A DNA stretch of 64,000 nucleotides, from assembly GCA_024636955.1 (NCBI GenBank), contig JAGXGB010000018.1, forward strand, positions 1 through 64,000. The letters run 5' to 3'. The position numbers and the translations under genes are program-made. The DNA is from Bacteroidales bacterium. Its GTDB lineage: Bacteria; Bacteroidota; Bacteroidia; Bacteroidales; Lentimicrobiaceae. Below, piece by piece: positions 1-64,000 of this stretch. Each line of letters begins with the position of its first letter. The first letter of the stretch is position 1. Under the pieces are notes generated by a model, which did not search any database, was not told where the DNA came from, and saw only the letters and a program-made list of their open reading frames with translations.

Positions 1-1
1 C

Positions 2-2683
2 ACCATTCTAATCGATGGTTCAAAGCCTGAATATTTTGTTAAACTTAATGAGGTAAATGGAATTGATTTCAAGGGTTGTATCTTCAGTAATTTTCAGAAT
101 AGTAATACAACCGGAATCTATAGCTATAATTCATCATTTATTGTTGACGAATATTGTAGTGGTCAGGTTTTGCCTTGCCCAGTTGAAAATATTTCACGCA
201 GCAAATTCATTAATTTAAAATATGGCATTTACATGTTAGGAGCAGCAACCACACTATCAGCTCGTGTTGAAAACTGTATTTTTGAAGATAATACCACTGG
301 GGCATATATAAGTGGCATAATAGGTTTCAATTTTAATTCTAATCAAGTTAATCCTGCATCTACCCAGCCATTCACTGATACCACTTCTTTTGCGGGTTTA
401 TATTTGGATGCCTGTACAAATTACACTGTAGAAGATAATCATTTCTCTGTTGTGCCCTCGCCATTTAATGTAAGAATAGGTATTGTTGTAAATAATTCAG
501 GTTCTGATAACAACATTTTAAAAAATAATACTTTTTCTAATCTTAACTATGGTATTCATGCTCAAGGAAAAAATAGAAGCATTGATGGATTAACAGGATT
601 AGAAATCAGATGTAATACTTTTGAAAATTGTCGTTCTGATATCTCTGTGTATTCTTTAAAATCTTATCAGGGAATTAAGAAATACCAGGGTGATTTTAGA
701 GATATTGATAATACTTCAGCAGCAGGTAATCTATTTAGTATACCAAATCCTGATTATTGGAGCATAAATAACAGAGCTTCAAGTATAGACTACTTGCATC
801 ATAAGAGAGAATTTGGTTCGCTAAACTTGTTTGACCCATATGAGCCTTATGGAGTTAATAAGTATATGTCTAAGTTTACTAAATCCACATCAAGTTGTCC
901 TCCTACGTTAAATGGAGGCGAGACAAAAGAAGAGTTACAAGCAATGTTATGGACTAGTGAGTTAATTGTGGATTCTCTTGATCAAAATTTAATTGTTTTA
1001 GTTGATAATGGAGACACAGAGGAATTAGCAAGTGAAATTTTGTATTCATATCCAGATGAGGCTGCAGAACTTCAACTTAGCTTATTATCCACCTCACCTT
1101 ATTTATCTGATTCTGTAATGCATGAAGCGATTAAAAAAGAGGATGTGTTGAACAATGTAATGATAAGGGATTTGGTGGTAGCAAATAGTCATTCTGCCAA
1201 ATCTGAAATTATAATTTCAGCGTTGGATAATAGAAATACTCCAATGCCCGATGAGTTATATAATCAAATTATTTCTTGTTCTGATAGTATTTCAATCAAA
1301 GAATTGTTAGAAGCTGAGCTGTCTCTTAATATCTTTAATAGGGATCAGATATTTGATGCATTAATTAAAGTTTATCAGACTGATAGCACTGAAGTTGATT
1401 CAATTATAACATTATGTAGTAATATCAACTTACTTGAAGCTAAATATCTTAAAGTACTCTGCGAGTTATTTCAAGATCAAACAACTCAAGCCTATACATC
1501 AGTATCTGAAATTCCCAGTCAAATAGATTTGGGTGCTCTTGAAGTTGAATACAATGACTTTTCATGGTTAATCAACAAAATTGCACTGTATGGTTCAATT
1601 GATAGTATCCCATCATCAGAGCTAAATATAAGCTTATTACACAATGAGCAAGTCATTGCATACATTCGTAATCTTCTTATAGATAGAAATGAACTTACAT
1701 ATGAAGAACCATATACTTTCCCATCATCTCTATCTGAGTTTGTTTTACAAGCTGTTTCTGATAATACAGATGTGTTCCCTGATGCTGCAATTTTTGATAT
1801 CCTGGCAGCTAATCCTGAAGAGCTGAAAAAGGAGAAACTGATTAAACATCTGCAAGAAAAGCAAGACCCATTACCACAATACTTGATAGATATCTTAAAA
1901 CAGATTTCTGAAGGCAGTTCATATAAAACTGTACTACAGCAGGATATGTCAATGCATGGCAGAAAAAAAGCAAACGCAGCAATGAGCTTGATTCATAATT
2001 TTTTGAACGATTCAATCATTGACTATAATGAAATTCGGAATTGGTTTAGTAACCTTGGGAGTATTGAAGCTGACTTGCAAATAATTGAAACATATATGCA
2101 TCAGAAAAACTACCAAGCCGCTAATTCATTTGCTAATGCTATTCCTAACACGTATTCTCTTACAGGCAATGATCTGGAAGAATTTGATATGTACAGAGAT
2201 TTACTGATACTTCACCAAAACCTTGACAGCACAAGAACGTATTATGAATTAACTGATACTGAATTTGCTATCTTGCAAAGTGTTGCTGATAGTAGTAAAG
2301 GAAAAGCTGGTGCTAAGGCTAAAGGCATAATTAGTAAATATTATGGGGGCCATTTTTATGATTGTATAATATTAGATGAAAACTCGTATAAAAGTGCTGC
2401 AGTAAATCCAAACCGACTTGGTGAGTTATATGGTTTAAACGTCGCATGTAATCCTAACCCTGCCAGGGAATGGACGGCCATAGACTACACCTTACCTGCT
2501 AATCAAAACACTGCTATATTAAGTATATTCGATAATACAGGCAAGCTTACCCTTAACAAAGAACTTCATGGTCAAAAAGGGCAATTCATATGGGATACCA
2601 GTAAAGTTGTAGCCGGTAATTATGTGTACAGCATCCAGTGTGCTGGTTTCAGTAAGTCTGGGAAAGTTACAATAATTAAATAA
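2..2683 (+). CDS. T9SS-sorted beta-helix surface protein (5' end outside window)
   Basis: The frame is open to the left window edge, so the true start lies upstream; the TTG at 170 is an internal codon. The first about 230 visible residues carry right-handed beta-helix style repeats (N-x-F-x-x-N-x-x-G-I patterns such as NNTFSNLNYGIHAQG), as in NosD/pectate-lyase-like folds. A long, mostly helical region of about 500 residues with many D, E, L and S follows; I do not recognise it. The last about 80 residues are a type A T9SS sorting domain (NPNPAREW near its start, GNYVYSIQ near its end, finishing KVTIIK). The protein is therefore expected to be exported by Sec, moved across the outer membrane by T9SS and anchored or released. 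A strong hairpin follows the stop. Substrate or role unknown. Confidence 0.85.
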   Translation, partial: TILIDGSKPEYFVKLNEVNGIDFKGCIFSNFQNSNTTGIYSYNSSFIVDEYCSGQVLPCPVENISRSKFINLKYGIYMLGAATTLSARVENCIFEDNTTGAYISGIIGFNFNSNQVNPASTQPFTDTTSFAGLYLDACTNYTVEDNHFSVVPSPFNVRIGIVVNNSGSDNNILKNNTFSNLNYGIHAQGKNRSIDGLTGLEIRCNTFENCRSDISVYSLKSYQGIKKYQGDFRDIDNTSAAGNLFSIPNPDYWSINNRASSIDYLHHKREFGSLNLFDPYEPYGVNKYMSKFTKSTSSCPPTLNGGETKEELQAMLWTSELIVDSLDQNLIVLVDNGDTEELASEILYSYPDEAAELQLSLLSTSPYLSDSVMHEAIKKEDVLNNVMIRDLVVANSHSAKSEIIISALDNRNTPMPDELYNQIISCSDSISIKELLEAELSLNIFNRDQIFDALIKVYQTDSTEVDSIITLCSNINLLEAKYLKVLCELFQDQTTQAYTSVSEIPSQIDLGALEVEYNDFSWLINKIALYGSIDSIPSSELNISLLHNEQVIAYIRNLLIDRNELTYEEPYTFPSSLSEFVLQAVSDNTDVFPDAAIFDILAANPEELKKEKLIKHLQEKQDPLPQYLIDILKQISEGSSYKTVLQQDMSMHGRKKANAAMSLIHNFLNDSIIDYNEIRNWFSNLGSIEADLQIIETYMHQKNYQAANSFANAIPNTYSLTGNDLEEFDMYRDLLILHQNLDSTRTYYELTDTEFAILQSVADSSKGKAGAKAKGIISKYYGGHFYDCIILDENSYKSAAVNPNRLGELYGLNVACNPNPAREWTAIDYTLPANQNTAILSIFDNTGKLTLNKELHGQKGQFIWDTSKVVAGNYVYSIQCAGFSKSGKVTIIK

Positions 2684-2695
2684 TTGCAAACTTTT

Positions 2696-2734
2696 TTTAC
2701 GGAGTTCCACTTTATTATTGTGGAACTCCGTAAA
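2696..2734. terminator. 15-bp perfect hairpin between two T9SS genes
   Basis: Perfect 15-bp inverted repeat (arms 2696-2710 and 2720-2734, loop 2711-2719), starting 12 bases after the beta-helix stop and ending 8 bases before the next ATG. The arms are TTTACGGAGTTCCAC and its complement. There is no long U tract beyond AAATTT, so it may work as a terminator, an mRNA stabiliser or an attenuator for the next gene. Confidence 0.6.
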
Positions 2735-2742
2735 TTTACACT

Positions 2743-4326
2743 ATGAAGATAAAATTACACATAATACTAATTCTCCTATTATGGAGTAATATTGCCTCAG
2801 CTCAATTACATATTGACTGGCAGCATTGTTTTATCGGCCCTGATGATGATAAGGTAAGTGAAGTTCTTGCACTTGATGATGGTTTTTTTCTACTTGGTTC
2901 ATTTGGGATTAAGGTAAATAATCCATTAATTAATCATCAGTACGATGTTTGGTTAATCAAGACTGATTTGAATGGCAATATTTTATGGGATAGAAAATAC
3001 GGGGGATCAAAGAATGATGTTGGAGTTAAGATTTTAAAAACACATGATAATAATTTCATAATTGTTGCCAAGTCAGGTTCCAACGATTATGATCTAGGCA
3101 ACAGTCCATACCCTACTTCAACTAACTTTTGGATATATAAAATTAATCATAACGGTGATATCCTATGGAGCAAAATTGTCGGTGGCAATTGGGAGGATTG
3201 GCCTGTCACCGCTACTATAACTAGTGACAATGGGGTAATAGTTCTTGGCCATACTCAGTCAGCTGACGGTGATGTTAGTGTTAGCTATGGTAGTTGGGAC
3301 ATATGGGCTGTAAAACTGGATGTTGATGGTAATAAAGTATGGGATTATACCATAGGTACCCAAGGCGGCGAATTTGCTTCTGAAATAGTTGAATACACTG
3401 ATGGTGGAATGCTAATTGGAGGTTCATCTGATGGATATGGAAATGGTAATATAGATTGTGATTTCTCCTCTTACCCTATGGCACAATCTTTAATAACAAA
3501 ATTAGATTCTAACTTAAACCTTGAATGGCAGCATTGCTACGGTGGTAGTTTAACGGAGTGGGTTAATAGTATTACTTTATCAGAAAGTGAGATTCTCGCA
3601 TGCCACACTGTTAGGTCAACTGATGGAGATTTATCCAATTCAGGTCACCATGGTGAACTTGATATTTGGTTTACCAGATTAGATAGTTTGGGAAATCTGC
3701 TATGGGGAAAATGTTATGGTGGCTCACATAAAGAAGCCGCATCACGCCTCTTTATACAAAACAATGGTGATTTATTGGTCTTTGGATATACAGAATCAAA
3801 TGATTATGATGTACAGGGCAACCATTCACCAGGCTTTGATATCTGGGTTTTTAAAATTGACTCTTCTGGAGTATTATTATGGCAGCAATGTTTGGGTGGT
3901 ATAGGTCAGGAATATATAAGTGCATTTGCTGTGACAAGAACTAGCTCAAATAGTTATGTAGTTGCCGCAGAGACATTTGGGAGTTTCGGTACAGGTGATA
4001 TTAATTGTAATACTACTGCTGCTACAGCATATGACATATGGTTGTTTAAAGTCACTGATACTACGGTTGTATCACGAAAAGAGGATATTTTTTCAACATT
4101 AACCATATATCCAAACCCCGCTAATGAATACATTACAATTAGATGTAATGAAACAGTTAAAGGTTACTTTTCATTATTCAACAGTTTGGGTGATGAATTG
4201 ATAAGTGGTACTCCTTTTGTAAACGAGTCACATTTCAGATTAAACGGTTATAGACCGGGCATCTATTTCTATAGAGTGAAAGACTTTAAAGGAAATTATT
4301 CAGCAGGTAGATTAATAATTAATTAA
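2743..4326 (+). CDS. T9SS-sorted secreted protein with WxxxYGG-type propeller-like repeats
   Basis: 527 residues. A signal peptide (MKIKLHIILILLLWSNIASA, cleavage before Q) is followed by about six repeats of 55-70 residues. Each repeat has the pattern W-x-x-x-(C/Y)-Y-G-G-S...DGG...S-x-D-x-D...G-x-x-D-I-W-x-x-K-x-D-x-x-G-N-x-x-W, which suggests a beta-propeller-like surface domain common in Bacteroidota secreted proteins. Residues from about 450 form a type A T9SS sorting domain (LTIYPNPANEY, then GIYFYRV, ending GRLIIN). It begins 8 bases after a 15-bp hairpin and ends 10 bases before the next T9SS gene, so those two are likely co-transcribed. Biological role unknown; adhesion or sensing is only a guess. 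Confidence 0.85.
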   Translation: MKIKLHIILILLLWSNIASAQLHIDWQHCFIGPDDDKVSEVLALDDGFFLLGSFGIKVNNPLINHQYDVWLIKTDLNGNILWDRKYGGSKNDVGVKILKTHDNNFIIVAKSGSNDYDLGNSPYPTSTNFWIYKINHNGDILWSKIVGGNWEDWPVTATITSDNGVIVLGHTQSADGDVSVSYGSWDIWAVKLDVDGNKVWDYTIGTQGGEFASEIVEYTDGGMLIGGSSDGYGNGNIDCDFSSYPMAQSLITKLDSNLNLEWQHCYGGSLTEWVNSITLSESEILACHTVRSTDGDLSNSGHHGELDIWFTRLDSLGNLLWGKCYGGSHKEAASRLFIQNNGDLLVFGYTESNDYDVQGNHSPGFDIWVFKIDSSGVLLWQQCLGGIGQEYISAFAVTRTSSNSYVVAAETFGSFGTGDINCNTTAATAYDIWLFKVTDTTVVSRKEDIFSTLTIYPNPANEYITIRCNETVKGYFSLFNSLGDELISGTPFVNESHFRLNGYRPGIYFYRVKDFKGNYSAGRLIIN

Positions 4327-4336
4327 ACAAAAAGAC

Positions 4337-5236
4337 ATGAAAAGAACTCTACTCCTTATTTTTACTTCTTGGTTACTTTTTATTGCTGCAATTAATTATG
4401 CTTCAGCTCAGCAGTATAAACCCACTGCAGTAAGCGGCGCCCATTGGATAGTGATAATGACATACGAGGTTTCCCCCAATCCTGTTGATGGCGGCATATG
4501 GGAGTATTACTGTAATGGAGATACCCTCATAAATGAAATTGAATATAAAATTATATACAGGCGTGATCTGGAAATAACACAGTCAGGACCTCCTTTTACC
4601 CCGATATCTGATTATGAATTGATGGGATTTATGCGTGATGACACTATAGCCCGTAAGGTTTACGGCATTGACTGGTTGACTACATATCCTGATGAGTGTC
4701 CTGAGGGTGAAGAGTATCTTATGTTTGATTTCTCCCTCTCCGTTGGTGATACTACTGACATATGTCTCTTTGCATTTGAGCAAGAGGAAATTATGGCCAT
4801 TTGGTATGGGGAAGCATTTTTCCAAATGGTAAATATTTTCATAACTCCTAGCAGTAGTCTTTATGAAGGAATAGGTTCGCAATATGGCTTATTTGAAGCA
4901 ATGATTAGTATTAGTGGTTATTCAACATATCTGTATTATTACTGTCCCGGAAGTCCCTGTGAATACCTTGTTTCCACTCAAAACATTGTAACACCTGAGT
5001 ACTTTAAACTATACCCCAATCCTTCCTCATCAACATTGACCATAGACTTTGATGCGGGAAACAAATGGCAGAAAGTAGTAGTCTATAACAGTATGGGCAT
5101 TGCGGTTGATGAACACGCCCTTTCACCCGGTGCAAGCAGCCATGTACTGCATACGAACAATTACTCACCCGGCATATATTTTTGTGGTTTAGTGAATCAG
5201 AATACCAGGACAACTCTTGCAAAATTTATTAGGTAA
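4337..5236 (+). CDS. T9SS-sorted secreted protein, unknown function
   Basis: 299 residues. The signal peptide MKRTLLLIFTSWLLFIAAIN...SAQ is followed by about 190 residues with many Y, W and acidic residues and no domain I recognise. The C-terminal about 75 residues are a type A sorting domain (FKLYPNPSSSTLTIDF, then SPGIYFCGLV, ending AKFIR). It starts 10 bases after the preceding T9SS gene stop, consistent with one transcript. Two cysteine pairs in the middle could form disulfides after export. The body resembles the generic secreted T9SS proteins whose only annotation is their sorting tail. Confidence 0.8.
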   Translation: MKRTLLLIFTSWLLFIAAINYASAQQYKPTAVSGAHWIVIMTYEVSPNPVDGGIWEYYCNGDTLINEIEYKIIYRRDLEITQSGPPFTPISDYELMGFMRDDTIARKVYGIDWLTTYPDECPEGEEYLMFDFSLSVGDTTDICLFAFEQEEIMAIWYGEAFFQMVNIFITPSSSLYEGIGSQYGLFEAMISISGYSTYLYYYCPGSPCEYLVSTQNIVTPEYFKLYPNPSSSTLTIDFDAGNKWQKVVVYNSMGIAVDEHALSPGASSHVLHTNNYSPGIYFCGLVNQNTRTTLAKFIR

Positions 5237-5318
5237 AAGTGATTTATTGTTATATATAGTGTAAGTAAGTATTTGTAAAATATCTGTTTGTTACCTACTT
5301 TATTTGCTTCGGCTTACT

Positions 5319-6722
5319 TTACTTCCCAATACAAAACCTGCTGAAAATATTTCCTAATATCTCTTCATTGGTAACTTCACCGGTGATTGTTCCCAAGTGG
5401 TGAAGTGCCTGTTTTATGTCAATGGCAATAAGGTCGGAGGGGATGTTATTCTTAAATCCTTCGCATACTGCGGTAATTGCGGTTGCGGCATGTTTGAGTG
5501 CTTCAAAGTGGCGCAGGTTATACACTATTGTTTGGTCGCTGAGATCGTTGATCTGAACAGCATCCAGTAACCGCTCAGTGATGAGGTTGATGTTTTCAGT
5601 GCGTTTGGCAGAAATGAATAGGGTGTCGAGTTCAACTAAACGCTGGAAACTATGTGGCGACTCGGTTAGCATATCCGTTTTATTGGCAATGGGAATGATA
5701 GTTTTATCAGGATCCTGCAGTTGTTGGCGTATGTCGGCAATAGATTCGTCAATTTCTTCCTCGCTGGTTTCGTTGATATCGAATACATACAGCACTATCC
5801 AGGCCTGGTTTAGCTTCTCATAGGTACGACCAATGCCCATGCTTTCAACGGTATCTTCCGTATGCCGCAAACCTGCAGTATCAATGAACCTGAAGTTCAT
5901 CCCATTAATGTTTATGGTGTCTTCAATAGCATCACGGGTAGTGCCGGGTATTTCTGAAACGAGTGCTCGTTCTTCATTCAGCAGCGCATTTAGCAAAGTG
6001 GATTTCCCTACATTTGGTTTGCCTGCAATGGCGACAGGAATCCCCTGCTTCATAACATTGCCGAGGGTAAAGGATGACTTCAGACTGTCAATTTCTGTAT
6101 GGATATTTTTTAGGAGTTTCTTTAGTTCTTTGCGATTGGCAAATTCAACGTCTTCTTCGCTAAAATCTAGTTCGAGTTCAATAAGTGAAGCAAAATGCAC
6201 CAGGCGAGCCCTGAGTTCACTAATCTTAGATGAAAAGCCGCCTCTCATTTGCTTTAGCGCCATCAAGTGTGAAGTCTCTGAATTGGAAGCCACCAAATCG
6301 GCAACAGCCTCTGCCTGCGATAAATCCATTTTGCCATTAATGAATGCCCTGAAAGTGAACTCACCGGGTTGTGCCAGCCTTGCGCCATATTTGATCAATA
6401 ATTCAATCAATTTCTGCTGGATATATACTGACCCATGACATGAAATCTCCACAATATCCTGTCCGGTGTAACTATGAGGCTGCCTGAAGGTGGTTACCAC
6501 TACTTCATCAATTAAATTATCATCTTCAAAAATACGCCCGAATTGCGCAGTTTGGGCGCTGATTTCAACAAGCTGCTCTTTTTCAGAGGCTGTCCTGAAT
6601 AGTGAATTTGCTATGGTGATTGCGTTTGGGCCCGACAGCCTTAATACGGCAATGGCTCCCATGCCCTGAGCGGTTGAAATTGCGCAGATGGTATCGTTTG
6701 ATTGTAAGTAGCTCAGGTTCAT
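5319..6722 (-). CDS. mnmE: tRNA modification GTPase MnmE (TrmE)
   Basis: 467 residues, the normal family length. The N-terminal tetrahydrofolate-binding domain (about 1-120) begins with the typical DTICAISTA-like segment (here NDTICAISTAQG). A helical domain surrounds a Ras-like G domain with G1 GKPNVGKS at 234-241, the GTTRD switch, DTAG, and NKTD. The protein ends FCIGK, the diagnostic CxGK tail whose cysteine acts in the reaction. MnmE with MnmG installs the carboxymethylaminomethyl group on U34 of certain tRNAs in the cytoplasm. It is transcribed divergently from sucD, with a 121-bp spacer. Nothing about it looks damaged. Confidence 0.97.
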   Translation of the reverse strand: MNLSYLQSNDTICAISTAQGMGAIAVLRLSGPNAITIANSLFRTASEKEQLVEISAQTAQFGRIFEDDNLIDEVVVTTFRQPHSYTGQDIVEISCHGSVYIQQKLIELLIKYGARLAQPGEFTFRAFINGKMDLSQAEAVADLVASNSETSHLMALKQMRGGFSSKISELRARLVHFASLIELELDFSEEDVEFANRKELKKLLKNIHTEIDSLKSSFTLGNVMKQGIPVAIAGKPNVGKSTLLNALLNEERALVSEIPGTTRDAIEDTININGMNFRFIDTAGLRHTEDTVESMGIGRTYEKLNQAWIVLYVFDINETSEEEIDESIADIRQQLQDPDKTIIPIANKTDMLTESPHSFQRLVELDTLFISAKRTENINLITERLLDAVQINDLSDQTIVYNLRHFEALKHAATAITAVCEGFKNNIPSDLIAIDIKQALHHLGTITGEVTNEEILGNIFSRFCIGK

Positions 6723-6843
6723 AGCTTTTGAGTTTAACTGTGTATTTTAAGCAATAAAATTGAAAAAAATCATCAGTTTATTGAACAAAATTAGCGAATT
6801 TTGACTCCTTGCGTTATTAATTCTTATTTAAGCTAAACAAGTC

Positions 6844-7713
6844 ATGAGCATTTTGGTCAATAAAGATTCTAAAGTTATTGTACAGGGCTTCACCGGTACA
6901 GAAGGAACGTTCCATGCAGAACAAATGATTGAATACGGAACCAACGTTGTTGGTGGTATAACCCCCGGTAAAGGAGGCACTGCCCATCTTGGAAAGCCTG
7001 TGTTCAATACAGTTTCAGAGGCAGTTAAAGAAACCGGAGCTAATGTGTCCATCATTTTCGTTCCACCCGCTTATGCTGCTGATGCTATTATGGAAGCTGC
7101 AGAAGCAGGAATCAAGGTAATTGTTTGTATCACTGAGGGCATCCCTGTAAAGGATATGATCATCGTCAAGGAGTATATCAAAGAGCGCGATTGTCGGTTA
7201 ATCGGACCAAATTGTCCGGGTATCATCACTCCTGATGAGGCAAAAATAGGCATCATGCCGGGCTTCATTCACAGAAAAGGCATCGTAGGTATTGTTAGCC
7301 GTTCAGGCACCTTAACTTATGAAGCTGTTGATCAATTAACCAAGGCAGGTCTGGGACAAACCACTGCCATTGGAATAGGAGGGGACCCTATCATCGGAAC
7401 AACTACACGCGATGCAGTTGAGTTATTTATGGCTGATGATGAAACCAAAGGTATTGTAATGATAGGTGACATTGGCGGATCAATGGAAGCCGATGCCGGT
7501 TATTGGATAAAAGATCATGGCACTAAACCTGTGGTTAGTTTTATTGCAGGTGCTACCGCTCCTAAAGGACGTACAATGGGTCACGCCGGCGCTATTGTTG
7601 GCGGTAAGGATGATACTGCCGAAGCCAAGAAAGCTATTTTGCGCGAATGCGGAGTGCGCGTTGTTGACTCACCGGCTGAAATCGGCAAAAGAATGGCTGA
7701 GTTGTTGAAATAA
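6844..7713 (+). CDS. sucD: Succinyl-CoA ligase alpha subunit SucD
   Basis: 289 residues, full length. The N-terminal CoA-binding Rossmann domain ([18 protein letters not shown]) is followed by the ligase domain with [10 protein letters not shown] and the phospho-histidine segment GHAGAIVGG (His247). The enzyme interconverts succinyl-CoA and succinate with NDP phosphorylation in the TCA cycle, and needs the beta subunit SucC, which is not in this window. Aconitase lies 1.6 kb downstream on the other strand, but the two are not an operon. The ATG start at 6844 fits the family N terminus ([15 protein letters not shown]). Confidence 0.97.
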
Positions 7714-7777
7714 TCCTAAGTGTATTTCGAATTAAATAGTGAGCAGTTGCCCGGACTTTAATGGAATTGTATCGGGT

Positions 7778-9205
7778 TTACCGTTCCTCAAATTCATAAG
7801 CACCTAAATCGGGAGCTGTATCACTGATACGGCTCCTTTGCTTTAAGTCCTTTGTGAGGTCGAAGTTTGAGGAGTTAATTACTTCAAGCGACCCTTTGTT
7901 AATAACCGATGAAAGGGTACTATCGGGCTCAAATTCGGCAAGCAACGGGTCTTTAAACCATGGCTCCTGGTTGCGGGTAGTGTTAGTAAAATGTGCGGGA
8001 TCACTTACCGGCAATGTAGTTTTAACAAGGCAATTATCAAACATGTAATTATATGTAGATGATGAAGGTGACTGATCAAGCGTTAGCTCATCAGTGTTAT
8101 CACCGTAAATTACGCAGTTCCCAAAGTATGCGTTCTCGAGTGGACGGCTCTGGAGTTCCTTATTAATGTCAATGTAATAATTGTTAAGAATAAGTCCCGA
8201 ATAACGCTGAAACCTGCGCCAGTAGTTCCCTATAGTGCAGTGCCTGAAATCATAACTTCCACCAAGTGTCAGGGCAACTGTATAAGATCCGCAGTTTGCA
8301 AAAACGCAATTACGCGCTTCAACACTAGTGCCCTGTGCAAGCAAACCAATGTCAGTCATGTTGTAGATCAGCGAATTGTTAATGCGCAGTGTCGGGTTTG
8401 TGGAATTGCCCACCGTATCTACCTGTATGCCTGTTTCACCATTACGAATTATGGCATAGTCGATTTCATTATTAACACTTCCGGCATAAAGCCATATCCG
8501 TCCCCATTGACCGGGTAAGGTTTTATAATAATCCTCCAACCTGTCGCCTTCAATAATTACCGGCTGATCGGCTGTTCCTTTTACTTTAAGTGATGCAGTG
8601 TTGTAAACCAGAATAAAAGCACCGGGATGAAGGTGGATACGTGCACCTGCCAGTACCTCAAGCGTATACAATGAATCAACTACCAGATAATTATAAATTA
8701 CATGAGGCTTATCTGATTCAAAAACATAATCCGATCCTATAATAGCCCTGTTATAAAAATATGCATCCTGTCCCCAGGCAACCAGCTTAACGTCCTGGGT
8801 ATTGTTATTAGTGACAAACACCAGACTGTCCTGCTGCACCAGTGGAGAATTAGCCTCATTTGGATCAATGGTAACTTTCACAAAAACAAAAGCGCTGTCC
8901 TTACCCTGAAGTTCAAGGTCGGTCACTTCAATTGATGAGATACCATCGACATTAAACCTATATGGCGAATCACTTCCTTTACCCATCCGAATAGAGCTGA
9001 TATTAATCTTCTTGTCAGATGGGTTGTAAATCTTCAGCACCTGGGTGGCAGAACCTACTGTAGTAAATACTGTGTCGAAAAGAATAGTATCCTGCGAGAA
9101 GCTTAATATCAGATTTTTATCCGTATCAATCGCATCATCCTTCATGCATGAAGTGATAGATAAAGCAATTGCCAATGCTATAAAAATGAGGCTGTATTTC
9201 ATCAT
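7778..9205 (-). CDS. Beta-helix lipoprotein (right-handed parallel beta-helix, cell-surface)
   Basis: 475 residues from the ATG at 9205; a further 27 codons are open upstream, but this start puts a clean lipoprotein signal first (MMKYSLIFIALAIALSITSC, lipid cysteine at residue 20). After a choice-of-anchor/Ig-like N-terminal region (FDTVFTTVGSATQVLKIYNP) comes a parallel beta-helix region with repeats such as ARNCVFANCGSYTVAL and NAYFGNCVIYGDN. It ends TAPDLGAYEFEER; the DxGAYE ending is typical of Bacteroidota right-handed beta-helix proteins. Probably outer-membrane anchored; polysaccharide binding is possible, but no catalytic motif is evident. Convergent with sucD. Confidence 0.8.
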   Translation of the reverse strand: MMKYSLIFIALAIALSITSCMKDDAIDTDKNLILSFSQDTILFDTVFTTVGSATQVLKIYNPSDKKINISSIRMGKGSDSPYRFNVDGISSIEVTDLELQGKDSAFVFVKVTIDPNEANSPLVQQDSLVFVTNNNTQDVKLVAWGQDAYFYNRAIIGSDYVFESDKPHVIYNYLVVDSLYTLEVLAGARIHLHPGAFILVYNTASLKVKGTADQPVIIEGDRLEDYYKTLPGQWGRIWLYAGSVNNEIDYAIIRNGETGIQVDTVGNSTNPTLRINNSLIYNMTDIGLLAQGTSVEARNCVFANCGSYTVALTLGGSYDFRHCTIGNYWRRFQRYSGLILNNYYIDINKELQSRPLENAYFGNCVIYGDNTDELTLDQSPSSSTYNYMFDNCLVKTTLPVSDPAHFTNTTRNQEPWFKDPLLAEFEPDSTLSSVINKGSLEVINSSNFDLTKDLKQRSRISDTAPDLGAYEFEER

Positions 9206-9295
9206 AGTGGTAATAACGGACAAAGATATGGAATAGTGCACAATGTTATTGTATACTTTATTCAACATCAGTGATGGACAGGTCACGACCAGTCC

Positions 9296-12100
9296 CTACA
9301 GATTGTTTTGTTCATTGAGAAACCGTCTTAGCACAAAATGCAAGATGCCCCCATTGCGGTAATAAGCTATCTCGGTTGGTGAATCGAGTCGCGCAATTAC
9401 ATTAAATTCATATACCTGTCCGTCGGGTTTTACTGCAGTCACTTGTAATTCACCATATGGCACCACTTTTTCAAGACCTACTATATGGAATGTTTCCTTT
9501 CCATTGAGATTATGGTAAGCACTGCTTTCACCGGGAAGGAATTCGAGGGGTAGAACTCCCATTTGTACCAAATTACTTCTGTGAATTCGTTCATAGCTTT
9601 GAGCTATCACTGCCTTAACACCAAGAAGGTTTGTTCCTTTTGCTGCCCAGTCGCGTGATGAGCCACTGCCATATTCCTTACCTGCGATAATTATAGTAGG
9701 TGTTTTCTCAAGCTGATATTTCATACCTGCATCATACACAGTCATTTCTTCGCCTGTTTCATGGTAAACTGTCCATCCGCCTTCGCGATTTACAAGCTGA
9801 TTCTTAAGACGTACGTTTGCAAATGTACCACGCACCATAACTTCATGGTTACCTCTTCGCGATCCGTAGGAGTTGAATTCTTTTCTTTCAAACCCCAGTG
9901 ACTTTAAGTACTTGCCTGCAGGTGATTCTTCACCTATTGCCCCGGCAGGGGAAATATGGTCGGTGGTGACTGTATCACCAAGTTTAAGCAGCACCCTTGC
10001 ATTATATATATCCGTTACTGATTCGGGTTGAAGAGAGATATTTTTAAAAAAAGGAGCTTCCTTAACATACGACGATTCAGGGTCCCATTGGTACACATTG
10101 CTCATTGGAGCTTTCAGTAAATCCCATTTTTCATCACCTTCAATAAAATTCGTATAGTTGTTCAGGTAATCTTCGGATGATAGTACCTGCTGCATTACTT
10201 CATCTATTTCAGCCTGTGTAGGCCATATGTCACGCAGGTAAACAGGTTCGAGGTTAGGATCATAGCCCAGAGGTTCCTCATACATGTCAATGTCAATCCT
10301 TCCGGCAATACCATAGGCAACAACTAATGGCGGAGAGGTAAGGAAATTCATTTTTACCAGAGGATGTATACGTGCTTCATAATTGCGGTTTCCCGAAAGA
10401 ACCGATGAAACTATAAGTTCATTTTCAGTTACTGCCTTGGTGATATGTGCAGGCAACGGTCCGCTGTTACCAATACAAGTAATACAACCATAACCTACAA
10501 GATGGTACCCCAGGGCTTCAAGATAGGGTATAAGATTAGCTTTTTCAAGGTATTTGGTAACAACCCTTGAACCGGGACCCATACTTGTTTTAACCCATGC
10601 TTTTGTATCAAGACCTCTTTCAACAGCCTTCTTCGCAACCAATCCTGCACCTATCATAACACTTGGGTTTGAAGTATTGGTGCAACTGGTAATAGAAGCA
10701 ATTACCAGGGCACCATCACTCAGAAGTATGCGGCTGCTGCCTGACTTTATCTTTACACTCTTAAGGCCTTCATAATTCCGTTTTGTACCAACTTCAATGC
10801 CCGCTTGTTCTATGGTTTTTTCCGTTTCCTGCTTCTCTTCATCAAACTCCTGAAGGCTACCTCCTTCACTCAACCAGCGTGCTTCATCACGTTCATCAAT
10901 ATTGATATACCTTCTGTAATAACTGCTTCCGAGGTGATCAATGAAGGTTTTCTTCATTTGTGTCAGGGGAATCCTGTCTTGCGGTCGTTTAGGACCTGCA
11001 AGTGAGGGTTCAACGTCTTCAAGGGCAAGCTCAACAACCTTGGTATATTTGATCTTGTCTTCGTTTTCCCGCCACAGCAGATTGGCTTTCAGGTAAGTTT
11101 CAACAGTTTGGATATGATTCTTATCACGACCGGTGTTACTCAGATAGTCGAGGGTCTTTTCATCAGGTGGAAAATATGTAATAGTTGATCCAAATTCAGG
11201 AGTCATGTTTGAGATAGTAGCCCTGTCGGGGACTGTCAGGTTGTTTAATCCATCCCCAAACACTTCCACCAGTTTCCCCACCACACCTGTTTTGCGCAGA
11301 AGGGCAGCAACTGACAGCACCAGGTCAGTAGCTGTGGTACCTTCCCTTAGTTTACCTGTCAGTTTTAGACCGATTACTTCTGGTAACATAAAATATACAG
11401 GTTGTCCCAGCATAACAGCTTCTGCTTCAATACCACCAACACCCCATCCAACAACGCCTATACCATTGACCATAGGAGTGTGTGAATCAGTGCCAACAAC
11501 AGTATCAGGAAATATCACCCCATTGCGATAGGTTACAACTTTAGCCAGGTATTCGAGGTTAACCTGGTGACAAATGCCCATTCCCGGGGGAAGAACATTA
11601 AAGTCGTTCATCGATAGGTTTCCCCATTTCAGCAAGGCATATCGTTCGTGGTTTCGTTCATATTCAAGTTCCACGTTACGGTTATAAGCATAACTCGAAC
11701 CATAGAAATCCACCTGTACGGAGTGGTCAATAACCAGATCGGCAGGTACCTCGGGATTTATCAGAGCAGCATCTTTATTTTTACGGTCAACCTCCGATCG
11801 GATAGAAGCTATATCCACAACTGCCGGCACACCGGTAAAGTCCTGCATCAACACCCTGGCAGGCAAAAAAGGAATATCAACCAATGCGGGATTGGGATTC
11901 CAGTTGAAGATACTCTTAAGGTGTTCGTCAGTAAAGGTTGCCCCATTATAATTCCTTACAACATTCTCAAGCAATATCCTTATGGCAAAAGGAAATTCGT
12001 TTACACTGATGCCGTGAGTAATAAGTTTGCGCAGATCATAATAAATGAATTCACCCATTGGAGTAGTAAGGGTGGAGGTAAATTTTTTAATATCTTCCAT
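9296..12100 (-). CDS. acnA: Aconitate hydratase, AcnA type
   Basis: 934 residues from the ATG at 12100 (MEDIKKFTSTLTT...); 17 more codons are open upstream but have no family support. Typical motifs: VIDHSVQVD, DSHTPMVNGIGVVGWGVGG, ITSCTNTSNPSVM with one cluster cysteine, GYGCITCIGNSGP with the other two, then the swivel domain with SPAGAIGEESPAG, YGSRRGNHEVM and GSGSSRDWAAKGT. It converts citrate to isocitrate with a 4Fe-4S cluster in the TCA cycle. The AcnA/IRP1-like form is used here rather than the AcnB form. It sits divergent to the glycogen operon across about 490 bp of repeat-bearing spacer. Confidence 0.96.
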   Translation of the reverse strand: MEDIKKFTSTLTTPMGEFIYYDLRKLITHGISVNEFPFAIRILLENVVRNYNGATFTDEHLKSIFNWNPNPALVDIPFLPARVLMQDFTGVPAVVDIASIRSEVDRKNKDAALINPEVPADLVIDHSVQVDFYGSSYAYNRNVELEYERNHERYALLKWGNLSMNDFNVLPPGMGICHQVNLEYLAKVVTYRNGVIFPDTVVGTDSHTPMVNGIGVVGWGVGGIEAEAVMLGQPVYFMLPEVIGLKLTGKLREGTTATDLVLSVAALLRKTGVVGKLVEVFGDGLNNLTVPDRATISNMTPEFGSTITYFPPDEKTLDYLSNTGRDKNHIQTVETYLKANLLWRENEDKIKYTKVVELALEDVEPSLAGPKRPQDRIPLTQMKKTFIDHLGSSYYRRYINIDERDEARWLSEGGSLQEFDEEKQETEKTIEQAGIEVGTKRNYEGLKSVKIKSGSSRILLSDGALVIASITSCTNTSNPSVMIGAGLVAKKAVERGLDTKAWVKTSMGPGSRVVTKYLEKANLIPYLEALGYHLVGYGCITCIGNSGPLPAHITKAVTENELIVSSVLSGNRNYEARIHPLVKMNFLTSPPLVVAYGIAGRIDIDMYEEPLGYDPNLEPVYLRDIWPTQAEIDEVMQQVLSSEDYLNNYTNFIEGDEKWDLLKAPMSNVYQWDPESSYVKEAPFFKNISLQPESVTDIYNARVLLKLGDTVTTDHISPAGAIGEESPAGKYLKSLGFERKEFNSYGSRRGNHEVMVRGTFANVRLKNQLVNREGGWTVYHETGEEMTVYDAGMKYQLEKTPTIIIAGKEYGSGSSRDWAAKGTNLLGVKAVIAQSYERIHRSNLVQMGVLPLEFLPGESSAYHNLNGKETFHIVGLEKVVPYGELQVTAVKPDGQVYEFNVIARLDSPTEIAYYRNGGILHFVLRRFLNEQNNL

Positions 12101-12348
12101 TGTAAATCTTTTTGGTCGTAATCGGTCAATAAGTATATCCAAAACAACCAAACAGCTTAAAGGTTAAACATTGTTTTATCTGCCTGCTGATAAACTGTAA
12201 TAATTTCAATATGCTGTTAGTGTTCAGAATAGTTTAAAACATGCAGTGTTTTCAATATTAGCATGAAGTGATTATCAGAACGGATGCAGCAATAAAAACT
12301 TTAAACAAATCCCCATATTCTGTGTTTACGAGCAAATAAATCGTAGGC

Positions 12349-12450
12349 TTGAACAACCTTAAACAACATTGAACCCCTCGATAAAAACTCGGGGGAGTCC
12401 ACCGAAGTCTTTGAACAACATTGAACCACATTGAACAACATTGAACAACA
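12349..12450. repeat. TTGAACAACA decamer array interrupted by a CCCCTCGATA...CTCGGGG element
   Basis: Two 10-bp copies at 12349-12368 (ttgaacaacc, ttaaacaaca) and four at 12411-12450 (ttgaacaaca, ttgaaccaca, ttgaacaaca, ttgaacaaca). Between them, 12374-12394 holds a 21-base element identical to 39406-39426 inside prmC. Confidence 0.85.
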
Positions 12451-12512
12451 ATTTTACAGATGTTAATACACTTTACTTAACATATATTAGCATATCTCAG
12501 TGTAAATTACTA

Positions 12513-12520
12513 TATCTTTG
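12513..12520 (+). promoter_or_regulatory. Candidate -7 element (TATCTTTG) for the glycogen operon
   Basis: TATCTTTG matches the Bacteroidota sigma-A -7 consensus TAnnTTTG and would give a leader of about 60 bases before the ATG at 12588. I see no convincing -33 TTG at the expected spacing. Confidence 0.4.
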
Positions 12521-12587
12521 CATAACCCACTTTGCTAACATGTAAAGGCAATAATGAATATGCAAGTTTAATGCTAAAGCAGCAATA

Positions 12588-14537
12588 ATGAACTATATCA
12601 CTTTTGAAAAGAACCAGTTAGTTAACCTGGAATACAGTCTGACCAAAGAACTTCTCAGGACAAGTCGCGAAGGTGCATACAGCAGCAGTACCATTATAAA
12701 TTGCAACACGCGTAAATATCATGGCTTGCTGGTAATGCCGCAGCCTGCAATTGATGAAGGGAACCATGTGCTGCTTTCCTCATTCGATGAGACTGTAATT
12801 CAGCATAATGCGGAATTTAACCTTGCAATTCACAAATACCAGGGTGAAGTGTTCTCCCCAAAAGGGCACAAATATCTCAAAGATTTTACTTCTGATCCAA
12901 TACCTAAGCTGTCATATCACGTGGGCGGAGTAGAACTTACAAAGGAGATGCTGCTTTCAAACAAGGATGGTCGTATGATCATCAAATACACTCTTGTAGA
13001 AGCTCATTCGCCTACCCGTATAAGGTTCAAGCCTTTTCTTGCGTTCAGGAACATACACTTCCTCACACGGTCAAACTATGATGTTGATACAAGCTACGAA
13101 GAGATTGACAATGGAATAAAACTTCGCATGTACAGAGGTTATTCATTTTTGCACCTGCAGTTCTCAAAGAAGCCTGAATATGTGCATGTGCCCGACTGGT
13201 ACTACAATATTGAGTATATAAAAGAGAAAGCAAGAGGCTATGATTACCTTGAGGACTTATACGTTCCCGGGTATTTTGAGTTGCCCATTGAAAAGGGTGA
13301 AAGCATATATTTTGCTGCCGGTGTTGAGCCTGTTGCGCCATCATCCCTTGCCAGGTCATTCAAAACTGAGATCACAAGCAGGGTGCCAAGGGATAGTTTT
13401 GAGCATTGTTTAATAAATGCTGCACAGCAATTTATAGTTAAACGCGGTAAGAAGACAGAGATAATATCAGGCTACCCATGGTTTGGCAGATGGGGAAGAG
13501 ACACCTTTGTATCATTACCCGGACTGACCCTGGTAACAGGAGAACATAAAACTGCCAAGGCAGTTATAGATAACATGTTGCAGGAATTAAAAGGTCCGCT
13601 TTTCCCTAATATGGGCATCGGTGAGAAAGCTATTTACAATTCAGCTGATACCCCTTTATGGTTCTTCTGGGCATTGCAGCAGTATGGCATGTACACTAAC
13701 AGCAATGCCAAACTTTGGAAAGAATATGGAAAATACCTTAAAGCTATCCTTAATGGATACAGAGAAGGAACTTCGTATAATATTAAATTGCACAACAACC
13801 ACTTAATATATAGTGGTGAAACCGGATTTGCAGTTACCTGGATGGATGCAGTTGTTGACGGCAAGCCTGTTACCCCTCGCATAGGATACTGTGTTGAAAT
13901 AAACAGCTTGTGGTATAACGCTGTGCTCTTTGCCATGCAACTGGCATCGCAGGCAGGCGATAAAGAATTTATACAAGAGTGGCAGGAAACTGCAGAAGCA
14001 TTCCCTGAATCGTTTATAAACACCTTTTGGGATGAGAAACGGGGTTACCTTGCTGATTATGTAAATGGCGACTACAAAGATTTTTCAGTGAGGCCAAACC
14101 AGATTTTTGCAACATCATTGCCTTACACCTCGCTGCCTGAGCCTATGCGAAACAGCATACTTGAGAGGGTTAAATCTGAATTGTTGACTCCCAGGGGAAT
14201 ACGGTCACTTGCTCCAAAAAATGTTCTGTACAAAGGAGTTTATGAAGGGAATCAGGCTGAGCGTGACCATGCTTATCATCAGGGTTCAGTGCATCCCTGG
14301 TTACTAGGTCATTTTGTAGAAGGCTACCTTGCTATTCATCAGAAAGCTGCTATACAAATGGTTAAAGATATTTATTACGGCTTTGAAGATGAAATGGATG
14401 AGCATGGCATTGGAACAATATCAGAAGTTTATGATGGTGACCCGCCACACCGTGGCGCAGGTGCAGTATCACAAGCCTGGTGTGTTGCTGAGTTATTGAG
14501 GATAGGCGCACTGATAAAACAATATCAAAAAGATTAA
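12588..14537 (+). CDS. Glycogen debranching enzyme (amylo-alpha-1,6-glucosidase family)
   Basis: 649 residues. An N-terminal beta-rich GDE_N domain (about 15-240, with the motif NTRKYHGLLVM that opens this family) is followed by an (alpha/alpha)6 barrel from about 275 with GYPWFGRWGRDTFVSLPG, GYCVEINSLWYNA and DHAYHQGSVHPWLLG. The acidic residues in these segments fit the GH133-type debranching active site. The enzyme removes alpha-1,6 branches in the cytoplasm. First gene of a four-gene run (20, 41 and 123 bp spacers) with a GT4 enzyme, a GH57 enzyme and a synthase-phosphorylase fusion, so it clearly serves glycogen turnover. Confidence 0.9.
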   Translation: MNYITFEKNQLVNLEYSLTKELLRTSREGAYSSSTIINCNTRKYHGLLVMPQPAIDEGNHVLLSSFDETVIQHNAEFNLAIHKYQGEVFSPKGHKYLKDFTSDPIPKLSYHVGGVELTKEMLLSNKDGRMIIKYTLVEAHSPTRIRFKPFLAFRNIHFLTRSNYDVDTSYEEIDNGIKLRMYRGYSFLHLQFSKKPEYVHVPDWYYNIEYIKEKARGYDYLEDLYVPGYFELPIEKGESIYFAAGVEPVAPSSLARSFKTEITSRVPRDSFEHCLINAAQQFIVKRGKKTEIISGYPWFGRWGRDTFVSLPGLTLVTGEHKTAKAVIDNMLQELKGPLFPNMGIGEKAIYNSADTPLWFFWALQQYGMYTNSNAKLWKEYGKYLKAILNGYREGTSYNIKLHNNHLIYSGETGFAVTWMDAVVDGKPVTPRIGYCVEINSLWYNAVLFAMQLASQAGDKEFIQEWQETAEAFPESFINTFWDEKRGYLADYVNGDYKDFSVRPNQIFATSLPYTSLPEPMRNSILERVKSELLTPRGIRSLAPKNVLYKGVYEGNQAERDHAYHQGSVHPWLLGHFVEGYLAIHQKAAIQMVKDIYYGFEDEMDEHGIGTISEVYDGDPPHRGAGAVSQAWCVAELLRIGALIKQYQKD

Positions 14538-14557
14538 CAAACCATTAAATACAACGC

Positions 14558-15844
14558 ATGAGAGTATTAATGTTTGGTTGGGAATTTCCTCCGCATATTA
14601 CCGGGGGCCTCGGTACTGCCTGTTATGGCATGACTAAGGGGCTGTTGAAGAATGATGTGGAGGTGATTTTCGTTGTGCCCAAGGCATACGGCGATGAAAG
14701 TGAAGAAGCTGTCAGGATCGTTAATGCAAGCGATATTACCATTGATGTAAAGCGTAGGGATCACCAGGTATTCTGGAAGAAGATCACCTACCTGGAAGTC
14801 AATTCAATACTTGTACCTTACGTTGACCCGCTTGCGTTCGACTATGTGGTTGAAAAGATGGAATCAAATGAGCTTCTGAATGAAGAATCCATCTTTAATG
14901 CAAATTATAAATTCTCAGGTAAATACGGCGCCAACCTCCTTGAAGAGGTATCAAGGTATGCCCTGGTAGGGGCACAGATTGCTACAGAGAGTGAATTCGA
15001 CCTTATACATGCACACGACTGGCTTACTTATGCTGCAGGAGTTGCTGCCAAAAAAGCCAGTGGTAAACCCCTGGTAGTGCACATGCATGCCACTGAATTT
15101 GACAGATCAGGGGAGAACATCAATACCCAGGTTTATGAGATTGAAAGAAGCGGCATGGAAGCTGCTGACAGGGTTATTGCTGTAAGTAACCTCACCAGGA
15201 ACATTGTTATTGAGCGCTACGGTATTGACCCACGGAAAGTTTATACAGTCCATAATGCTGTTGAACCAACTGACCATGATGAATTCCATGCATACGATAA
15301 GCATGTACGTGAGAAGATAGTTACATTCCTTGGCAGGGTTACTTTTCAAAAAGGACCGGAGTATTTCATTGAAGCTGCACATAAGGTTTATCAACGTGAC
15401 AAGAATGTGCGTTTTGTAATGGCAGGTACAGGTGATCTGCTGGAGAAGATGATACGGCGGGTAGCGAAACTGCGTATGTCGTCACGCTTCCACTTCACTG
15501 GTTTTCTCAAAGGTGATAATGTCGACAGGATGTTTGCTATGAGCGATGTGTATGTTATGCCATCGGTATCAGAACCGTTTGGTATTTCACCACTTGAAGC
15601 TATGCGCTCAAATGTGCCGGTGGTGATTTCAAAACAATCAGGTGTTGCTGAAATATTACAGCATGCCCTTAAAGTTGACTTCTGGGATGTAGATGCAATG
15701 GCCGACTCTATCTACGCATTGCTGCATTACAAGAGCCTGTCGAAAGCATTCGCAAAATATGGCGCCAATGAAGTTGAGAACCTTAAATGGGAAAATGCTG
15801 CGCGTCACATCAAAACAATATATCAACAGATTTACAAGGCCTGA
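14558..15844 (+). CDS. GT4 glycosyltransferase, glycogen-synthase-like
   Basis: 428 residues with a two-Rossmann GT-B fold. The start MRVLMFGWEFPPHITGGLGTA resembles starch/glycogen synthases (P-x-x-x-GGL). LIHAHDWLTYAAG and VVHMHATEFDRSGENIN follow, then the nucleotide-sugar site with GRVTFQKGPEYFIEAAH and PSVSEPFGISPLEAM (E-x7-E pair). It probably transfers glucose to a growing alpha-glucan or makes a related glucoside; the donor (ADP- or UDP-glucose) cannot be read from sequence. Lies 20 bp after the debranching gene and 41 bp before the GH57 gene. A second, GT3-type synthase domain is encoded two genes on, so the two may act on different steps such as priming and elongation. Confidence 0.88.
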   Translation: MRVLMFGWEFPPHITGGLGTACYGMTKGLLKNDVEVIFVVPKAYGDESEEAVRIVNASDITIDVKRRDHQVFWKKITYLEVNSILVPYVDPLAFDYVVEKMESNELLNEESIFNANYKFSGKYGANLLEEVSRYALVGAQIATESEFDLIHAHDWLTYAAGVAAKKASGKPLVVHMHATEFDRSGENINTQVYEIERSGMEAADRVIAVSNLTRNIVIERYGIDPRKVYTVHNAVEPTDHDEFHAYDKHVREKIVTFLGRVTFQKGPEYFIEAAHKVYQRDKNVRFVMAGTGDLLEKMIRRVAKLRMSSRFHFTGFLKGDNVDRMFAMSDVYVMPSVSEPFGISPLEAMRSNVPVVISKQSGVAEILQHALKVDFWDVDAMADSIYALLHYKSLSKAFAKYGANEVENLKWENAARHIKTIYQQIYKA

Positions 15845-15885
15845 GCTGTTAATAGCCCTTGCTTTATTATAATTAAAAAAATATT

Positions 15886-17460
15886 ATGAGATCAATTTGC
15901 CTTCATTTCCAGATTCATCAGCCTTTCAGATTGAGGACTTACCGGTTCTTTGATATAGGCAGCAGCCACCATTATTATGATGAATACCAGAACAGAACAA
16001 TCATAAAGAGGGTGGTTGAGAGATCATACTTACCAATGAACCAGGTGTTACTTGATCTGATCAAAGAATATGGCGCTGCTTTTAAAGTTAGTTTTTCTAT
16101 TTCAGGAATGGCCATTGACCAGTTCAGGCAATACACACCTGAAGTATTGGCGAGTTTCAGGGAACTTGCTGATACAGGTAACGTGGAGTTCCTTGCCGAA
16201 ACTTATGCCCACTCTTTGGTATCATTAAAAGACACCGAAGAATTCAGGCTGCAGGTTGAAAAACATGCTGATACAGTGGAAGAACTCTTTGGCAGGCGCC
16301 CAACGGCATTCAGGAACACTGAAATGATATACTCTGACCAGATTGGTGAAAAAGTGCTGGAAATGGGCTTTGATGTTATGCTAACAGAAGGCGCAAAACA
16401 TATACTTGGCTGGAAGAGTCCCAATTTTATGTACTGCAACACTGTTAATCCAAAACTAAAGCTCTTGTTACGTAACTTCCAGTTAAGTGACGATATTGGC
16501 TTCAGGTTCTCAAACCAGGCATGGATTGAATGGCCTCTTACTGCTGAGAAGTTCGCAAAGTGGATCAATACCTACCAAAACCAGCAAGTAGTAAACATCT
16601 TTATCGATTATGAAACCTTCGGAGAGCACCAATGGGCTGAAACAGGCATATTTGAATTCATGAAAGCGCTGCCTCAGCAGATATTCTCCAAAACAAATTT
16701 TAACTTCAGAACGCCATCTGAATTAGCCAAATCATTGCAACCGGTTTCAGCAGTATCAGTGCCCACACCGATCTCATGGGCTGATGAAGAACGTGACCTT
16801 ACTGCATGGCTGGGTAACGAAATGCAGGATGAAGCATTTGATCTGCTATACAGTCTGCGTGATAAAGTAAGAAGATGCAATGATGCTGAAATACAACGCG
16901 ACTGGTTGTACCTGCAAACATCTGACCACTTTTATTACATGTGCACCAAATGGTTTTCTGATGGTGCCGTACATAAGTACTTTAATCCATACGTAACTCC
17001 CTACGAAGCATTCATAAACTACATGAATGTGCTAAGTGATTTCACCAGCAGGATTGAAGAACACTGTTCCCATGAAAATGGAGCATATGCATCTTCAGCA
17101 AATGAGCCTTTACACCAAGGCGTGCAAGGATCAGGAGCTACTTCAAAGGGAGAAACAGCTGGTAAGCATACTTCAAAGGAGGAAACAGCGGATAGGCAAT
17201 CTGACTTTGATATAATATTTTCCCTTTCAAAGAAGGACCTGAAAAAAGCAATTGACTCTATTGATATAAAGGAACTTGCCTACTCCTTATACGGAAAAGC
17301 TGACGACAAAATAGCTGAATTAAAAACAAAGCTGCCGGTAGCCTATAAGAGTGAACTTGATAAAATCATTAGGGAAATAAAGAAACCAAGGCGAACTACT
17401 ATCGACAATTACAGAAAAAAGGTAGCCTCTAAACTTCAATCGTATTTTAATTTATTTTAG
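15886..17460 (+). CDS. GH57 family alpha-amylase-like enzyme
   Basis: 524 residues. The GH57 conserved regions are visible: HFQIHQPFRLR near residue 7, GNVEFLAETYAHSL, RNTEMIYSD (expected nucleophile Glu), and FIDYETFGEHQW (expected acid Asp). These form the (beta/alpha)7 catalytic barrel; no signal peptide, so it is cytoplasmic. GH57 enzymes hydrolyse or rearrange alpha-1,4 glucans, and in this operon a role in intracellular glycogen is likely; a branching activity cannot be excluded. Between the catalytic part and a basic C-terminal helical tail lies a linker with a 10-residue tandem duplication (17137-17196). Confidence 0.88.
   Translation: MRSICLHFQIHQPFRLRTYRFFDIGSSHHYYDEYQNRTIIKRVVERSYLPMNQVLLDLIKEYGAAFKVSFSISGMAIDQFRQYTPEVLASFRELADTGNVEFLAETYAHSLVSLKDTEEFRLQVEKHADTVEELFGRRPTAFRNTEMIYSDQIGEKVLEMGFDVMLTEGAKHILGWKSPNFMYCNTVNPKLKLLLRNFQLSDDIGFRFSNQAWIEWPLTAEKFAKWINTYQNQQVVNIFIDYETFGEHQWAETGIFEFMKALPQQIFSKTNFNFRTPSELAKSLQPVSAVSVPTPISWADEERDLTAWLGNEMQDEAFDLLYSLRDKVRRCNDAEIQRDWLYLQTSDHFYYMCTKWFSDGAVHKYFNPYVTPYEAFINYMNVLSDFTSRIEEHCSHENGAYASSANEPLHQGVQGSGATSKGETAGKHTSKEETADRQSDFDIIFSLSKKDLKKAIDSIDIKELAYSLYGKADDKIAELKTKLPVAYKSELDKIIREIKKPRRTTIDNYRKKVASKLQSYFNLF
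17137..17196 (+). repeat. 30-bp in-frame tandem duplication in GH57 linker
   Basis: Two imperfect 30-bp copies, 17137-17166 and 17167-17196, encode ATSKGETAGK and HTSKEETADR. Length is a multiple of three, so the frame is kept. Confidence 0.85.
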
Positions 17461-17583
17461 CCGGCTGGCATATTTTCCTGAGCTTGTCTGTTTAGGAATT
17501 GTGTTTCAGGCGATTAAATAAAACAATGGCTTCCTTTTTAAATAAAGAAGGTTGCCTTTATACAATTTTGTAAATAAACATCA

Positions 17584-20500
17584 ATGAGTGATAATGTAAT
17601 TAAGGCCGACTATATCTTTGAGACCAGTTGGGAAATATGCAATAAAGTTGGAGGAATATATACAGTTATCTCCACAAAAGCCCCCGGTATTCAGGAAGAA
17701 TTTGGTGATAACTACCTTTTAATAGGTCCGGATGTATGGAAAGAAACCAATAGCAACCCCGACTTCCTTGAAGATAAATACTTATACAGGTCGTGGCGCG
17801 AACATGCCGAAGCTTCGGGATTACACGTAAAAATAGGGCGCTGGAACATAAAAAGCACTCCGATAGTAATACTGGTGGAGTTCACCCAGTACTTCCAGAT
17901 CAAGGATAAAATTTTTGCCAGATTTTGGGAGAAGTATCAGCTTGATTCTATTTCAGGTCAATGGGATTATATAGAGCCTGCTCTGTTTGGATATGCTGCA
18001 GCACGTGTAATTGAAAACTTCTATGAGTTCAATATTTCTTCACGTGAACGTATTGTTGCTCACTTCCATGAATGGATGGCTGGTACAGGTGTTCTATATC
18101 TGAACGATAAAATTCCGCAGATAGGTACAGTGTTTACCACTCATGCAACAGCGCTTGGCAGGGCCGTTGCGGGTAACCACCTCCCATTATATGGCGACAT
18201 TACAACCTATCCGCCTGAATCAACAGCCAGGAGATTTGACATTGTTTCCAAGCATTCCCTTGAACATTCGGCTGCATTCAATAGTGATGCATTTACAACT
18301 GTAAGTGAGATTACTGCTAAAGAAGCTGCTCATTTCCTTGGCCGGCCAGTAGATGTCATTACTCCAAATGGCTTTGATGATAGCTTCGTACCCTCTGATG
18401 GTGAATTCCATGTGCGACGGGATATGGCACGCACTAAACTCATGCAGGTTTCAAGTGCCATGTTTAATATGGAAATGCCTGACGATACACTATTTATTAT
18501 TAACAGTGGCAGGTATGAATTCAGGAATAAGGGTATTGACCTATTTATAGATGCACTTGCAAAACTCAACAAAAATCCTGATAACCAAAGGCAGATTGTT
18601 GCTTTCATTACAGTACCGGCCAACCAATCGGGTGTTAGTAAGAAACTCGTTGAACGACTTAACAATACTGATTACAACAGTCCTGTTGAAGGCAGATTCC
18701 TCACACACGGACTTTATGATGCAGAGCATGACAGTATCCTTAACAGGGCAATGATGGCAGGTATTGCCAACAAGGCCAATGATAAGGTTAAACTCATCTT
18801 TGTTCCGTCGTATCTTAATGGAAGAGACGGCATCTTTAACTATGACTATTATGAATTACTTATAGGCTTTGATCTGTCGGTATTCCCATCATATTATGAA
18901 CCATGGGGCTACACTCCATTAGAGAGCCTTGCTTTCCATATCCCAACAATAACTACTTCATTAGCCGGCTTCGGTCTGTGGATAAAGGAGAAAGAAAAAC
19001 AACCAGTTCCCGGTGCCTGGGTTTTAGAGCGAAATGAAACCAACAGTCAGGAGGTGATTGATCAGATTAGCTCCATATTGCTGGAATATAGTAAATTCAA
19101 TGAACAGCAAGTTGCTGATGCCCGTATTAAAGCTTTTGAACTATCGCGTATTGCCTTATGGCATGAGCTCATTATACAGTATAAACTTGCATACAGCATT
19201 GCCTTAACTAAAGCTGACGGACGCGAGGAATTATATCGTGATAAACGTATTCCTGATGTACTAATGGCATTCCCGGTAAAGAGGCTACAGACACCTATAT
19301 GGAATAAAGTGCTTATTAAGCCTGGTATCCCTGAACGCTTTAATGGATTGAAGCGGTTATCAAGAAATTTATGGTGGTCATGGAATCCCGATGCAACTGA
19401 GCTTTTCAGCATGATTGACAACAAAGCATGGGAAGCACATAACCATAACCCTATGTCAATGCTTGAGTCGCTCACCATCAACCAGATGCACGAGCTTGAG
19501 CACAATGAGGTGTTTACTTCGAAACTTGATTCAATTTATGAAAAGTTTGAAGTTTACATGAAGAAAGCCCATCAGAAGGCAAAGCATCAGATTGCTTACT
19601 TCAGCATGGAATATGGATTGCATGATACCATTCAAATTTTCTCAGGTGGACTGGGCATACTGGCAGGCGACTATCTGAAAGAGGCCAGTGATTCAAACGT
19701 TAACCTTATAGGCGTTGGACTGCTATACCGTTATGGTTATTTCAGGCAAACACTCTCAGCCCATGGCGATCAGGTTAATACCTACAATCCGCAGAAGTTT
19801 ACCCACATGCCGCTGAAACCGGTTAGAAGTACATCGGGCGATTGGCTTAAAATTACCGTGGCACTGCCGGGAAGGAACTTATATGCAAAGATTTGGAAAC
19901 TTGATGTTGGCCGAATTCCATTATACCTGCTTGATTGTGATATTGAGGATAATACTGAAGCTGACCGTTTCATTACCCACCAATTATACGGAGGTGACTG
20001 GGACACAAGGTTTAAACAGGAACTGTTGCTTGGTGTTGGCGGTATAAGAATGTTAAAGGCATTGGGTATAAGTCCTGATATATATCATTGTAATGAAGGC
20101 CATGCTGCCTTTATTGGTATTGAAAGACTTAGAATTCTGGTTAGTGAAAAAAGATTTTCATTTGATCAGGCAGTTGAGATTGTAAGGGCAACTCAATTAT
20201 TCACCACTCACACACCAGTACCCGCAGGCCATGATGCCTTCACTGAGGATGTTCTAAGAGCCTACATCCCACATTATGCTGAGCGCCTCAATATTCCTTG
20301 GAACACTTTTATGAATCTTGGCAGGTTTATAGAAAACCGATCAGATGAACGATTCTCAATGAGCGTTCTTGCAGCAAAGCTATCACAGGAAATGAATGGC
20401 GTTAGCCTTATTCACGGACGAGTGAGCAGGGAAATGTTTAATGGAATGTACGAAGGATTCTTCCCTGAAGAGCTCCATATAGGTCACGTTACTAACGGGG

Positions 20501-21837
20501 TACACTTACCAACATGGGCATCTCCAAAATGGCAACAACTTTATAAGAAAGTGTTCGGTGATGATTTTCTTGAAAAACAACAGGATAAAGCCCTGTGGAA
20601 GAAGATTTATGATGTTCCTGATGAAGAAATATGGGAACTTAGGCAGTCACACAGGAGTGAACTGATGAAGAGTGTAAGGTCGAGACTGGGTTTTGACCTT
20701 AAAATGAGACAGGAAAACCCTAAAAATATCATCCGGACACTCGATCTTGTGAATGACAAAGCGCTCACTATTGGTTTTGCACGACGTTTTGCTACGTACA
20801 AAAGGGCGAACCTGTTATTTACCAACATTGAAAGACTTGAGAAACTTGTCAACAACGCGGAAAGACCAGTGCAGTTTATCTTCGCCGGTAAGGCACATCC
20901 GGCAGATAAGGCAGGTCAGGATTTGATAAAGCGCATTGTAGAAGTTTCACAAATGCGGCAGTTCTTCGGCAAGATCGTTTTTGTTGAAAACTATGATATG
21001 ACCCTCGCAAGCAAGCTGGTTCAGGGAGTTGACGTGTGGTTAAATACACCTACACGCCCTCTTGAAGCATCAGGAACATCAGGCGAAAAAGCTGTGATGA
21101 ACGGTGTTGTAAATTTCAGCGTACTCGACGGCTGGTGGGCAGAAGGTTATAAACCAGGGGCAGGATGGGCATTATCAGAAGAGAGATCGTATGATAACCA
21201 GCAATTCCAGGATGAATTGGATGCAGAGAACATCTACAACACCTTTGAAAACGAAATAGTCCCTGCCTTCTACGATAGGAACAAGAATGGAATACCTGAA
21301 AAGTGGGTAAGTCATATTAAGAAGACCATTGCTGAAATTGCGCCCGAGTTTACAATGAAGAGGATGATTGACGATTACTTCAGAAGATATTACAATATTC
21401 TGATTGAACGCTCTACCATCATGCTCGAGAATGACTATGAGAAAATCAGGCAACTGGCTTCATGGAAGCGCCGGGTACTCAGGCGTTGGGACAACATTGA
21501 GGTAGTTTCAGTAAGCATGCCCGACTCAACAGTTAAACCGCTGAGATTAGGCGAGAACTTTGTGGCTGAAATAGTGCTGAATGTAAATGAACTTTCGCCT
21601 GCTGATTTGGGCATGGAAGTCCTGTTCGGCCAAAAGGAAAATGATGAGGTAAAGCGAATTACATCCATTGAAGAAATGACCGTTGCAGGTGTTGATGGAA
21701 GCATAGTTACCTATTTCATTGAAATGAGAACAGAACAACCCGGTGTATACGACTTCGCCTTCAGGCTTTATCCTAAGCACCCATTGTTACCTCACAGGCA
21801 GGACTTTAACCTCATAAAATGGATATCTAAAGAGTAA
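17584..21837 (+). CDS. Fused GT3 glycogen synthase and GT35 alpha-glucan phosphorylase
   Basis: 1417 residues in one frame. Residues about 8-545 are a eukaryotic-like GT3 glycogen synthase (FETSWEICNKVGGIYTV, HFHEWMAGTGVLYL, TTHATALGR, and the E-x7-E pair in YYEPWGYTPLES). Residues about 580-670 resemble DUF3417 (RNLWWSWNPDATELF). Residues about 670-1300 are a short-type glucan phosphorylase with YFSMEYGL, FSGGLGILAGDYLKEASD, HCNEGHAAF, THTPVPAGHD, and the PLP lysine K1169 in GTSGEKAVMNG. Both synthesis from nucleotide-glucose and phosphorolysis to glucose-1-phosphate are therefore on one chain. Last gene of the glycogen operon. The linker is open without any stop, and the codon phase is continuous, so this is not an edge or assembly read-through. 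Confidence 0.93.
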   Translation: MSDNVIKADYIFETSWEICNKVGGIYTVISTKAPGIQEEFGDNYLLIGPDVWKETNSNPDFLEDKYLYRSWREHAEASGLHVKIGRWNIKSTPIVILVEFTQYFQIKDKIFARFWEKYQLDSISGQWDYIEPALFGYAAARVIENFYEFNISSRERIVAHFHEWMAGTGVLYLNDKIPQIGTVFTTHATALGRAVAGNHLPLYGDITTYPPESTARRFDIVSKHSLEHSAAFNSDAFTTVSEITAKEAAHFLGRPVDVITPNGFDDSFVPSDGEFHVRRDMARTKLMQVSSAMFNMEMPDDTLFIINSGRYEFRNKGIDLFIDALAKLNKNPDNQRQIVAFITVPANQSGVSKKLVERLNNTDYNSPVEGRFLTHGLYDAEHDSILNRAMMAGIANKANDKVKLIFVPSYLNGRDGIFNYDYYELLIGFDLSVFPSYYEPWGYTPLESLAFHIPTITTSLAGFGLWIKEKEKQPVPGAWVLERNETNSQEVIDQISSILLEYSKFNEQQVADARIKAFELSRIALWHELIIQYKLAYSIALTKADGREELYRDKRIPDVLMAFPVKRLQTPIWNKVLIKPGIPERFNGLKRLSRNLWWSWNPDATELFSMIDNKAWEAHNHNPMSMLESLTINQMHELEHNEVFTSKLDSIYEKFEVYMKKAHQKAKHQIAYFSMEYGLHDTIQIFSGGLGILAGDYLKEASDSNVNLIGVGLLYRYGYFRQTLSAHGDQVNTYNPQKFTHMPLKPVRSTSGDWLKITVALPGRNLYAKIWKLDVGRIPLYLLDCDIEDNTEADRFITHQLYGGDWDTRFKQELLLGVGGIRMLKALGISPDIYHCNEGHAAFIGIERLRILVSEKRFSFDQAVEIVRATQLFTTHTPVPAGHDAFTEDVLRAYIPHYAERLNIPWNTFMNLGRFIENRSDERFSMSVLAAKLSQEMNGVSLIHGRVSREMFNGMYEGFFPEELHIGHVTNGVHLPTWASPKWQQLYKKVFGDDFLEKQQDKALWKKIYDVPDEEIWELRQSHRSELMKSVRSRLGFDLKMRQENPKNIIRTLDLVNDKALTIGFARRFATYKRANLLFTNIERLEKLVNNAERPVQFIFAGKAHPADKAGQDLIKRIVEVSQMRQFFGKIVFVENYDMTLASKLVQGVDVWLNTPTRPLEASGTSGEKAVMNGVVNFSVLDGWWAEGYKPGAGWALSEERSYDNQQFQDELDAENIYNTFENEIVPAFYDRNKNGIPEKWVSHIKKTIAEIAPEFTMKRMIDDYFRRYYNILIERSTIMLENDYEKIRQLASWKRRVLRRWDNIEVVSVSMPDSTVKPLRLGENFVAEIVLNVNELSPADLGMEVLFGQKENDEVKRITSIEEMTVAGVDGSIVTYFIEMRTEQPGVYDFAFRLYPKHPLLPHRQDFNLIKWISKE

Positions 21838-21908
21838 TGTCCAAACAGTCGTCTATAACTCTGAAATAAAATAGAAAAGCCAAAAAATAACCAAACAACC
21901 AATATCAC

Positions 21909-22655
21909 ATGAAATTACTGGAAGGCAAAGTAGCACTGATAACAGGCGGTGCAAGAGGAATTGGAAGGGCAATAGCCGTAAAATTTGCAGAAGAAGGCGC
22001 GAATGTTGCATTCTCTGACTTAAAGTACGATGAACAGGCTGAAGCCCTTGAAAAAGAGCTTGAGGCATTTGGCATTTCTGCTAAAGGATATGCTTCTGAT
22101 GCCAGCTCATTTGAAGGCAGTGAAGAGCTGATTAATAGCGTTGTTCAACAATTTGGAAGAATAGATATCTTAGTGAATAATGCCGGCATTACCAGGGATA
22201 ATCTGTTAATGCGAATGACAGAAGCCGACTGGGATCTTGTTATTAAGGTTAACCTGAAATCTATTTTCAACATGACAAAGGCTGTGCAGAAAGTGATGCT
22301 AAAGCAGCGTTATGGCTCAATCATTAACATGAGCTCAGTGGTTGGTCTTGATGGCAATGCCGGTCAATCAAACTACAGCGCATCAAAGGCCGGATTGATT
22401 GGTTTTACAAAATCAATTGCAATGGAACTTGGTTCAAGGAATATCAGATGTAACGCAATTGCACCGGGTTATATTGAAACAGAAATGACGGCTAAGCTTT
22501 CAGATGAAGTTAGAAAAAGCTGGGCTGAACAAATACCCCTCAGAAGAGGTGGTAAACCTGAAGATGTTGCAAATGTATCAGTATTCCTCGCTTCGGAGCT
22601 ATCTTCCTATGTTACAGGACAGGTTATCAGCGTTTGCGGCGGAATGCATACTTAG
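21909..22655 (+). CDS. fabG: 3-oxoacyl-ACP reductase FabG
   Basis: 248 residues, a classical short-chain dehydrogenase. NADPH site GGARGIGRA near residue 14, NNAG, the catalytic Ser in NMSSVVG, YSASK with the Tyr/Lys pair, and PGYIETEM. FabG reduces 3-ketoacyl-ACP in fatty acid elongation in the cytoplasm. It follows the glycogen fusion gene by 71 bp and stands alone, away from other fab genes, so another NADPH-dependent SDR role is possible, but the close match to the FabG pattern (GITRDNLLMRM) supports the call. Confidence 0.92.
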   Translation: MKLLEGKVALITGGARGIGRAIAVKFAEEGANVAFSDLKYDEQAEALEKELEAFGISAKGYASDASSFEGSEELINSVVQQFGRIDILVNNAGITRDNLLMRMTEADWDLVIKVNLKSIFNMTKAVQKVMLKQRYGSIINMSSVVGLDGNAGQSNYSASKAGLIGFTKSIAMELGSRNIRCNAIAPGYIETEMTAKLSDEVRKSWAEQIPLRRGGKPEDVANVSVFLASELSSYVTGQVISVCGGMHT

Positions 22656-22791
22656 GTTCTGCGTAAGCAAATGCATAAATTTGATTTCGCAGAGTAAGCT
22701 GAAATGCATGAATTGATTTTATAAGACTGAATACATTAAATTTTTAGGGATAATACCTACAAAATCATTCATTTCTAAAATCATTATTATT

Positions 22792-23475
22792 ATGAAACAA
22801 TTAGCTTTATTATTATCGCTCCTGCTCTCAGTTTTATTACTGTCAGCGCAGGATTGCGAGTCATTCTTTCCTGTTGACAAGGGCACTTTTACTGAAATGA
22901 AGAATTATGATGCCAAAGGAAAATTAACCGGTACTGTAAGGCAAACCGTTACTGATGTTTCAACAGTAGCTGGTGAACTGGTGATAAAAGTCCAGAGTGA
23001 ACAACTTGATAAAAAGGATGAATCACTTGGTACACAGGATCTGGAAATGAGATGTAAGGACGGCGTTTTTTACATGGACATGAAGAATTTCTATAATCAG
23101 GCTGCTATGGGTAACACAGAGGGTGCAGAAATGACAATAGATGCTAAGGACCTGATGTTTCCGGCTAATATTAAACCTGGTGAGACATTGCCCGATGGTA
23201 GCATGACTATGTCATTTGCCTCAGGACCTATTCCTATGAATATGAGCATCAATATATTCAATCGTAAGGTTGAAGCAATTGAGAACATTACTACCCCTGC
23301 AGGCACCTTCGAGGCATACAAAATATCTTACGATATTGAAATGAAAGTACCCATAAAAATTACCAGTAAAGCTATACAGTGGTACGCTAAAAATGCTGGT
23401 GCTGTTAGAACTGAGAGCTATAATAAGGCAGGTAAATTAATGGGTTACTCTGAACTGACTACTTTAAGAAAATAA
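22792..23475 (+). CDS. Secreted TapB-like (DUF3108-related) protein
   Basis: 227 residues. The signal peptide MKQLALLLSLLLSVLLLSAQ is followed by a single beta-rich domain of about 200 residues. Patterns such as FPVDKGTFTEMKNYDAKGKLTGT, a central hydrophobic methionine-rich part, TPAGTFEAYKI and WYAKNAGAVRTESYNKAGKLMGYSEL match the DUF3108/TapB-like family, which forms a lipocalin-like barrel in the periplasm or outer membrane. Function is unknown. It is followed only 2 bases later by a VWA membrane protein gene, so the two are likely translated together. Confidence 0.75.
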   Translation: MKQLALLLSLLLSVLLLSAQDCESFFPVDKGTFTEMKNYDAKGKLTGTVRQTVTDVSTVAGELVIKVQSEQLDKKDESLGTQDLEMRCKDGVFYMDMKNFYNQAAMGNTEGAEMTIDAKDLMFPANIKPGETLPDGSMTMSFASGPIPMNMSINIFNRKVEAIENITTPAGTFEAYKISYDIEMKVPIKITSKAIQWYAKNAGAVRTESYNKAGKLMGYSELTTLRK

Positions 23476-23477
23476 TA

Positions 23478-25571
23478 TTGGACTTCAAGCTTTTAACCGG
23501 ATACCCCTGGTGGTTTATACTTTTCTGTATTGCTTTAGGACTGGGTGTAACTGTCCTGCTGTATTTCTTCAGGAACAGGAACGCTGAGTTCCCAAAAGGA
23601 GTAATTTGGTCACTTGCGGTCCTCAGGTTTGTTTCAGTTACATTACTTGCTTTCCTGCTGATCTCGCCTATGATAAGGACGGTAAAACGCACAACTGTGA
23701 AGCCTTCAATCATCATAGGAGTTGATAATTCATCTTCCATTGTAATGAATGAGGACTCAGCTTACTACCGTGATGAATTCCTTGAAGGGATCAGTAATCT
23801 GAAAGAAGAACTTGGTAACAATTATGAAGTTCACACCTACAACTTCGGTGAAAGCATATTGGTTGATGGTACACCTGATTACAAGGACCAATTGACTGAC
23901 ATGTCGTCGCTGTACAAGGAAGTCAGTACCCGGTATTTCAACAGGAATATCGGTGCTGTAATTGTCGCCAGTGATGGCATTTATAACAGTGGCTCCGATC
24001 CTTTGTATGAGGTAAGAAATACCAGGTTTCCCGTTTACACAATTAAATTGGGTGATACAACATCCCGCAAGGACATTAGGATACAGAAGGTTGTGCATAA
24101 TAAAACTGCCTTTAAAGGCAACCTTTTCCCAGTAGAAATCACTATTCAGGCAGTTGAAGTGCAGGGAGAGAAAGCTACTGTTGCCATAAATGATGGTGAT
24201 ACCCCTGTTTTCACTCAGGAAATTACCATCACTTCCTCAAACCAGATAATTGTTGTTCCTGCATTGCTGAATGCGAATGAAACCGGACTTAAACGACTCA
24301 GAATATCAGTTGATGAGCTGGAAGGGGAGGTGAACACAGGTAACAATACCCGCGAGATTTTCATCGAAGTGATGGAAAACAAGCTCAAGATTGCACTGAT
24401 ATCTGATGCGCCACATCCTGATGTTGCTGCATTGCAAAGGGTAATTGAAAACAGTAATAATTTTGAACTGGAGTTATACATGGCAAATGAATTTACCGGT
24501 AAGAATCCAGAGGCATTCAACCTTATCATTCTGAATCAATTGCCGTCAGTTAAAAATGCTTTCACTGCTCAAATGAACAACATAATCAAATCAAATACGC
24601 CGCTGATGTTGATTGTTGGAAGTCAGAGTAACGTACAGACCTTGAATTCATTTGACCTGGGACTTTCAATCACCAACTTTAAAGGGTCATATAGTGAGGC
24701 TTTACCATCAGTAAATCAATCGTTTTCACTGTTTCTTTACAATGAAGCCCAGAAAAGATTACTTGATGGAGTGCCACCTTTAGTCTCACCATTTGCAAGC
24801 TATAATATTGCCAACTCAGTACAGGTATTTGCCAGCCAGACTATTGGGCCTACTGTTACAGCGATGCCGCTCATGCTCTTTAATGAAAAACAGGGTAAGA
24901 GAATTAGTATAATAGCAGGTGAAGGCATTTGGCGGTGGAGGATATTTGACTATATGCAAAACATTACCCATAGTAACTTTGATGACCTCATTACCAAAAT
25001 GTTCCAATACCTTACAGCTCAAACCGATAAGAGCAGATTCAGAGTCAACTGGAATAACTTCTATGCTGAGAACGAGAACATTGAATTCGGCGCCCTACTG
25101 CTGAATGAGAGCTATGAACCGGTAACTGACCATGAAGTAACCCTGGAAATTACCGATGAAGACGGGCAGAAATTTGACTATGCATTTTCTGCAGGCAATC
25201 AACGATACAACATCAAAGTCGGAACATTCCCTCCGGGTGTCTATTCATTTGAAGCCAGGGCTAATTTCCCCGGTGAAATGATGCTCAAGAAAGGCAGCTT
25301 TGTAGTCACTGCAGTGAAAATGGAGGATATAAATCTCGTTGCCAATCATAAACTGCTCAACACCTTAGCATCAGAATCAGGTGGGAAGTCGTACTATCCC
25401 GACAACTTTAAGGCACTTGCAACTGACATCAAAGCAAGAGATGACGTAAAGTCAGTAACTTATACCAGAAGGAATTATATGGATCTGATTGATTATTATC
25501 CGTTAATGATCTTGCTATTTTTGCTTTTAGGAGCAGAATGGTTCCTACGTAAATATTCAGGCAGTTATTAA
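23478..25571 (+). CDS. Membrane protein with von Willebrand factor A domain
   Basis: 697 residues from a TTG at 23478, two bases after the upstream stop; no earlier in-frame start fits. Two N-terminal membrane helices (about 10-31 and 42-64) are followed by a VWA-like region with the MIDAS motif DNSSS (D83, S85, S87) and VIVASDGIYNSGSDP. Ig-like and Rossmann-like segments follow, and one C-terminal helix (YYPLMILLFLLLGAEWFL). This layout is typical of Bacteroidota COG4245-type/BatA-like membrane VWA proteins whose partners vary. Co-directional with the TapB-like gene. Metal-dependent binding in the periplasm is inferred; no partner AAA ATPase (MoxR) is present nearby. Confidence 0.8.
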   Translation: MDFKLLTGYPWWFILFCIALGLGVTVLLYFFRNRNAEFPKGVIWSLAVLRFVSVTLLAFLLISPMIRTVKRTTVKPSIIIGVDNSSSIVMNEDSAYYRDEFLEGISNLKEELGNNYEVHTYNFGESILVDGTPDYKDQLTDMSSLYKEVSTRYFNRNIGAVIVASDGIYNSGSDPLYEVRNTRFPVYTIKLGDTTSRKDIRIQKVVHNKTAFKGNLFPVEITIQAVEVQGEKATVAINDGDTPVFTQEITITSSNQIIVVPALLNANETGLKRLRISVDELEGEVNTGNNTREIFIEVMENKLKIALISDAPHPDVAALQRVIENSNNFELELYMANEFTGKNPEAFNLIILNQLPSVKNAFTAQMNNIIKSNTPLMLIVGSQSNVQTLNSFDLGLSITNFKGSYSEALPSVNQSFSLFLYNEAQKRLLDGVPPLVSPFASYNIANSVQVFASQTIGPTVTAMPLMLFNEKQGKRISIIAGEGIWRWRIFDYMQNITHSNFDDLITKMFQYLTAQTDKSRFRVNWNNFYAENENIEFGALLLNESYEPVTDHEVTLEITDEDGQKFDYAFSAGNQRYNIKVGTFPPGVYSFEARANFPGEMMLKKGSFVVTAVKMEDINLVANHKLLNTLASESGGKSYYPDNFKALATDIKARDDVKSVTYTRRNYMDLIDYYPLMILLFLLLGAEWFLRKYSGSY

Positions 25572-25643
25572 TTTGTGAATCAGCTGGTTTTAACTATTAA
25601 CTTAGAGGTTTTTATTAAACCTATTAATTGAGAGTTTTACGTA

Positions 25644-26408
25644 ATGATGTATTTCTACTTCTCCAAGCTCACAGGCTACATACTTAATCCCCTCGCGTGG
25701 ATCATAATAGTAATGATACTGGCCGTATTTACGCGTAAGCCCGGAAAGAGAAAGAAGCTTCTCATAGCGGCATTTTTGCTTTTGCTCATCTTTACTAATC
25801 CTTTCATTGGTGATGAAGCCATTAGAAGATGGGAAATGCCACTAACAAAAGCCCCCACAGAAACCTATGTTGCCGGAATAATACTGGGCGGCGACATTGC
25901 CTCATACGACAAAGCTAATGATAGAGTAGTTTTCCGCTCAGGGGCTGACAGGTTGATGCAGGCTATCGAGCTCTTCAAGAAAGGTGTTATCAAAAAGATC
26001 ATAATAAGCGGTGGACCGGGTCATATTGTTTACAAAGACAGGATGGAGGCTGATTATATCAGGGCTTATCTGGTTGGCATTGGCTTTGACGAATCAGATA
26101 TACTATACGAAAGCAGGTCGATGAACACCATTGAAAATGCAACATTTACCGCTCAACTGATGAAAGAAAACAATATTACCGGTACAGCTCTCCTCATAAC
26201 CTCAGCACTCCACATGAAAAGAGCACTCAGCACATTTAAGAAACAGGGTGTTGCAGTTGCTCCCTATGCTACCGACAAGATTACAGGTGAAAGACTTTAT
26301 AATTTCGATCACCTCTTTATTCCGTCAATCATCACCCTGAAGAACTGGAACCTCATTATTCACGAATGGATTGGCTATGGGGCTTACAAATTCATGGGTT
26401 ATAATTGA
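25644..26408 (+). CDS. YdcF/SanA/ElyC family protein (DUF218)
   Basis: 254 residues. Two N-terminal helices (about 9-28 and 36-52) anchor a DUF218 domain with GIILGGDIASYDKAND, SGADRLMQAIELFKKG, KIIISGG, E-x-x-S-x-N-T-x-E-N (YESRSMNTIENA) and a C-terminal TSALHMKRA segment. Family members such as ElyC and SanA affect the envelope or peptidoglycan precursors in other bacteria; exact activity unknown. It lies 72 bp after the VWA gene on the same strand, and the next gene upstream of PBP1 is on the opposite strand. Confidence 0.88.
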   Translation: MMYFYFSKLTGYILNPLAWIIIVMILAVFTRKPGKRKKLLIAAFLLLLIFTNPFIGDEAIRRWEMPLTKAPTETYVAGIILGGDIASYDKANDRVVFRSGADRLMQAIELFKKGVIKKIIISGGPGHIVYKDRMEADYIRAYLVGIGFDESDILYESRSMNTIENATFTAQLMKENNITGTALLITSALHMKRALSTFKKQGVAVAPYATDKITGERLYNFDHLFIPSIITLKNWNLIIHEWIGYGAYKFMGYN

Positions 26409-26422
26409 AATGGAGCGTTAGG

Positions 26423-26848
26423 TTACTTAGAACCCAGTCCTGATCTGAACAAATTACCAGTAAGGAAAGCAAGTGTTTCAACTGCATTTATTTGCCTCGC
26501 CAGATTATAATCCCTCGTGGCAGCCATGGTATTACCTGCTTTTTGATTGCATAATGCCCTGTATAGATAGGCATCGAGGTAATCGGCGTTAAGGTCAATG
26601 CAAACTGAGAAATCAACAATAGCACCGGCGTAATCCTTCATTAATAGTTTATTATATCCGCGGTGGAAATAGGCAGCATTATAAGTGCTATTGGCATTAA
26701 CGGCAAGATCGCAATAAGCAATTGCCTGTTTGTAGTTCTTTTGTTCAGTTGCTGAAATGGCAGCTTTCAGATAATCGGATGCACTCTGGCCAGATGCATA
26801 ACCTGATAAACTTATTGTTAAGAGAAGAAATAGCAACGTCTGTTTCAT
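26423..26848 (-). CDS. Exported tetratricopeptide repeat protein
   Basis: 141 residues. The signal peptide MKQTLLFLLLTISLSGYASG is followed by three TPR-type helix pairs (SDYLKAAISATEQKNYKQAIAYCDLAV, AAYFHRGYNKLLMKDYAGAIVDFSVCI, DAYLYRALCNQKAGNTMAATRDYNLA). TPR domains bind peptides; the partner is unknown. Convergent with ydcF and divergent from the penicillin-binding protein gene. Confidence 0.85.
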   Translation of the reverse strand: MKQTLLFLLLTISLSGYASGQSASDYLKAAISATEQKNYKQAIAYCDLAVNANSTYNAAYFHRGYNKLLMKDYAGAIVDFSVCIDLNADYLDAYLYRALCNQKAGNTMAATRDYNLARQINAVETLAFLTGNLFRSGLGSK

Positions 26849-27116
26849 GAAACGTTATTTAAAGCAAAGATAGTGATGAAATGAAGAAAATGCCTTTTAA
26901 ATGTTCAACAATCAGTTGCATTCAGGGTTTATAGTATTGATTATACATAATTGACGTACTAAAGCCGATAAAGTTACACACCTAATAAAGTTTCATAAAA
27001 TCAATGTAACTTGCCGCCTTTTCCGAATAATAAGTGTTTTTGCTTAAGTATTTGGTAGTCAATTATTAAAGAATTTTTCCATTTATCGAGTGTATATCCT
27101 GTAGTTTGCATAATCA

Positions 27117-29465
27117 TTGAAAAAGCTTAGATTGTTTCTTAAGAAGATATTATCGGTGCCTTCTTTTGCCCGTTCATGGTGGCAGAAAGCACTATTCAGG
27201 GCGGTGCAGTTGCTGATAATCTTTTTACTGCTTATTGTTGCTATTGACCTCAATTTTTTGGGACTATTCGGCGATTCCCCTGAAGTTAAGGACTTAAAAG
27301 AACCTGATATTAGCATTGCCTCTGAGTTGTATGCTGCTGATAGTTCACAAATAGGCAAGTACTATATCGAGAATCGCATCCCTATAACTTATACTGAACT
27401 CTCACCACTCATAATCAACACTTTGCTGGCTGCTGAGGACATCAGGTTTTATCAGCACAACGGTGTTGATGTACGGGCAACATTTGCAGCTATCTGGAGC
27501 ACGGCTAAGGGAGAACGACGCGGTGGAAGTACAATTACACAGCAATTGGTAAAAAACCTTTATAAAACCCGGCACAAGAATCAGAAGGGCCTGTTGGGCA
27601 ATGTTAAAGGATTAAATATTGCAATCGACAAGTCAAAGGAATGGATCAATGCTTTGAAACTGGAGTACTACTACTCCAAGGAGGAAATTCTCACCATGTA
27701 CCTGAACACTGTTGATTTTGGAAGCCACTCTTTTGGGATCAAGGCAGCTTCAAGAACTTTCTTTAATAAGTTGCCGGCTGAACTTCAGGCTGAAGAGGCA
27801 TCCCTCATTATTGGACTGTTGAAGGCGCCTACATATTACAGTCCGGTAGCAAATAAGGAAAACGCCTTACGGCGCAGGAACAGCATACTCTCACAAATGG
27901 GAAAGTATGGTTTTTTATCAGATCAGGAAGCTGATTCGCTCCAGAAACTGCCTATTAAACTAAAATTCAGGCAACCTGTTCCTGATGCAACAGATGCCAC
28001 CTATTTCAAGGACGCTGTTGCCAGAAGCCTTCAGGAGTGGAGCAAAGAATCCGGTTACGATATTTATACCGATGGATTAAAAATCTATACCACCATTGAT
28101 CCCCAATTACAGGCGTATGCTGAAGTCGCAGTTGAAAAGCATATGAAGAAGCTGCAACTTAGATTTTTTGAACACTGGGAAGGTCAAAACCCGTGGGTCG
28201 ACAGTAAGGGTAATGTAATTGAAGGTTTTATTGAGGAACTTGTTGCAGAGACTTCAGCATATAAATCGCTTAAAGCGAAGTTCGGCTATAACATTGATTC
28301 AATCGATCACTACCTGAATATCCCACATAAGATGTCGGTGTTTACATGGGAGGGAAAAAATGATACAGTAATGAGTACCATTGACTCCATCAAATATTAC
28401 CGCCATCTTTTGAACACAGGATTTGTAAGCATTGAACCTCAAACCGGCCATGTGAAAGCCTGGGTGGGCGGCATCAACTATAATTTCTTTCAATACGACC
28501 ATATTGCTCAGGCAAAACGCCAACCCGGCTCGTTGTTTAAAGCTTTTGTTTATGCTGCTGCCTTTGAGAGTGGACTTGGACCCTGTGACCGGAGAACCGA
28601 TCAGCCCGTAACAATCAACTACATTGAGAAAGGCAAGAATAAAAGCTGGTCGCCGCATAACTCCAACTGGGTGTTTACCTGGGATAATGTTTCACTTAAG
28701 AATGCTTTTGCCCGGTCAATTAATTCAGTGGCAGTGCAGTTAACAAAAGAAATAGGATGGGACAAGGTTATTGAACTTGCACATCGCATGGGCATAGGCT
28801 CTGAACTCATTGACGTTCCTTCAGTTAGTCTGGGATCAAGTGATGTAAATTTGCTTGAGCTGGCAAATGCTTACAGCGTTTTTGTTAACAAAGGCAAATT
28901 GAATAGTCCGGTTTTAGTCACTAAAATAACTGACCGCGAGGGTAATACATTATTTGAACATAAACCTGAAGGGAAACAGGTTATCAGTGAAGAAACTGCT
29001 TTTCTTATGACTGTAATGCTCAGGTCAGGACTCACAGAGTATGGTGGTACCACACAGGGACTTTGGGAATTTGATATATTCAAATACAACACCGAGTTTG
29101 GTGGTAAAACAGGCACCTCATCAAACTTTTCCGATGGTTGGTTTATTGGTGTAACACCTAAACTGGTATCGGGCGTTTGGGTAGGAGGGGAGCATCGAAA
29201 TATCAGGTTCAGGACTTCACAGCTTGGTGAAGGTCTGCGCACTGCCCTACCTGCTTATGGCTATTTTATGGAATTGGTGCTAAAGGACGAATCCCTGTTA
29301 CATTACAGGGGGAAATTCCCAAAGCCTGAAATAAAGATTTCAAAGCCATATTCATGTGTTTCACCGGTTTACAAAAGAGATACCACATCAGTTGACGATA
29401 TTGATATGGGTGATCCTCTGGTAATTGAACCAATCACAGAAATAGATTTATTAGAGATTAGGTAG
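27117..29465 (+). CDS. Class A penicillin-binding protein (PBP1a-like)
   Basis: 782 residues from a TTG at 27117; a stop lies two codons upstream in frame and no ATG starts nearby. One membrane helix (about 29-46) precedes a GT51 glycosyltransferase domain with AAEDIRFYQHNGVD (Glu107) and GGSTITQQLVKN. The transpeptidase domain carries SxxK (S472-K475 in PGSLFKAF), SxN in ARSINSVA, and KTG at 664 (GGKTGTSSNFSDGWFIG). It polymerises and cross-links peptidoglycan in the periplasm. The 268-bp upstream spacer has no gene; a dyad (AAGTTACA near 26972, TGTAACTT about 33 bases later) could be regulatory. Confidence 0.95.
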   Translation: MKKLRLFLKKILSVPSFARSWWQKALFRAVQLLIIFLLLIVAIDLNFLGLFGDSPEVKDLKEPDISIASELYAADSSQIGKYYIENRIPITYTELSPLIINTLLAAEDIRFYQHNGVDVRATFAAIWSTAKGERRGGSTITQQLVKNLYKTRHKNQKGLLGNVKGLNIAIDKSKEWINALKLEYYYSKEEILTMYLNTVDFGSHSFGIKAASRTFFNKLPAELQAEEASLIIGLLKAPTYYSPVANKENALRRRNSILSQMGKYGFLSDQEADSLQKLPIKLKFRQPVPDATDATYFKDAVARSLQEWSKESGYDIYTDGLKIYTTIDPQLQAYAEVAVEKHMKKLQLRFFEHWEGQNPWVDSKGNVIEGFIEELVAETSAYKSLKAKFGYNIDSIDHYLNIPHKMSVFTWEGKNDTVMSTIDSIKYYRHLLNTGFVSIEPQTGHVKAWVGGINYNFFQYDHIAQAKRQPGSLFKAFVYAAAFESGLGPCDRRTDQPVTINYIEKGKNKSWSPHNSNWVFTWDNVSLKNAFARSINSVAVQLTKEIGWDKVIELAHRMGIGSELIDVPSVSLGSSDVNLLELANAYSVFVNKGKLNSPVLVTKITDREGNTLFEHKPEGKQVISEETAFLMTVMLRSGLTEYGGTTQGLWEFDIFKYNTEFGGKTGTSSNFSDGWFIGVTPKLVSGVWVGGEHRNIRFRTSQLGEGLRTALPAYGYFMELVLKDESLLHYRGKFPKPEIKISKPYSCVSPVYKRDTTSVDDIDMGDPLVIEPITEIDLLEIR

Positions 29466-29736
29466 TATCTATGTTCTTAATAGTAGTTTTAATTTGATTA
29501 GTAGTTATTAAGTTCTTAATAGTTAAATCTTTTAGTCGTAGTTTGTAATTTTGACAATTAATGTTTTTTAATTCCTATGTAAAAAATGAGGCTTGTTTTT
29601 AAACTTTCTTTCCCTCAAAATGTTTTGAAGGCTAGAGCACAGGAATGGTCTCATAATTCTCGAATAATTTTAGTAAAGAGTTTATGACAAAGCAGTAAAA
29701 TGCCTGTTGATCTAATAATAATTTAAACAGATATCA

Positions 29737-30243
29737 ATGAACATTTCACAAAACAAAGTAGTGTCACTGACCTACGAACTCAAACTTGATAACAACATGG
29801 GTGAAACCGTAGATATGGCGGAAGCTTCAGCGCCGCTAATGTTTATCTATGGTACCGGCAGTATGCTTCCGAAGTTTGAATCAAATCTCCAGAACCTGAA
29901 GGTAAAAGACACCTTTGAATTCACGCTTGACCCTGCTGATGCATACGGGGATACAATCAAAGAAGCGATAGTTGACTTACCGCTTGATATTTTTAAAATC
30001 GACGGTAAAGTTGATGAAGAAATGCTGGTAGTAGGCAACTTCGTTCCTATGCAGGATAATGAAGGTCATCCACTTGAAGGGAAAATAGTTGAAGTGACTG
30101 ATGAGAATGTAAAGATGGATTTCAATCATCCACTTGCAGGGAAAACACTTCATTTTACCGGCCAGATCATTGATATGCGCGATGCAACCGAGGAAGAAAT
30201 TACCCATGGTCATGTGCATGGACCACACGGTCACCATCATTAA
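29737..30243 (+). CDS. slyD: SlyD-like FKBP-type peptidyl-prolyl isomerase
   Basis: 168 residues. An FKBP domain (GETVDMAEASAPLMFIYGTGSMLPKFESNL) interrupted by the IF chaperone insert (residues about 75-130), and a histidine-rich tail (HGHVHGPHGHHH) that can bind nickel, zinc or other metals. SlyD assists folding and metal delivery in the cytoplasm. The ATG at 29737 fits the short N terminus of the family (MNISQNKVVSLTYEL). It is followed by a strong bidirectional hairpin. Confidence 0.92.
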   Translation: MNISQNKVVSLTYELKLDNNMGETVDMAEASAPLMFIYGTGSMLPKFESNLQNLKVKDTFEFTLDPADAYGDTIKEAIVDLPLDIFKIDGKVDEEMLVVGNFVPMQDNEGHPLEGKIVEVTDENVKMDFNHPLAGKTLHFTGQIIDMRDATEEEITHGHVHGPHGHHH

Positions 30244-30251
30244 AATTAAAA

Positions 30252-30293
30252 ATAAAATCAAACGGTTGCATATTTGCAACCGTTTGATTTTAT
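30252..30293. terminator. Bidirectional 19-bp terminator hairpin between slyD and methyltransferase
   Basis: Perfect 19-bp arms (30252-30270 and 30275-30293) around a TATT loop. A-rich on one side and T-rich on the other, so it can end transcription from both sides. The TAA stop of the leftward methyltransferase gene (30290-30292) lies inside the stem. Confidence 0.9.
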
Positions 30294-31027
30294 GATAATA
30301 AATAAACCGTAGGATTCTTTCCGGGATCCGGTTTGTTCTTTTTCCAATCCCCAATTCTTTTTGTTTTTATTGATTCATCAGGCATGGTGATGTTGCTTGC
30401 AATGCACAGGAGTGTATTCGGGTTGCAGGTTTCAAGCAGTGAATCAATCATCTGTTTGTTCCGGTATGGGGCTTCTATGAAGATATGAGTATGTGGTAAC
30501 CATTGTACCGACTTATCAAGTGGTATCCTCTGTGCCGACCTTTCGAGTTCTTTAATCTTTTGTTTCCTGTCCTGTGATTTCACCGGCAGGTAACCGTGAA
30601 ATGTGAACTGCTGTCCGTTAAGCCCTGAGGCCATAAGGGATAATATTATAGATGAAGGTCCGGTTAAAGGTATTACCCTAATGCCCTTTTGGTGGGCATG
30701 GTTTACTACTGATGTTCCGGGATCAGCTACTGCGGGACAGCCGGCTTCTGACAAAAGGCCTATTGGTGTACCCTGCATCGCCTTATCTAAAAAGCCTGTC
30801 ATTTCAACATCCTGGGTGTGTTCGTTAAGCGTATAAAAGGTAACACTATCAAAATCTTTCTTATAACCACATTTCTTTAAAAACCTGCGGGCTGTTCTAA
30901 GCTCTTCCACTATAAAAACATCAAGGCGGTAAATGATCTCCAGGTTGTAAGCCGGGATAACCTGATCAATGGAAACATCACCCAACGGAGTGGGAATCAA
31001 ATACAGTGCACCTTTCTCAGTTGACAT
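30290..31027 (-). CDS. SAM-dependent methyltransferase, RsmI-like (tetrapyrrole methylase fold)
   Basis: 245 residues. The start YLIPTPLGDVSIDQVIP and the motif LSEAGCPAVADPGTSVV, then PLTGPSSIILSLMASG and HGYLPVK, mark the tetrapyrrole-methylase fold shared by RsmI (16S rRNA C1402 2'-O-methylation). This is a shorter, divergent family common in Bacteroidota beside a true RsmI, so the substrate is uncertain. Its stop codon is inside the terminator shared with slyD. Upstream, a repeat of gttatttgaacgt separates it from the dehydratase gene (41-bp gap), same strand. Confidence 0.85.
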   Translation of the reverse strand: MSTEKGALYLIPTPLGDVSIDQVIPAYNLEIIYRLDVFIVEELRTARRFLKKCGYKKDFDSVTFYTLNEHTQDVEMTGFLDKAMQGTPIGLLSEAGCPAVADPGTSVVNHAHQKGIRVIPLTGPSSIILSLMASGLNGQQFTFHGYLPVKSQDRKQKIKELERSAQRIPLDKSVQWLPHTHIFIEAPYRNKQMIDSLLETCNPNTLLCIASNITMPDESIKTKRIGDWKKNKPDPGKNPTVYLLS

Positions 31028-31033
31028 AAGTTT

Positions 31034-31080
31034 AGTTATTTGAACGTGTTATTTGAACGTTCTTAAAGTTATTTGAACGT
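31034..31080. repeat. Three copies of gttatttgaacgt across the dehydratase stop codon
   Basis: Copies at 31035-31047, 31048-31060 and 31068-31080. The third contains the TAA stop of the upstream (leftward) dehydratase gene, so a stop-codon segment has been duplicated twice into the intergenic spacer. Confidence 0.85.
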
Positions 31081-32076
31081 GCTAAATGGGAGTGCATCCA
31101 AATCAACATTGCCTCCTGAAATAATTATACCTACCCGCTTCCCTTTAAACAATTCCTTGTTATTGAGAACTACAGCCAATGGTACTGCTGATGAAGGTTC
31201 AATGATAATCTTCATCCGTTCCCACACTAATCGCATTGCTTTTATTATTTGATTGTCATCAGCAGTAAGTATATTGTGCACATGCTTACGGATGATTTCA
31301 AATGTAATGGTACCCAGAGATGTCAATAACCCATCAGCTATTGTTTGTGGTGAAACAGAAGGAACGAAACTTCCTGAATTGAACGACCTGTATGCATCAT
31401 TAGCCCCTGTTGGTTCCCCAGCGATTACTTCAATGTTATTCCCATAAAAATGGGCTGAAAGCGCTGTTCCGCTTAACAATCCACCACCACCTACAGGCGA
31501 CATGATAATCTGCAGATCGCTAACCTGTGATATAAGTTCTCTGGCTGCAGTTGCTTGTCCCGCAATTACTCTCACATCATTATAAGGATGGATTTCAACA
31601 GAACCGGTTTCTGCCACAACCTTTGCAAGTGTTTCCTCCCTCGCTTGCAATGTAGGCTCGCAAAAAGTGATCTTTCCTCTATAATGCTCTGTAGCTGTGA
31701 TCTTAACCTTATTGGCATTCGACGGCATTACAATATGGGCAACCGTGTTTCGTAGGGAAGCAGCCATTGACAATGCTGCAGCATGATTTCCGGAGGAATG
31801 TGTAGCAACGCCTTTCAGCAAATCGGCTTCAGCAAGACTGAAAACAGCATTCGTTGCACCTCTGGCTTTAAAAACACCTGTTTTCTGAAAATTCTCACAT
31901 TTAAAGAAAATGGAACAACCTGCTATTTCATCTATGGCTAAACTGGTGAGTACAGGGGTTAAATGCAGGTAAGGTTTTATGCGGGAGGCAGCAATTTCAA
32001 TATCTTCTTTTACCGGGATGGCAATTTTTACCGGTAACGGATCTGTGCCTTTTTCCGGAATGGGAGTTAAGCCCAT
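31069..32076 (-). CDS. Threonine/serine dehydratase family PLP enzyme
   Basis: 335 residues of fold type II. The PLP lysine K70 is in KTGVFKARGA; SSGNHAAALS and the phosphate loop VGGGGLLSG follow. It lacks the C-terminal ACT-like regulatory domain of biosynthetic IlvA, so it is nearer to catabolic threonine dehydratase, serine racemase or hydroxyaspartate ammonia-lyase; the specificity cannot be fixed. It starts inside the last 10 bases of the preceding phosphatase gene (32067-32076), which suggests coupling. Confidence 0.85.
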   Translation of the reverse strand: MGLTPIPEKGTDPLPVKIAIPVKEDIEIAASRIKPYLHLTPVLTSLAIDEIAGCSIFFKCENFQKTGVFKARGATNAVFSLAEADLLKGVATHSSGNHAAALSMAASLRNTVAHIVMPSNANKVKITATEHYRGKITFCEPTLQAREETLAKVVAETGSVEIHPYNDVRVIAGQATAARELISQVSDLQIIMSPVGGGGLLSGTALSAHFYGNNIEVIAGEPTGANDAYRSFNSGSFVPSVSPQTIADGLLTSLGTITFEIIRKHVHNILTADDNQIIKAMRLVWERMKIIIEPSSAVPLAVVLNNKELFKGKRVGIIISGGNVDLDALPFSTFK

Positions 32077-32540
32077 GCTCTTGTCTTAAGTAACTCAATG
32101 ATTTTATCAGTTGCCTGATCAAGCATCCGCCATGTTTCATGGAAATTCTCTTTCCTCCCGAAATAAGGATCAGGAACCTGCAAGTTACTGCCCGGTTTCA
32201 CCACATTCATTATAAGGTCAACCTTTTCAAGATCGCTTTCACTCCTTGCCTTCTCAGCAACCATCCTGTAATTATTCTTGTCCATTACCAGAATCTTATC
32301 GTATAAATCGAAGTTTGCAGGGCTGAATAGCCTTGCTTTCTGATCGGTTATATCTACATTGTAATGTGAAGCCACTTCAATTGCCCGGTAATCAGGCTGG
32401 CATCCTAAATGATCATACTCAAAACCACAGGAATCAACCTGCACATCAAGATTATTCTTCTTCACTTTATCTTTGAGGATACCTTCGGCTAAAGGAGAGC
32501 GGCAGATATTACCCAAACAAACCATTAGTATTTTCACCAT
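32067..32540 (-). CDS. Low molecular weight protein-tyrosine phosphatase
   Basis: 157 residues. The N-terminal CX5R(S/T) loop (C8-LGNIC-R14-S) and the C-terminal acid loop VPDPYFG match the LMW-PTP family. It removes phosphate from tyrosine or arginine; in bacteria it often works with tyrosine kinases of capsule export, none of which is here. The gene overlaps the dehydratase gene by 10 bp and lies downstream of dnaA on the same strand, with a 181-bp spacer. Confidence 0.93.
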   Translation of the reverse strand: MVKILMVCLGNICRSPLAEGILKDKVKKNNLDVQVDSCGFEYDHLGCQPDYRAIEVASHYNVDITDQKARLFSPANFDLYDKILVMDKNNYRMVAEKARSESDLEKVDLIMNVVKPGSNLQVPDPYFGRKENFHETWRMLDQATDKIIELLKTRAWA

Positions 32541-32721
32541 GCTGTAATCTTAATAGGTGTAGAATTAGTAAAACTTTAGAATTCTATAACGCTTTTCTAA
32601 CTTACAGATTGTGCACCGGCTAATCTCTGCCGACTTTGAAACATTGATTTCCATTGATATACATGAAAAACAGCAATAGAGTGCGCTCTAAGTCCTGGAA
32701 CTGCAGCACCGTGTTTAGAAC

Positions 32722-34158
32722 TCAGATCTTGATCTTTTTCTCGATCTCTTCTGCGCAAATCCTGAATTCTTTATCAGTTTCAATAAGATTGGTCACCGTA
32801 CGGCACGCATGAAGTACAGTTGCATGGTCTTTATTGCCACAGTGCATACCTATTGAAGCAAGTGACGACTTTGTATGTTTCTTGGAGAAGAACATAGCAA
32901 GTTGCCTTGCTTGCACAATCTCACGCTTACGTGTCTTCGAATTGAGGTTGTCAATCTGAATATTGAAGAAATCGCAAATAACCTTCTGTATATAATCAAT
33001 AGAGACCTCACGCAATGAGTTCTTTACGTACTTGTCAATCATCTGACGCGCCAGTTCAATCGTAATAGCTTTTTTGTTAAGTGACGACTGAGCCATTAAG
33101 GAAGTCAAAGCACCTTCAAGTTCCCTTACATTGGTTGTTACGCAGTAAGCAACATACTCTATTACTTCGGTAGGCATTTCAATGCCATCTTTATATAACC
33201 GCTTGTTCAGGATGGATATACGGGTATTCAAATCAGGCACTTGCAAATCAGCAGCTAAACCCCATTTAAAACGGGAGAGCAGTCGTGGTTCCATGCCTTT
33301 CAGCTCTACAGGCGGTTTATCGCAGGTGATTACTAATTGATTACCGTTCTGATGCAGGTGGTTAAAGATGTGGAAGAATACGTCCTGTGTTTTTTCTTTG
33401 GTTGACAGGAACTGAATATCGTCAATTAGCAGTACATCTATCATCTGATAGAAATGCACGAAATCATTTTGGTTCTTATTGATGTTTGCTTGCACAAACT
33501 GCTGAATAAACTGCTCAGCAGTAACATAAAGCACGGTTTTGTCGGGGAAGTTGTTTTTAACCTGTATTCCTATTGCATGAGCCAGATGGGTTTTGCCCAG
33601 TCCGTTAGCACTATAAAGGAACAGAGGGTTAAAGGCAGTTTTGCCCGGATTAGTAGCTACAGCGTACCCGGCCGAGCGTGCAAGCCTGTTGCAATCACCT
33701 TCAATAAAATTATCAAAGGAATATGCTTCGTTCAATTGCGAATGCACCTGTATCTTTCTTAAACCCGGTATAACAAAGGGATTCGGTATTTCCTTGGCTG
33801 AGCTCCTGTTTATATCAATAGGCATTTGAACAGAAGGATTCGAAAGTGAATTTCTGTTGCTTGTCGGCACCTTTATGGTGTATGGCCCATTAGCATCAAT
33901 GGCGTTCTCCATAATGATGCTGTATTCCAATCTTCCTGCAGGACCTAGTTCGTGTTTTATAGTTTTCTTGAGTAGCGGTATGTAGTGTTCCTCGAGCCAC
34001 TCATAGAAGAAGTGACTGGGAACCTGTATAGTAAGAACATTATCCTGAAGTTTGATAGGCTTAATGGGCGAAAACCACGTCTTGTAGCTCTGGTAATTAA
34101 TATTGTCCTTGATAATTTTCAGACAATTCTCCCAAACTTCGTTATGAACTTCTCTCAT
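32722..34158 (-). CDS. dnaA: Chromosomal replication initiator DnaA
   Basis: 478 residues. Domain I (about 1-85), a linker, the AAA+ domain with LYSANGLGKTHLAHAIG (Walker A, S183-T190) and LLIDDIQFL (Walker B), a sensor/Arg segment near RLLSRFKWGL, then the DNA-binding domain with CGNKDHATVLHACRTV. It binds DnaA boxes and melts oriC. The first glycine of the usual GxxxxGKT P-loop is serine (S183), which is unusual. It is upstream of the phosphatase gene and divergent from nothing; yigZ lies 231 bp farther upstream on the same strand. Confidence 0.96.
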   Translation of the reverse strand: MREVHNEVWENCLKIIKDNINYQSYKTWFSPIKPIKLQDNVLTIQVPSHFFYEWLEEHYIPLLKKTIKHELGPAGRLEYSIIMENAIDANGPYTIKVPTSNRNSLSNPSVQMPIDINRSSAKEIPNPFVIPGLRKIQVHSQLNEAYSFDNFIEGDCNRLARSAGYAVATNPGKTAFNPLFLYSANGLGKTHLAHAIGIQVKNNFPDKTVLYVTAEQFIQQFVQANINKNQNDFVHFYQMIDVLLIDDIQFLSTKEKTQDVFFHIFNHLHQNGNQLVITCDKPPVELKGMEPRLLSRFKWGLAADLQVPDLNTRISILNKRLYKDGIEMPTEVIEYVAYCVTTNVRELEGALTSLMAQSSLNKKAITIELARQMIDKYVKNSLREVSIDYIQKVICDFFNIQIDNLNSKTRKREIVQARQLAMFFSKKHTKSSLASIGMHCGNKDHATVLHACRTVTNLIETDKEFRICAEEIEKKIKI

Positions 34159-34389
34159 TCTAATAATTAAAAATAAATAGAGTACTTAAAAGTTATAAAC
34201 TATAGCTTTTATAAAAAATGCATTAACAATTTTGTGTCAATAAAAAGTTGACTATTCCCCTCGGAATTTCTTTTCAACAAAATTCACTTAAAAAAAGTGT
34301 AAAAAAAAATAAATTCGCTATTGTGAATACAGAAAAAATTCACTATTGCTAAAAAGACAATTTCGATCGTATCGTTTGATAATCAGAAA
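34159..34389. other. dnaA upstream region with DnaA-box-like sites
   Basis: Very AT-rich spacer of 231 bp. It contains 34322-34330 (reverse GTATTCACA), one base from the TTATNCACA DnaA box, and AAATTCACT at 34280-34288 and 34336-34344. TTATTCACT at 34390-34398 overlaps the end of yigZ. No exact TTATCCACA is present. Could be dnaA autoregulation or part of an origin, but the evidence is weak. Confidence 0.3.
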
Positions 34390-35004
34390 TTATTCACTTC
34401 CCACATATATCACCTTAAATCTATATATTGTCTCGCATTTCATTTTTATCTTTTCAGCATCATTCCTTCGAACTTTATAAATAATTTCCGCACGGTTATC
34501 AAAATTGGTTTCAATAATTTGTACTCCGTAGTCCTTTGTAATTTTCATCGCCTCATTTATCATCTCGTAAGGAAACTCAAGCCGGTATATCTCATTAATA
34601 GTCCTTTCAACGATTTCAGCATTCGTTAATGCATCTTTCGATGATACTTTATAAGCATTCACCAAACCCCCAACGCCAAGCTTCACTCCACCAAAGTACC
34701 TAACCACCACCAGCAACACATTGGTAAGGTCAAACGACTGCAACTGTCCATGAATAGGCTTGCCTGCAGTGCCTGATGGTTCACCGTCATCATTCACTCT
34801 CCAGGCCGATTTGTCATACCCTAATATATATGCGTAACAATGGTGCCTGGCGTCGTAGTACTCTTTCTTTAACTGCTCAATTATTGTTTTAACTTCCGTT
34901 TCTGTCTTCACAGGATAAGCAAAGGAAAGGAATTTACTCCCCTTTTCCTTATACATGCCTTCTGATGGGGCAACTATAGTTTTGTACGTGTCTTCAAAAA
35001 GCAT
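34390..35004 (-). CDS. YigZ family (IMPACT/UPF0029) protein
   Basis: 204 residues. The N-terminal UPF0029 domain carries KFLSFAYPV, ARHHCYAYILG, NDDGEPSGTAGKPI and VVVRYFGGVKLGVGGLVNAY, the family signature. A C-terminal DUF1949-type domain (about 140-200) follows. The eukaryotic relative IMPACT modulates GCN2 in translation control; the bacterial role is uncertain. The gene starts just after a promoter-poor 212-bp gap and runs toward dnaA. Confidence 0.92.
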   Translation of the reverse strand: MLFEDTYKTIVAPSEGMYKEKGSKFLSFAYPVKTETEVKTIIEQLKKEYYDARHHCYAYILGYDKSAWRVNDDGEPSGTAGKPIHGQLQSFDLTNVLLVVVRYFGGVKLGVGGLVNAYKVSSKDALTNAEIVERTINEIYRLEFPYEMINEAMKITKDYGVQIIETNFDNRAEIIYKVRRNDAEKIKMKCETIYRFKVIYVGSE

Positions 35005-35191
35005 TTCAACTGATAATCAACCCCATTTGTGTCTAAGGTTGTTTTGTCAAACTTAAAGTATTTTTAGCAATTCTGGAAGTGATTTAAGAAAAAGAAAATT
35101 AATTCTTTTCGGATGTTGATCTAAATCAATCGCGCACACAACACCTCCCGCTTTTTTAAATACATTTCAATCCCAGCCGACTGCTTTTTTA

Positions 35192-35199
35192 TACATTTG
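35192..35199 (+). promoter_or_regulatory. Candidate -7 element TACATTTG before EamA transporter
   Basis: TACATTTG matches TAnnTTTG and sits 17 bases before the ATG at 35217, predicting a very short leader. No clear -33 element is seen. Confidence 0.35.
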
Positions 35200-35216
35200 C
35201 ATCCTAAATTCCTAAA

Positions 35217-36134
35217 ATGTTCCAAAGCTATACCGGAGAGTTTGCAGCACTTGCCACTGCTGTATTCTGGACAATTACTGCACTCGCTTTTGAGTCGGCG
35301 GGCAAGAAGGTAGGTTCTCTGTCGGTCAATATCATTCGTCTTACAATCGCCTTTTTCTACCTCAGTATATTCAGTCTGATAGCACGTGGTGAATTTTTCC
35401 CTATGGGCGCATCGGCGCACAACTGGATTTGGTTATCAATTTCAGGACTTGTTGGTTTTGTGCTGGGCGATCTTTTTCTATTTCAGGCGTATGTGGTGAT
35501 AGGTGCCCGCATCTCCATGCTTATCATGTCGCTTGCCCCGCCAATAGCAGCTTTGGCAGGCTGGCTGCTGATGGGTGAAACTATGAATCCCAAAGGATTG
35601 CTGGGAATGGTCCTAACTTTTGTTGGTATCAGCATCACCATCCTTGCCCGTAAAACCTCCGGCGATGCCCTTACCGGAATCCGCACTTCACTGCACTTCA
35701 AGTATCCGCTCAAAGGTTTACTGCTGGCATTTGGCGGCGCAGCAGGACAGGGGGTAGGCCTCGTACTCAGTAGTTATGGCATACAGGATTATGATCCTTT
35801 TGCGGCCACCCAAATCAGGGTAATCACCGGTATTGTCGGTTTTATAATAGTTATAACCTACACAGGATTCTGGCTGCGGGTAAAAAGCGCAGTTCTGAAC
35901 ATTTCAGCCATGAAGCGAATGGGAATCGGTGCTTTCTTCGGTCCTTTCCTGGGCGTTTCTTTTTCGCTGCTGGCAGTTAAGTACACCACCTCAGGCATTG
36001 CATCTACTATTATATCACTTGTACCTGTTCTTATTATTGCACCTTCAGTATTAATCATGAAGGAAAAGATCACACTTATAGAAATAATAGGCGCACTGAT
36101 CGCAGTTGCCGGCGTTTCATTGTTTTTTATCTAA
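35217..36134 (+). CDS. EamA family drug/metabolite transporter (DMT)
   Basis: 305 residues with about ten hydrophobic helices in two EamA halves (about 5-140 and 160-305). AALATAVFWTITALAFESAGKK begins the first half, GEFFPMGASAHNWIWLSISGLVGFVLGD follows, and the second half includes GVGLVLSSYG. It ends 18 bases into the convergent HIT gene (36117-36134). Transported compound unknown. It is paralogous to another EamA gene 650 bp away on the other side of HIT. Confidence 0.9.
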   Translation: MFQSYTGEFAALATAVFWTITALAFESAGKKVGSLSVNIIRLTIAFFYLSIFSLIARGEFFPMGASAHNWIWLSISGLVGFVLGDLFLFQAYVVIGARISMLIMSLAPPIAALAGWLLMGETMNPKGLLGMVLTFVGISITILARKTSGDALTGIRTSLHFKYPLKGLLLAFGGAAGQGVGLVLSSYGIQDYDPFAATQIRVITGIVGFIIVITYTGFWLRVKSAVLNISAMKRMGIGAFFGPFLGVSFSLLAVKYTTSGIASTIISLVPVLIIAPSVLIMKEKITLIEIIGALIAVAGVSLFFI

Positions 36135-36587
36135 ACCCGATTGCCAGGCTGCACGTAGCTTTCGCGATATCGACTGCAGCTCTTCATCACTGAGGAATTT
36201 CGTTGAATCAAGCGAAGTGAATTCATCTTCATTTAATTTATGAAACCACTCTTCTCCTTCCGGAAGATCATTTGCCTTTCGGGGAAGTATATGCATATGT
36301 AGGTGTGCTACACTTTGTCCCGCATTTTCACCCTGCTGTATGGACATGTCAAACTCTGATGTACTGTAATAACCGTTCAGAAACACCACCACCTCACGGG
36401 CGAAAGCAAAGAAGTCAGTATATTCCCTGCTGTCGAGGTCCAGCAGGTCGGTTGTATGTTTGAAAGGTATAACCAAACAATGGCCCGTAACCACAGGTGC
36501 ATGATTATACACAGCATAAAAGCCCGACCCTTCTGCAAAGGCAATATTAACTACTTCAGGATCACAAAACGGACAATCGTTATTCAT
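36117..36587 (-). CDS. HIT family (histidine triad) protein
   Basis: 156 residues. The N-terminal CPFCD knuckle and the triad HLHMHILPR (catalytic His in HxHxH) mark the HIT family. HINT/Fhit-like proteins hydrolyse dinucleotides or nucleotide phosphoramidates. Convergent with the upstream EamA gene (18-bp overlap). About 190 bp of tandem repeat separates it from the next EamA gene. Confidence 0.93.
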   Translation of the reverse strand: MNNDCPFCDPEVVNIAFAEGSGFYAVYNHAPVVTGHCLVIPFKHTTDLLDLDSREYTDFFAFAREVVVFLNGYYSTSEFDMSIQQGENAGQSVAHLHMHILPRKANDLPEGEEWFHKLNEDEFTSLDSTKFLSDEELQSISRKLRAAWQSGLDKKQ

Positions 36588-36628
36588 TTTTACTGTGGTC
36601 TAATGTAATCTGCAGGTAAAATTAGTAA

Positions 36629-36793
36629 TCAATAAGTAATAACCAAAATGTAACAATCAATAAGCAACAATCAATAATAATCAATAATAGGCAACAATCA
36701 ATAAGCAACAATCAATCTGCAACAACCAACAGGTAACAATCAAATAGGTAATAATCAATAGAAACAATCAAAACGTAACAATCAATATGTAAT
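36629..36793. repeat. 14-bp degenerate tandem array (aacaatcaataagc family)
   Basis: About eleven degenerate units of the type aacaatcaataagc, aacaatcaatctgc, aacaaccaacaggt fill the spacer between HIT and the second EamA gene. The array runs through the stop codon of that gene (36782-36784), so the last few residues (LITY) are read from repeat DNA. The 14-bp period is twice the 7-bp period of the other repeats in this window. Confidence 0.8.
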
Positions 36794-37738
36794 CAACACA
36801 ATAGCAACTACAGCTGCAGCAATACCTATAACATTGATAGTGCGCAGTTTTTCTTTAAACACAAAATAACCGACAATAGTCGACAGTGTCACCACTCCAA
36901 TATTCAGTATTGGAAAGAACAATGAAACCTCCATAACCTTCAATCCGTTCAGCATCAAATATATTGATGCCCAGTTGAGTGTGCCTAGTACAATTCCGGC
37001 AATTATACTTTTAAGGTTAATGCCTGCAGGTTCGGCTTGACTTACATGGTTTGTGCCTGTAAGTTCGGCAGTTGCACTTACATGGTTTAGCCCTGTAGGT
37101 TCCACACTCTTATGGTTGGTGCCTTTAGGTTTCTTTGTTTGATGATATATTATTAAAGGTATACTCAGTATAAAAGCCCAGAAGAATGAAGTAGCAGCAA
37201 AGCGAACATAATCGGTTTGGTTGTTCTCAATGAAAAAGTGCTGTGCAATCTTCAGGGTACTGTCGTTCATGCCCGACAAAACAAAAACCAACAGCGGAAT
37301 GTATATAGTGGCTGATGAGATCTTTGAATTCTTTTCCCTGCTGAATATGAGCACCAACGCCACAATAGCAAGCACGAAGCCTGATATTTTAACTATTCCT
37401 ATACTGTCATTGAACACAAATATCCCCAGCAGCACCGAAAAGATCACTGAAACCCTGCTGCTAATGGAGGTAATAGCTATCCCTGCCTGTCGGGTTGAAA
37501 TGGCAAATAATATAAAACCGGCAATCAGTATAAAGCCCAGCAAAAATGCCAGATAAAACCATGGCGAGTTGGTAATCTGCGCAACCGGCAATTCACTAAG
37601 TGAGATAAAGCCGAGTATTGCACCAACCAGGTAGTTGACTGTAATGGCCGTGATGGTATCAACTTTAAGCTTATCAAATATCTTGAAGCAGATCAGAATG
37701 GAAGTTGATGCAAGCATCGCCAGGATCAGGAAGTGCAT
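36782..37738 (-). CDS. EamA transporter with repeat-filled loop
   Basis: 318 residues, about ten membrane helices in two EamA halves. Between the halves, residues about 204-243 are a polar repetitive stretch (KGTNHKS, TGLNHVS, TGTNHVS, AGINLKS), while normal EamA proteins have only a short loop there. It maps to 37010-37129. The C-terminal residues are encoded inside the 14-bp intergenic array. Function as a solute exporter is inferred from the family. Confidence 0.82.
   Translation of the reverse strand: MHFLILAMLASTSILICFKIFDKLKVDTITAITVNYLVGAILGFISLSELPVAQITNSPWFYLAFLLGFILIAGFILFAISTRQAGIAITSISSRVSVIFSVLLGIFVFNDSIGIVKISGFVLAIVALVLIFSREKNSKISSATIYIPLLVFVLSGMNDSTLKIAQHFFIENNQTDYVRFAATSFFWAFILSIPLIIYHQTKKPKGTNHKSVEPTGLNHVSATAELTGTNHVSQAEPAGINLKSIIAGIVLGTLNWASIYLMLNGLKVMEVSLFFPILNIGVVTLSTIVGYFVFKEKLRTINVIGIAAAVVAIVLITY
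37010..37129 (-). repeat. In-frame repeat insertion in EamA transporter loop
   Basis: Degenerate units of about 30-36 bp encode GTNHKSVEPT, GLNHVSATAELT, GTNHVSQAEPA and GINLKS. The insertion falls between two membrane helices, so it probably spares the fold. Confidence 0.8.
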
Positions 37739-37749
37739 GGGGGTGTTGG

Positions 37750-38724
37750 TTAGTTAGGTTGTTTGGTTAGTTTTAGGTAGAAGGGGAGGGTGAAGTTGGG
37801 TTTGTGGGACAAGTGGGACTTGTGGGACAGGGGAAATCCTGAAAACTGGGGGTTTTCGGTAGACCCTGTGGTTTCTGGTGACCTATTGGTTACTGGGTAC
37901 CCTATGCCGGAAAATTGCTTTAATTGCCCTGTACTTTCTAACCCGTAGTGTTCAATGCTGCTGAACTTGTTTGCCAGTAGCAGTGCTTCTACCTGTAGGT
38001 GCTCACTAAACAACCGGCCTACTGAGTAGTGGTCGCGCAAGTGAAGTGGTACCAATGCACTCAACTGACCCGCCAATGTTTCATCCTCCCCACAAATTAG
38101 TTCTGTAAAAGAGGTCATGTCAACCGTGTAGCCTGCAATTATACAGTGGTGGTCTTCAATAAGTATTGCCGTTTCTTCTACTGTTGAGAGATTCAGCACC
38201 TTGTGATTGCTGTTGTTGTTGTTACTGTTGTTGTTGCTATTATTGTTGGCAAACGGCAGCAGGTCGAAGCTCCAGCTTATGCCCGTTCCATCTCCCATAT
38301 TTGAAAGCATGTCAGAGAGGGTACTTTGCATCAATGTATTTATAGGTAGGGGCAATTTATTTGCAGTAGCCGGGTGTGTATGTAAACCGTCTTTATCCAG
38401 CCTGGCAAGGTAAATAGTTTCTGTCAGACTCTCGGCTTGTGCTTCATTGCATCCAGCATCAAGCAGCCATTGCTTCATTATGGTGGCTGACCGGGAGTTG
38501 TCATTCAGGTAGAAGTACAATACCACCATCAACTGATTGTTGGTTATCCCCGTAAGGACACCTGATCGGTCGTATTCCACCACCGGCTGAAACCATGCAC
38601 TTTCCCTGATGGCAGGCAGGTGTGAATGTGTGTACTGGTGGTGCTGTAAGGGCGAGTTGTCCTTATCTGATAGTAGATACCAGGTATTTGACTTTCCGGC
38701 TACAGCAGATATTACAAGCTCCAT
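37750..38724 (-). CDS. DUF3822 family protein with low-complexity insertions
   Basis: 324 residues. The body (N-terminal AVAGKSNTWYLLSD-type, later EETAILIEDHHCIIAGYTVDMTSF and LLLANKFSSIEHYGL) fits the Bacteroidota family DUF3822, which has an actin-like ATPase fold in structural predictions and is often found beside rsmD. Residues 160-173 are an Asn/Ser run (NNNSNNNSNNNNSN). Near the C terminus, HKSHLSHKPN is coded by a 9-bp gtgggacaa-type repeat. Function unknown. Divergent from prmC across an 82-bp spacer with mirrored promoter-like arms. Confidence 0.75.
   Translation of the reverse strand: MELVISAVAGKSNTWYLLSDKDNSPLQHHQYTHSHLPAIRESAWFQPVVEYDRSGVLTGITNNQLMVVLYFYLNDNSRSATIMKQWLLDAGCNEAQAESLTETIYLARLDKDGLHTHPATANKLPLPINTLMQSTLSDMLSNMGDGTGISWSFDLLPFANNNSNNNSNNNNSNHKVLNLSTVEETAILIEDHHCIIAGYTVDMTSFTELICGEDETLAGQLSALVPLHLRDHYSVGRLFSEHLQVEALLLANKFSSIEHYGLESTGQLKQFSGIGYPVTNRSPETTGSTENPQFSGFPLSHKSHLSHKPNFTLPFYLKLTKQPN
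38206..38247 (-). repeat. Asn-codon microsatellite in DUF3822 gene
   Basis: Trinucleotide-like run (gttgttgtt on the + strand) encoding the N/S tract of residues 160-173; length keeps the frame. Confidence 0.85.
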
Positions 38725-38738
38725 ATTATATTCACCAA

Positions 38739-38779
38739 AAAAATAAAGGACGGTTACTTACTAAAGAACCTTTATTTTT
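38739..38779. promoter_or_regulatory. Mirror-image divergent promoter region (DUF3822/prmC)
   Basis: 11-bp inverted repeat AAAAATAAAGG / CCTTTATTTTT (38739-38749 and 38769-38779) with a 19-bp spacer. On the + strand the right arm contains TATTTTTG (38773-38780), a -7 candidate for prmC. The left arm read leftward gives a near match. Confidence 0.4.
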
Positions 38780-38806
38780 GTATCCGGCAAAAATAAGGGT
38801 ATTCAA

Positions 38807-39781
38807 ATGACTTACCATCAGCTTGCAGCTTTAATTGTAAAAGAATTGACTCCCCTTTACGGCGATAGGGAGGCGGTGGCGCTGCAGCGATATCTTTTCA
38901 CAGCGTTGACCGGACGAAGCATGAGTGAGCTGCTGCCTGTTTACAGGGATGAAGCCGGCGACGAACTGGCCGATGCCGTCTACCGAAGTCTCAGGCAACT
39001 GAAGGATCAAGTGCCTGTTCAGTACATCACCGGTAAAGCATGGTTCTGCGATCTGGAACTGGATGTTAACCCCCATGTACTGATTCCCCGTCCGGAGACT
39101 GAAGAGATGGTGATGAAGATAGTGAATGAAACCGATAAGAATAAACCATGCCACATACTCGATATAGGCACCGGGAGCGGCGCTATTGCCATTGCACTGG
39201 CAGCACTTCTGCCAAAGGCGTCCGTTACGGCAATTGATATTTCACAGCATGCGCTTGATACTGCCGCCGCTAATGCACATAAGAACAAAGTGAATATCAG
39301 CTTCCTGCTAACTGATATTCTTCAATGGAATCCCGAACAAAAAATTCACAACACCGAACAAACAAACAACAACTCAGCACCAAGTCCCAGAACCCCCCTC
39401 GATAACCCCTCGATAAAAACTCGGGGCTCGGGGACCGCCCATAACCCAGAACCTCTTTTTGACCTGATAGTAAGCAACCCGCCTTATGTGAAACGGTCAG
39501 AAATGGAAGTTATGCCAGCCAATGTCACCCTGCACGAACCTCATTTGGCACTGTTTGTAGATGACACCGACCCGCTATTGTATTACAGGGCTATCGTTAA
39601 TTTCGCGCATCTTAATCTACAGTCAGGTGGTAACCTGTGGTTTGAAATCAATGAGGGCGAAGGCACTAACATGCTGGAGTTGTTCGCTGGCAGTGGTTTT
39701 AAAGATGTCTCTCTGCTGGATGATCTGTCCGGTAAACACCGTTTTATAAGGGCTACAAATTATATTAACACACGTCGGTAG
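38807..39781 (+). CDS. prmC: Release factor glutamine methyltransferase PrmC with an in-frame repeat insertion
   Basis: 324 residues. SAM motif LDIGTGSGAIAIALA, IDISQHALDTAAANA, and the catalytic NPPY (N224-Y227 in FDLIVSNPPYVKR). PrmC methylates the GGQ glutamine of RF1/RF2 in the cytoplasm. Residues about 178-216 form an unusual polar insertion immediately before the FDLIVSNPPY strand, where relatives have only a few residues. This insertion (39338-39454) is made of repeat units found elsewhere in the window. The start at 38807 follows the likely promoter by about 20 bases. Confidence 0.92.
   Translation: MTYHQLAALIVKELTPLYGDREAVALQRYLFTALTGRSMSELLPVYRDEAGDELADAVYRSLRQLKDQVPVQYITGKAWFCDLELDVNPHVLIPRPETEEMVMKIVNETDKNKPCHILDIGTGSGAIAIALAALLPKASVTAIDISQHALDTAAANAHKNKVNISFLLTDILQWNPEQKIHNTEQTNNNSAPSPRTPLDNPSIKTRGSGTAHNPEPLFDLIVSNPPYVKRSEMEVMPANVTLHEPHLALFVDDTDPLLYYRAIVNFAHLNLQSGGNLWFEINEGEGTNMLELFAGSGFKDVSLLDDLSGKHRFIRATNYINTRR
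39338..39454 (+). repeat. In-frame repeat insertion in prmC
   Basis: Contains a 21-base element (39406-39426) identical to 12374-12394, and CCCAGAAC/ACCCAGAAC pieces as in the 54.8-kb repeat mosaic. Encodes about 39 extra residues before the NPPY motif. Confidence 0.9.
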
Positions 39782-39853
39782 TATTCTGGAATTTTGCATT
39801 TTTGTAAATTATTAATCCTCTGATATTGTTTAACTTCTGATAATTAAACCGTT

Positions 39854-41539
39854 GTGATGAAAAAAATTCTATCTCTTATATCTTTTTCTCTTATTTCAAT
39901 TATTCTGTTTGCCCAGAACAACCGTGAAACATACATCATCAAATTCAAGGACAAAGGACAATCGCACGCCTACAGTGTATCAAATCCCTCAGCATATTTG
40001 TCTGACAGAGCCATAGAGAGGCGTTTGATGCAGCAGATACCGCTCGATGAATCTGATCTTCCTGTTAATCCCGATTATATCAATGAAATCCGGAACACCG
40101 GTGCAGGCGTATTTTACACTTCCAAATGGCTGAATATTGCCATTGCTTACGTGGAAAATGAGCAGCAACTCAACAGTATCAGGAGTCTCAGCTATGTAAA
40201 GAATGTAAGGTACTCAAATCTCATTGAGGAAAATGCTGAAAAGCAGTCGTTTAAACAGTTCTTTAACCGTGAGAAGTTTGAGAAAGTAGACAATTCCAAA
40301 TATCCGGCTTTCAAAAGCCTCGGACTTAATTATGGACCATCGGTTAACCAGGCGCAGATGTTAAAAATCGACCAGTTACACAACCAGGGATATACCGGCA
40401 ACGGGATTACCATTGCTGTGATCGATGCAGGTTTTAACAGTGTGAACACCATGGTGGTGTTCGATAGTCTGTTTGCCAATAACAAAATACTTGGCACCCG
40501 CGACTTCGTGCAACCGGGAAATAATGTATACAATGGAAATCTGAGTAGCCATGGCACTAAGGTGCTATCAACTATGGGCGGTAACTTGCCCGGACAAATT
40601 ATAGGTACTGCCCCGCATGCTTCATATTATCTTTTCAGAACTGAAGATACCTCTGCCGAGTATCTTATGGAGGAATATTACTGGGTACAGGCTGCTGAAT
40701 ATGCTGATTCACTGGGCATAGATTTACTCAACACTTCACTGGGATATACCCGTTTTGATAATCCACTGGAAGATCATACCTACATGGATATGGATGGTAA
40801 CACTACCCCCATTACCATAGGAGCTGATATGGCAGCTAAAAAAGGAATGTTGGTGATAAATAGTGCCGGCAACGAAGGTAACAACCCATGGAAATACATA
40901 TCAGCCCCTGCTGATGGTGATAGTGTGTTGGCCATTGGAGCAGTGGACGACATAGGACAATACGCCTACTTTAGTTCAGTTGGACCGACTGCTGATGGCA
41001 GAATAAAGCCTGATGTTGCTGCACAAGGCCTGAGCGCTATTGTAGCCAAGTTACCTTCAGGTATTGAGGCTGGAAGCGGCACTTCATTCTCTTCCCCCAT
41101 TATGAGTGGTGCTGCAGCTTGTCTGTGGCAAGCCAATCCTACTTACAACAATATGGAGATATTAAACGCCATCAGGCAAAGTGGCAACAAGGCATCAAAC
41201 CCTGATAACCTTACCGGCTGGGGCATACCTGATTTCGTAATTGCCAACTCCCTGCTGGTAGGTAACATCACCAAGGTACTGGCTGACAACACCATAAAAA
41301 GCTACCCAAATCCATTCAGTGATTATATAATCTCCGAGTTCTACACCCACGCCAACGCCCAAACTGAAGTCAGGCTTCTCAACTCCATGGGCATGCTCAT
41401 CAAAACCAGCAAACCCGCCACCCTCGCACAAGGCATCAACAGAATAAAGTTTGAAGACCTCGGCTTACTGCCTAATGGAATTTACTTTATCCAGGTTGCT
41501 AATGGGGGGAAGAGTTTTACCAGGAAAGTGGTGAAGTAA
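39854..41539 (+). CDS. T9SS-sorted subtilisin-like serine protease (S8)
   Basis: 561 residues. Signal peptide MMKKILSLISFSLISIILFAQ, a propeptide-like region with LSDRAIERR, then the S8 domain with catalytic Asp in AVIDAGFN, His in SSHGTKV, and Ser in GSGTSFSSPIMSG. The C-terminal about 75 residues are a type A sorting domain (SYPNPFSDYI ... GIYFIQVANGGKSFTRKVVK). It is probably a surface or secreted protease. It begins 72 bp after prmC, same strand, and ends 19 bp before the convergent symporter gene. Confidence 0.93.
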   Translation: MMKKILSLISFSLISIILFAQNNRETYIIKFKDKGQSHAYSVSNPSAYLSDRAIERRLMQQIPLDESDLPVNPDYINEIRNTGAGVFYTSKWLNIAIAYVENEQQLNSIRSLSYVKNVRYSNLIEENAEKQSFKQFFNREKFEKVDNSKYPAFKSLGLNYGPSVNQAQMLKIDQLHNQGYTGNGITIAVIDAGFNSVNTMVVFDSLFANNKILGTRDFVQPGNNVYNGNLSSHGTKVLSTMGGNLPGQIIGTAPHASYYLFRTEDTSAEYLMEEYYWVQAAEYADSLGIDLLNTSLGYTRFDNPLEDHTYMDMDGNTTPITIGADMAAKKGMLVINSAGNEGNNPWKYISAPADGDSVLAIGAVDDIGQYAYFSSVGPTADGRIKPDVAAQGLSAIVAKLPSGIEAGSGTSFSSPIMSGAAACLWQANPTYNNMEILNAIRQSGNKASNPDNLTGWGIPDFVIANSLLVGNITKVLADNTIKSYPNPFSDYIISEFYTHANAQTEVRLLNSMGMLIKTSKPATLAQGINRIKFEDLGLLPNGIYFIQVANGGKSFTRKVVK

Positions 41540-41558
41540 GTAGTGTTGCTAAATGTTA

Positions 41559-42998
41559 TTAGTTTCTAGCCCTACCAGGGAAGGCATACGACAAAATAAC
41601 AAAAATGATCAGTGATGCAAGTATACCAAATATATTCGGGTCTAATGAGTAAGGAAGTTTCACTGATGTTAACGTAAGGAACAGTGTTGTTGAACCACCT
41701 GTTAGCATTGCCCATATTGCAGCTACTGTACTTCCTTTTTTCCAGAAGAATGCACCTAATACCGGTATAAACAAACCGCTTACCATGAAAGCATAGGAAT
41801 AGAGCATTAGTTCAAGCACATTTTTCATGTTCCATGCTAGTAATAACGACAGTATACCAATAGCTAAGGTTACAAGCTGCGAAATAATCAGATGTGCTTT
41901 ATTATTTGTTGGAAGCTTAAATAATTTACTCAGAATATCTGTTTGAATGTTTCCGGAAGCAGCCATTAAGCAGCTATCAGCTGTTGACATAATTGCCGAA
42001 AAGTAGGCCGCCATCATCAATCCCATAAGTCCAATAGGAAGTACTTTTCTCAATAATAGTGGCAAACCCATTTCGGCATCAATACTAGCACCTGCAGCGT
42101 ATCCAAGTGACTCAAATAAACCATTTTCATATCCTACTCTGGCAAAAAGGCCAAGAACAACACCCATAAATGCCATTATCGGCCATTCAAATAATCCGGC
42201 TATAAACCAGGCTCGCTTGGCCTCTTTTATTGACCGGGTTGAGTAAATACGCTGGTAGAGCGTCATTCCCACGAACCAAATTGGTATGATTGTTACTGCC
42301 CAGTTTAGCAAAGTCTGCCAGGCTATATTATTTAGTGACAGAAAATCAGATGATAGTGTCGACTTTATAGCAGGCATCCCTCCAATAGCAACAAATGAAA
42401 TCGGGATTCCGATAAAGATCATGCCACCCATCAGTATTAGCCATTGAAAAGTATCAGTATATATTACTGCCTTCATCCCTCCAAGTACAGTATAGCCCAC
42501 TGCTATAATGCCCATGATGACCAAAGCTGTATTTATTTCTAATCCTTCAAAAGAGGCAGAAGCAAGCTTTGCACCTGCCAGAATTTGAGAACTGGTAAAA
42601 CCGATATAACCAATTGCCGATATAATGCCGGCAATCAGTGCAACCCTGGGACTGTAAAAGTATTCAAACAATTGTGGAAAAGTATAGAATTTATGACGTG
42701 AAGCTATTGCCCCTGCCTTGGGAATAAGAAACACAGCACTTAACCACGCCCCAATTAATCCGGTGAACAGCATCCATGAACCCGATAGTCCCATAATAAA
42801 TCCCAGTCCGCCTAATCCTATTGAGAATCCTCCACCCACATCAGTTGCAACAACTGACAAGCCAATGTGAAAACTGCCCATTTTTCGTCCACCAACGTAG
42901 TAATCTTCAATATTTTTATTCTTTTTGAAAAAGTAAAAACCAATGCCTAAAACAATCAGCATATAAACAATAAAAATGATCAGATCAATTAAATGCAT
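41559..42998 (-). CDS. Sodium:solute symporter family transporter
   Basis: 479 residues with about thirteen membrane helices and an N-terminal YYVGGRKMGSFHIGLSVVATDVGGGFSIGLGG region, the signature of the SSS family. Two later helices carry the conserved AAYFSAIMSTADSCLMAASGN segment near the sodium site. Substrate unknown; sugar, proline, pantothenate and sialic acid carriers share the fold. Convergent with the subtilase gene. Confidence 0.93.
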   Translation of the reverse strand: MHLIDLIIFIVYMLIVLGIGFYFFKKNKNIEDYYVGGRKMGSFHIGLSVVATDVGGGFSIGLGGLGFIMGLSGSWMLFTGLIGAWLSAVFLIPKAGAIASRHKFYTFPQLFEYFYSPRVALIAGIISAIGYIGFTSSQILAGAKLASASFEGLEINTALVIMGIIAVGYTVLGGMKAVIYTDTFQWLILMGGMIFIGIPISFVAIGGMPAIKSTLSSDFLSLNNIAWQTLLNWAVTIIPIWFVGMTLYQRIYSTRSIKEAKRAWFIAGLFEWPIMAFMGVVLGLFARVGYENGLFESLGYAAGASIDAEMGLPLLLRKVLPIGLMGLMMAAYFSAIMSTADSCLMAASGNIQTDILSKLFKLPTNNKAHLIISQLVTLAIGILSLLLAWNMKNVLELMLYSYAFMVSGLFIPVLGAFFWKKGSTVAAIWAMLTGGSTTLFLTLTSVKLPYSLDPNIFGILASLIIFVILSYAFPGRARN

Positions 42999-43139
42999 AA
43001 AATCAATAATTAAGTTCTGTTTAAGATTGCAAGATAATAAAATTATCAGAAGATCATGCTTCCATATCTCTACAATTAAGAAACAGCTAAGGGTAAGTTA
43101 ATTGACCGTTTTGGGTTGGACGCAAACATGGCATACTAA

Positions 43140-43170
43140 AATCGCAGTTGGATTAGCTACAACTGCGATT
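43140..43170 (-). terminator. Hairpin downstream of the small lipoprotein gene
   Basis: Perfect 11-bp arms AATCGCAGTTG (43140-43150) and its complement (43160-43170). Read leftward, it is followed by TTTTAG-type sequence, so it could terminate the gene at 43250. Confidence 0.55.
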
Positions 43171-43249
43171 GTTCTTATTTTAGGAATGTGTTCCTGGCCT
43201 TACTTGCAGGCCCTGATATTTCTGATTATTATATAGCTAATGTGTTCTT

Positions 43250-43873
43250 TCACAATTTGGTTGATTTTAAGCTGGCAGATTTATTAAGTGCAGACGAATC
43301 AAAATAGCGAAGTGTTCCCTTATAAAATCCAGTAACCTTTTTTCCGTTAAAACCTGTACAGTCAATGGTAACACTATATTCGCTTCCACTTTTAGAGATA
43401 ATTACCGTTCCGCTGGCAAATTCCGCTTGATCGCCTGATTCATCCACTTCTGAATCATAGTTAATTACATAAGCCCCATAGCCAAACGTTCCAATTGAAC
43501 AAGGCTCATCAGAAGTGAATGCATACTTCACATTATCAAGCGTATTACCAGTAGTCGAGTACATTTCAAAATAAATACCATGACCTTTTCCTACTAATGA
43601 ATATTCGTTTTCTTCATCTGTTTCTACTATTAATCCTTCAGAGTGAAGTAGCAAATCGGTACTATAACCGTAATACCAACTAGTATCATCATCTGCTCCG
43701 TAATTTTCCAGAATTCCTGCCGATAAGTTATATTCAATATCGCCAACTTTTAAAAAATTTTTAGTCACTTTATTGGCATCATCATTTTTGTCACCATCAT
43801 CCTTTTTGTCACAGCTCATTAACAATGAACTTGCTAAAATTAATCCTGTTAATAGTTTGGTTAAGTGTTGCAT
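43250..43873 (-). CDS. Small lipoprotein, unknown function
   Basis: 207 residues. Lipoprotein signal with LLMSC (cysteine 21), followed by a charged linker (DKKDDGDKNDDANK) and a beta-rich domain, with KVGDIEYNLSAG near its start and GSEYSVTIDCTGFNGKKVTGFYKGTLRYFD near its end. The C-terminal part resembles small Bacteroidota lipoproteins of unknown role. Transcribed alone, with hairpin downstream. Confidence 0.8.
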   Translation of the reverse strand: MQHLTKLLTGLILASSLLMSCDKKDDGDKNDDANKVTKNFLKVGDIEYNLSAGILENYGADDDTSWYYGYSTDLLLHSEGLIVETDEENEYSLVGKGHGIYFEMYSTTGNTLDNVKYAFTSDEPCSIGTFGYGAYVINYDSEVDESGDQAEFASGTVIISKSGSEYSVTIDCTGFNGKKVTGFYKGTLRYFDSSALNKSASLKSTKL

Positions 43874-44094
43874 TTTTTCTTACGATTTAATTGTTTATGA
43901 TTTAACTATCCCACAGCAGTCCATTTCGCTTTGGTGTGCCAATTAACTCTTAACAAACGTTAATGTTCATTCGTAGACATAACCTTTCCTGCAACCAACA
44001 AACTTCTGGCTGAGCACAGAAGTCTACCTCGATGCCAACTCGGTGACCACGTGCATCTTTTTTAGATTCTGGGCGCCTAATGGTGGGTGATTTA

Positions 44095-45168
44095 TTATTC
44101 TTTCTCGTAAATAATTTGGCTTCGTAATTTTAAGTCAAGTTCATGTGCCATATTATCGAAATTGGCACAAATTATTACGCCGTAATTGTTGCTTTTCAGC
44201 AAGTAAAAGCCAATTTTCGCACTCCATCCCCTTGTGTCTCCGCCAACGTATCCCACAATTTTACCTGATGTTTTTATACCATTCCAATCTACAGGTTTTG
44301 ATTGATTGAAAAGTAAAACTTTGGAATTGTTACTCATTAGGAGTGTGTCGTTCAATATTGAGAGGTAAATTTTGGCTAAATCTGAAACTGTAGAATATTC
44401 GCCACCAGCACCTGAAGGTCTGTCTCCAATAAGGGCAGTCTTAATTTCAATTGGTATGCCTTTCTTCATTTTATAAGGAAGTGCATGTCCTGTGATTACA
44501 TCACCCGTCCTGGCAAAGCCTGAATTATTCATATTCAAGGGCTTGAAAATTTTATCGTTCACAACTTCCTCAAAACTCTTTCCTTCAATCTTCGAGACAA
44601 TAGCTCCCAGAAGGTAATACCCGGAGTTTGAATACTGTGATTTGGCTCCTGGTGCGAATCGTAATTTTTCTTCTGAAATTATCTCTACCACCTTGTTTTG
44701 AAAATCTGAGACATCAGCCTCCACAAGCTTAATATAGTCTTTATTTATGTAGATATCCCCTAATCCAGCCCTATGACTTAATAAGTCCGCAATGGTGATT
44801 TCGTTTGATGGTGAAGTATCAAAGCATGAATAAAAATCACTAACCCGGTCAGTTAATTTCAACTTGCCTTCTTCTATTAGCTGTAGTATTACAACTTTGG
44901 TGAATAACTTCCCGACGGATGCAATGTTTGATTTTGTGTCAGGTGTGTATTTTAATTGCGATGCATAATTCGCAAAACCAACACTTTTAGAGAATATGAT
45001 GTTATTATTTTCAACGATAATAACTGAGCCTGAAAAATTACCTAAATCAGCTTCAGCCTGAATAATGCTGTCGAGAGCTGCTGTATTAATACTTTGCTGA
45101 GCAAATAGTTGAGTGCTTATCAATAACAGGCAGAAGGTTAATGTTGAATAAATGGTCCTTATTTTCAT
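44095..45168 (-). CDS. Beta-lactamase-family serine hydrolase (class C-like)
   Basis: 357 residues. Signal peptide ending LFAQQ, then SxxK (S84-K87 in NIASVGKLF) and YSN (Y179-N181), the class C/PBP4-like pattern. It probably hydrolyses a D-alanyl, ester or related bond in the periplasm; a true beta-lactamase activity is not shown. The start codon is followed upstream by two copies of a 19-21 bp duplication that creates two mini-ORFs (see finding). Confidence 0.9.
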   Translation of the reverse strand: MKIRTIYSTLTFCLLLISTQLFAQQSINTAALDSIIQAEADLGNFSGSVIIVENNNIIFSKSVGFANYASQLKYTPDTKSNIASVGKLFTKVVILQLIEEGKLKLTDRVSDFYSCFDTSPSNEITIADLLSHRAGLGDIYINKDYIKLVEADVSDFQNKVVEIISEEKLRFAPGAKSQYSNSGYYLLGAIVSKIEGKSFEEVVNDKIFKPLNMNNSGFARTGDVITGHALPYKMKKGIPIEIKTALIGDRPSGAGGEYSTVSDLAKIYLSILNDTLLMSNNSKVLLFNQSKPVDWNGIKTSGKIVGYVGGDTRGWSAKIGFYLLKSNNYGVIICANFDNMAHELDLKLRSQIIYEKE

Positions 45169-45171
45169 TGA

Positions 45172-45211
45172 GTTAATCTATTATTTTCATGGGTTAATCT
45201 ATTATTTTCAT
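45172..45211 (-). repeat. Tandem duplication of the serine hydrolase start region
   Basis: gttaatctattattttcat occurs at 45172-45190 and 45193-45211. On the minus strand each copy reads ATG AAA ATA ATA GAT TAA (MKIID stop) just upstream of the real start at 45168. Confidence 0.9.
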
Positions 45212-45560
45212 TTCCCTTAAAATACTTAATGTTCATCTCTTGCCCATCCAGTATTTACTTTAAGCACATAATTGTCAGTTTGTTCAATTTTCATCAATTC
45301 TTTTAAAATTACGAATGGCTCCTTCTTAAATGGCAGAGACTCTTCATAGATTCCAATCAATCACACCTGTCTCGAGTGCAATTAACGTATTCAATAATTT
45401 GAATGTTGAAGCTTGTAAAGTAGCATATTGACTATCTACTTTTAAAAGCTTTAACCAATCAATTAAACAGTTCTGGTATTCTTATTCGCATTTGACATGC
45501 AAATATATTCCATATCTAAACAATTATCCACTGGTTCAGATGTTTTGGGTTTAAAAAAAG

Positions 45561-45601
45561 GGCTCCACACCAGCAGCCTAAACCAGACTGCCGTGTGAAG
45601 T
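45561..45601. repeat. Hairpin element copy 1
   Basis: Similar to 47433-47474. Begins GGCT(C/T)CACAC and ends GTGTGAAGT here; the arms pair with one G-U. Both copies flank the frameshifted aspartyl protease. Confidence 0.65.
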
Positions 45602-45747
45602 ATATATAGAGTTGCAATTACACCCTGATTTCACATCGGGATGCAGCATTCTAACCAAGATGTCAAAGAACTATTGTTTATCACTCCCTACTCACAATCC
45701 ATGCCTTATGTCAGGAAATTTGACTTTGTCGCCTAATGACGGTCAAA

Positions 45748-45851
45748 TGTCAGTTTTTGGCAGAAAAGGCAACTGACACGAAAACTGACACGAAGGTGAC
45801 AATAGGCGATAATGGGCGACTATAGGCGACACACACTGACATATTGTCTAT
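45748..45851. repeat. Twin module A: 10-bp units GGYGAYWATA
   Basis: Starts TGTCAGTTTTTGGCAG, then AAAACTGACACGAA, then four 10-bp units at 45795-45834 (ggtgacaata, ggcgataatg, ggcgactata, ggcgacacac), then ends ATTGTCTAT (45843-45851). Confidence 0.85.
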
Positions 45852-45905
45852 CAACTTTTAGGCAACAGTGCCATTTTTTTTAAAATGATACCCACTGATA
45901 CCCTG

Positions 45906-46010
45906 TGTCATGGTTTTTGGCAGTTATTCGTCATGACACTAAAACTGACACAAGGTATCAAAAGGTACCAAAAGGTATCAAAAGGTATCATGTACTGCCA
46001 AATTGTCTAT
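45906..46010. repeat. Twin module B: 10-bp units GGTATCAAAA
   Basis: Same architecture and nearly same spacing as module A, but the four units (45954-45993) read ggtatcaaaa, ggtaccaaaa, ggtatcaaaa, ggtatcatgt. Ends ATTGTCTAT (46002-46010). Confidence 0.85.
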
Positions 46011-46227
46011 ATTATCACGGGTATGCATAATGTTGGTTTGCCCGATGAGGTCCTCCGCCTCTGTGTGATGTAAATAACACCTGATTCTTACCAGGTATGA
46101 ATTATTGGATTTGACCCATGTGGATCAAATTTTGGATTATAGCACAAAACATGAAAGAATAAGTGATGTATCTTTTGAAGGTTGAAAATATGCATTCAGT
46201 TGGCTTTTATTTTAATTTCATTACATT

Positions 46228-46282
46228 CAACCTAGTATCAACCTAGTATAAACATTCTACCAACCTAATATAACCATAGTAT
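46228..46282. repeat. 11-bp tandem array (caacctagtat)
   Basis: Five 11-bp units: caacctagtat at 46228 and 46239, aaacattctac at 46250, caacctaatat at 46261, aaccatagtat at 46272. Period close to one DNA turn. Confidence 0.75.
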
Positions 46283-46416
46283 AAAGTACATTGATTAAAT
46301 ATATCTAATACTTGGTTTATAGTTGGATGTATTGAATGAAAATCATATTTAAGATGCCTGGGATCATTCCACCTTCCCTTTTCATTATATAATTTTTTAC
46401 ATCAAATACTTCTTTA

Positions 46417-46424
46417 TATATTTG
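46417..46424 (+). promoter_or_regulatory. Candidate -7 element TATATTTG
   Basis: Matches TAnnTTTG and is placed 49 bases before the ATG at 46474. No clear -33 element. Confidence 0.4.
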
Positions 46425-46473
46425 CGTGAGGGGAAGGTAGGTTGCTGAATAGGTAAAAACTAATAACGACACG

Positions 46474-47405
46474 ATGAAAACCATAGTTATAGTCGCTTTT
46501 GTATTTATCGGCGTCATTACTCACAGCGCACAAATAGTTTATTGCCAGGACAATAAATATATACCGATTACAAACTTTAATAATAAAACACTTATTACAG
46601 TTCAGTTAGGTAATAAAACTATACATGAAATTTTGCTCGATACGGGATTCCCTTTTGATGGCATCATTATTTACAATCCTGTATATCGTGATTCGCTTGA
46701 TCTTTCAAATGCTGCTACAGTATCTCTTAGTGGAGCCGGCAGTGGTAATAATCAAAATGCCCTGATGATTGATTCTGCAAGTTTCTTCGTTGGAAACCAT
46801 CAGTTTAATAACCAAAGAATTGTTGTTTTGCTGAGCGATATCTATAAGGGATTTCCTTCTAATGGAATTATCGGTCATTCACTTTTCGGAAATTATGCCG
46901 TTGAAATAGATTATGATAAGAATATATTAGTTTTGCATGATTTCGATCTACTCAAACCGGATTCCAGTTTTACCAAAATACCAATTTACTTTAAGGATGG
47001 CCGAATGATACCTTGGATCGACGTCTCTGTTGTTATAGAAAATGAAGACCTTGTTAGCATTTCGGCATACATTGATTTTGCCGATAGAGATCCTATGGTG
47101 TTGCTTGAGCGACAAACTATGAAATTTCCCGTACCCAAAACATCAGAAAAAAAAATATCGGTACTGGGCTTAGTGGTGATATCTATGGAAGCACAGGAAA
47201 AATAACAAAACTTATTATTGGCGACTTTCAGCTTAATAATGTATTAATTTCTCTTGCACCGGCAGATGTGAGATCAAGGCAGAACAATGCTGATGCCGTT
47301 ATTGGAGGTGGAGCACTGAACAGGTTCAATCTGATATTTGATTATAAAAACAAGAATCTATATTTAAAACCCAATAAAACATACAGCAAACCATTCACGG
47401 ATTAA
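46474..47405 (+). pseudogene. Retropepsin-like aspartyl protease, frameshifted in an A9 run
   Basis: The signal-bearing first part (46474-47146, to residue about 225) has the catalytic LDTGFPFDG motif and a second segment (SAYIDFADRDP). The reading frame then breaks at nine adenines (47147-47155). In the +2 frame from 47154 the homologous C-terminal half continues without a stop to 47405: IGTGLSGDIYGSTGK, then DAVIGGGALNRFN, then FDYKNKNLYLKP. Restoring one base (or losing two) rebuilds a protein of about 309 residues. It is either a recent mutation, a homopolymer sequencing error, or transcriptional/ribosomal slippage on the A9 tract. The unshifted frame stops at 47205. Confidence 0.88.
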
Positions 47406-47432
47406 TACCTTATCTCCTTATATTGGAAATAA

Positions 47433-47474
47433 GGCTTCACACAGACAGCCTGAACATGACCGCCAGTATGAAGT
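47433..47474. repeat. Hairpin element copy 2
   Basis: ggcttcacaca...gtatgaagt, similar to 45561-45601. The terminal arm CTTCACAC/GTATGAAG differs from copy 1 by paired changes that keep most pairing. Confidence 0.65.
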
Positions 47475-47604
47475 AACAACTTACATCAAGTCAAAAATTC
47501 CATATCAAATACGAATTTCAAAAAGTGTATATCGACATTGGCAAAGATTACAAAAAAAAGAACTTAACCGTTAGCACAGTATAAACTCAATTGGTGATGG
47601 AAGA

Positions 47605-47925
47605 ATGGAACAAGATCCTGTATTATTAAGTGAACTCTTCCTATTGATTCTTTTCTTAGGATCGATCACTTTTTTATTAGGTGCTGTTTTTCAGTCATAT
47701 ATTCTATGGAAAAACAAGAAACCGATTTGGACAAGCTTGACTGTAATTATTCTTACAAGAATATTGTCCATTATTGGTTCATTCTATATTTGGGCATTTT
47801 GGCAGTTACCTTTTGACATAATGTTTTTATTTATCTTTCTGCCAGCAGTTTTACCCGAATTGATATTTAGTCCTTTAGTTTTAATGCTTTTCGGAAATAA
47901 GCTCCATAAAATTAAAACCAAATAA
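47605..47925 (+). CDS. Small membrane protein, unknown function
   Basis: 106 residues with three hydrophobic segments (about 9-30, 42-61 and 68-96) and a basic tail (NKLHKIKTK). No family recognised. Starts at ATG 47605 after a short noncoding stretch; the run of small genes after it has similar size and AT content. Confidence 0.6.
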   Translation: MEQDPVLLSELFLLILFLGSITFLLGAVFQSYILWKNKKPIWTSLTVIILTRILSIIGSFYIWAFWQLPFDIMFLFIFLPAVLPELIFSPLVLMLFGNKLHKIKTK

Positions 47926-47985
47926 AAGTCATCAACCTAATGCCCTAATGGAACAGCCTTAGAATCATTAAAAATCTATAAAACA

Positions 47986-48450
47986 ATGCAGCGGAAAATA
48001 ACCTGGATGCTTTTTTTAATTTTTGGAATTAGTGCCCTATTTAGCTCTTGCCAAAAAAGGATTGAACCCATACATACTGTAACCTATGTTTATAAAAACG
48101 AAACTACTTCCAATCTGGTTATAGAGGTCTATGATAATGGGATAAAATTTAAGCATTTCCCCATTTCACCTAATGAAGAGGTTGAAACTGGCACTACCCG
48201 TGAAGAAGGTCCAGCTCCCTTTTTGTTTTATGAACCTACAATGAAGTATGGAGATTCTGTCGTTATTCGATTTAGTGATAATCGCTGCATAAATTTTTCC
48301 AGAAATAGTGGAGTTGATATTTACGGGGATAAGATTTTTGATTACCGTAAATATGATAATTACAGCGAACAATTAGTTTCGGGTAATACTTTTACACTGA
48401 TTTATTCAATAACAGAAGAAGACTACAATTCTTCATTAGCGTGTGAATGA
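47986..48450 (+). CDS. Small lipoprotein, unknown function
   Basis: 154 residues. Lipoprotein signal MQRKITWMLFLIFGISALFSSC (cysteine 22), then a beta-rich domain with TVTYVYKNETTSNLVIEVYDNGI. No recognised family. It lies between two other orphan genes. Confidence 0.65.
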   Translation: MQRKITWMLFLIFGISALFSSCQKRIEPIHTVTYVYKNETTSNLVIEVYDNGIKFKHFPISPNEEVETGTTREEGPAPFLFYEPTMKYGDSVVIRFSDNRCINFSRNSGVDIYGDKIFDYRKYDNYSEQLVSGNTFTLIYSITEEDYNSSLACE

Positions 48451-48507
48451 CAAAATGCTAATAATAAGAGCTTATGCAAGCAGAGTGGATACGATAGTGA
48501 AGTAGAA

Positions 48508-48885
48508 ATGATAGAAACAAAAATTGAAGAAAAAATGGAAGAGAAAAGCGGACTTGAAAAGCTTTTGGAAAACCTTACAGAATTTGGATTGTTTCCTAAT
48601 GTTTCTGTGGTAAATAAAGGTGCACTTTTCCCATCACAAAATAGATTTGCAAATAGTTATACCGTTACAGCATTATTGTCGGACTCAATATATTTTTTAG
48701 CTCGTTCCAATGTATCTTCCTCATTCACTGGCATATATTCTTCAATTGAACTTCCTTTAGAAGTAGAATATGAAGTATTCAAAAGAAATTGGTTTGATTT
48801 TCTCTTTTTCCCCAAAAGACAAAAACTTGGAGTTAAGTATTTAGATGAGAATTTAACAGTAGTTTCTCCAAAATGGGAATGCTAA
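48508..48885 (+). CDS. Hypothetical protein, unknown function
   Basis: 125 residues. N terminus with a charged helix (MIETKIEEKMEEKSGLEKLLENL), then a beta-rich region ending SPKWEC. No signal peptide or known domain. Real because the composition fits a folded protein and a short co-directional gap (57 bp) links it to its neighbour. Confidence 0.55.
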   Translation: MIETKIEEKMEEKSGLEKLLENLTEFGLFPNVSVVNKGALFPSQNRFANSYTVTALLSDSIYFLARSNVSSSFTGIYSSIELPLEVEYEVFKRNWFDFLFFPKRQKLGVKYLDENLTVVSPKWEC

Positions 48886-48914
48886 ATGAGCGCTGAGTGC
48901 TAAATGCAAAAAAA

Positions 48915-49718
48915 ATGATCGAACAAAAAGAATTAAAGCAAGATGGATACTCCATTTTCTATTATGTATCGGGTAATAGGGAAAAGGACTTAATTGTTTT
49001 TCTGCATCCGGCATTTGCTGATCACCGGTGTTTTGATAAGCAGTTGGATCATTTCGCGAAGGAATTCTGCATTATTACGATTGATATGCTTGGTCACGGA
49101 TTGTCGGGAGCTAAGAAAGCTAAGGATAAGATCGATGCCTCGATTCATCACATCAACGCAATTCTGGATAGGGAAGGGTACAGTCGGGCGCATTTTGTAG
49201 GAGTATCGATGGGAACGTTGATTGCGCAGTATTATTCGCTGCACTTTCCGGATAAAGTAAGGTCGATGACTATTTTAGGCGGATACGATATAAATGGCGA
49301 CAATAGAGAAATATCAAAGGCACAGCGCTCAGAGAACATCAAGTGGATATTCAAGGCCCTGTTCTCCATGAATTCCTTCAGGCGATACGTAGCATCAGTT
49401 TCTGTATCCAATCTGGTAGAGCAGGTCCGTTTCTACGAAATGGCATCCCTGTTCACCAGAAAATCATTTATAGTGATGTCGGGCCTTGGTAACGTTCTAA
49501 AACAGCGGGATAATATCACAAGAAACTTTCCATTGCTTATACTCAGCGGCGACAACGATATTGAGCTGGCCAGGAGAATGAGTGAGAAGTGGCATAACAA
49601 CGAGCCAACAAGCAAATTCCAAATAATTCAAAACGCAGGCCACTGCGCCAATATGGATAATGCCGATGAATTCAATCGCATTGTAATGGGTTTTATTAAA
49701 GACGCGCCAACTAATTAA
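48915..49718 (+). CDS. Alpha/beta hydrolase
   Basis: 267 residues from ATG 48915 (MIEQKELKQDGYSIFYYVSG); the six extra codons from a GTG at 48897 come from a gagtgct-type repeat and are unlikely. Oxyanion region FLHPAFADHR, nucleophile in GVSMGTLIA (Ser), acid in SGDNDIE, and His in NAGHCANMD complete the triad. No membrane anchor. Substrate unknown; family covers esterases and lactonases. Confidence 0.88.
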   Translation: MIEQKELKQDGYSIFYYVSGNREKDLIVFLHPAFADHRCFDKQLDHFAKEFCIITIDMLGHGLSGAKKAKDKIDASIHHINAILDREGYSRAHFVGVSMGTLIAQYYSLHFPDKVRSMTILGGYDINGDNREISKAQRSENIKWIFKALFSMNSFRRYVASVSVSNLVEQVRFYEMASLFTRKSFIVMSGLGNVLKQRDNITRNFPLLILSGDNDIELARRMSEKWHNNEPTSKFQIIQNAGHCANMDNADEFNRIVMGFIKDAPTN

Positions 49719-49737
49719 TAATGACAAGGTCATTCCG

Positions 49738-49784
49738 ACGAAGGAGGAACCCCACCGATTGAGAAAGCTCACGAAGGAGGAACC
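49738..49784. repeat. Direct repeat acgaaggaggaacc x2
   Basis: 14-base copies at 49738-49751 and 49771-49784, 33 bases apart. Confidence 0.85.
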
Positions 49785-49815
49785 TTGCCGTTCTTTTAAA
49801 CATTCCTTTCATTTC

Positions 49816-49898
49816 GCCCTGTCAGGGCTTGAAAATTATTATATCCAAATAACACGATGGGTTTCACCCATCGCTGACATATTACGCCCTTTCAGGGC
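49816..49898. repeat. REP-like element with three hairpins
   Basis: GCCCTGTCAGGGC (49816-49828), GATGGGT-TTC-ACCCATC (49856-49872) and GCCCT-TTC-AGGGC (49886-49898). A layout I recall from many Bacteroidota genomes, not verified here. Confidence 0.7.
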
Positions 49899-49909
49899 TA
49901 TTTCCCCTT

Positions 49910-49923
49910 GTTACATTTGTAAC
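49910..49923. promoter_or_regulatory. Operator-like palindrome GTTACATTTGTAAC
   Basis: Perfect palindrome with a 2-base spacer, the best copy of the motif repeated upstream of the XRE gene. Confidence 0.45.
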
Positions 49924-50079
49924 ACACCTATTTTCCCTTACATTTTACTCCCTTCTGCATAATTCATATTCCCCACTATTACAACCTACAAAGTATTCTT
50001 AACTAAATAAACACTTCATAATTAGTATTTAATGCCATCATTGGCATTTGCTCTATATTGAGAAAAGTGTTAAATAGTG

Positions 50080-50157
50080 TATACATTTGTAACATTAAAA
50101 CATGAATATCTGTATATACATTTGTAACTAATTGTAACAACTGTAAACATTTGTAAT
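50080..50157 (+). promoter_or_regulatory. Three operator-like TATACATTTGTAAC sites
   Basis: Copies at 50080-50093 (TATACATTTGTAAC), 50115-50128 (same sequence) and 50144-50157 (TAAACATTTGTAAT). Confidence 0.5.
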
Positions 50158-50404
50158 TAGTCGGATATTATGCTTATGCAGAATATACCACAAAGATAAT
50201 CAGTTACTAAGCATTGCTTATGTCAATTACTAAGCGAGATATGCAATATAATTAGCGGAGTACTGATGTTAATTATAGATAGATCATAAAATACACTATA
50301 TCAGTCTGTTATAAATTACTACTGAAGTAAGTTGTAATAATCGTATTTTTTGTTGGTAGACAACAACTGTATCATTTGGATTAGTTGTATATTTGAATGG
50401 TGAA

Positions 50405-50418
50405 GTTACAAATGTATT
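50405..50418 (-). promoter_or_regulatory. Operator-like copy overlapping the XRE leader
   Basis: Reverse-oriented AATACATTTGTAAC, five bases before the ATG at 50423. A repressor bound here would block its own expression. Confidence 0.5.
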
Positions 50419-50422
50419 AATT

Positions 50423-51091
50423 ATGAACGACAGAATATCATTAGTACTGCGTACTAAAAACATCACCCCTTCTCAGCTTGCAGATGAAATTGGAGTGCAA
50501 CGGTCGGGCGTTTCACATATTTTGAACGGGAGGAATAAACCGAGTCTGGACTTTATACAGAAGCTTCTAAAAAGATATCCGGATATCAGCATGGCGTGGT
50601 TGATGCTTGGTGAAGGTGCAATGATGAACCCATACCCTGCTGCAGGTGGTGAGGCAAATAAACCGCCGGCAACCAAAGCGCCTCTTATGGATTTGTTTCA
50701 GTTAGACGATGATCCTCAGGATGAGGAAGGCAGTAATGACGAGCAAGGAGATTATTATGATGATGAGCTGCCTGATTCATCTGAAGCGGAAGACCTTGAA
50801 GAGGATGATTCCGCTCAGAAAGAAGTGAGTCGTGATGAAGAGAGTATACCATACAGCAAAGCATCGGGCATACGACCCGAGGGAAACAGCATCCCCGGAA
50901 GAGCATCAGCCGGTAAACAAGAGAGACAAATACCCAGTATATCCGGAAAGGAATCTATTGGAATCCCCGAAAGGGAAACCCACGGTAAACAAGGAAGACA
51001 AGCACCAGGTATCCCCGGAAGGGAAATAACCAGGATAGTGATCTTCTACAGCGACAGGAGTTTCACGGAATATTATCCCGGAAACGAGTAA
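50423..51091 (+). CDS. XRE-family transcriptional regulator with expanded C-terminal region
   Basis: 222 residues from ATG 50423 (MNDRISLVLRTKNITPSQLADEIGV); a TTG 30 bases upstream is less likely because it would sit upstream of the operator-like site. HTH_3 domain at about 1-60 with VQRSGVSHILNGRNKPSLDF. Next comes an acidic stretch (EAEDLEEDDSAQKE), then low-complexity repeated units such as GKQERQIP, GIPERETHGKQGRQ and PGIPGRE, and an end REITRIVIFYSDRSFTEYYP. That last segment is a conserved tail of Bacteroidota XRE proteins. It may autoregulate through the repeated near-palindromes. Cellular target unknown. Confidence 0.85.
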   Translation: MNDRISLVLRTKNITPSQLADEIGVQRSGVSHILNGRNKPSLDFIQKLLKRYPDISMAWLMLGEGAMMNPYPAAGGEANKPPATKAPLMDLFQLDDDPQDEEGSNDEQGDYYDDELPDSSEAEDLEEDDSAQKEVSRDEESIPYSKASGIRPEGNSIPGRASAGKQERQIPSISGKESIGIPERETHGKQGRQAPGIPGREITRIVIFYSDRSFTEYYPGNE

Positions 51092-51104
51092 TTAAGGGAT
51101 AAAA

Positions 51105-51524
51105 TTACACTCTATCAAATTCCGAAAAGAAGAAAGCAGCTTCCATAATTGCATTTTCATCACTATCAGAGCCGTGAACCGCATTGTTCTGGATTGAAGT
51201 GCCAAAAAGCTGGCGTATTGTGCCGGTTGCAGCTTCAGCAGGGTTGGTGGCACCGATTAGATCGCGGTAAGCATTTACTGCATTATCCTTCTCAAGTACA
51301 GCAGCAATAACAGGTCCGGATGACATAAACGCCACCAGATCGTTATAAAAAGGCCTTTCCTTATGAATTTCGTAGAATTTAGATGCCTTTTCGTGCGACA
51401 GGCTTACCAGCTTCAGGGCGCGCAGTGAAAATCCGGAATTAATAATAGCATCAAGTATTTTACCTGACTGAAGGTTGCGCACCGCTTCGGGCTTAATCAT
51501 TGTAAAAGTTATTGTACCTGCCAT
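51105..51524 (-). CDS. ndk: Nucleoside diphosphate kinase
   Basis: 139 residues from ATG 51524 (MAGTITFTMIKPEAVRN); 29 more codons are open upstream but do not match the family. Catalytic His in NAVHGSDS, TNPAEAATGTIRQLFG, and ends FFFSEFDRV. Transfers phosphate from ATP to NDPs in the cytoplasm. Divergent to nrnA; a leftward promoter with TTG, 20 bases, TATATTTA (51552-51582) precedes it. Confidence 0.95.
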   Translation of the reverse strand: MAGTITFTMIKPEAVRNLQSGKILDAIINSGFSLRALKLVSLSHEKASKFYEIHKERPFYNDLVAFMSSGPVIAAVLEKDNAVNAYRDLIGATNPAEAATGTIRQLFGTSIQNNAVHGSDSDENAIMEAAFFFSEFDRV

Positions 51525-51551
51525 GGTTTGTGTTTTAACATTATAGGGATG

Positions 51552-51582
51552 TAAATATATAAAATTTGATAAACAGGCACAA
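51552..51582 (-). promoter_or_regulatory. Candidate ndk promoter (TTG-N20-TATATTTA)
   Basis: On the minus strand TTG (51582-51580) and TATATTTA (51559-51552) are 20 bases apart, a fair match to the Bacteroidota -33/-7 pattern with A instead of the last G. Confidence 0.4.
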
Positions 51583-51596
51583 TTAACAATAATCAG

Positions 51597-51604
51597 TATT
51601 TTTG
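51597..51604 (+). promoter_or_regulatory. Candidate nrnA -7 element TATTTTTG
   Basis: Matches TAnnTTTG. Its final G is the first base of the GTG sometimes taken as nrnA start, so that GTG would not be transcribed. Confidence 0.4.
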
Positions 51605-51645
51605 TGTTCAATTATCAACAACATTCATTAAACTTCTCTATCAAT

Positions 51646-52692
51646 TTGTACCGATTCAATAAACACAACCTCAGTGAGGTAAAAAGGTTGCTGACCGATA
51701 AAAAGAAAATTCTGATCACCACCCATTACAATCCTGACGGAGATGCTATAGGCTCATCGCTTGCATTATACCATTACCTGAAAGCCAAAGGTAATGATGT
51801 TGAGACACTTATACCGAACGATGTGCCACAATTCCTTCAGTGGATGCCGGGTATAGAGGATGCAACAATATATTATCATCATGCGAAAAAGGCTGACAAA
51901 CTGTTAAAAGAAGCAGAGATCATATTTTGTTTGGACTACAACGCATTCTCACGGGTGAATCTTTTCGAGAAGCAGCTTGCAGCAGCACCGGGCATAAAAA
52001 TACTGATAGACCATCATCCGGAGCCTGAAAACCAGTTTGACCACATGCTTTCGGTAATACCCGTATCCTCAACCGCCGAACTGATATACGACTTCATAAG
52101 CGCTCTGGGCGATGGGGATATGATCAACGTTGACATGGGCACCAACATATATGTAGGCATGATGACCGACACAGGGTCATTCAGTTATGCCAGCAACTAC
52201 CCGTATACACTGGAAACAGTGGCCGATTTGATTAAAAAAGGTGTAGATACTGAACTGATACACAGGCTTGTGTACGACACCTATTCGGAAAACAGGATGC
52301 GCTTGCTGGGCTATTGCCTGAGCGAAAAACTGGTAGTACTAAACGAATTTTCAACTGCCTACATATCGCTCACCAAAGAAGATATGGCAAAATTCTCCTT
52401 CCAGCCGGGTGATACAGAGGGGGTGGTTAACTTCGCACTGTCGATCAAGAACATAAGCTTCGCCGCATTCTTCACTGAAAAGAAGGAAAGCGTAAGAATT
52501 TCATTCAGATCGAAGTCAGACTTCTCAGTCAATGAATTCGCAAAAGCCCATTACGGCGGGGGCGGTCACAAGAATGCCGCGGGAGGCGATTCGTCCTTAT
52601 CCATGGAAGAAACACTCAAACAATTCACTGAACTGCTGCCTCTATACAAAGATGCACTCGTATCGGCAGCACAAAAAAGCTCCATACTATGA
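51646..52692 (+). CDS. nrnA: DHH/DHHA1 phosphoesterase NrnA (oligoribonuclease / pAp phosphatase)
   Basis: 348 residues if started at TTG 51646. An in-frame GTG at 51604 gives 362 residues, but that GTG overlaps a -7 promoter candidate and would leave an overlong N terminus. Motifs: THYNPDGDAIGSSL, DYNAFSR, LIDHHPEP (DHH), and the C-terminal DHHA1 GGGGHKNAAGG. It degrades 2-5-mer RNAs and pAp in the cytoplasm. Its stop (TGA 52690-52692) overlaps the ATG of a mini-ORF in a duplicated junction before the FKBP lipoprotein gene. Confidence 0.92.
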   Translation: MYRFNKHNLSEVKRLLTDKKKILITTHYNPDGDAIGSSLALYHYLKAKGNDVETLIPNDVPQFLQWMPGIEDATIYYHHAKKADKLLKEAEIIFCLDYNAFSRVNLFEKQLAAAPGIKILIDHHPEPENQFDHMLSVIPVSSTAELIYDFISALGDGDMINVDMGTNIYVGMMTDTGSFSYASNYPYTLETVADLIKKGVDTELIHRLVYDTYSENRMRLLGYCLSEKLVVLNEFSTAYISLTKEDMAKFSFQPGDTEGVVNFALSIKNISFAAFFTEKKESVRISFRSKSDFSVNEFAKAHYGGGGHKNAAGGDSSLSMEETLKQFTELLPLYKDALVSAAQKSSIL

Positions 52693-52746
52693 TCAGGGTA
52701 ATATCTTTAGCACAAAAAAGCTCCATACTATGATCAGGGTAATATC
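52668..52746 (+). repeat. 38-bp tandem duplication across the nrnA stop and FKBP start
   Basis: Exact 38-bp copies at 52668-52705 and 52709-52746 with a TTT spacer. Copy 1 holds the nrnA stop TGA overlapping an ATG (52689); that ATG opens a 14-residue ORF (MIRVISLAQKSSIL) which ends at TGA 52731-52733, overlapping the ATG at 52730 of the lipoprotein. Confidence 0.95.
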
Positions 52747-53275
52747 GTTAATTATAATTGCTGTTATAATTACACTATCTATTTCCACAGGACTGCTTTC
52801 ATGCGGTAACCGGGAAGAAACTCCTGAAAAGGAGATAAATCCGAAAGCACTTGAAAAGCCATTGATAAATGCCAACAAACAGGCAATAAAAGCAGAAGAA
52901 GATCAGATAAACAACTACATACGACGGTATAACTGGCAATTGCAGGAGACGGGTTCGGGTTTGCGCTATGGGATATACAAAAAAGGCACCGGAGAGAAAG
53001 CCGAAACAGGTAAAGTGGCAACTGTCAACTACACAGTAGAACTGATTACCGGCGAAGTAATATATTCATCGGAACAATCGGGCCCAAAAACCTTCATGAT
53101 TGGCAGGGGAGGCGTGGAAAGCGGACTGGAGGAAGGAATATTATTATTACGGGTAGGTGACCATGCAAAATTAATCATACCTTCGCATCTTGGATATGGG
53201 CTGCTGGGCGACCAGGACAAAGTGCCCCCAAAATCAACGCTTATCTATGATATTGAACTTCTTGACTTAAAATAA
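52730..53275 (+). CDS. GldI-like FKBP-type peptidyl-prolyl isomerase lipoprotein
   Basis: 181 residues from ATG 52730. Lipoprotein signal MIRVISLIIIAVIITLSIST followed by GLLSC (cysteine 25), then a charged helical linker with INNYIRRYNWQLQETGSGLRYGIYKKGTG and an FKBP domain (GLEEGILLLRVGDHAKLIIPSHLGYG, ending TLIYDIELLDLK). These patterns are like GldI, a gliding-motility-associated FKBP lipoprotein; the T9SS proteins in the window fit that, but other gld genes are not here. Translationally coupled to nrnA by a duplicated ATGA junction. Confidence 0.8.
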   Translation: MIRVISLIIIAVIITLSISTGLLSCGNREETPEKEINPKALEKPLINANKQAIKAEEDQINNYIRRYNWQLQETGSGLRYGIYKKGTGEKAETGKVATVNYTVELITGEVIYSSEQSGPKTFMIGRGGVESGLEEGILLLRVGDHAKLIIPSHLGYGLLGDQDKVPPKSTLIYDIELLDLK

Positions 53276-53305
53276 TCACTAATCTTATTTAACATCATTA
53301 TCAGA

Positions 53306-54634
53306 ATGAAATACAGAAACATTTATTTCCTGATGCTTACCATGGCAATATCTATGGGCATAATCGGATGTTCTGAACACCGGGGATACAAAAAAACGGA
53401 TGACGGATTGTATTACAAGATTCACGTAAAATCGGATGATACAACAACCCTGAGACCGGGCATGGTTTTAAACCTGAAACTGCAGTATTCTATCAATGAT
53501 TCAGTGTTGTTTAACACAGCTGATATTCCACAGGACTTCATGCTCCCGTTAACCGAACCATCATATCCTGGTGACTTCTACGCAGGACTGGCAATGATGA
53601 ATCCGGGCGACAGTGCTACCTTTATTACATCAGCCGATTCATTCTTCCTCAAAACCATCAAAATGCCTCAATTACCTGATTCCACGTTTAAGGGAAAAGA
53701 GATATTCTTTGCTGTGAAGCTTATATCAGCGAAGACAGAGGCACAAATGGAAGCTGAGTATAAGGAAAAAATGGAAGAAGCAAAGGCAGCTGAGTTGAGC
53801 ATACTGCAAAACTACCTGCAGACTTCAAGCATTACTGTAGCTCCGTTGCCATCAGGCTTATACTTTATTGAAACCCAAAAAGGAAACGGACAAAAACCTA
53901 AAGTTGGTGATTTCGGCAAGATTCACTTCAAGGTGTCTACCATTGAAGGCGGTCAGATTTACTCAACATACGATCAGGGCGAACCAATGATGTGGGAAAG
54001 TGGTAAAGACTTTGATACAAAGGGTGTTACTGAAGCATTGGCACTCCTGTCGAAAGGATCAAAAGCATCTATCATAGTTCCATCCTCACTGGCATTTGGC
54101 GAGCAGGGCAGGGGACAAATGGTTGCTCCATACACTACATTATTGTATGACCTCGAACTGGTTGATGTACTTACTAAGGCTCAGGTTGAAAAAGAGAGAG
54201 CTAACAAGGAAAAAGCTGCCGCTGAGCAGAAAGAAAAAGCAGGCAGAGAAGAAATGTCTAACCTACAGAGTTACATTAAGTCAAATAACATCACTGCAAC
54301 ACCAACTGCTTCGGGTATGTATTACATAGAAGAATCCAAAGGCACTGGCGCACAGGCTGCTTCAGGTAAAACTGTTAAAGTTCATTACACCGGTACCCTG
54401 CTGAACGGAACAAAATTTGATTCTTCCCTCGATCGTGGAGAACCATTTGAATTTGTATTAGGACAACGACAGGTTATCCAGGGATGGGAAGAAGGCATTG
54501 CCATGATGAAAGTAGGAGGCAAAGCAAAACTGATCATCCCATCAAAGTTAGGCTACGGTCCCGATGGCCGCATGCCAACAATACCACCAAGTGCAACACT
54601 TGTGTTTGATGTTGAGCTACTGGAAGTGAAATAA
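53306..54634 (+). CDS. Lipoprotein with three FKBP-type domains
   Basis: 442 residues. Lipoprotein signal with GIIGC (Cys22). Three FKBP-like domains at about 45-160, 190-290 and 335-442, separated by charged helical linkers (EAEYKEKMEEAKAAEL, VEKERANKEKAAAEQKEKAGREE). Only the third has a full catalytic set (VKVHYTGTLLNGTKFDSS, QRQVIQGWEEGI, GYGPDG). Domains 1 and 2 are degenerate and may be chaperone-like. Follows the GldI-like gene by 30 bp; a likely chaperone pair for envelope proteins. Ends at a strong terminator. Confidence 0.88.
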   Translation: MKYRNIYFLMLTMAISMGIIGCSEHRGYKKTDDGLYYKIHVKSDDTTTLRPGMVLNLKLQYSINDSVLFNTADIPQDFMLPLTEPSYPGDFYAGLAMMNPGDSATFITSADSFFLKTIKMPQLPDSTFKGKEIFFAVKLISAKTEAQMEAEYKEKMEEAKAAELSILQNYLQTSSITVAPLPSGLYFIETQKGNGQKPKVGDFGKIHFKVSTIEGGQIYSTYDQGEPMMWESGKDFDTKGVTEALALLSKGSKASIIVPSSLAFGEQGRGQMVAPYTTLLYDLELVDVLTKAQVEKERANKEKAAAEQKEKAGREEMSNLQSYIKSNNITATPTASGMYYIEESKGTGAQAASGKTVKVHYTGTLLNGTKFDSSLDRGEPFEFVLGQRQVIQGWEEGIAMMKVGGKAKLIIPSKLGYGPDGRMPTIPPSATLVFDVELLEVK

Positions 54635-54652
54635 ATTATAATTCTTCACAAC

Positions 54653-54685
54653 AATAAAAAAGCCGCGAAAAGCGGCTTTTTTATT
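54653..54685 (+). terminator. Rho-independent terminator after the FKBP genes
   Basis: 14-bp perfect arms (54653-54666 and 54672-54685, AATAAAAAAGCCGC type) with a GAAAA loop. The GC-rich core is followed by a T run within the arm (TTTTTTATT). Confidence 0.92.
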
Positions 54686-54689
54686 GAGT

Positions 54690-54780
54690 GGTTAGTGGTT
54701 AGTGGTTAGTGGTTAGTGGTTAGTGGTTAGTGGTTAGTGGTTAGTGGTTAGTGGTTAGTGGTTAGTGGTTAGTGGTTAGT
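54690..54780. repeat. (GGTTAGT)13 perfect heptamer array
   Basis: Thirteen perfect tandem copies of GGTTAGT, exactly 91 bases. It starts only 5 bases after the terminator arm. Confidence 0.98.
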
Positions 54781-54993
54781 TTTTAGGGGTTAGTGGTGAT
54801 TAGTGAGTTGGGAGTAATGAGTAGTGAGTAGTGAGTAGTGAGCCCTACTTGTCCCACTAAACCCAGAACCCAGAACAAAGAACCCAGAACAAAGAACAAA
54901 GAACAATCAAACGCTCATCGCCATGCGCCCAGCTTTTAAAAAAACTGAAAACTGACAACTGAAAACTAAGTGCTGATTGCTGAGTGCTGACAG
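54781..54993. repeat. Mixed 7-bp repeat mosaic
   Basis: Further heptad tracts: gagtagt-type (about 54818-54842), acccaga/acaaaga-type (54856-54906), actgaaa/actgaca (54945-54968) and gctgatt/gctgagt (54971-54990). All have a 7-base period; the last family also occurs in frame in cysQ. Confidence 0.85.
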
Positions 54994-55938
54994 CTAAAAA
55001 TCAAGATACTTCTCAACCCGAGAATTCACAACCACAAAAAACGGATTCAGCAGATTTGGTTTATTATAATTAATCTCATCCCGGGTTTTGTATTTATATA
55101 CCATTGCACCGGCAAACTTGCATACAGCATGTCCGGCAGCAGTATCCCATTCCATGGTAGGTCCAAGACGTGGATAGAAGTCAGCGGTTCCTTCAGCTAT
55201 CTTGCAGAATTTGAGAGAACTGCCAACATTAAGCATGTTCACGGCTTCAAAATTTGAACTGAAAGATCTGATAATTTCACTATTCTCAAAGTTTTGATGA
55301 GATCTGCTGCCTACTATGGTTACTTCTCTGTTGCTCTGATTTAGCGGTAGTTTTTCTGCTTTTGAAAGGAAATCGCTCAAACCATCATGCTTGCTTTCGT
55401 GAGTATTTTCATCATAACTGATAACTGAGCGCTGACTGCTGACTGCTGACTGCTTGCTAACTGAGTGCTGAGTGCTGAGTGCTGACTGCTCACTAATATC
55501 GTACATGTTTGTATCAATACGGTAGGAGCCGTGTTCTAAACTCCCGAAATACAAAATACCTGTGACAGGAACGTAAACTACACCCATTACAGGTAATCCA
55601 TCTCTTATAAGGGCAATGTTAACTGTGAATTCTCCGTTTTTATTGATAAACTCCTTGGTACCATCCAAAGGATCCACCATCCAGAACTCCCGCCAGTTTT
55701 TTCTTTCTTCGTAAGGAATCTTATTCCCTTCTTCACTGAGTACCGGTATGTTGGTTTCTTTAAGATATCCTGCAATGCAAGTATGCGCTTTTTGGTCGGC
55801 TTGTGTAAGGGGACTGTTATCTGCTTTGTATTCAATGGTATAGGTATCATTGTAATATCCCATAATAAGCTTACCTGCTTCAACTGAAGCTTTTAAGGCT
55901 GTGATGTAGAATATATCCCTTTGATTGGTTTCGGTCAT
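54994..55938 (-). CDS. cysQ: 3'(2'),5'-bisphosphate nucleotidase CysQ-like (IMPase family) with heptad insertion
   Basis: 314 residues. Metal-binding motifs of the lithium-sensitive phosphatase family: SEEGNKIPYEERK (E), WMVDPLDGTKEFINKNGEFTVNIALI, and MEWDTAAGHAV. It removes phosphate from pAp/PAPS in the cytoplasm. Residues about 148-178 (EQSALSTQHSVSKQSAVSS...) are an insertion from heptameric repeats, absent from typical CysQ. The gene is adjacent to a heptamer mosaic and convergent with the FKBP genes. nrnA, 2.3 kb away, has the same pAp activity. Confidence 0.9.
   Translation of the reverse strand: MTETNQRDIFYITALKASVEAGKLIMGYYNDTYTIEYKADNSPLTQADQKAHTCIAGYLKETNIPVLSEEGNKIPYEERKNWREFWMVDPLDGTKEFINKNGEFTVNIALIRDGLPVMGVVYVPVTGILYFGSLEHGSYRIDTNMYDISEQSALSTQHSVSKQSAVSSQRSVISYDENTHESKHDGLSDFLSKAEKLPLNQSNREVTIVGSRSHQNFENSEIIRSFSSNFEAVNMLNVGSSLKFCKIAEGTADFYPRLGPTMEWDTAAGHAVCKFAGAMVYKYKTRDEINYNKPNLLNPFFVVVNSRVEKYLDF
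55405..55497 (-). repeat. In-frame gctgact/gagtgct heptad insertion in cysQ
   Basis: Runs of gctgact and gagtgct heptads (55433-55484 core) keep the frame and encode alternating S, A, Q, H, V residues. The same units occur intergenically at 54971-54990 and near 48891. Confidence 0.9.
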
Positions 55939-56079
55939 ATTTTAGTTGTTTCGAGATTATGCGTTATTACCGGATATTTAATGCTACCTGGTTCCTTACT
56001 TCTGAGTTCATTCCTTACTTAATGCTCTGTTCATTTCCTAACTTATTGAGATGTTAAAGCCAGCAGCACTATATAAATA

Positions 56080-58113
56080 TCAGTTTTTGGGTAGAAGGCT
56101 CCTTTGCTTATCCTGAAGAGCAAACATTTCATCACGCAATCGGGCAGCTTCAATAAAATCAAGCTCTTTAGCTGCTTTCTCCATTGCCTTGCGGGTTTTG
56201 AGAATGAGTTTATCAAGTTGACCGTAATCCATATACTGAACAACGGGATCAGCGGCTACACTTGGGGAATCATTTTCAATATAGGCCCTGCCGGATTTAC
56301 CCGAAGTGCCTGCTACTGTTGTTTGTCCCATGATAGAGGCCGTTGACTTGATGATTTGGGTGGGGGTGATGTTGTGTTCAGTGTTGTAGGCTATCTGCTT
56401 GATCCTCCGGCGACTGGTTTCATCCATGGAGCGCTGCATTGAGTCTGTGATCTTATCAGCATACATGATCACTTTGCTGTTGATATTCCGCGCTGCACGA
56501 CCTGCTGTTTGAGTTAGTGCACGTTCCGATCGCAGAAAGCCTTCTTTGTCGGCATCAAGTATGGCAACCAAAGATACTTCAGGCAGGTCGAGTCCTTCCC
56601 TCAGTAGGTTAACACCCACAAGCACATCAAACAAACCTAACCGCAGGTCCCTTAAAATCTCCACTCTTTCAAGGGTATCAACATCAGAATGGATGTATCT
56701 GCACTTGATATTCACGCGGCTCATGTACTTGGTAAGTTCCTCAGCCATACGTTTGGTAAGCGTAGTAACCAGCACCCTGCCACCATTCTTGATCGTTTTA
56801 TCTATTTCATCGAGCAAATCGTCAACCTGCGATAGGCTGGGCCTGACTTCCACCGGTGGATCAATCAATCCGGTAGGTCTGATCAGTTGCTCAACCACCA
56901 CACCTTCTGACTTTTGCAGTTCAAAATCTGCCGGGGTAGCACTTACGTAGATTGTTTGACCGGTTAAGCCTTCAAATTCATCAAACTTGAGAGGCCTGTT
57001 GTCCATTGCAGAAGGTAGTCGGAAACCATACTCTACAAGAGTTTGCTTGCGCGAACGGTCGCCTCCGTACATTGCCCTGATCTGTGATACAGTTACATGA
57101 CTTTCGTCGATGACAGTTATGAAATCATCAGGAAAGTAATCGAGCAGGCAGAAAGGCCGTGAACCGGGACTTCGACCATCAAAATAACGCGAATAATTCT
57201 CTATTCCCGGACAGTAGCCTAATTCCCGCATCATCTCGATATCATAGGTAACACGATCTTCAAGACGCCTGGCTTCCATTGCCTTACGATCCTCGTTGAA
57301 GTAGTCAACCTGGCGCATAAGGTCAAACTGGATCTCCTGAATAGAGTCCTTCATCTTCTCCTTGGATGTTACAAAGATATTGGCAGGATAAATATTCACC
57401 GTATCCAGTTTCTCAATGATATACCCATCCATAGGATTAAAGGTTTCAATACCCTCTATTTCATCGTCCCAGAATAAGATCTTTATGGCATAATCGGCAT
57501 AAGCCGGAAAAATATCAACTGTATCACCCTTTACCCTGAAATTCCCTCTGCTGAATTCAACCTCACTGCGGTTATACAATCCTTCAACGAATGTCCAAAG
57601 TAGCTGCTTCCTGCTGATTTTATCGCCTTTTCTAAGCCTGACAACGCTGTTTGAAAAGTCGTCAGGATTGCCAATACCATAAATACAGGATACAGACGAC
57701 ACAACAATCACATCCCTTCTGCCTGATAATAAAGAAGAAGTAGCACTCAATCGGAGTTTCTCAATTTCCTCATTAATAGAGAGATCCTTCTCAATGTAGG
57801 TGTTCGACGAAGGTATAAAGGCTTCGGGTTGGTAGTAATCATAATAGGAAACGAAATATTCAACAGCATTATCAGGAAAGAACTGCTTGAATTCACCATA
57901 CAACTGGGCTGCCAGTGTTTTATTATGGCTAAGTACCAAAGTAGGCCTGTTCACCTGTGCTATGACATTGGCTACAGTAAAAGTCTTCCCCGATCCTGTT
58001 ACCCCAAGCAGCACTTGAGCAGGGTCGCCGCGCTTTAGCCCTTCAATCAATTGTTGAATTGCCTGAGGCTGGTCACCGGTAGGGCTGTATTCAGAGGTTA
58101 ATTTAAATTCCAC
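56080..58113 (-). CDS. uvrB: Excinuclease ABC subunit UvrB
   Basis: 677 residues from GTG (complement of 58111-58113). Walker A GVTGSGKTFT, VSYYDYYQPEAFIPSSNTYIEKD, DESHVTVSQ, REGLDLPEVSLVAILDADKEGFLRS, QTAGRAARN, and a C-terminal UVR coil (MEKAAKELDFIEAARLRDEMFALQ). UvrB verifies DNA damage with UvrA and then UvrC for nucleotide excision repair. Its start region is tandemly duplicated upstream, giving a MEFIAC mini-ORF (58136-58156). Confidence 0.97.
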   Translation of the reverse strand: MEFKLTSEYSPTGDQPQAIQQLIEGLKRGDPAQVLLGVTGSGKTFTVANVIAQVNRPTLVLSHNKTLAAQLYGEFKQFFPDNAVEYFVSYYDYYQPEAFIPSSNTYIEKDLSINEEIEKLRLSATSSLLSGRRDVIVVSSVSCIYGIGNPDDFSNSVVRLRKGDKISRKQLLWTFVEGLYNRSEVEFSRGNFRVKGDTVDIFPAYADYAIKILFWDDEIEGIETFNPMDGYIIEKLDTVNIYPANIFVTSKEKMKDSIQEIQFDLMRQVDYFNEDRKAMEARRLEDRVTYDIEMMRELGYCPGIENYSRYFDGRSPGSRPFCLLDYFPDDFITVIDESHVTVSQIRAMYGGDRSRKQTLVEYGFRLPSAMDNRPLKFDEFEGLTGQTIYVSATPADFELQKSEGVVVEQLIRPTGLIDPPVEVRPSLSQVDDLLDEIDKTIKNGGRVLVTTLTKRMAEELTKYMSRVNIKCRYIHSDVDTLERVEILRDLRLGLFDVLVGVNLLREGLDLPEVSLVAILDADKEGFLRSERALTQTAGRAARNINSKVIMYADKITDSMQRSMDETSRRRIKQIAYNTEHNITPTQIIKSTASIMGQTTVAGTSGKSGRAYIENDSPSVAADPVVQYMDYGQLDKLILKTRKAMEKAAKELDFIEAARLRDEMFALQDKQRSLLPKN

Positions 58114-58186
58114 GAGTCTTTATCTTTATTCACATTCAACAAGCAATAAATTCCACGAGTCTTTTTCTTTATTCACATTCAGCAAT
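58105..58186 (-). repeat. Tandem duplication of the uvrB translation start
   Basis: Copy 1 58105-58147 (43 bp) and copy 2 58148-58186 (39 bp), nearly identical (one substitution and a 4-base deletion). The second copy's GTG opens GTG GAA TTT ATT GCT TGT TGA (58156-58136). Confidence 0.9.
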
Positions 58187-58338
58187 CAACAACTTACATT
58201 TGTCTATTTCACAAGTAGTCGAAGAGTTCTTTCTTAGTCTGATCAGTTTATTTTGAACGTCAATTTAACAACTGAGCAGATTGATTTGCTTGAGATTTTA
58301 CAAAGTTACTAATTATTGCCCTGATGTCATTTTCCTGT

Positions 58339-58383
58339 AATAATGTTACCCCAAATAATGTCACCTCCAATAATGTCATCCCT
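58339..58383. repeat. 15-bp tandem repeat (aataatgtcacctcc)
   Basis: Three units starting at 58339, 58354 and 58369, ending 14 bases before the stop of the EEP gene at 58397. Confidence 0.8.
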
Positions 58384-58396
58384 TCGGAGTTTGCAA

Positions 58397-59479
58397 CTAT
58401 TCCAGCGCTTCAATCTTCAGTTTTGTACTAATGGCATAATGATCAGATACAGGTGAAGTTATAGTCCTGTACACCGAGCTCCTGATATTGGGACTGGTGC
58501 AGATATAGTCAATCTGTAAGGGAATCAAGCTATACTTGAATGTTCTTTTAAACCCAATAACATTGAATGAAGAGGCATCTCTTAATTTGCCTGCGATTAA
58601 ATGATAGGCATAAGATGCCGGGGTATCATTGAAATCTCCTGACACAATAACCGGATAGGGAGAAGCATTTATACTTTCAGCCAGCATCAGTGCCTGTGTT
58701 TCCCGGTGCAGGAAAGCCAGTCTTAATTTCTTAAATGCACCGGTAAAATGCTGGTATATAACCCTTAAGCCGCGATCATGATCAAACATCAGTAGCTTAC
58801 GTTCACCGGTGAATTTGACAGACTGCAAATGCACATTGAAAATCCTGACTATACCTTCAGGGAATGCAACATCAGAATACATAGCAAAGGGCAACGACAG
58901 GTAGGTGAGGACCTTTTCTTCTTTAACAGGGAATTGGGAGGCTGTTACCAGGATAAAATGAGTGCTCTTTTGATCAGGCTCATATTCTGACATGCTGATG
59001 TGCGGTAAAGCAATGTCGTGCTGCAGCTTCTCATAGAACTTAGCATGTTTTGCACCTTTCATAGGGTATTCCTGGAAACAGGCAACAGTAAATTTCTGAT
59101 CGTTTATAAAACGGTGAATTGTATTCTGGTTGGTGTAAATATGCGATTCATCAAAAGGACTTCTCATTCCAAAAGCATTGAAATTGAAAAGACTATAGGG
59201 ATAAGCTTCTTTTTCAGGTTTTAAGGGCAGGGTATAAAAATGTGACATCTTCACGGAAGTGATCACGAGCACAACAATCATGGAAAGAAGTAATGCCTTT
59301 GATCGGAATATTACAAGGAAAATCAGCCAAATAAGATTCAACAGCCAAAGAACGGGAAACGATAAACCTAAGAAAGCAATAATTAAACTTTTAGAAGGAG
59401 GGATATACGATGCACTTCCTGCCAATAGAAGCAACAGCATTACTGCAATTGAAAAAATGATCATCAATCCTCTGAACAT
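58397..59479 (-). CDS. Endonuclease/exonuclease/phosphatase-family membrane protein
   Basis: 360 residues from ATG at 59479 (the TTG three bases earlier is unlikely). Three N-terminal hydrophobic helices precede an EEP (DNase I-like) domain with CFQEYPM, VSGDFNDTPASYAYHLI and SDHYAIS near the end. This family in Bacteroidota is predicted to be an inner-membrane-anchored hydrolase with a periplasmic or cytoplasmic domain. TGATG overlap with the next gene shows coupled translation. Paralog of its upstream neighbour. Confidence 0.85.
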   Translation of the reverse strand: MFRGLMIIFSIAVMLLLLLAGSASYIPPSKSLIIAFLGLSFPVLWLLNLIWLIFLVIFRSKALLLSMIVVLVITSVKMSHFYTLPLKPEKEAYPYSLFNFNAFGMRSPFDESHIYTNQNTIHRFINDQKFTVACFQEYPMKGAKHAKFYEKLQHDIALPHISMSEYEPDQKSTHFILVTASQFPVKEEKVLTYLSLPFAMYSDVAFPEGIVRIFNVHLQSVKFTGERKLLMFDHDRGLRVIYQHFTGAFKKLRLAFLHRETQALMLAESINASPYPVIVSGDFNDTPASYAYHLIAGKLRDASSFNVIGFKRTFKYSLIPLQIDYICTSPNIRSSVYRTITSPVSDHYAISTKLKIEALE

Positions 59480-60615
59480 CAATGCAGGACTATATTGGTT
59501 GAAATGGGGTAGTGGTCGGAATAGGCTCTTTTCATAGTTTGGAAGTTGAACGACTCAAAACTTTCGTCATGAAGGATGTAGTCAATCCTGAATGAAGGGA
59601 GCGCCCCGGCATAGGTCATGCCAATGCCACTGCCTGATTCCTTGAAAGCATCAGTTAAATTGGCTGAGAGCTGGTGATAGGTGTATGAGGAGGGGGTATC
59701 ATTTAAGTCGCCGCAGAGTATAACCTTATAAGGCGAATTATCAATAAGTTGCGCTACATGCCTTGCCTGAGATGCCCGGTTTATAAATGCTCTTTTAAAC
59801 TTGCGTAATATTTTGCGGGAGCTTTCAGAAAACAGTTCCTGACTATCAGTAGCCTTTGGCAGCTCAGCAACGTACAGATAATCCTCTTTGCTTAAACGGA
59901 TTGACTCAAGATGAATATTAAAGAGCCTGACGGTGTCGCCTTTGACAACTACGTCGCTATAAATACAGAAATTGAAAGGGTTGTTTTCGAAATGGATTAT
60001 CCTTTTGTTAAGGATAGGCCACCGGCTAAAGATGGCTATTCCGTAAGGCATTACCCGTCCGTTATTTTCAACAAAAGCTATCTGGTTATATCGTAAACCG
60101 GTCATTTCTATTATGGAATCAGATATATCAACCTTATGCTTAACTCCTGCATGATATTCCTGCAAACAGATAAAGTCAGCCCTCTCACTCTCTAACAATG
60201 TGAGAATATTGGAGCCTTTTTCGCTTATCCTATTATTCTTCCAGTTATAGAGATCAAATATCTGCACATTATAGGAAACAACTTTTATTTCCTCTTCAAT
60301 TGTGTGCCCGGATGGTTCGGAACTATCCCATTGAACATAATTTGCCAGTCGGTTCCAGCAGAGCAGAAGTGCAATAAGTGAGATCAGGAACAGCTTGCGC
60401 CACAGAAACATCCAGATAAAGACAAAGATGACATTGACAAGTACAGCATACGGAAAAGCAAGACCTGCAAAGGCAAACATCCAGTTGCTATCAGGTGCTA
60501 CAGTAGCAGCAAAGTAGCCTGCAGCAAGGAGCAACAATACGAAAACATTCATCAGAAGGAGGAGACCTGACCAAAAGGAAAGTCTTCTTCTTTGTGGCGT
60601 GGTTGTAGATGTCAC
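59479..60615 (-). CDS. Endonuclease/exonuclease/phosphatase-family membrane protein
   Basis: 378 residues. Three N-terminal hydrophobic helices followed by an EEP domain with YNVQIFDLY, CLQEYHAG, LCGDLNDTPSSYTYHQL and SDHYPIS. Close paralog of the following gene; substrate unknown (nucleic acid, phosphatidylinositol or sphingomyelin-like). Its stop TGA (59479-59481) overlaps the next gene's ATG. Confidence 0.87.
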   Translation of the reverse strand: MTSTTTPQRRRLSFWSGLLLLMNVFVLLLLAAGYFAATVAPDSNWMFAFAGLAFPYAVLVNVIFVFIWMFLWRKLFLISLIALLLCWNRLANYVQWDSSEPSGHTIEEEIKVVSYNVQIFDLYNWKNNRISEKGSNILTLLESERADFICLQEYHAGVKHKVDISDSIIEMTGLRYNQIAFVENNGRVMPYGIAIFSRWPILNKRIIHFENNPFNFCIYSDVVVKGDTVRLFNIHLESIRLSKEDYLYVAELPKATDSQELFSESSRKILRKFKRAFINRASQARHVAQLIDNSPYKVILCGDLNDTPSSYTYHQLSANLTDAFKESGSGIGMTYAGALPSFRIDYILHDESFESFNFQTMKRAYSDHYPISTNIVLH

Positions 60616-60619
60616 ACTT

Positions 60620-61558
60620 TCAATTATTCTGTTTATTACTACTTGAGAATAAAAGTTCCTTTTCTTCTTTGGTTAGGCTATTATATCCTGACTGGCTTAT
60701 TTTATCAAGTATTTTATCAATTCTCTGTTGCTTTTCCTTTTTAAGCAAATTGTATTCTTCATCAGTAAGGTGTGGCTTACCGTAATGCACCTTGAACTTG
60801 TTTTTCCTTGCAGTTTTAAATCTTTGGACATTCTGGTCAGAAAAAATACTGAAAATCTTCGACGGATCAGCGAAAGGTAGCATTTTAACATACATAAAGC
60901 CCCACAGAGCACCACCCAGATGCGCAAGATGTCCTCCTGCATTACCACTATTAATCATGAGTAAGTCCATAGCAATGGTTATCAGGGCTATGTATTTTAT
61001 CTTGATAGGCCCCAGAATAAACAGGTTGATAGTGTAATTAGGCACATAAAAGGAAATGGCCACTACAATAGCCAGCACTGATGCTGAAGCACCAAGGGCA
61101 AGGGCATTACCCCTCACAACATCAAAAACAGGGAAAACATTGTATGCGGTCATATACACAATACCCCCTACAATTCCACCAAGTATATAGGTAGCCAGGA
61201 ACTGCCTTTGAGTTAAATACTGTACGAAAATTGCTCCAAACCAATACAACCAAAGCAAATTAAAAAGGATATGCAAAAAGTCGAAATGCAGGAACATATA
61301 TGTGAAGATAGTCCAGGGTTTTACAAGGAACACATTCAAGTTTGCGGGTAAAGCCAGAAAGGACAACAGGTATTCAGAGAGATATTGTTTGTATAGTCCA
61401 GAAGTACCAACTTCGGGACTTGAGAACAGGAAAGCAAGATTTCTGATAAGTGCAATAACAAGCCAAACAGCAATATTTATGAGGATTATACGGGAAAGGG
61501 CTTCTCGTTTGGTAAAAAAGATCTTCATTTTTTCGAATGGAGATGTCTGAGGATACAT
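60620..61558 (-). CDS. Rhomboid-family intramembrane serine protease with C-terminal tail domain
   Basis: 312 residues. Six-helix rhomboid core with HFDFLHILFNLLWLYWFG, the catalytic Ser in LGASASVLA (GxS, usually GASGA), and His in HLAHLGGALWG. A soluble C-terminal region (about 240-312) containing LTDEEYNLLKKEKQQRIDKI resembles DUF6576 tails of Bacteroidota rhomboids. It cleaves membrane helices; target unknown. Adjacent paralog and mutL are on the same strand. Confidence 0.9.
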   Translation of the reverse strand: MYPQTSPFEKMKIFFTKREALSRIILINIAVWLVIALIRNLAFLFSSPEVGTSGLYKQYLSEYLLSFLALPANLNVFLVKPWTIFTYMFLHFDFLHILFNLLWLYWFGAIFVQYLTQRQFLATYILGGIVGGIVYMTAYNVFPVFDVVRGNALALGASASVLAIVVAISFYVPNYTINLFILGPIKIKYIALITIAMDLLMINSGNAGGHLAHLGGALWGFMYVKMLPFADPSKIFSIFSDQNVQRFKTARKNKFKVHYGKPHLTDEEYNLLKKEKQQRIDKILDKISQSGYNSLTKEEKELLFSSSNKQNN

Positions 61559-61569
61559 AGCTTACTTTA

Positions 61570-62409
61570 TTAGTCCCAATTATTAGTACGTTTAATTTTT
61601 CGATTCCAATAACGAATCAAAAAGAAGCCAAAGATCATGCCACCAAGGTGAGCGAAATGAGCAACATTATCGCCTTCGCTATTTCTTATGCCAAGGTATA
61701 GCTCAAGGCCTCCGTAAAGTATAACAATCCATTTTGCTTTTATGGGGATAAAAAAGTAAAGATAAATCAAAGTATTCGGAAACATCATTCCAAATGCAAG
61801 CAGAATGCCGAACACAGCACCTGAAGCACCAACTGTTGGTATATCCTTACGGAGCTCTACAAGATCATTAAGGTATTGTGATGCCTGGGCAATCATCTGC
61901 GGGTTATCGGGAGTTGCCGACCAGGCATTCATAAAGTCAATCAGGCTGTTTCTGTAATAAGGGAAGTGTTCGCTCACAAACCGTGAAAAGTCAGATGGAT
62001 CAGGAGCATTCATAATCATTGCAGCATCAGACTGTATGCCGCTAATGCCGATATGCATAACTATCATGTGAATGATTGCTGCCCCGATACCGGTTACCAT
62101 ATAGTAAATGAGGAAGCGCTTTGATCCCCATACGTTCTCAATCATATATCCAAACATCCACAAGGCGAACATGTTAAAGATAATATGACTGTACATTTGA
62201 GTGCTGTGCAGAAACATGTAGGTAACAAGCTGTGCCGGATTGAATTTAGAAGAACCAAAATAGTGCATGCCTAAGTAGTTAACCAGGTCAATACGGAAAA
62301 CGTTCTCAAACATTATCTGCGCAAGAAATACCAGTACGTTTATGATTAGCAGGTTTTTTACGACTGGTGGCAACATGGTGAAGCCGCTTGGGGAATACTG
62401 TTGGTTCAT
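61570..62409 (-). CDS. Rhomboid-family intramembrane serine protease
   Basis: 279 residues. The rhomboid pattern: HSTQMYSHIIFNMFALWMFG, the active Ser in TVGASGAVFGILLAFG, and His in HFAHLGGMIFG. Six to seven membrane helices, with a long soluble loop (about 115-185) between the early helices and the active-site helix. Target unknown. 11 bp before the other rhomboid gene, 6 bp after mutL; a mutL-rhomboid-rhomboid-EEP order typical of Bacteroidota. Confidence 0.92.
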   Translation of the reverse strand: MNQQYSPSGFTMLPPVVKNLLIINVLVFLAQIMFENVFRIDLVNYLGMHYFGSSKFNPAQLVTYMFLHSTQMYSHIIFNMFALWMFGYMIENVWGSKRFLIYYMVTGIGAAIIHMIVMHIGISGIQSDAAMIMNAPDPSDFSRFVSEHFPYYRNSLIDFMNAWSATPDNPQMIAQASQYLNDLVELRKDIPTVGASGAVFGILLAFGMMFPNTLIYLYFFIPIKAKWIVILYGGLELYLGIRNSEGDNVAHFAHLGGMIFGFFLIRYWNRKIKRTNNWD

Positions 62410-62415
62410 ATTAGG

Positions 62416-64000
62416 TTACATCAGGTTTTGTTGAAATCTTTTTTCTATCTCATCCATGGTAATGTTCACAATGATAGACTTTCCCGAAGGACTGATACCG
62501 GGCACCTTACATGCAAACAAATCATCAACGAGTCCTTGCATTTCTTCACTTGACAAGGATTTATTAGGTTTTAGAGATAAATTTTTAGCCATTGACCTGG
62601 CAAGATTATTTATTTTATCAATCTTCAGGTTGGCTTTGTTGGTTTTATAGTTTTCGAGCATACCATCAATGAGTTGCTGAACATTCACATCAGGAAAATC
62701 AGCGGGCGACCCGGTAACTATAAAGGTGTTTTGTCCGAAATCCTCCATTTGAAAGCCCAGTTTTGCAAACTCATCCATCAACTCATGTATCAGATCGCTG
62801 TCAGGCGATGATAGCTTTACCGTTTGCGGAAAAAGCTGCTGCTGCACATTTGCCGGTCGCTGCTCTATGCGTTCGAGGAACTTCTCATACAATATCCTCT
62901 CATGAGCCGACTGCTGGTCGATGATCATGATGCCCGACCTGATCTTAGAAAGAATATACTTTTTCCTCAACTGGATAAAGCCTCTTGATTCCTGTTCATC
63001 TGATTCAAAATCAGATCCAACAGTGAGTGTTTGTTGTCCTTCAGAAGGTACTGATATTGGTTCATCCCTGTAATCGGGCCTTACTTCAGGACTTACATAA
63101 AATGATGAGAGTCCGAGATCAGGTGATTGCTTTTTAACAAACGGGTTATAATCGGGATTAACCTTCACCCCGGGAATAACAAGAGGCTTATCTTTTGGGA
63201 AATAGAAATTATACTCAGGCTGTGTATCAAAATCAATAGTAGGGAAGAGGCTGTACTTGCCAATTGCCTGCTTAACTGCTGATTTCAGGATACCGTAAAT
63301 TGCCTGGTGGCTTTGAAAATTGACTTCAGTCTTTGTAGGGTGGATATTTATATCAATATCCTGCGGATTAACTTCGAGGTATAAGAAATAAGAAGGATAA
63401 TGCTCTTCAGGAATCAGCGTGCCAAATACCTCTTCAACAGCGTGGTTGAGATATGGATGCCTGATATACCGCTTGTTAGCGAAGAAATACTGCTCACCTC
63501 TTGTGCGGCGGGCACTTTCAGGTTTACCTATAAAGCCGGTAACCTTCACCACTTCAGTATCAACCTCAACCGGGACAAGCTTTTCCTGGTAGTTATTCCC
63601 GAAAATATTGCTGATACGTTGCTTCAGACCAGCAACAGGAAGCTGCATCTGCAACTTGCCGTTGTTTATCAGGTTAAAACTGATATTCGGATTTACAAGT
63701 GCAACCCTTTGAAGCTCCTCAACAATCAGTCGCATTTCATGGGCATCAGATTTAAGGAACTGGCGGCGTGCCGGCACATTATAAAACAAGTTCTTCACCT
63801 GAATAGAAGTGCCTGATTCACACACACAAGGCTGCTGCGATTTAACGACAGAGCCCTCAATAATAACATGGGTGCCCAGTTCATCACCAACCCGGCGGCT
63901 CTTTAATTCCACCTGGCCAATGGCGGCTATTGAGGCAAGTGCCTCACCCCTGAATCCAAAGGTGCGAATCTTAAAAAGATCATCAGCATTGGTAATCTTG
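62416..64000 (-). CDS. mutL: DNA mismatch repair protein MutL (N terminus outside window)
   Basis: At least 528 residues visible; the frame is open to the right edge. The visible start carries IRTFGFRGEALASIAAIGQV, the conserved GFRGEAL motif of the GHKL ATPase. RDxIDINIHPTK-type segment (NPQDIDINIHPTKTEV) and a C-terminal dimerisation domain with QSAHERILYEKFLERI follow. MutL links MutS to repair. It lacks a clear DQHAxxExE endonuclease motif (has DQQSAHERILYE), so nicking activity is uncertain. Confidence 0.96.
   Translation of the reverse strand, partial: KITNADDLFKIRTFGFRGEALASIAAIGQVELKSRRVGDELGTHVIIEGSVVKSQQPCVCESGTSIQVKNLFYNVPARRQFLKSDAHEMRLIVEELQRVALVNPNISFNLINNGKLQMQLPVAGLKQRISNIFGNNYQEKLVPVEVDTEVVKVTGFIGKPESARRTRGEQYFFANKRYIRHPYLNHAVEEVFGTLIPEEHYPSYFLYLEVNPQDIDINIHPTKTEVNFQSHQAIYGILKSAVKQAIGKYSLFPTIDFDTQPEYNFYFPKDKPLVIPGVKVNPDYNPFVKKQSPDLGLSSFYVSPEVRPDYRDEPISVPSEGQQTLTVGSDFESDEQESRGFIQLRKKYILSKIRSGIMIIDQQSAHERILYEKFLERIEQRPANVQQQLFPQTVKLSSPDSDLIHELMDEFAKLGFQMEDFGQNTFIVTGSPADFPDVNVQQLIDGMLENYKTNKANLKIDKINNLARSMAKNLSLKPNKSLSSEEMQGLVDDLFACKVPGISPSGKSIIVNITMDEIEKRFQQNLM

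Follow-up and report, generated by a model that had tools for sequence, protein, structure and literature searches.

BOX, RUP and SPRITE elements are repeats limited to particular lineages and are probably parasitic (PMC3049150). As described there, the BOX element of Streptococcus pneumoniae is short, modular and strongly folded, has a variable number of inner units, occurs in few related species and has been proposed to be parasitic. The hairpin family reported here is like BOX by this description, but BOX modules are constant in sequence, whereas the present family swaps its stem and keeps its tip. It also shares with MITEs (PMC3049150, PMC10969869) small size, a non-autonomous look, high base-pairing and a location between genes; unlike them, it is not AT-rich, and neither terminal inverted repeats nor a target duplication nor a parent transposon was established for it. 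REP and REPIN sequences are likewise dispersed palindromes, the REP unit being described as 20-40 bp with a GTAG or CGTC tag (PMC3733652, PMC3116915). The stem-loop of the present family is 85-87 nt and no such tag was seen by eye at the stem foot in the aligned rows, and a REP element was therefore rejected. Template switching is described as a cause of compensatory stem changes (PMC8794818), and the hairpins attributed to it resemble ours in their multi-base compensatory changes without wobble intermediates; those hairpins, however, belong to RNA genes and do not make up a dispersed family of repeats. In kind, the present family resembles BOX- and MITE-type repeats, and we placed it in no named family. 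What sets it apart is a stem exchanged on both sides around a constant tip. Among the papers listed in literature searches, none described this hairpin family in its title or the beginning of its abstract.

The DNA analysed (the window) is a stretch of 64,000 nucleotides from a Bacteroidales genome (assembly GCA_024636955.1, contig JAGXGB010000018.1; this genome is G000 below). Two modules, A and B, lie between a gene of the beta-lactamase family (PF00144, start 45168, minus strand) on the left and a gene with no Pfam match (start 46474, plus strand) on the right. The features of the locus are:

45553..45600, minus strand: terminator-like hairpin followed by seven T (by reading)
45613..45648, minus strand: hairpin tipped by a G-N-G-A word, directly following the boxA-like sequence (fold and inspection)
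45656..45671, minus strand: boxA-like sequence GTTCTTTGACATCTTG, 15 of 16 letters matching the 16S-23S spacer of the congener G001
45726..45747, plus strand: left arm of module A, type t2 (TTGTCGCC...), which complements its own array unit (row C36A of alignment A2)
45748..45791, plus strand: constant core of module A (TGTCAG TTTTTGGCAG ... ACTGACACGAAAACTGACAC)
45795..45834, plus strand: right arms of module A, four 10-bp units GGYGAYWATA, the fourth partial
45835..45851, plus strand: tail of module A, with ATTGTCTAT at its end
45853..45884, plus strand: prefix of module B (CAACTTTTAGGCAACAGTGCCA...), from the same-type alignment
45885..45905, plus strand: left arm of module B, type t1 (TGATACCCACTGATACCC)
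45906..45951, plus strand: constant core of module B
45954..45993, plus strand: right arms of module B, four 10-bp units GGTATCAAAA, the fourth partial
45994..46010, plus strand: tail of module B (ACTGCCAAATTGTCTAT)

A preliminary description of this locus had reported twin non-coding modules of 104 and 105 bp with different 10-bp arrays in shared flanks. Both lengths were confirmed (A, 45748-45851; B, 45906-46010), as were the words common to A and B in identical order (TGTCA, TTTTTGGCAG, AAAACTGACAC and ATTGTCTAT) and the start of the array 47 (A) or 48 (B) bases into the module. The local alignment score of A against B was 46, compared with a maximum of 27 in 1000 dinucleotide shuffles. Each array does contain four units, though "exactly four" overstates the fourth, which is conserved only in part (GGCGACACAC; GGTATCATGT). 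The pairings proposed for module B (TTTGGCAGT, 9 bp) and module A (TGTCAGTTTT, 10 bp) are present. The feature overlooked at that time is a left arm that directly precedes each module on its 5' side and complements the module's own array: GTCGCC precedes the GGCGAC array in module A and TGATACCCACTGATACCC precedes the GGTATC array in module B, the two left arms starting 159 bp apart. Relative to shuffles, module A folded as RNA gave a z of -3.41 and module B folded as DNA a z of -4.63. The single ORF of at least 60 aa across the modules (62 aa, 45885-46073, overlapping module B) is a mechanical call, and nothing speaks for a gene. A CRISPR array was rejected since the 10-bp units abut without spacers, and sigma-54, Pho and DnaA boxes were considered for the module words by eye only and rejected.

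With the left arm included, the unit is built around a constant core (TGTCA...TTTTTGGCAG...CTGACAC) that forms the tip, with one left arm before it and usually two or more right arms after it. The order is variable left arm, core, variable right arm, usually right-arm repeats downstream, and a short tail; the hairpin, measured from the left arm through the first right arm, is about 85-87 nt long. When self matches and short or low-scoring matches are set aside, other modules match the pair at C19 over about 115-165 bp, and beyond this span the flanks diverge. By reading, the left end carries TGCAA..TTT..TGC, often with TGCCA, and the right end TGCCA/TGACA and TGGCAG/TGACAG-like words; TGCCA (left) and TGGCA/TGACA (right) are candidate terminal words present in part of the copies only. 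Neighbouring tandem modules are separated by short spacings. The GC content of family matches is 0.37-0.53 (window, 0.403), and GC skew gave no signal.

BLAST of the window stretch against its own genome gave eight matches, self and reverse-strand matches included. We then used a covariance model built from 15 modules (12 of G000 and 3 of the congener G008), which detected 13 modules at eight places with unrelated flanks in G000: two at C36 (the window), three at C19, two at C23, one at C56, two at 52 kb and one at 57 kb of C71, one at C63 and one at C16. Absence of further copies, which the preliminary description had listed as part of a refuting outcome, did not occur: BLAST and the covariance model both found them. 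Three full modules were detected in G008 and one in the congener G003, which brings the total to 17 in three genomes when opposite-strand matches at identical places are left out. The copies outside the training set scored 43 bits (C16) and 34 bits (G003), with complementary arm words of 11 and 10 nt, respectively. G008 has two additional cut-off copies, at C18 and C155 (the latter by reading).

Of 19 genomes examined within the genus, 3 carry the family, G000 among them. Among 393 genomes of the order, the core pattern matched ten times in G000, three times in G008 and once each in G163 and G315; the last two have no arms and were rejected as chance, as were single pattern matches in G004, G005, G006, G012, G014 and G018. 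In all these stray matches the complementary left-right words were 6 nt or shorter, and the model gave at most 13.7 bits (E 0.54). The model, run with stricter filters over 395 genomes of the phylum at E ≤1e-4, detected nothing outside G000; weak copies elsewhere may be missed, because the same filters recovered 11 of the 13 G000 modules. Two core patterns had no match in viral contigs, and a distant blastn search of plasmids and phages had none. A 26-mer of the GGTATCAAAA array occurs in three stretches in unrelated organisms, which were rejected (best model score 16.4 bits, E 0.11). A core pattern with fixed 14-base spacing gave no matches and misses existing copies, because the spacing varies among modules. 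No member of the family was found beyond these three genomes in the order and phylum samples searched. As in BOX, the copies are dispersed and intergenic and, in these samples, restricted to close relatives.

Six arm sequences were observed: t1 (TGATACC..), t2 (TTGTCGCC..), t3 (TTGTCCG../GTCCACC), t4 (TTGGCACTCATTGGCACC) and t5 (GTCCGCTAAAGTCC), both in G008, and a sixth in G003. The preliminary description had inferred a conserved architecture with a swapped core. The architecture recurs in the full modules of three genomes; a stand-alone recognition core does not hold, since what is swapped forms one side of a stem and the opposite side varies with it. In 15 modules the mean best complementarity of the left arm was 14.8 with its own right side, 14.1 with right sides of the same type, 5.9 with those of other types and 5.4 for shuffled left arms, and the own-arm score exceeded the best other-type score in 15/15. 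The two lowest own-arm scores of the 15 are those of the window modules (A, 9; B, 10.5). Shuffled arms reach 11.0 at the 99.9th percentile, and both window modules have a higher best score with other modules of their own type, so that the case for arm matching is carried mainly by the family and less by the window. Clusters in G000 did not significantly avoid two modules of one arm type (P = 0.11).

We also counted pairs in an alignment of 20 pairs x 15 rows (A2), of which the arm-complementarity test is independent. A2 was hand-trimmed to bring the arms into register and the right end of its t4 row was shifted by 10 bases, so that its pair counts lean towards structure. Standard pairs made up 88% of cells (72.6% after shuffling), 49 cells were changed on both sides (18.8) and covariation was 0.426 (0.149), values reached by 0/500 shuffles in each case; sliding the alignment by 1-3 columns left 29-49% of cells paired. 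The other two of the five covariation measures are weak: pairs with both-side change (12 against 9.5) were reached by 16/500 shuffles and pair types by 71/500. RNAalifold on the untrimmed alignment gave no pairs and no consensus structure.

A filled and an empty site could be compared at one place of eight, C56, where ileS lies downstream of the module. In G008 an Exo_endo_phos gene (PF03372) and ileS are divergent and 200 bp apart (1301-1500 of L109) with no module. The G000 counterpart, with PF03372 again as left neighbour, is an interval of about 880 bp with the module (5678-6556 of L051, with the left gene taken as its longest ORF). Between the two genomes the region of the ileS promoter is conserved, and the flanks of the empty site have diverged. 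The extra stretch in G000 contains the module, a boxA unit and other simple repeats, so that what moved may have been the module or more, in one step or several. The C56 IleS protein itself (L051 6557-10033) is longer by about 38-39 residues, some of them in 7-residue repeats of a GNLKEEP-like kind; in 16 of 18 congeners the IleS match is interrupted at this site, and the remaining two have no such match.

On balance, we think that the modules are probably a lineage-specific, small, interspersed, non-coding hairpin repeat of one Bacteroidales genus, whose arms are kept matched at the DNA level and which would need no host function. We infer that such modules are mobile and would come into new intergenic places singly or as tandem pairs or triples. 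The hairpin itself would be the unit that is kept or made, so that the arms remain complementary. The matching would most likely come about by copying one arm from the other at the DNA level (template switching), which appears to be the simplest cause of a stem exchanged in both arms, and the right arm would duplicate in 10-bp steps. If arms are swapped as matched pairs under a constant tip, the family would document how long hairpins arise in bacterial DNA under natural conditions and how their arms stay matched; covariation, the usual sign of a functional RNA, could then also arise in a dispersed repeat without any trace of a strand-specific RNA. Several observations count against the repeat: the window's own modules have the lowest own-arm scores, the modules are not AT-rich, two covariation measures are weak and the untrimmed alignment has no consensus structure, neither a transposase partner nor terminal inverted repeats nor a target-site duplication was established, and the downstream gene follows the module direction at 7/8 places (C16 is the exception). 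In addition, the boxA-hairpin unit found beside 7/8 clusters is not explained by module mobility alone.

This unit is among the observations that speak for an unlikely alternative, in which the modules would form the 5' domain of a gene for a minus-strand non-coding RNA, composed of modules, simple-repeat filler, boxA, hairpin and terminator; several right arms would then compete for one left arm as a folding switch. In 7/8 G000 clusters the minus-strand word GTTCTTTGACATCTTG, exact or with 1-2 changes, is found on the 5' side of the modules relative to their direction. It is an rRNA-type boxA by sequence, because of its likeness to the boxA of G001 in the 16S-23S spacer (GTTCTTTGACATGTTG) and the 16S leader (GTTCTTTGAACTAATGG). 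Folds and inspection placed a hairpin with a G-N-G-A tip just after boxA at 13/15 sites: the window (45553-45671, minus strand), C19, C23, C56, C71 (2) and C16 in G000, and C18, C51, C68, C101, C142 and C155 in G008; the exceptions are g8C30 and the CRISPR-leader-like g8C45. Its stem sequence changes between copies, by inspection its loop seems to have five bases in G000 but four in G008, and a terminator-like hairpin comes next in part of the copies. Read from sequence and fold, boxA and hairpin in or beside intergenes make a nut-like arrangement. The RNA gene is also consistent with strong predicted folds on both strands of the 15 modules. The boxA word alone is not diagnostic, because the identical 16-mer is also present inside an apparent insertion-sequence gene in G001 (3) and G013 (1) (by reading). 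Among the eight exact boxA sites of G008, modules adjoin three, three are at a contig end, one has a CRISPR-leader look and one has no module seen. At L066 (G008:C45) the word is near an apparent CRISPR array, in leader position, with two repeat copies visible by eye.

A functional RNA made from one strand is expected to show an excess of G-U pairs on its strand. In the outer stem (225 cells) we counted 192 Watson-Crick pairs, 5 G-T, 6 A-C and 22 other mismatches; G-T and A-C being equally rare, these small numbers give no sign of a stranded RNA, and the wobble pairs have no strand bias. Rfam had no family at gathering score at 45480-46150, with one sub-threshold microRNA match (mir-3910, E 0.79), and the RNA suggested in the preliminary description thus finds no support from mismatch balance or Rfam. 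TAnnTTTG is the Bacteroidetes -7 motif. On the minus strand it is found just before boxA in one cluster (C71, 57 kb), which favours the RNA gene, but none of the seven scanned clusters carries it within 500 bp of the modules on their far side. Moreover, on the minus strand boxA follows the modules, and at C63 no boxA word with up to 3 mismatches was found across 5.2 kb.

Less likely again is that the modules form arrays of protein-binding sites, phased by 10 bp along one face of the DNA, in which the arm types would serve different proteins. The 10-bp period on both sides of the hairpin and the orientation of the next gene are consistent with such sites; the bias in gene direction may reflect a promoter-related role of the modules, and a plus-strand TAnnTTTG lies 62-445 nt past the modules in 5/7 scanned clusters (a raw count). 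However, the distance from module to motif varies widely, and whole words change jointly in both arms, which one fixed protein would not permit. There is also no common theme among the neighbouring genes examined. At C63 (L056) two DUF6266 proteins (PF19781) are encoded at 4482-5138 and 242-889, one beginning about 90 bp from the module.

Bolder than the repeat is an RNA role of the modules together with the neighbouring boxA. We regard it as improbable that interchangeable hairpin modules (read on the minus strand, a single 3' arm for which several 5' arms compete) before the rRNA-type boxA and GNRA-like hairpin form a compound element, a nut-like site of processive antitermination with an exchangeable folding switch ahead of a terminator. 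One old local duplication without further meaning would account for the words shared by A and B and for the offset of their left arms, but is already refuted: G000 has 11 more modules at seven other places, and two congeners carry copies as well. It has next to no probability left.

Elsewhere in the window, short tandem repeats of 7, 9-10 and 14 bp (AGTGGTT, AGTAGTG, GTGGGAC and TTGAACAACA) were found at 54687-54990, 12411-12450, 36627-36792 and 37804-37829, and similar simple repeats adjoin several modules. An Acido-Lenti-1 RNA was matched at 49855-49899 on the plus strand with 38.3 bits (gathering score 37).
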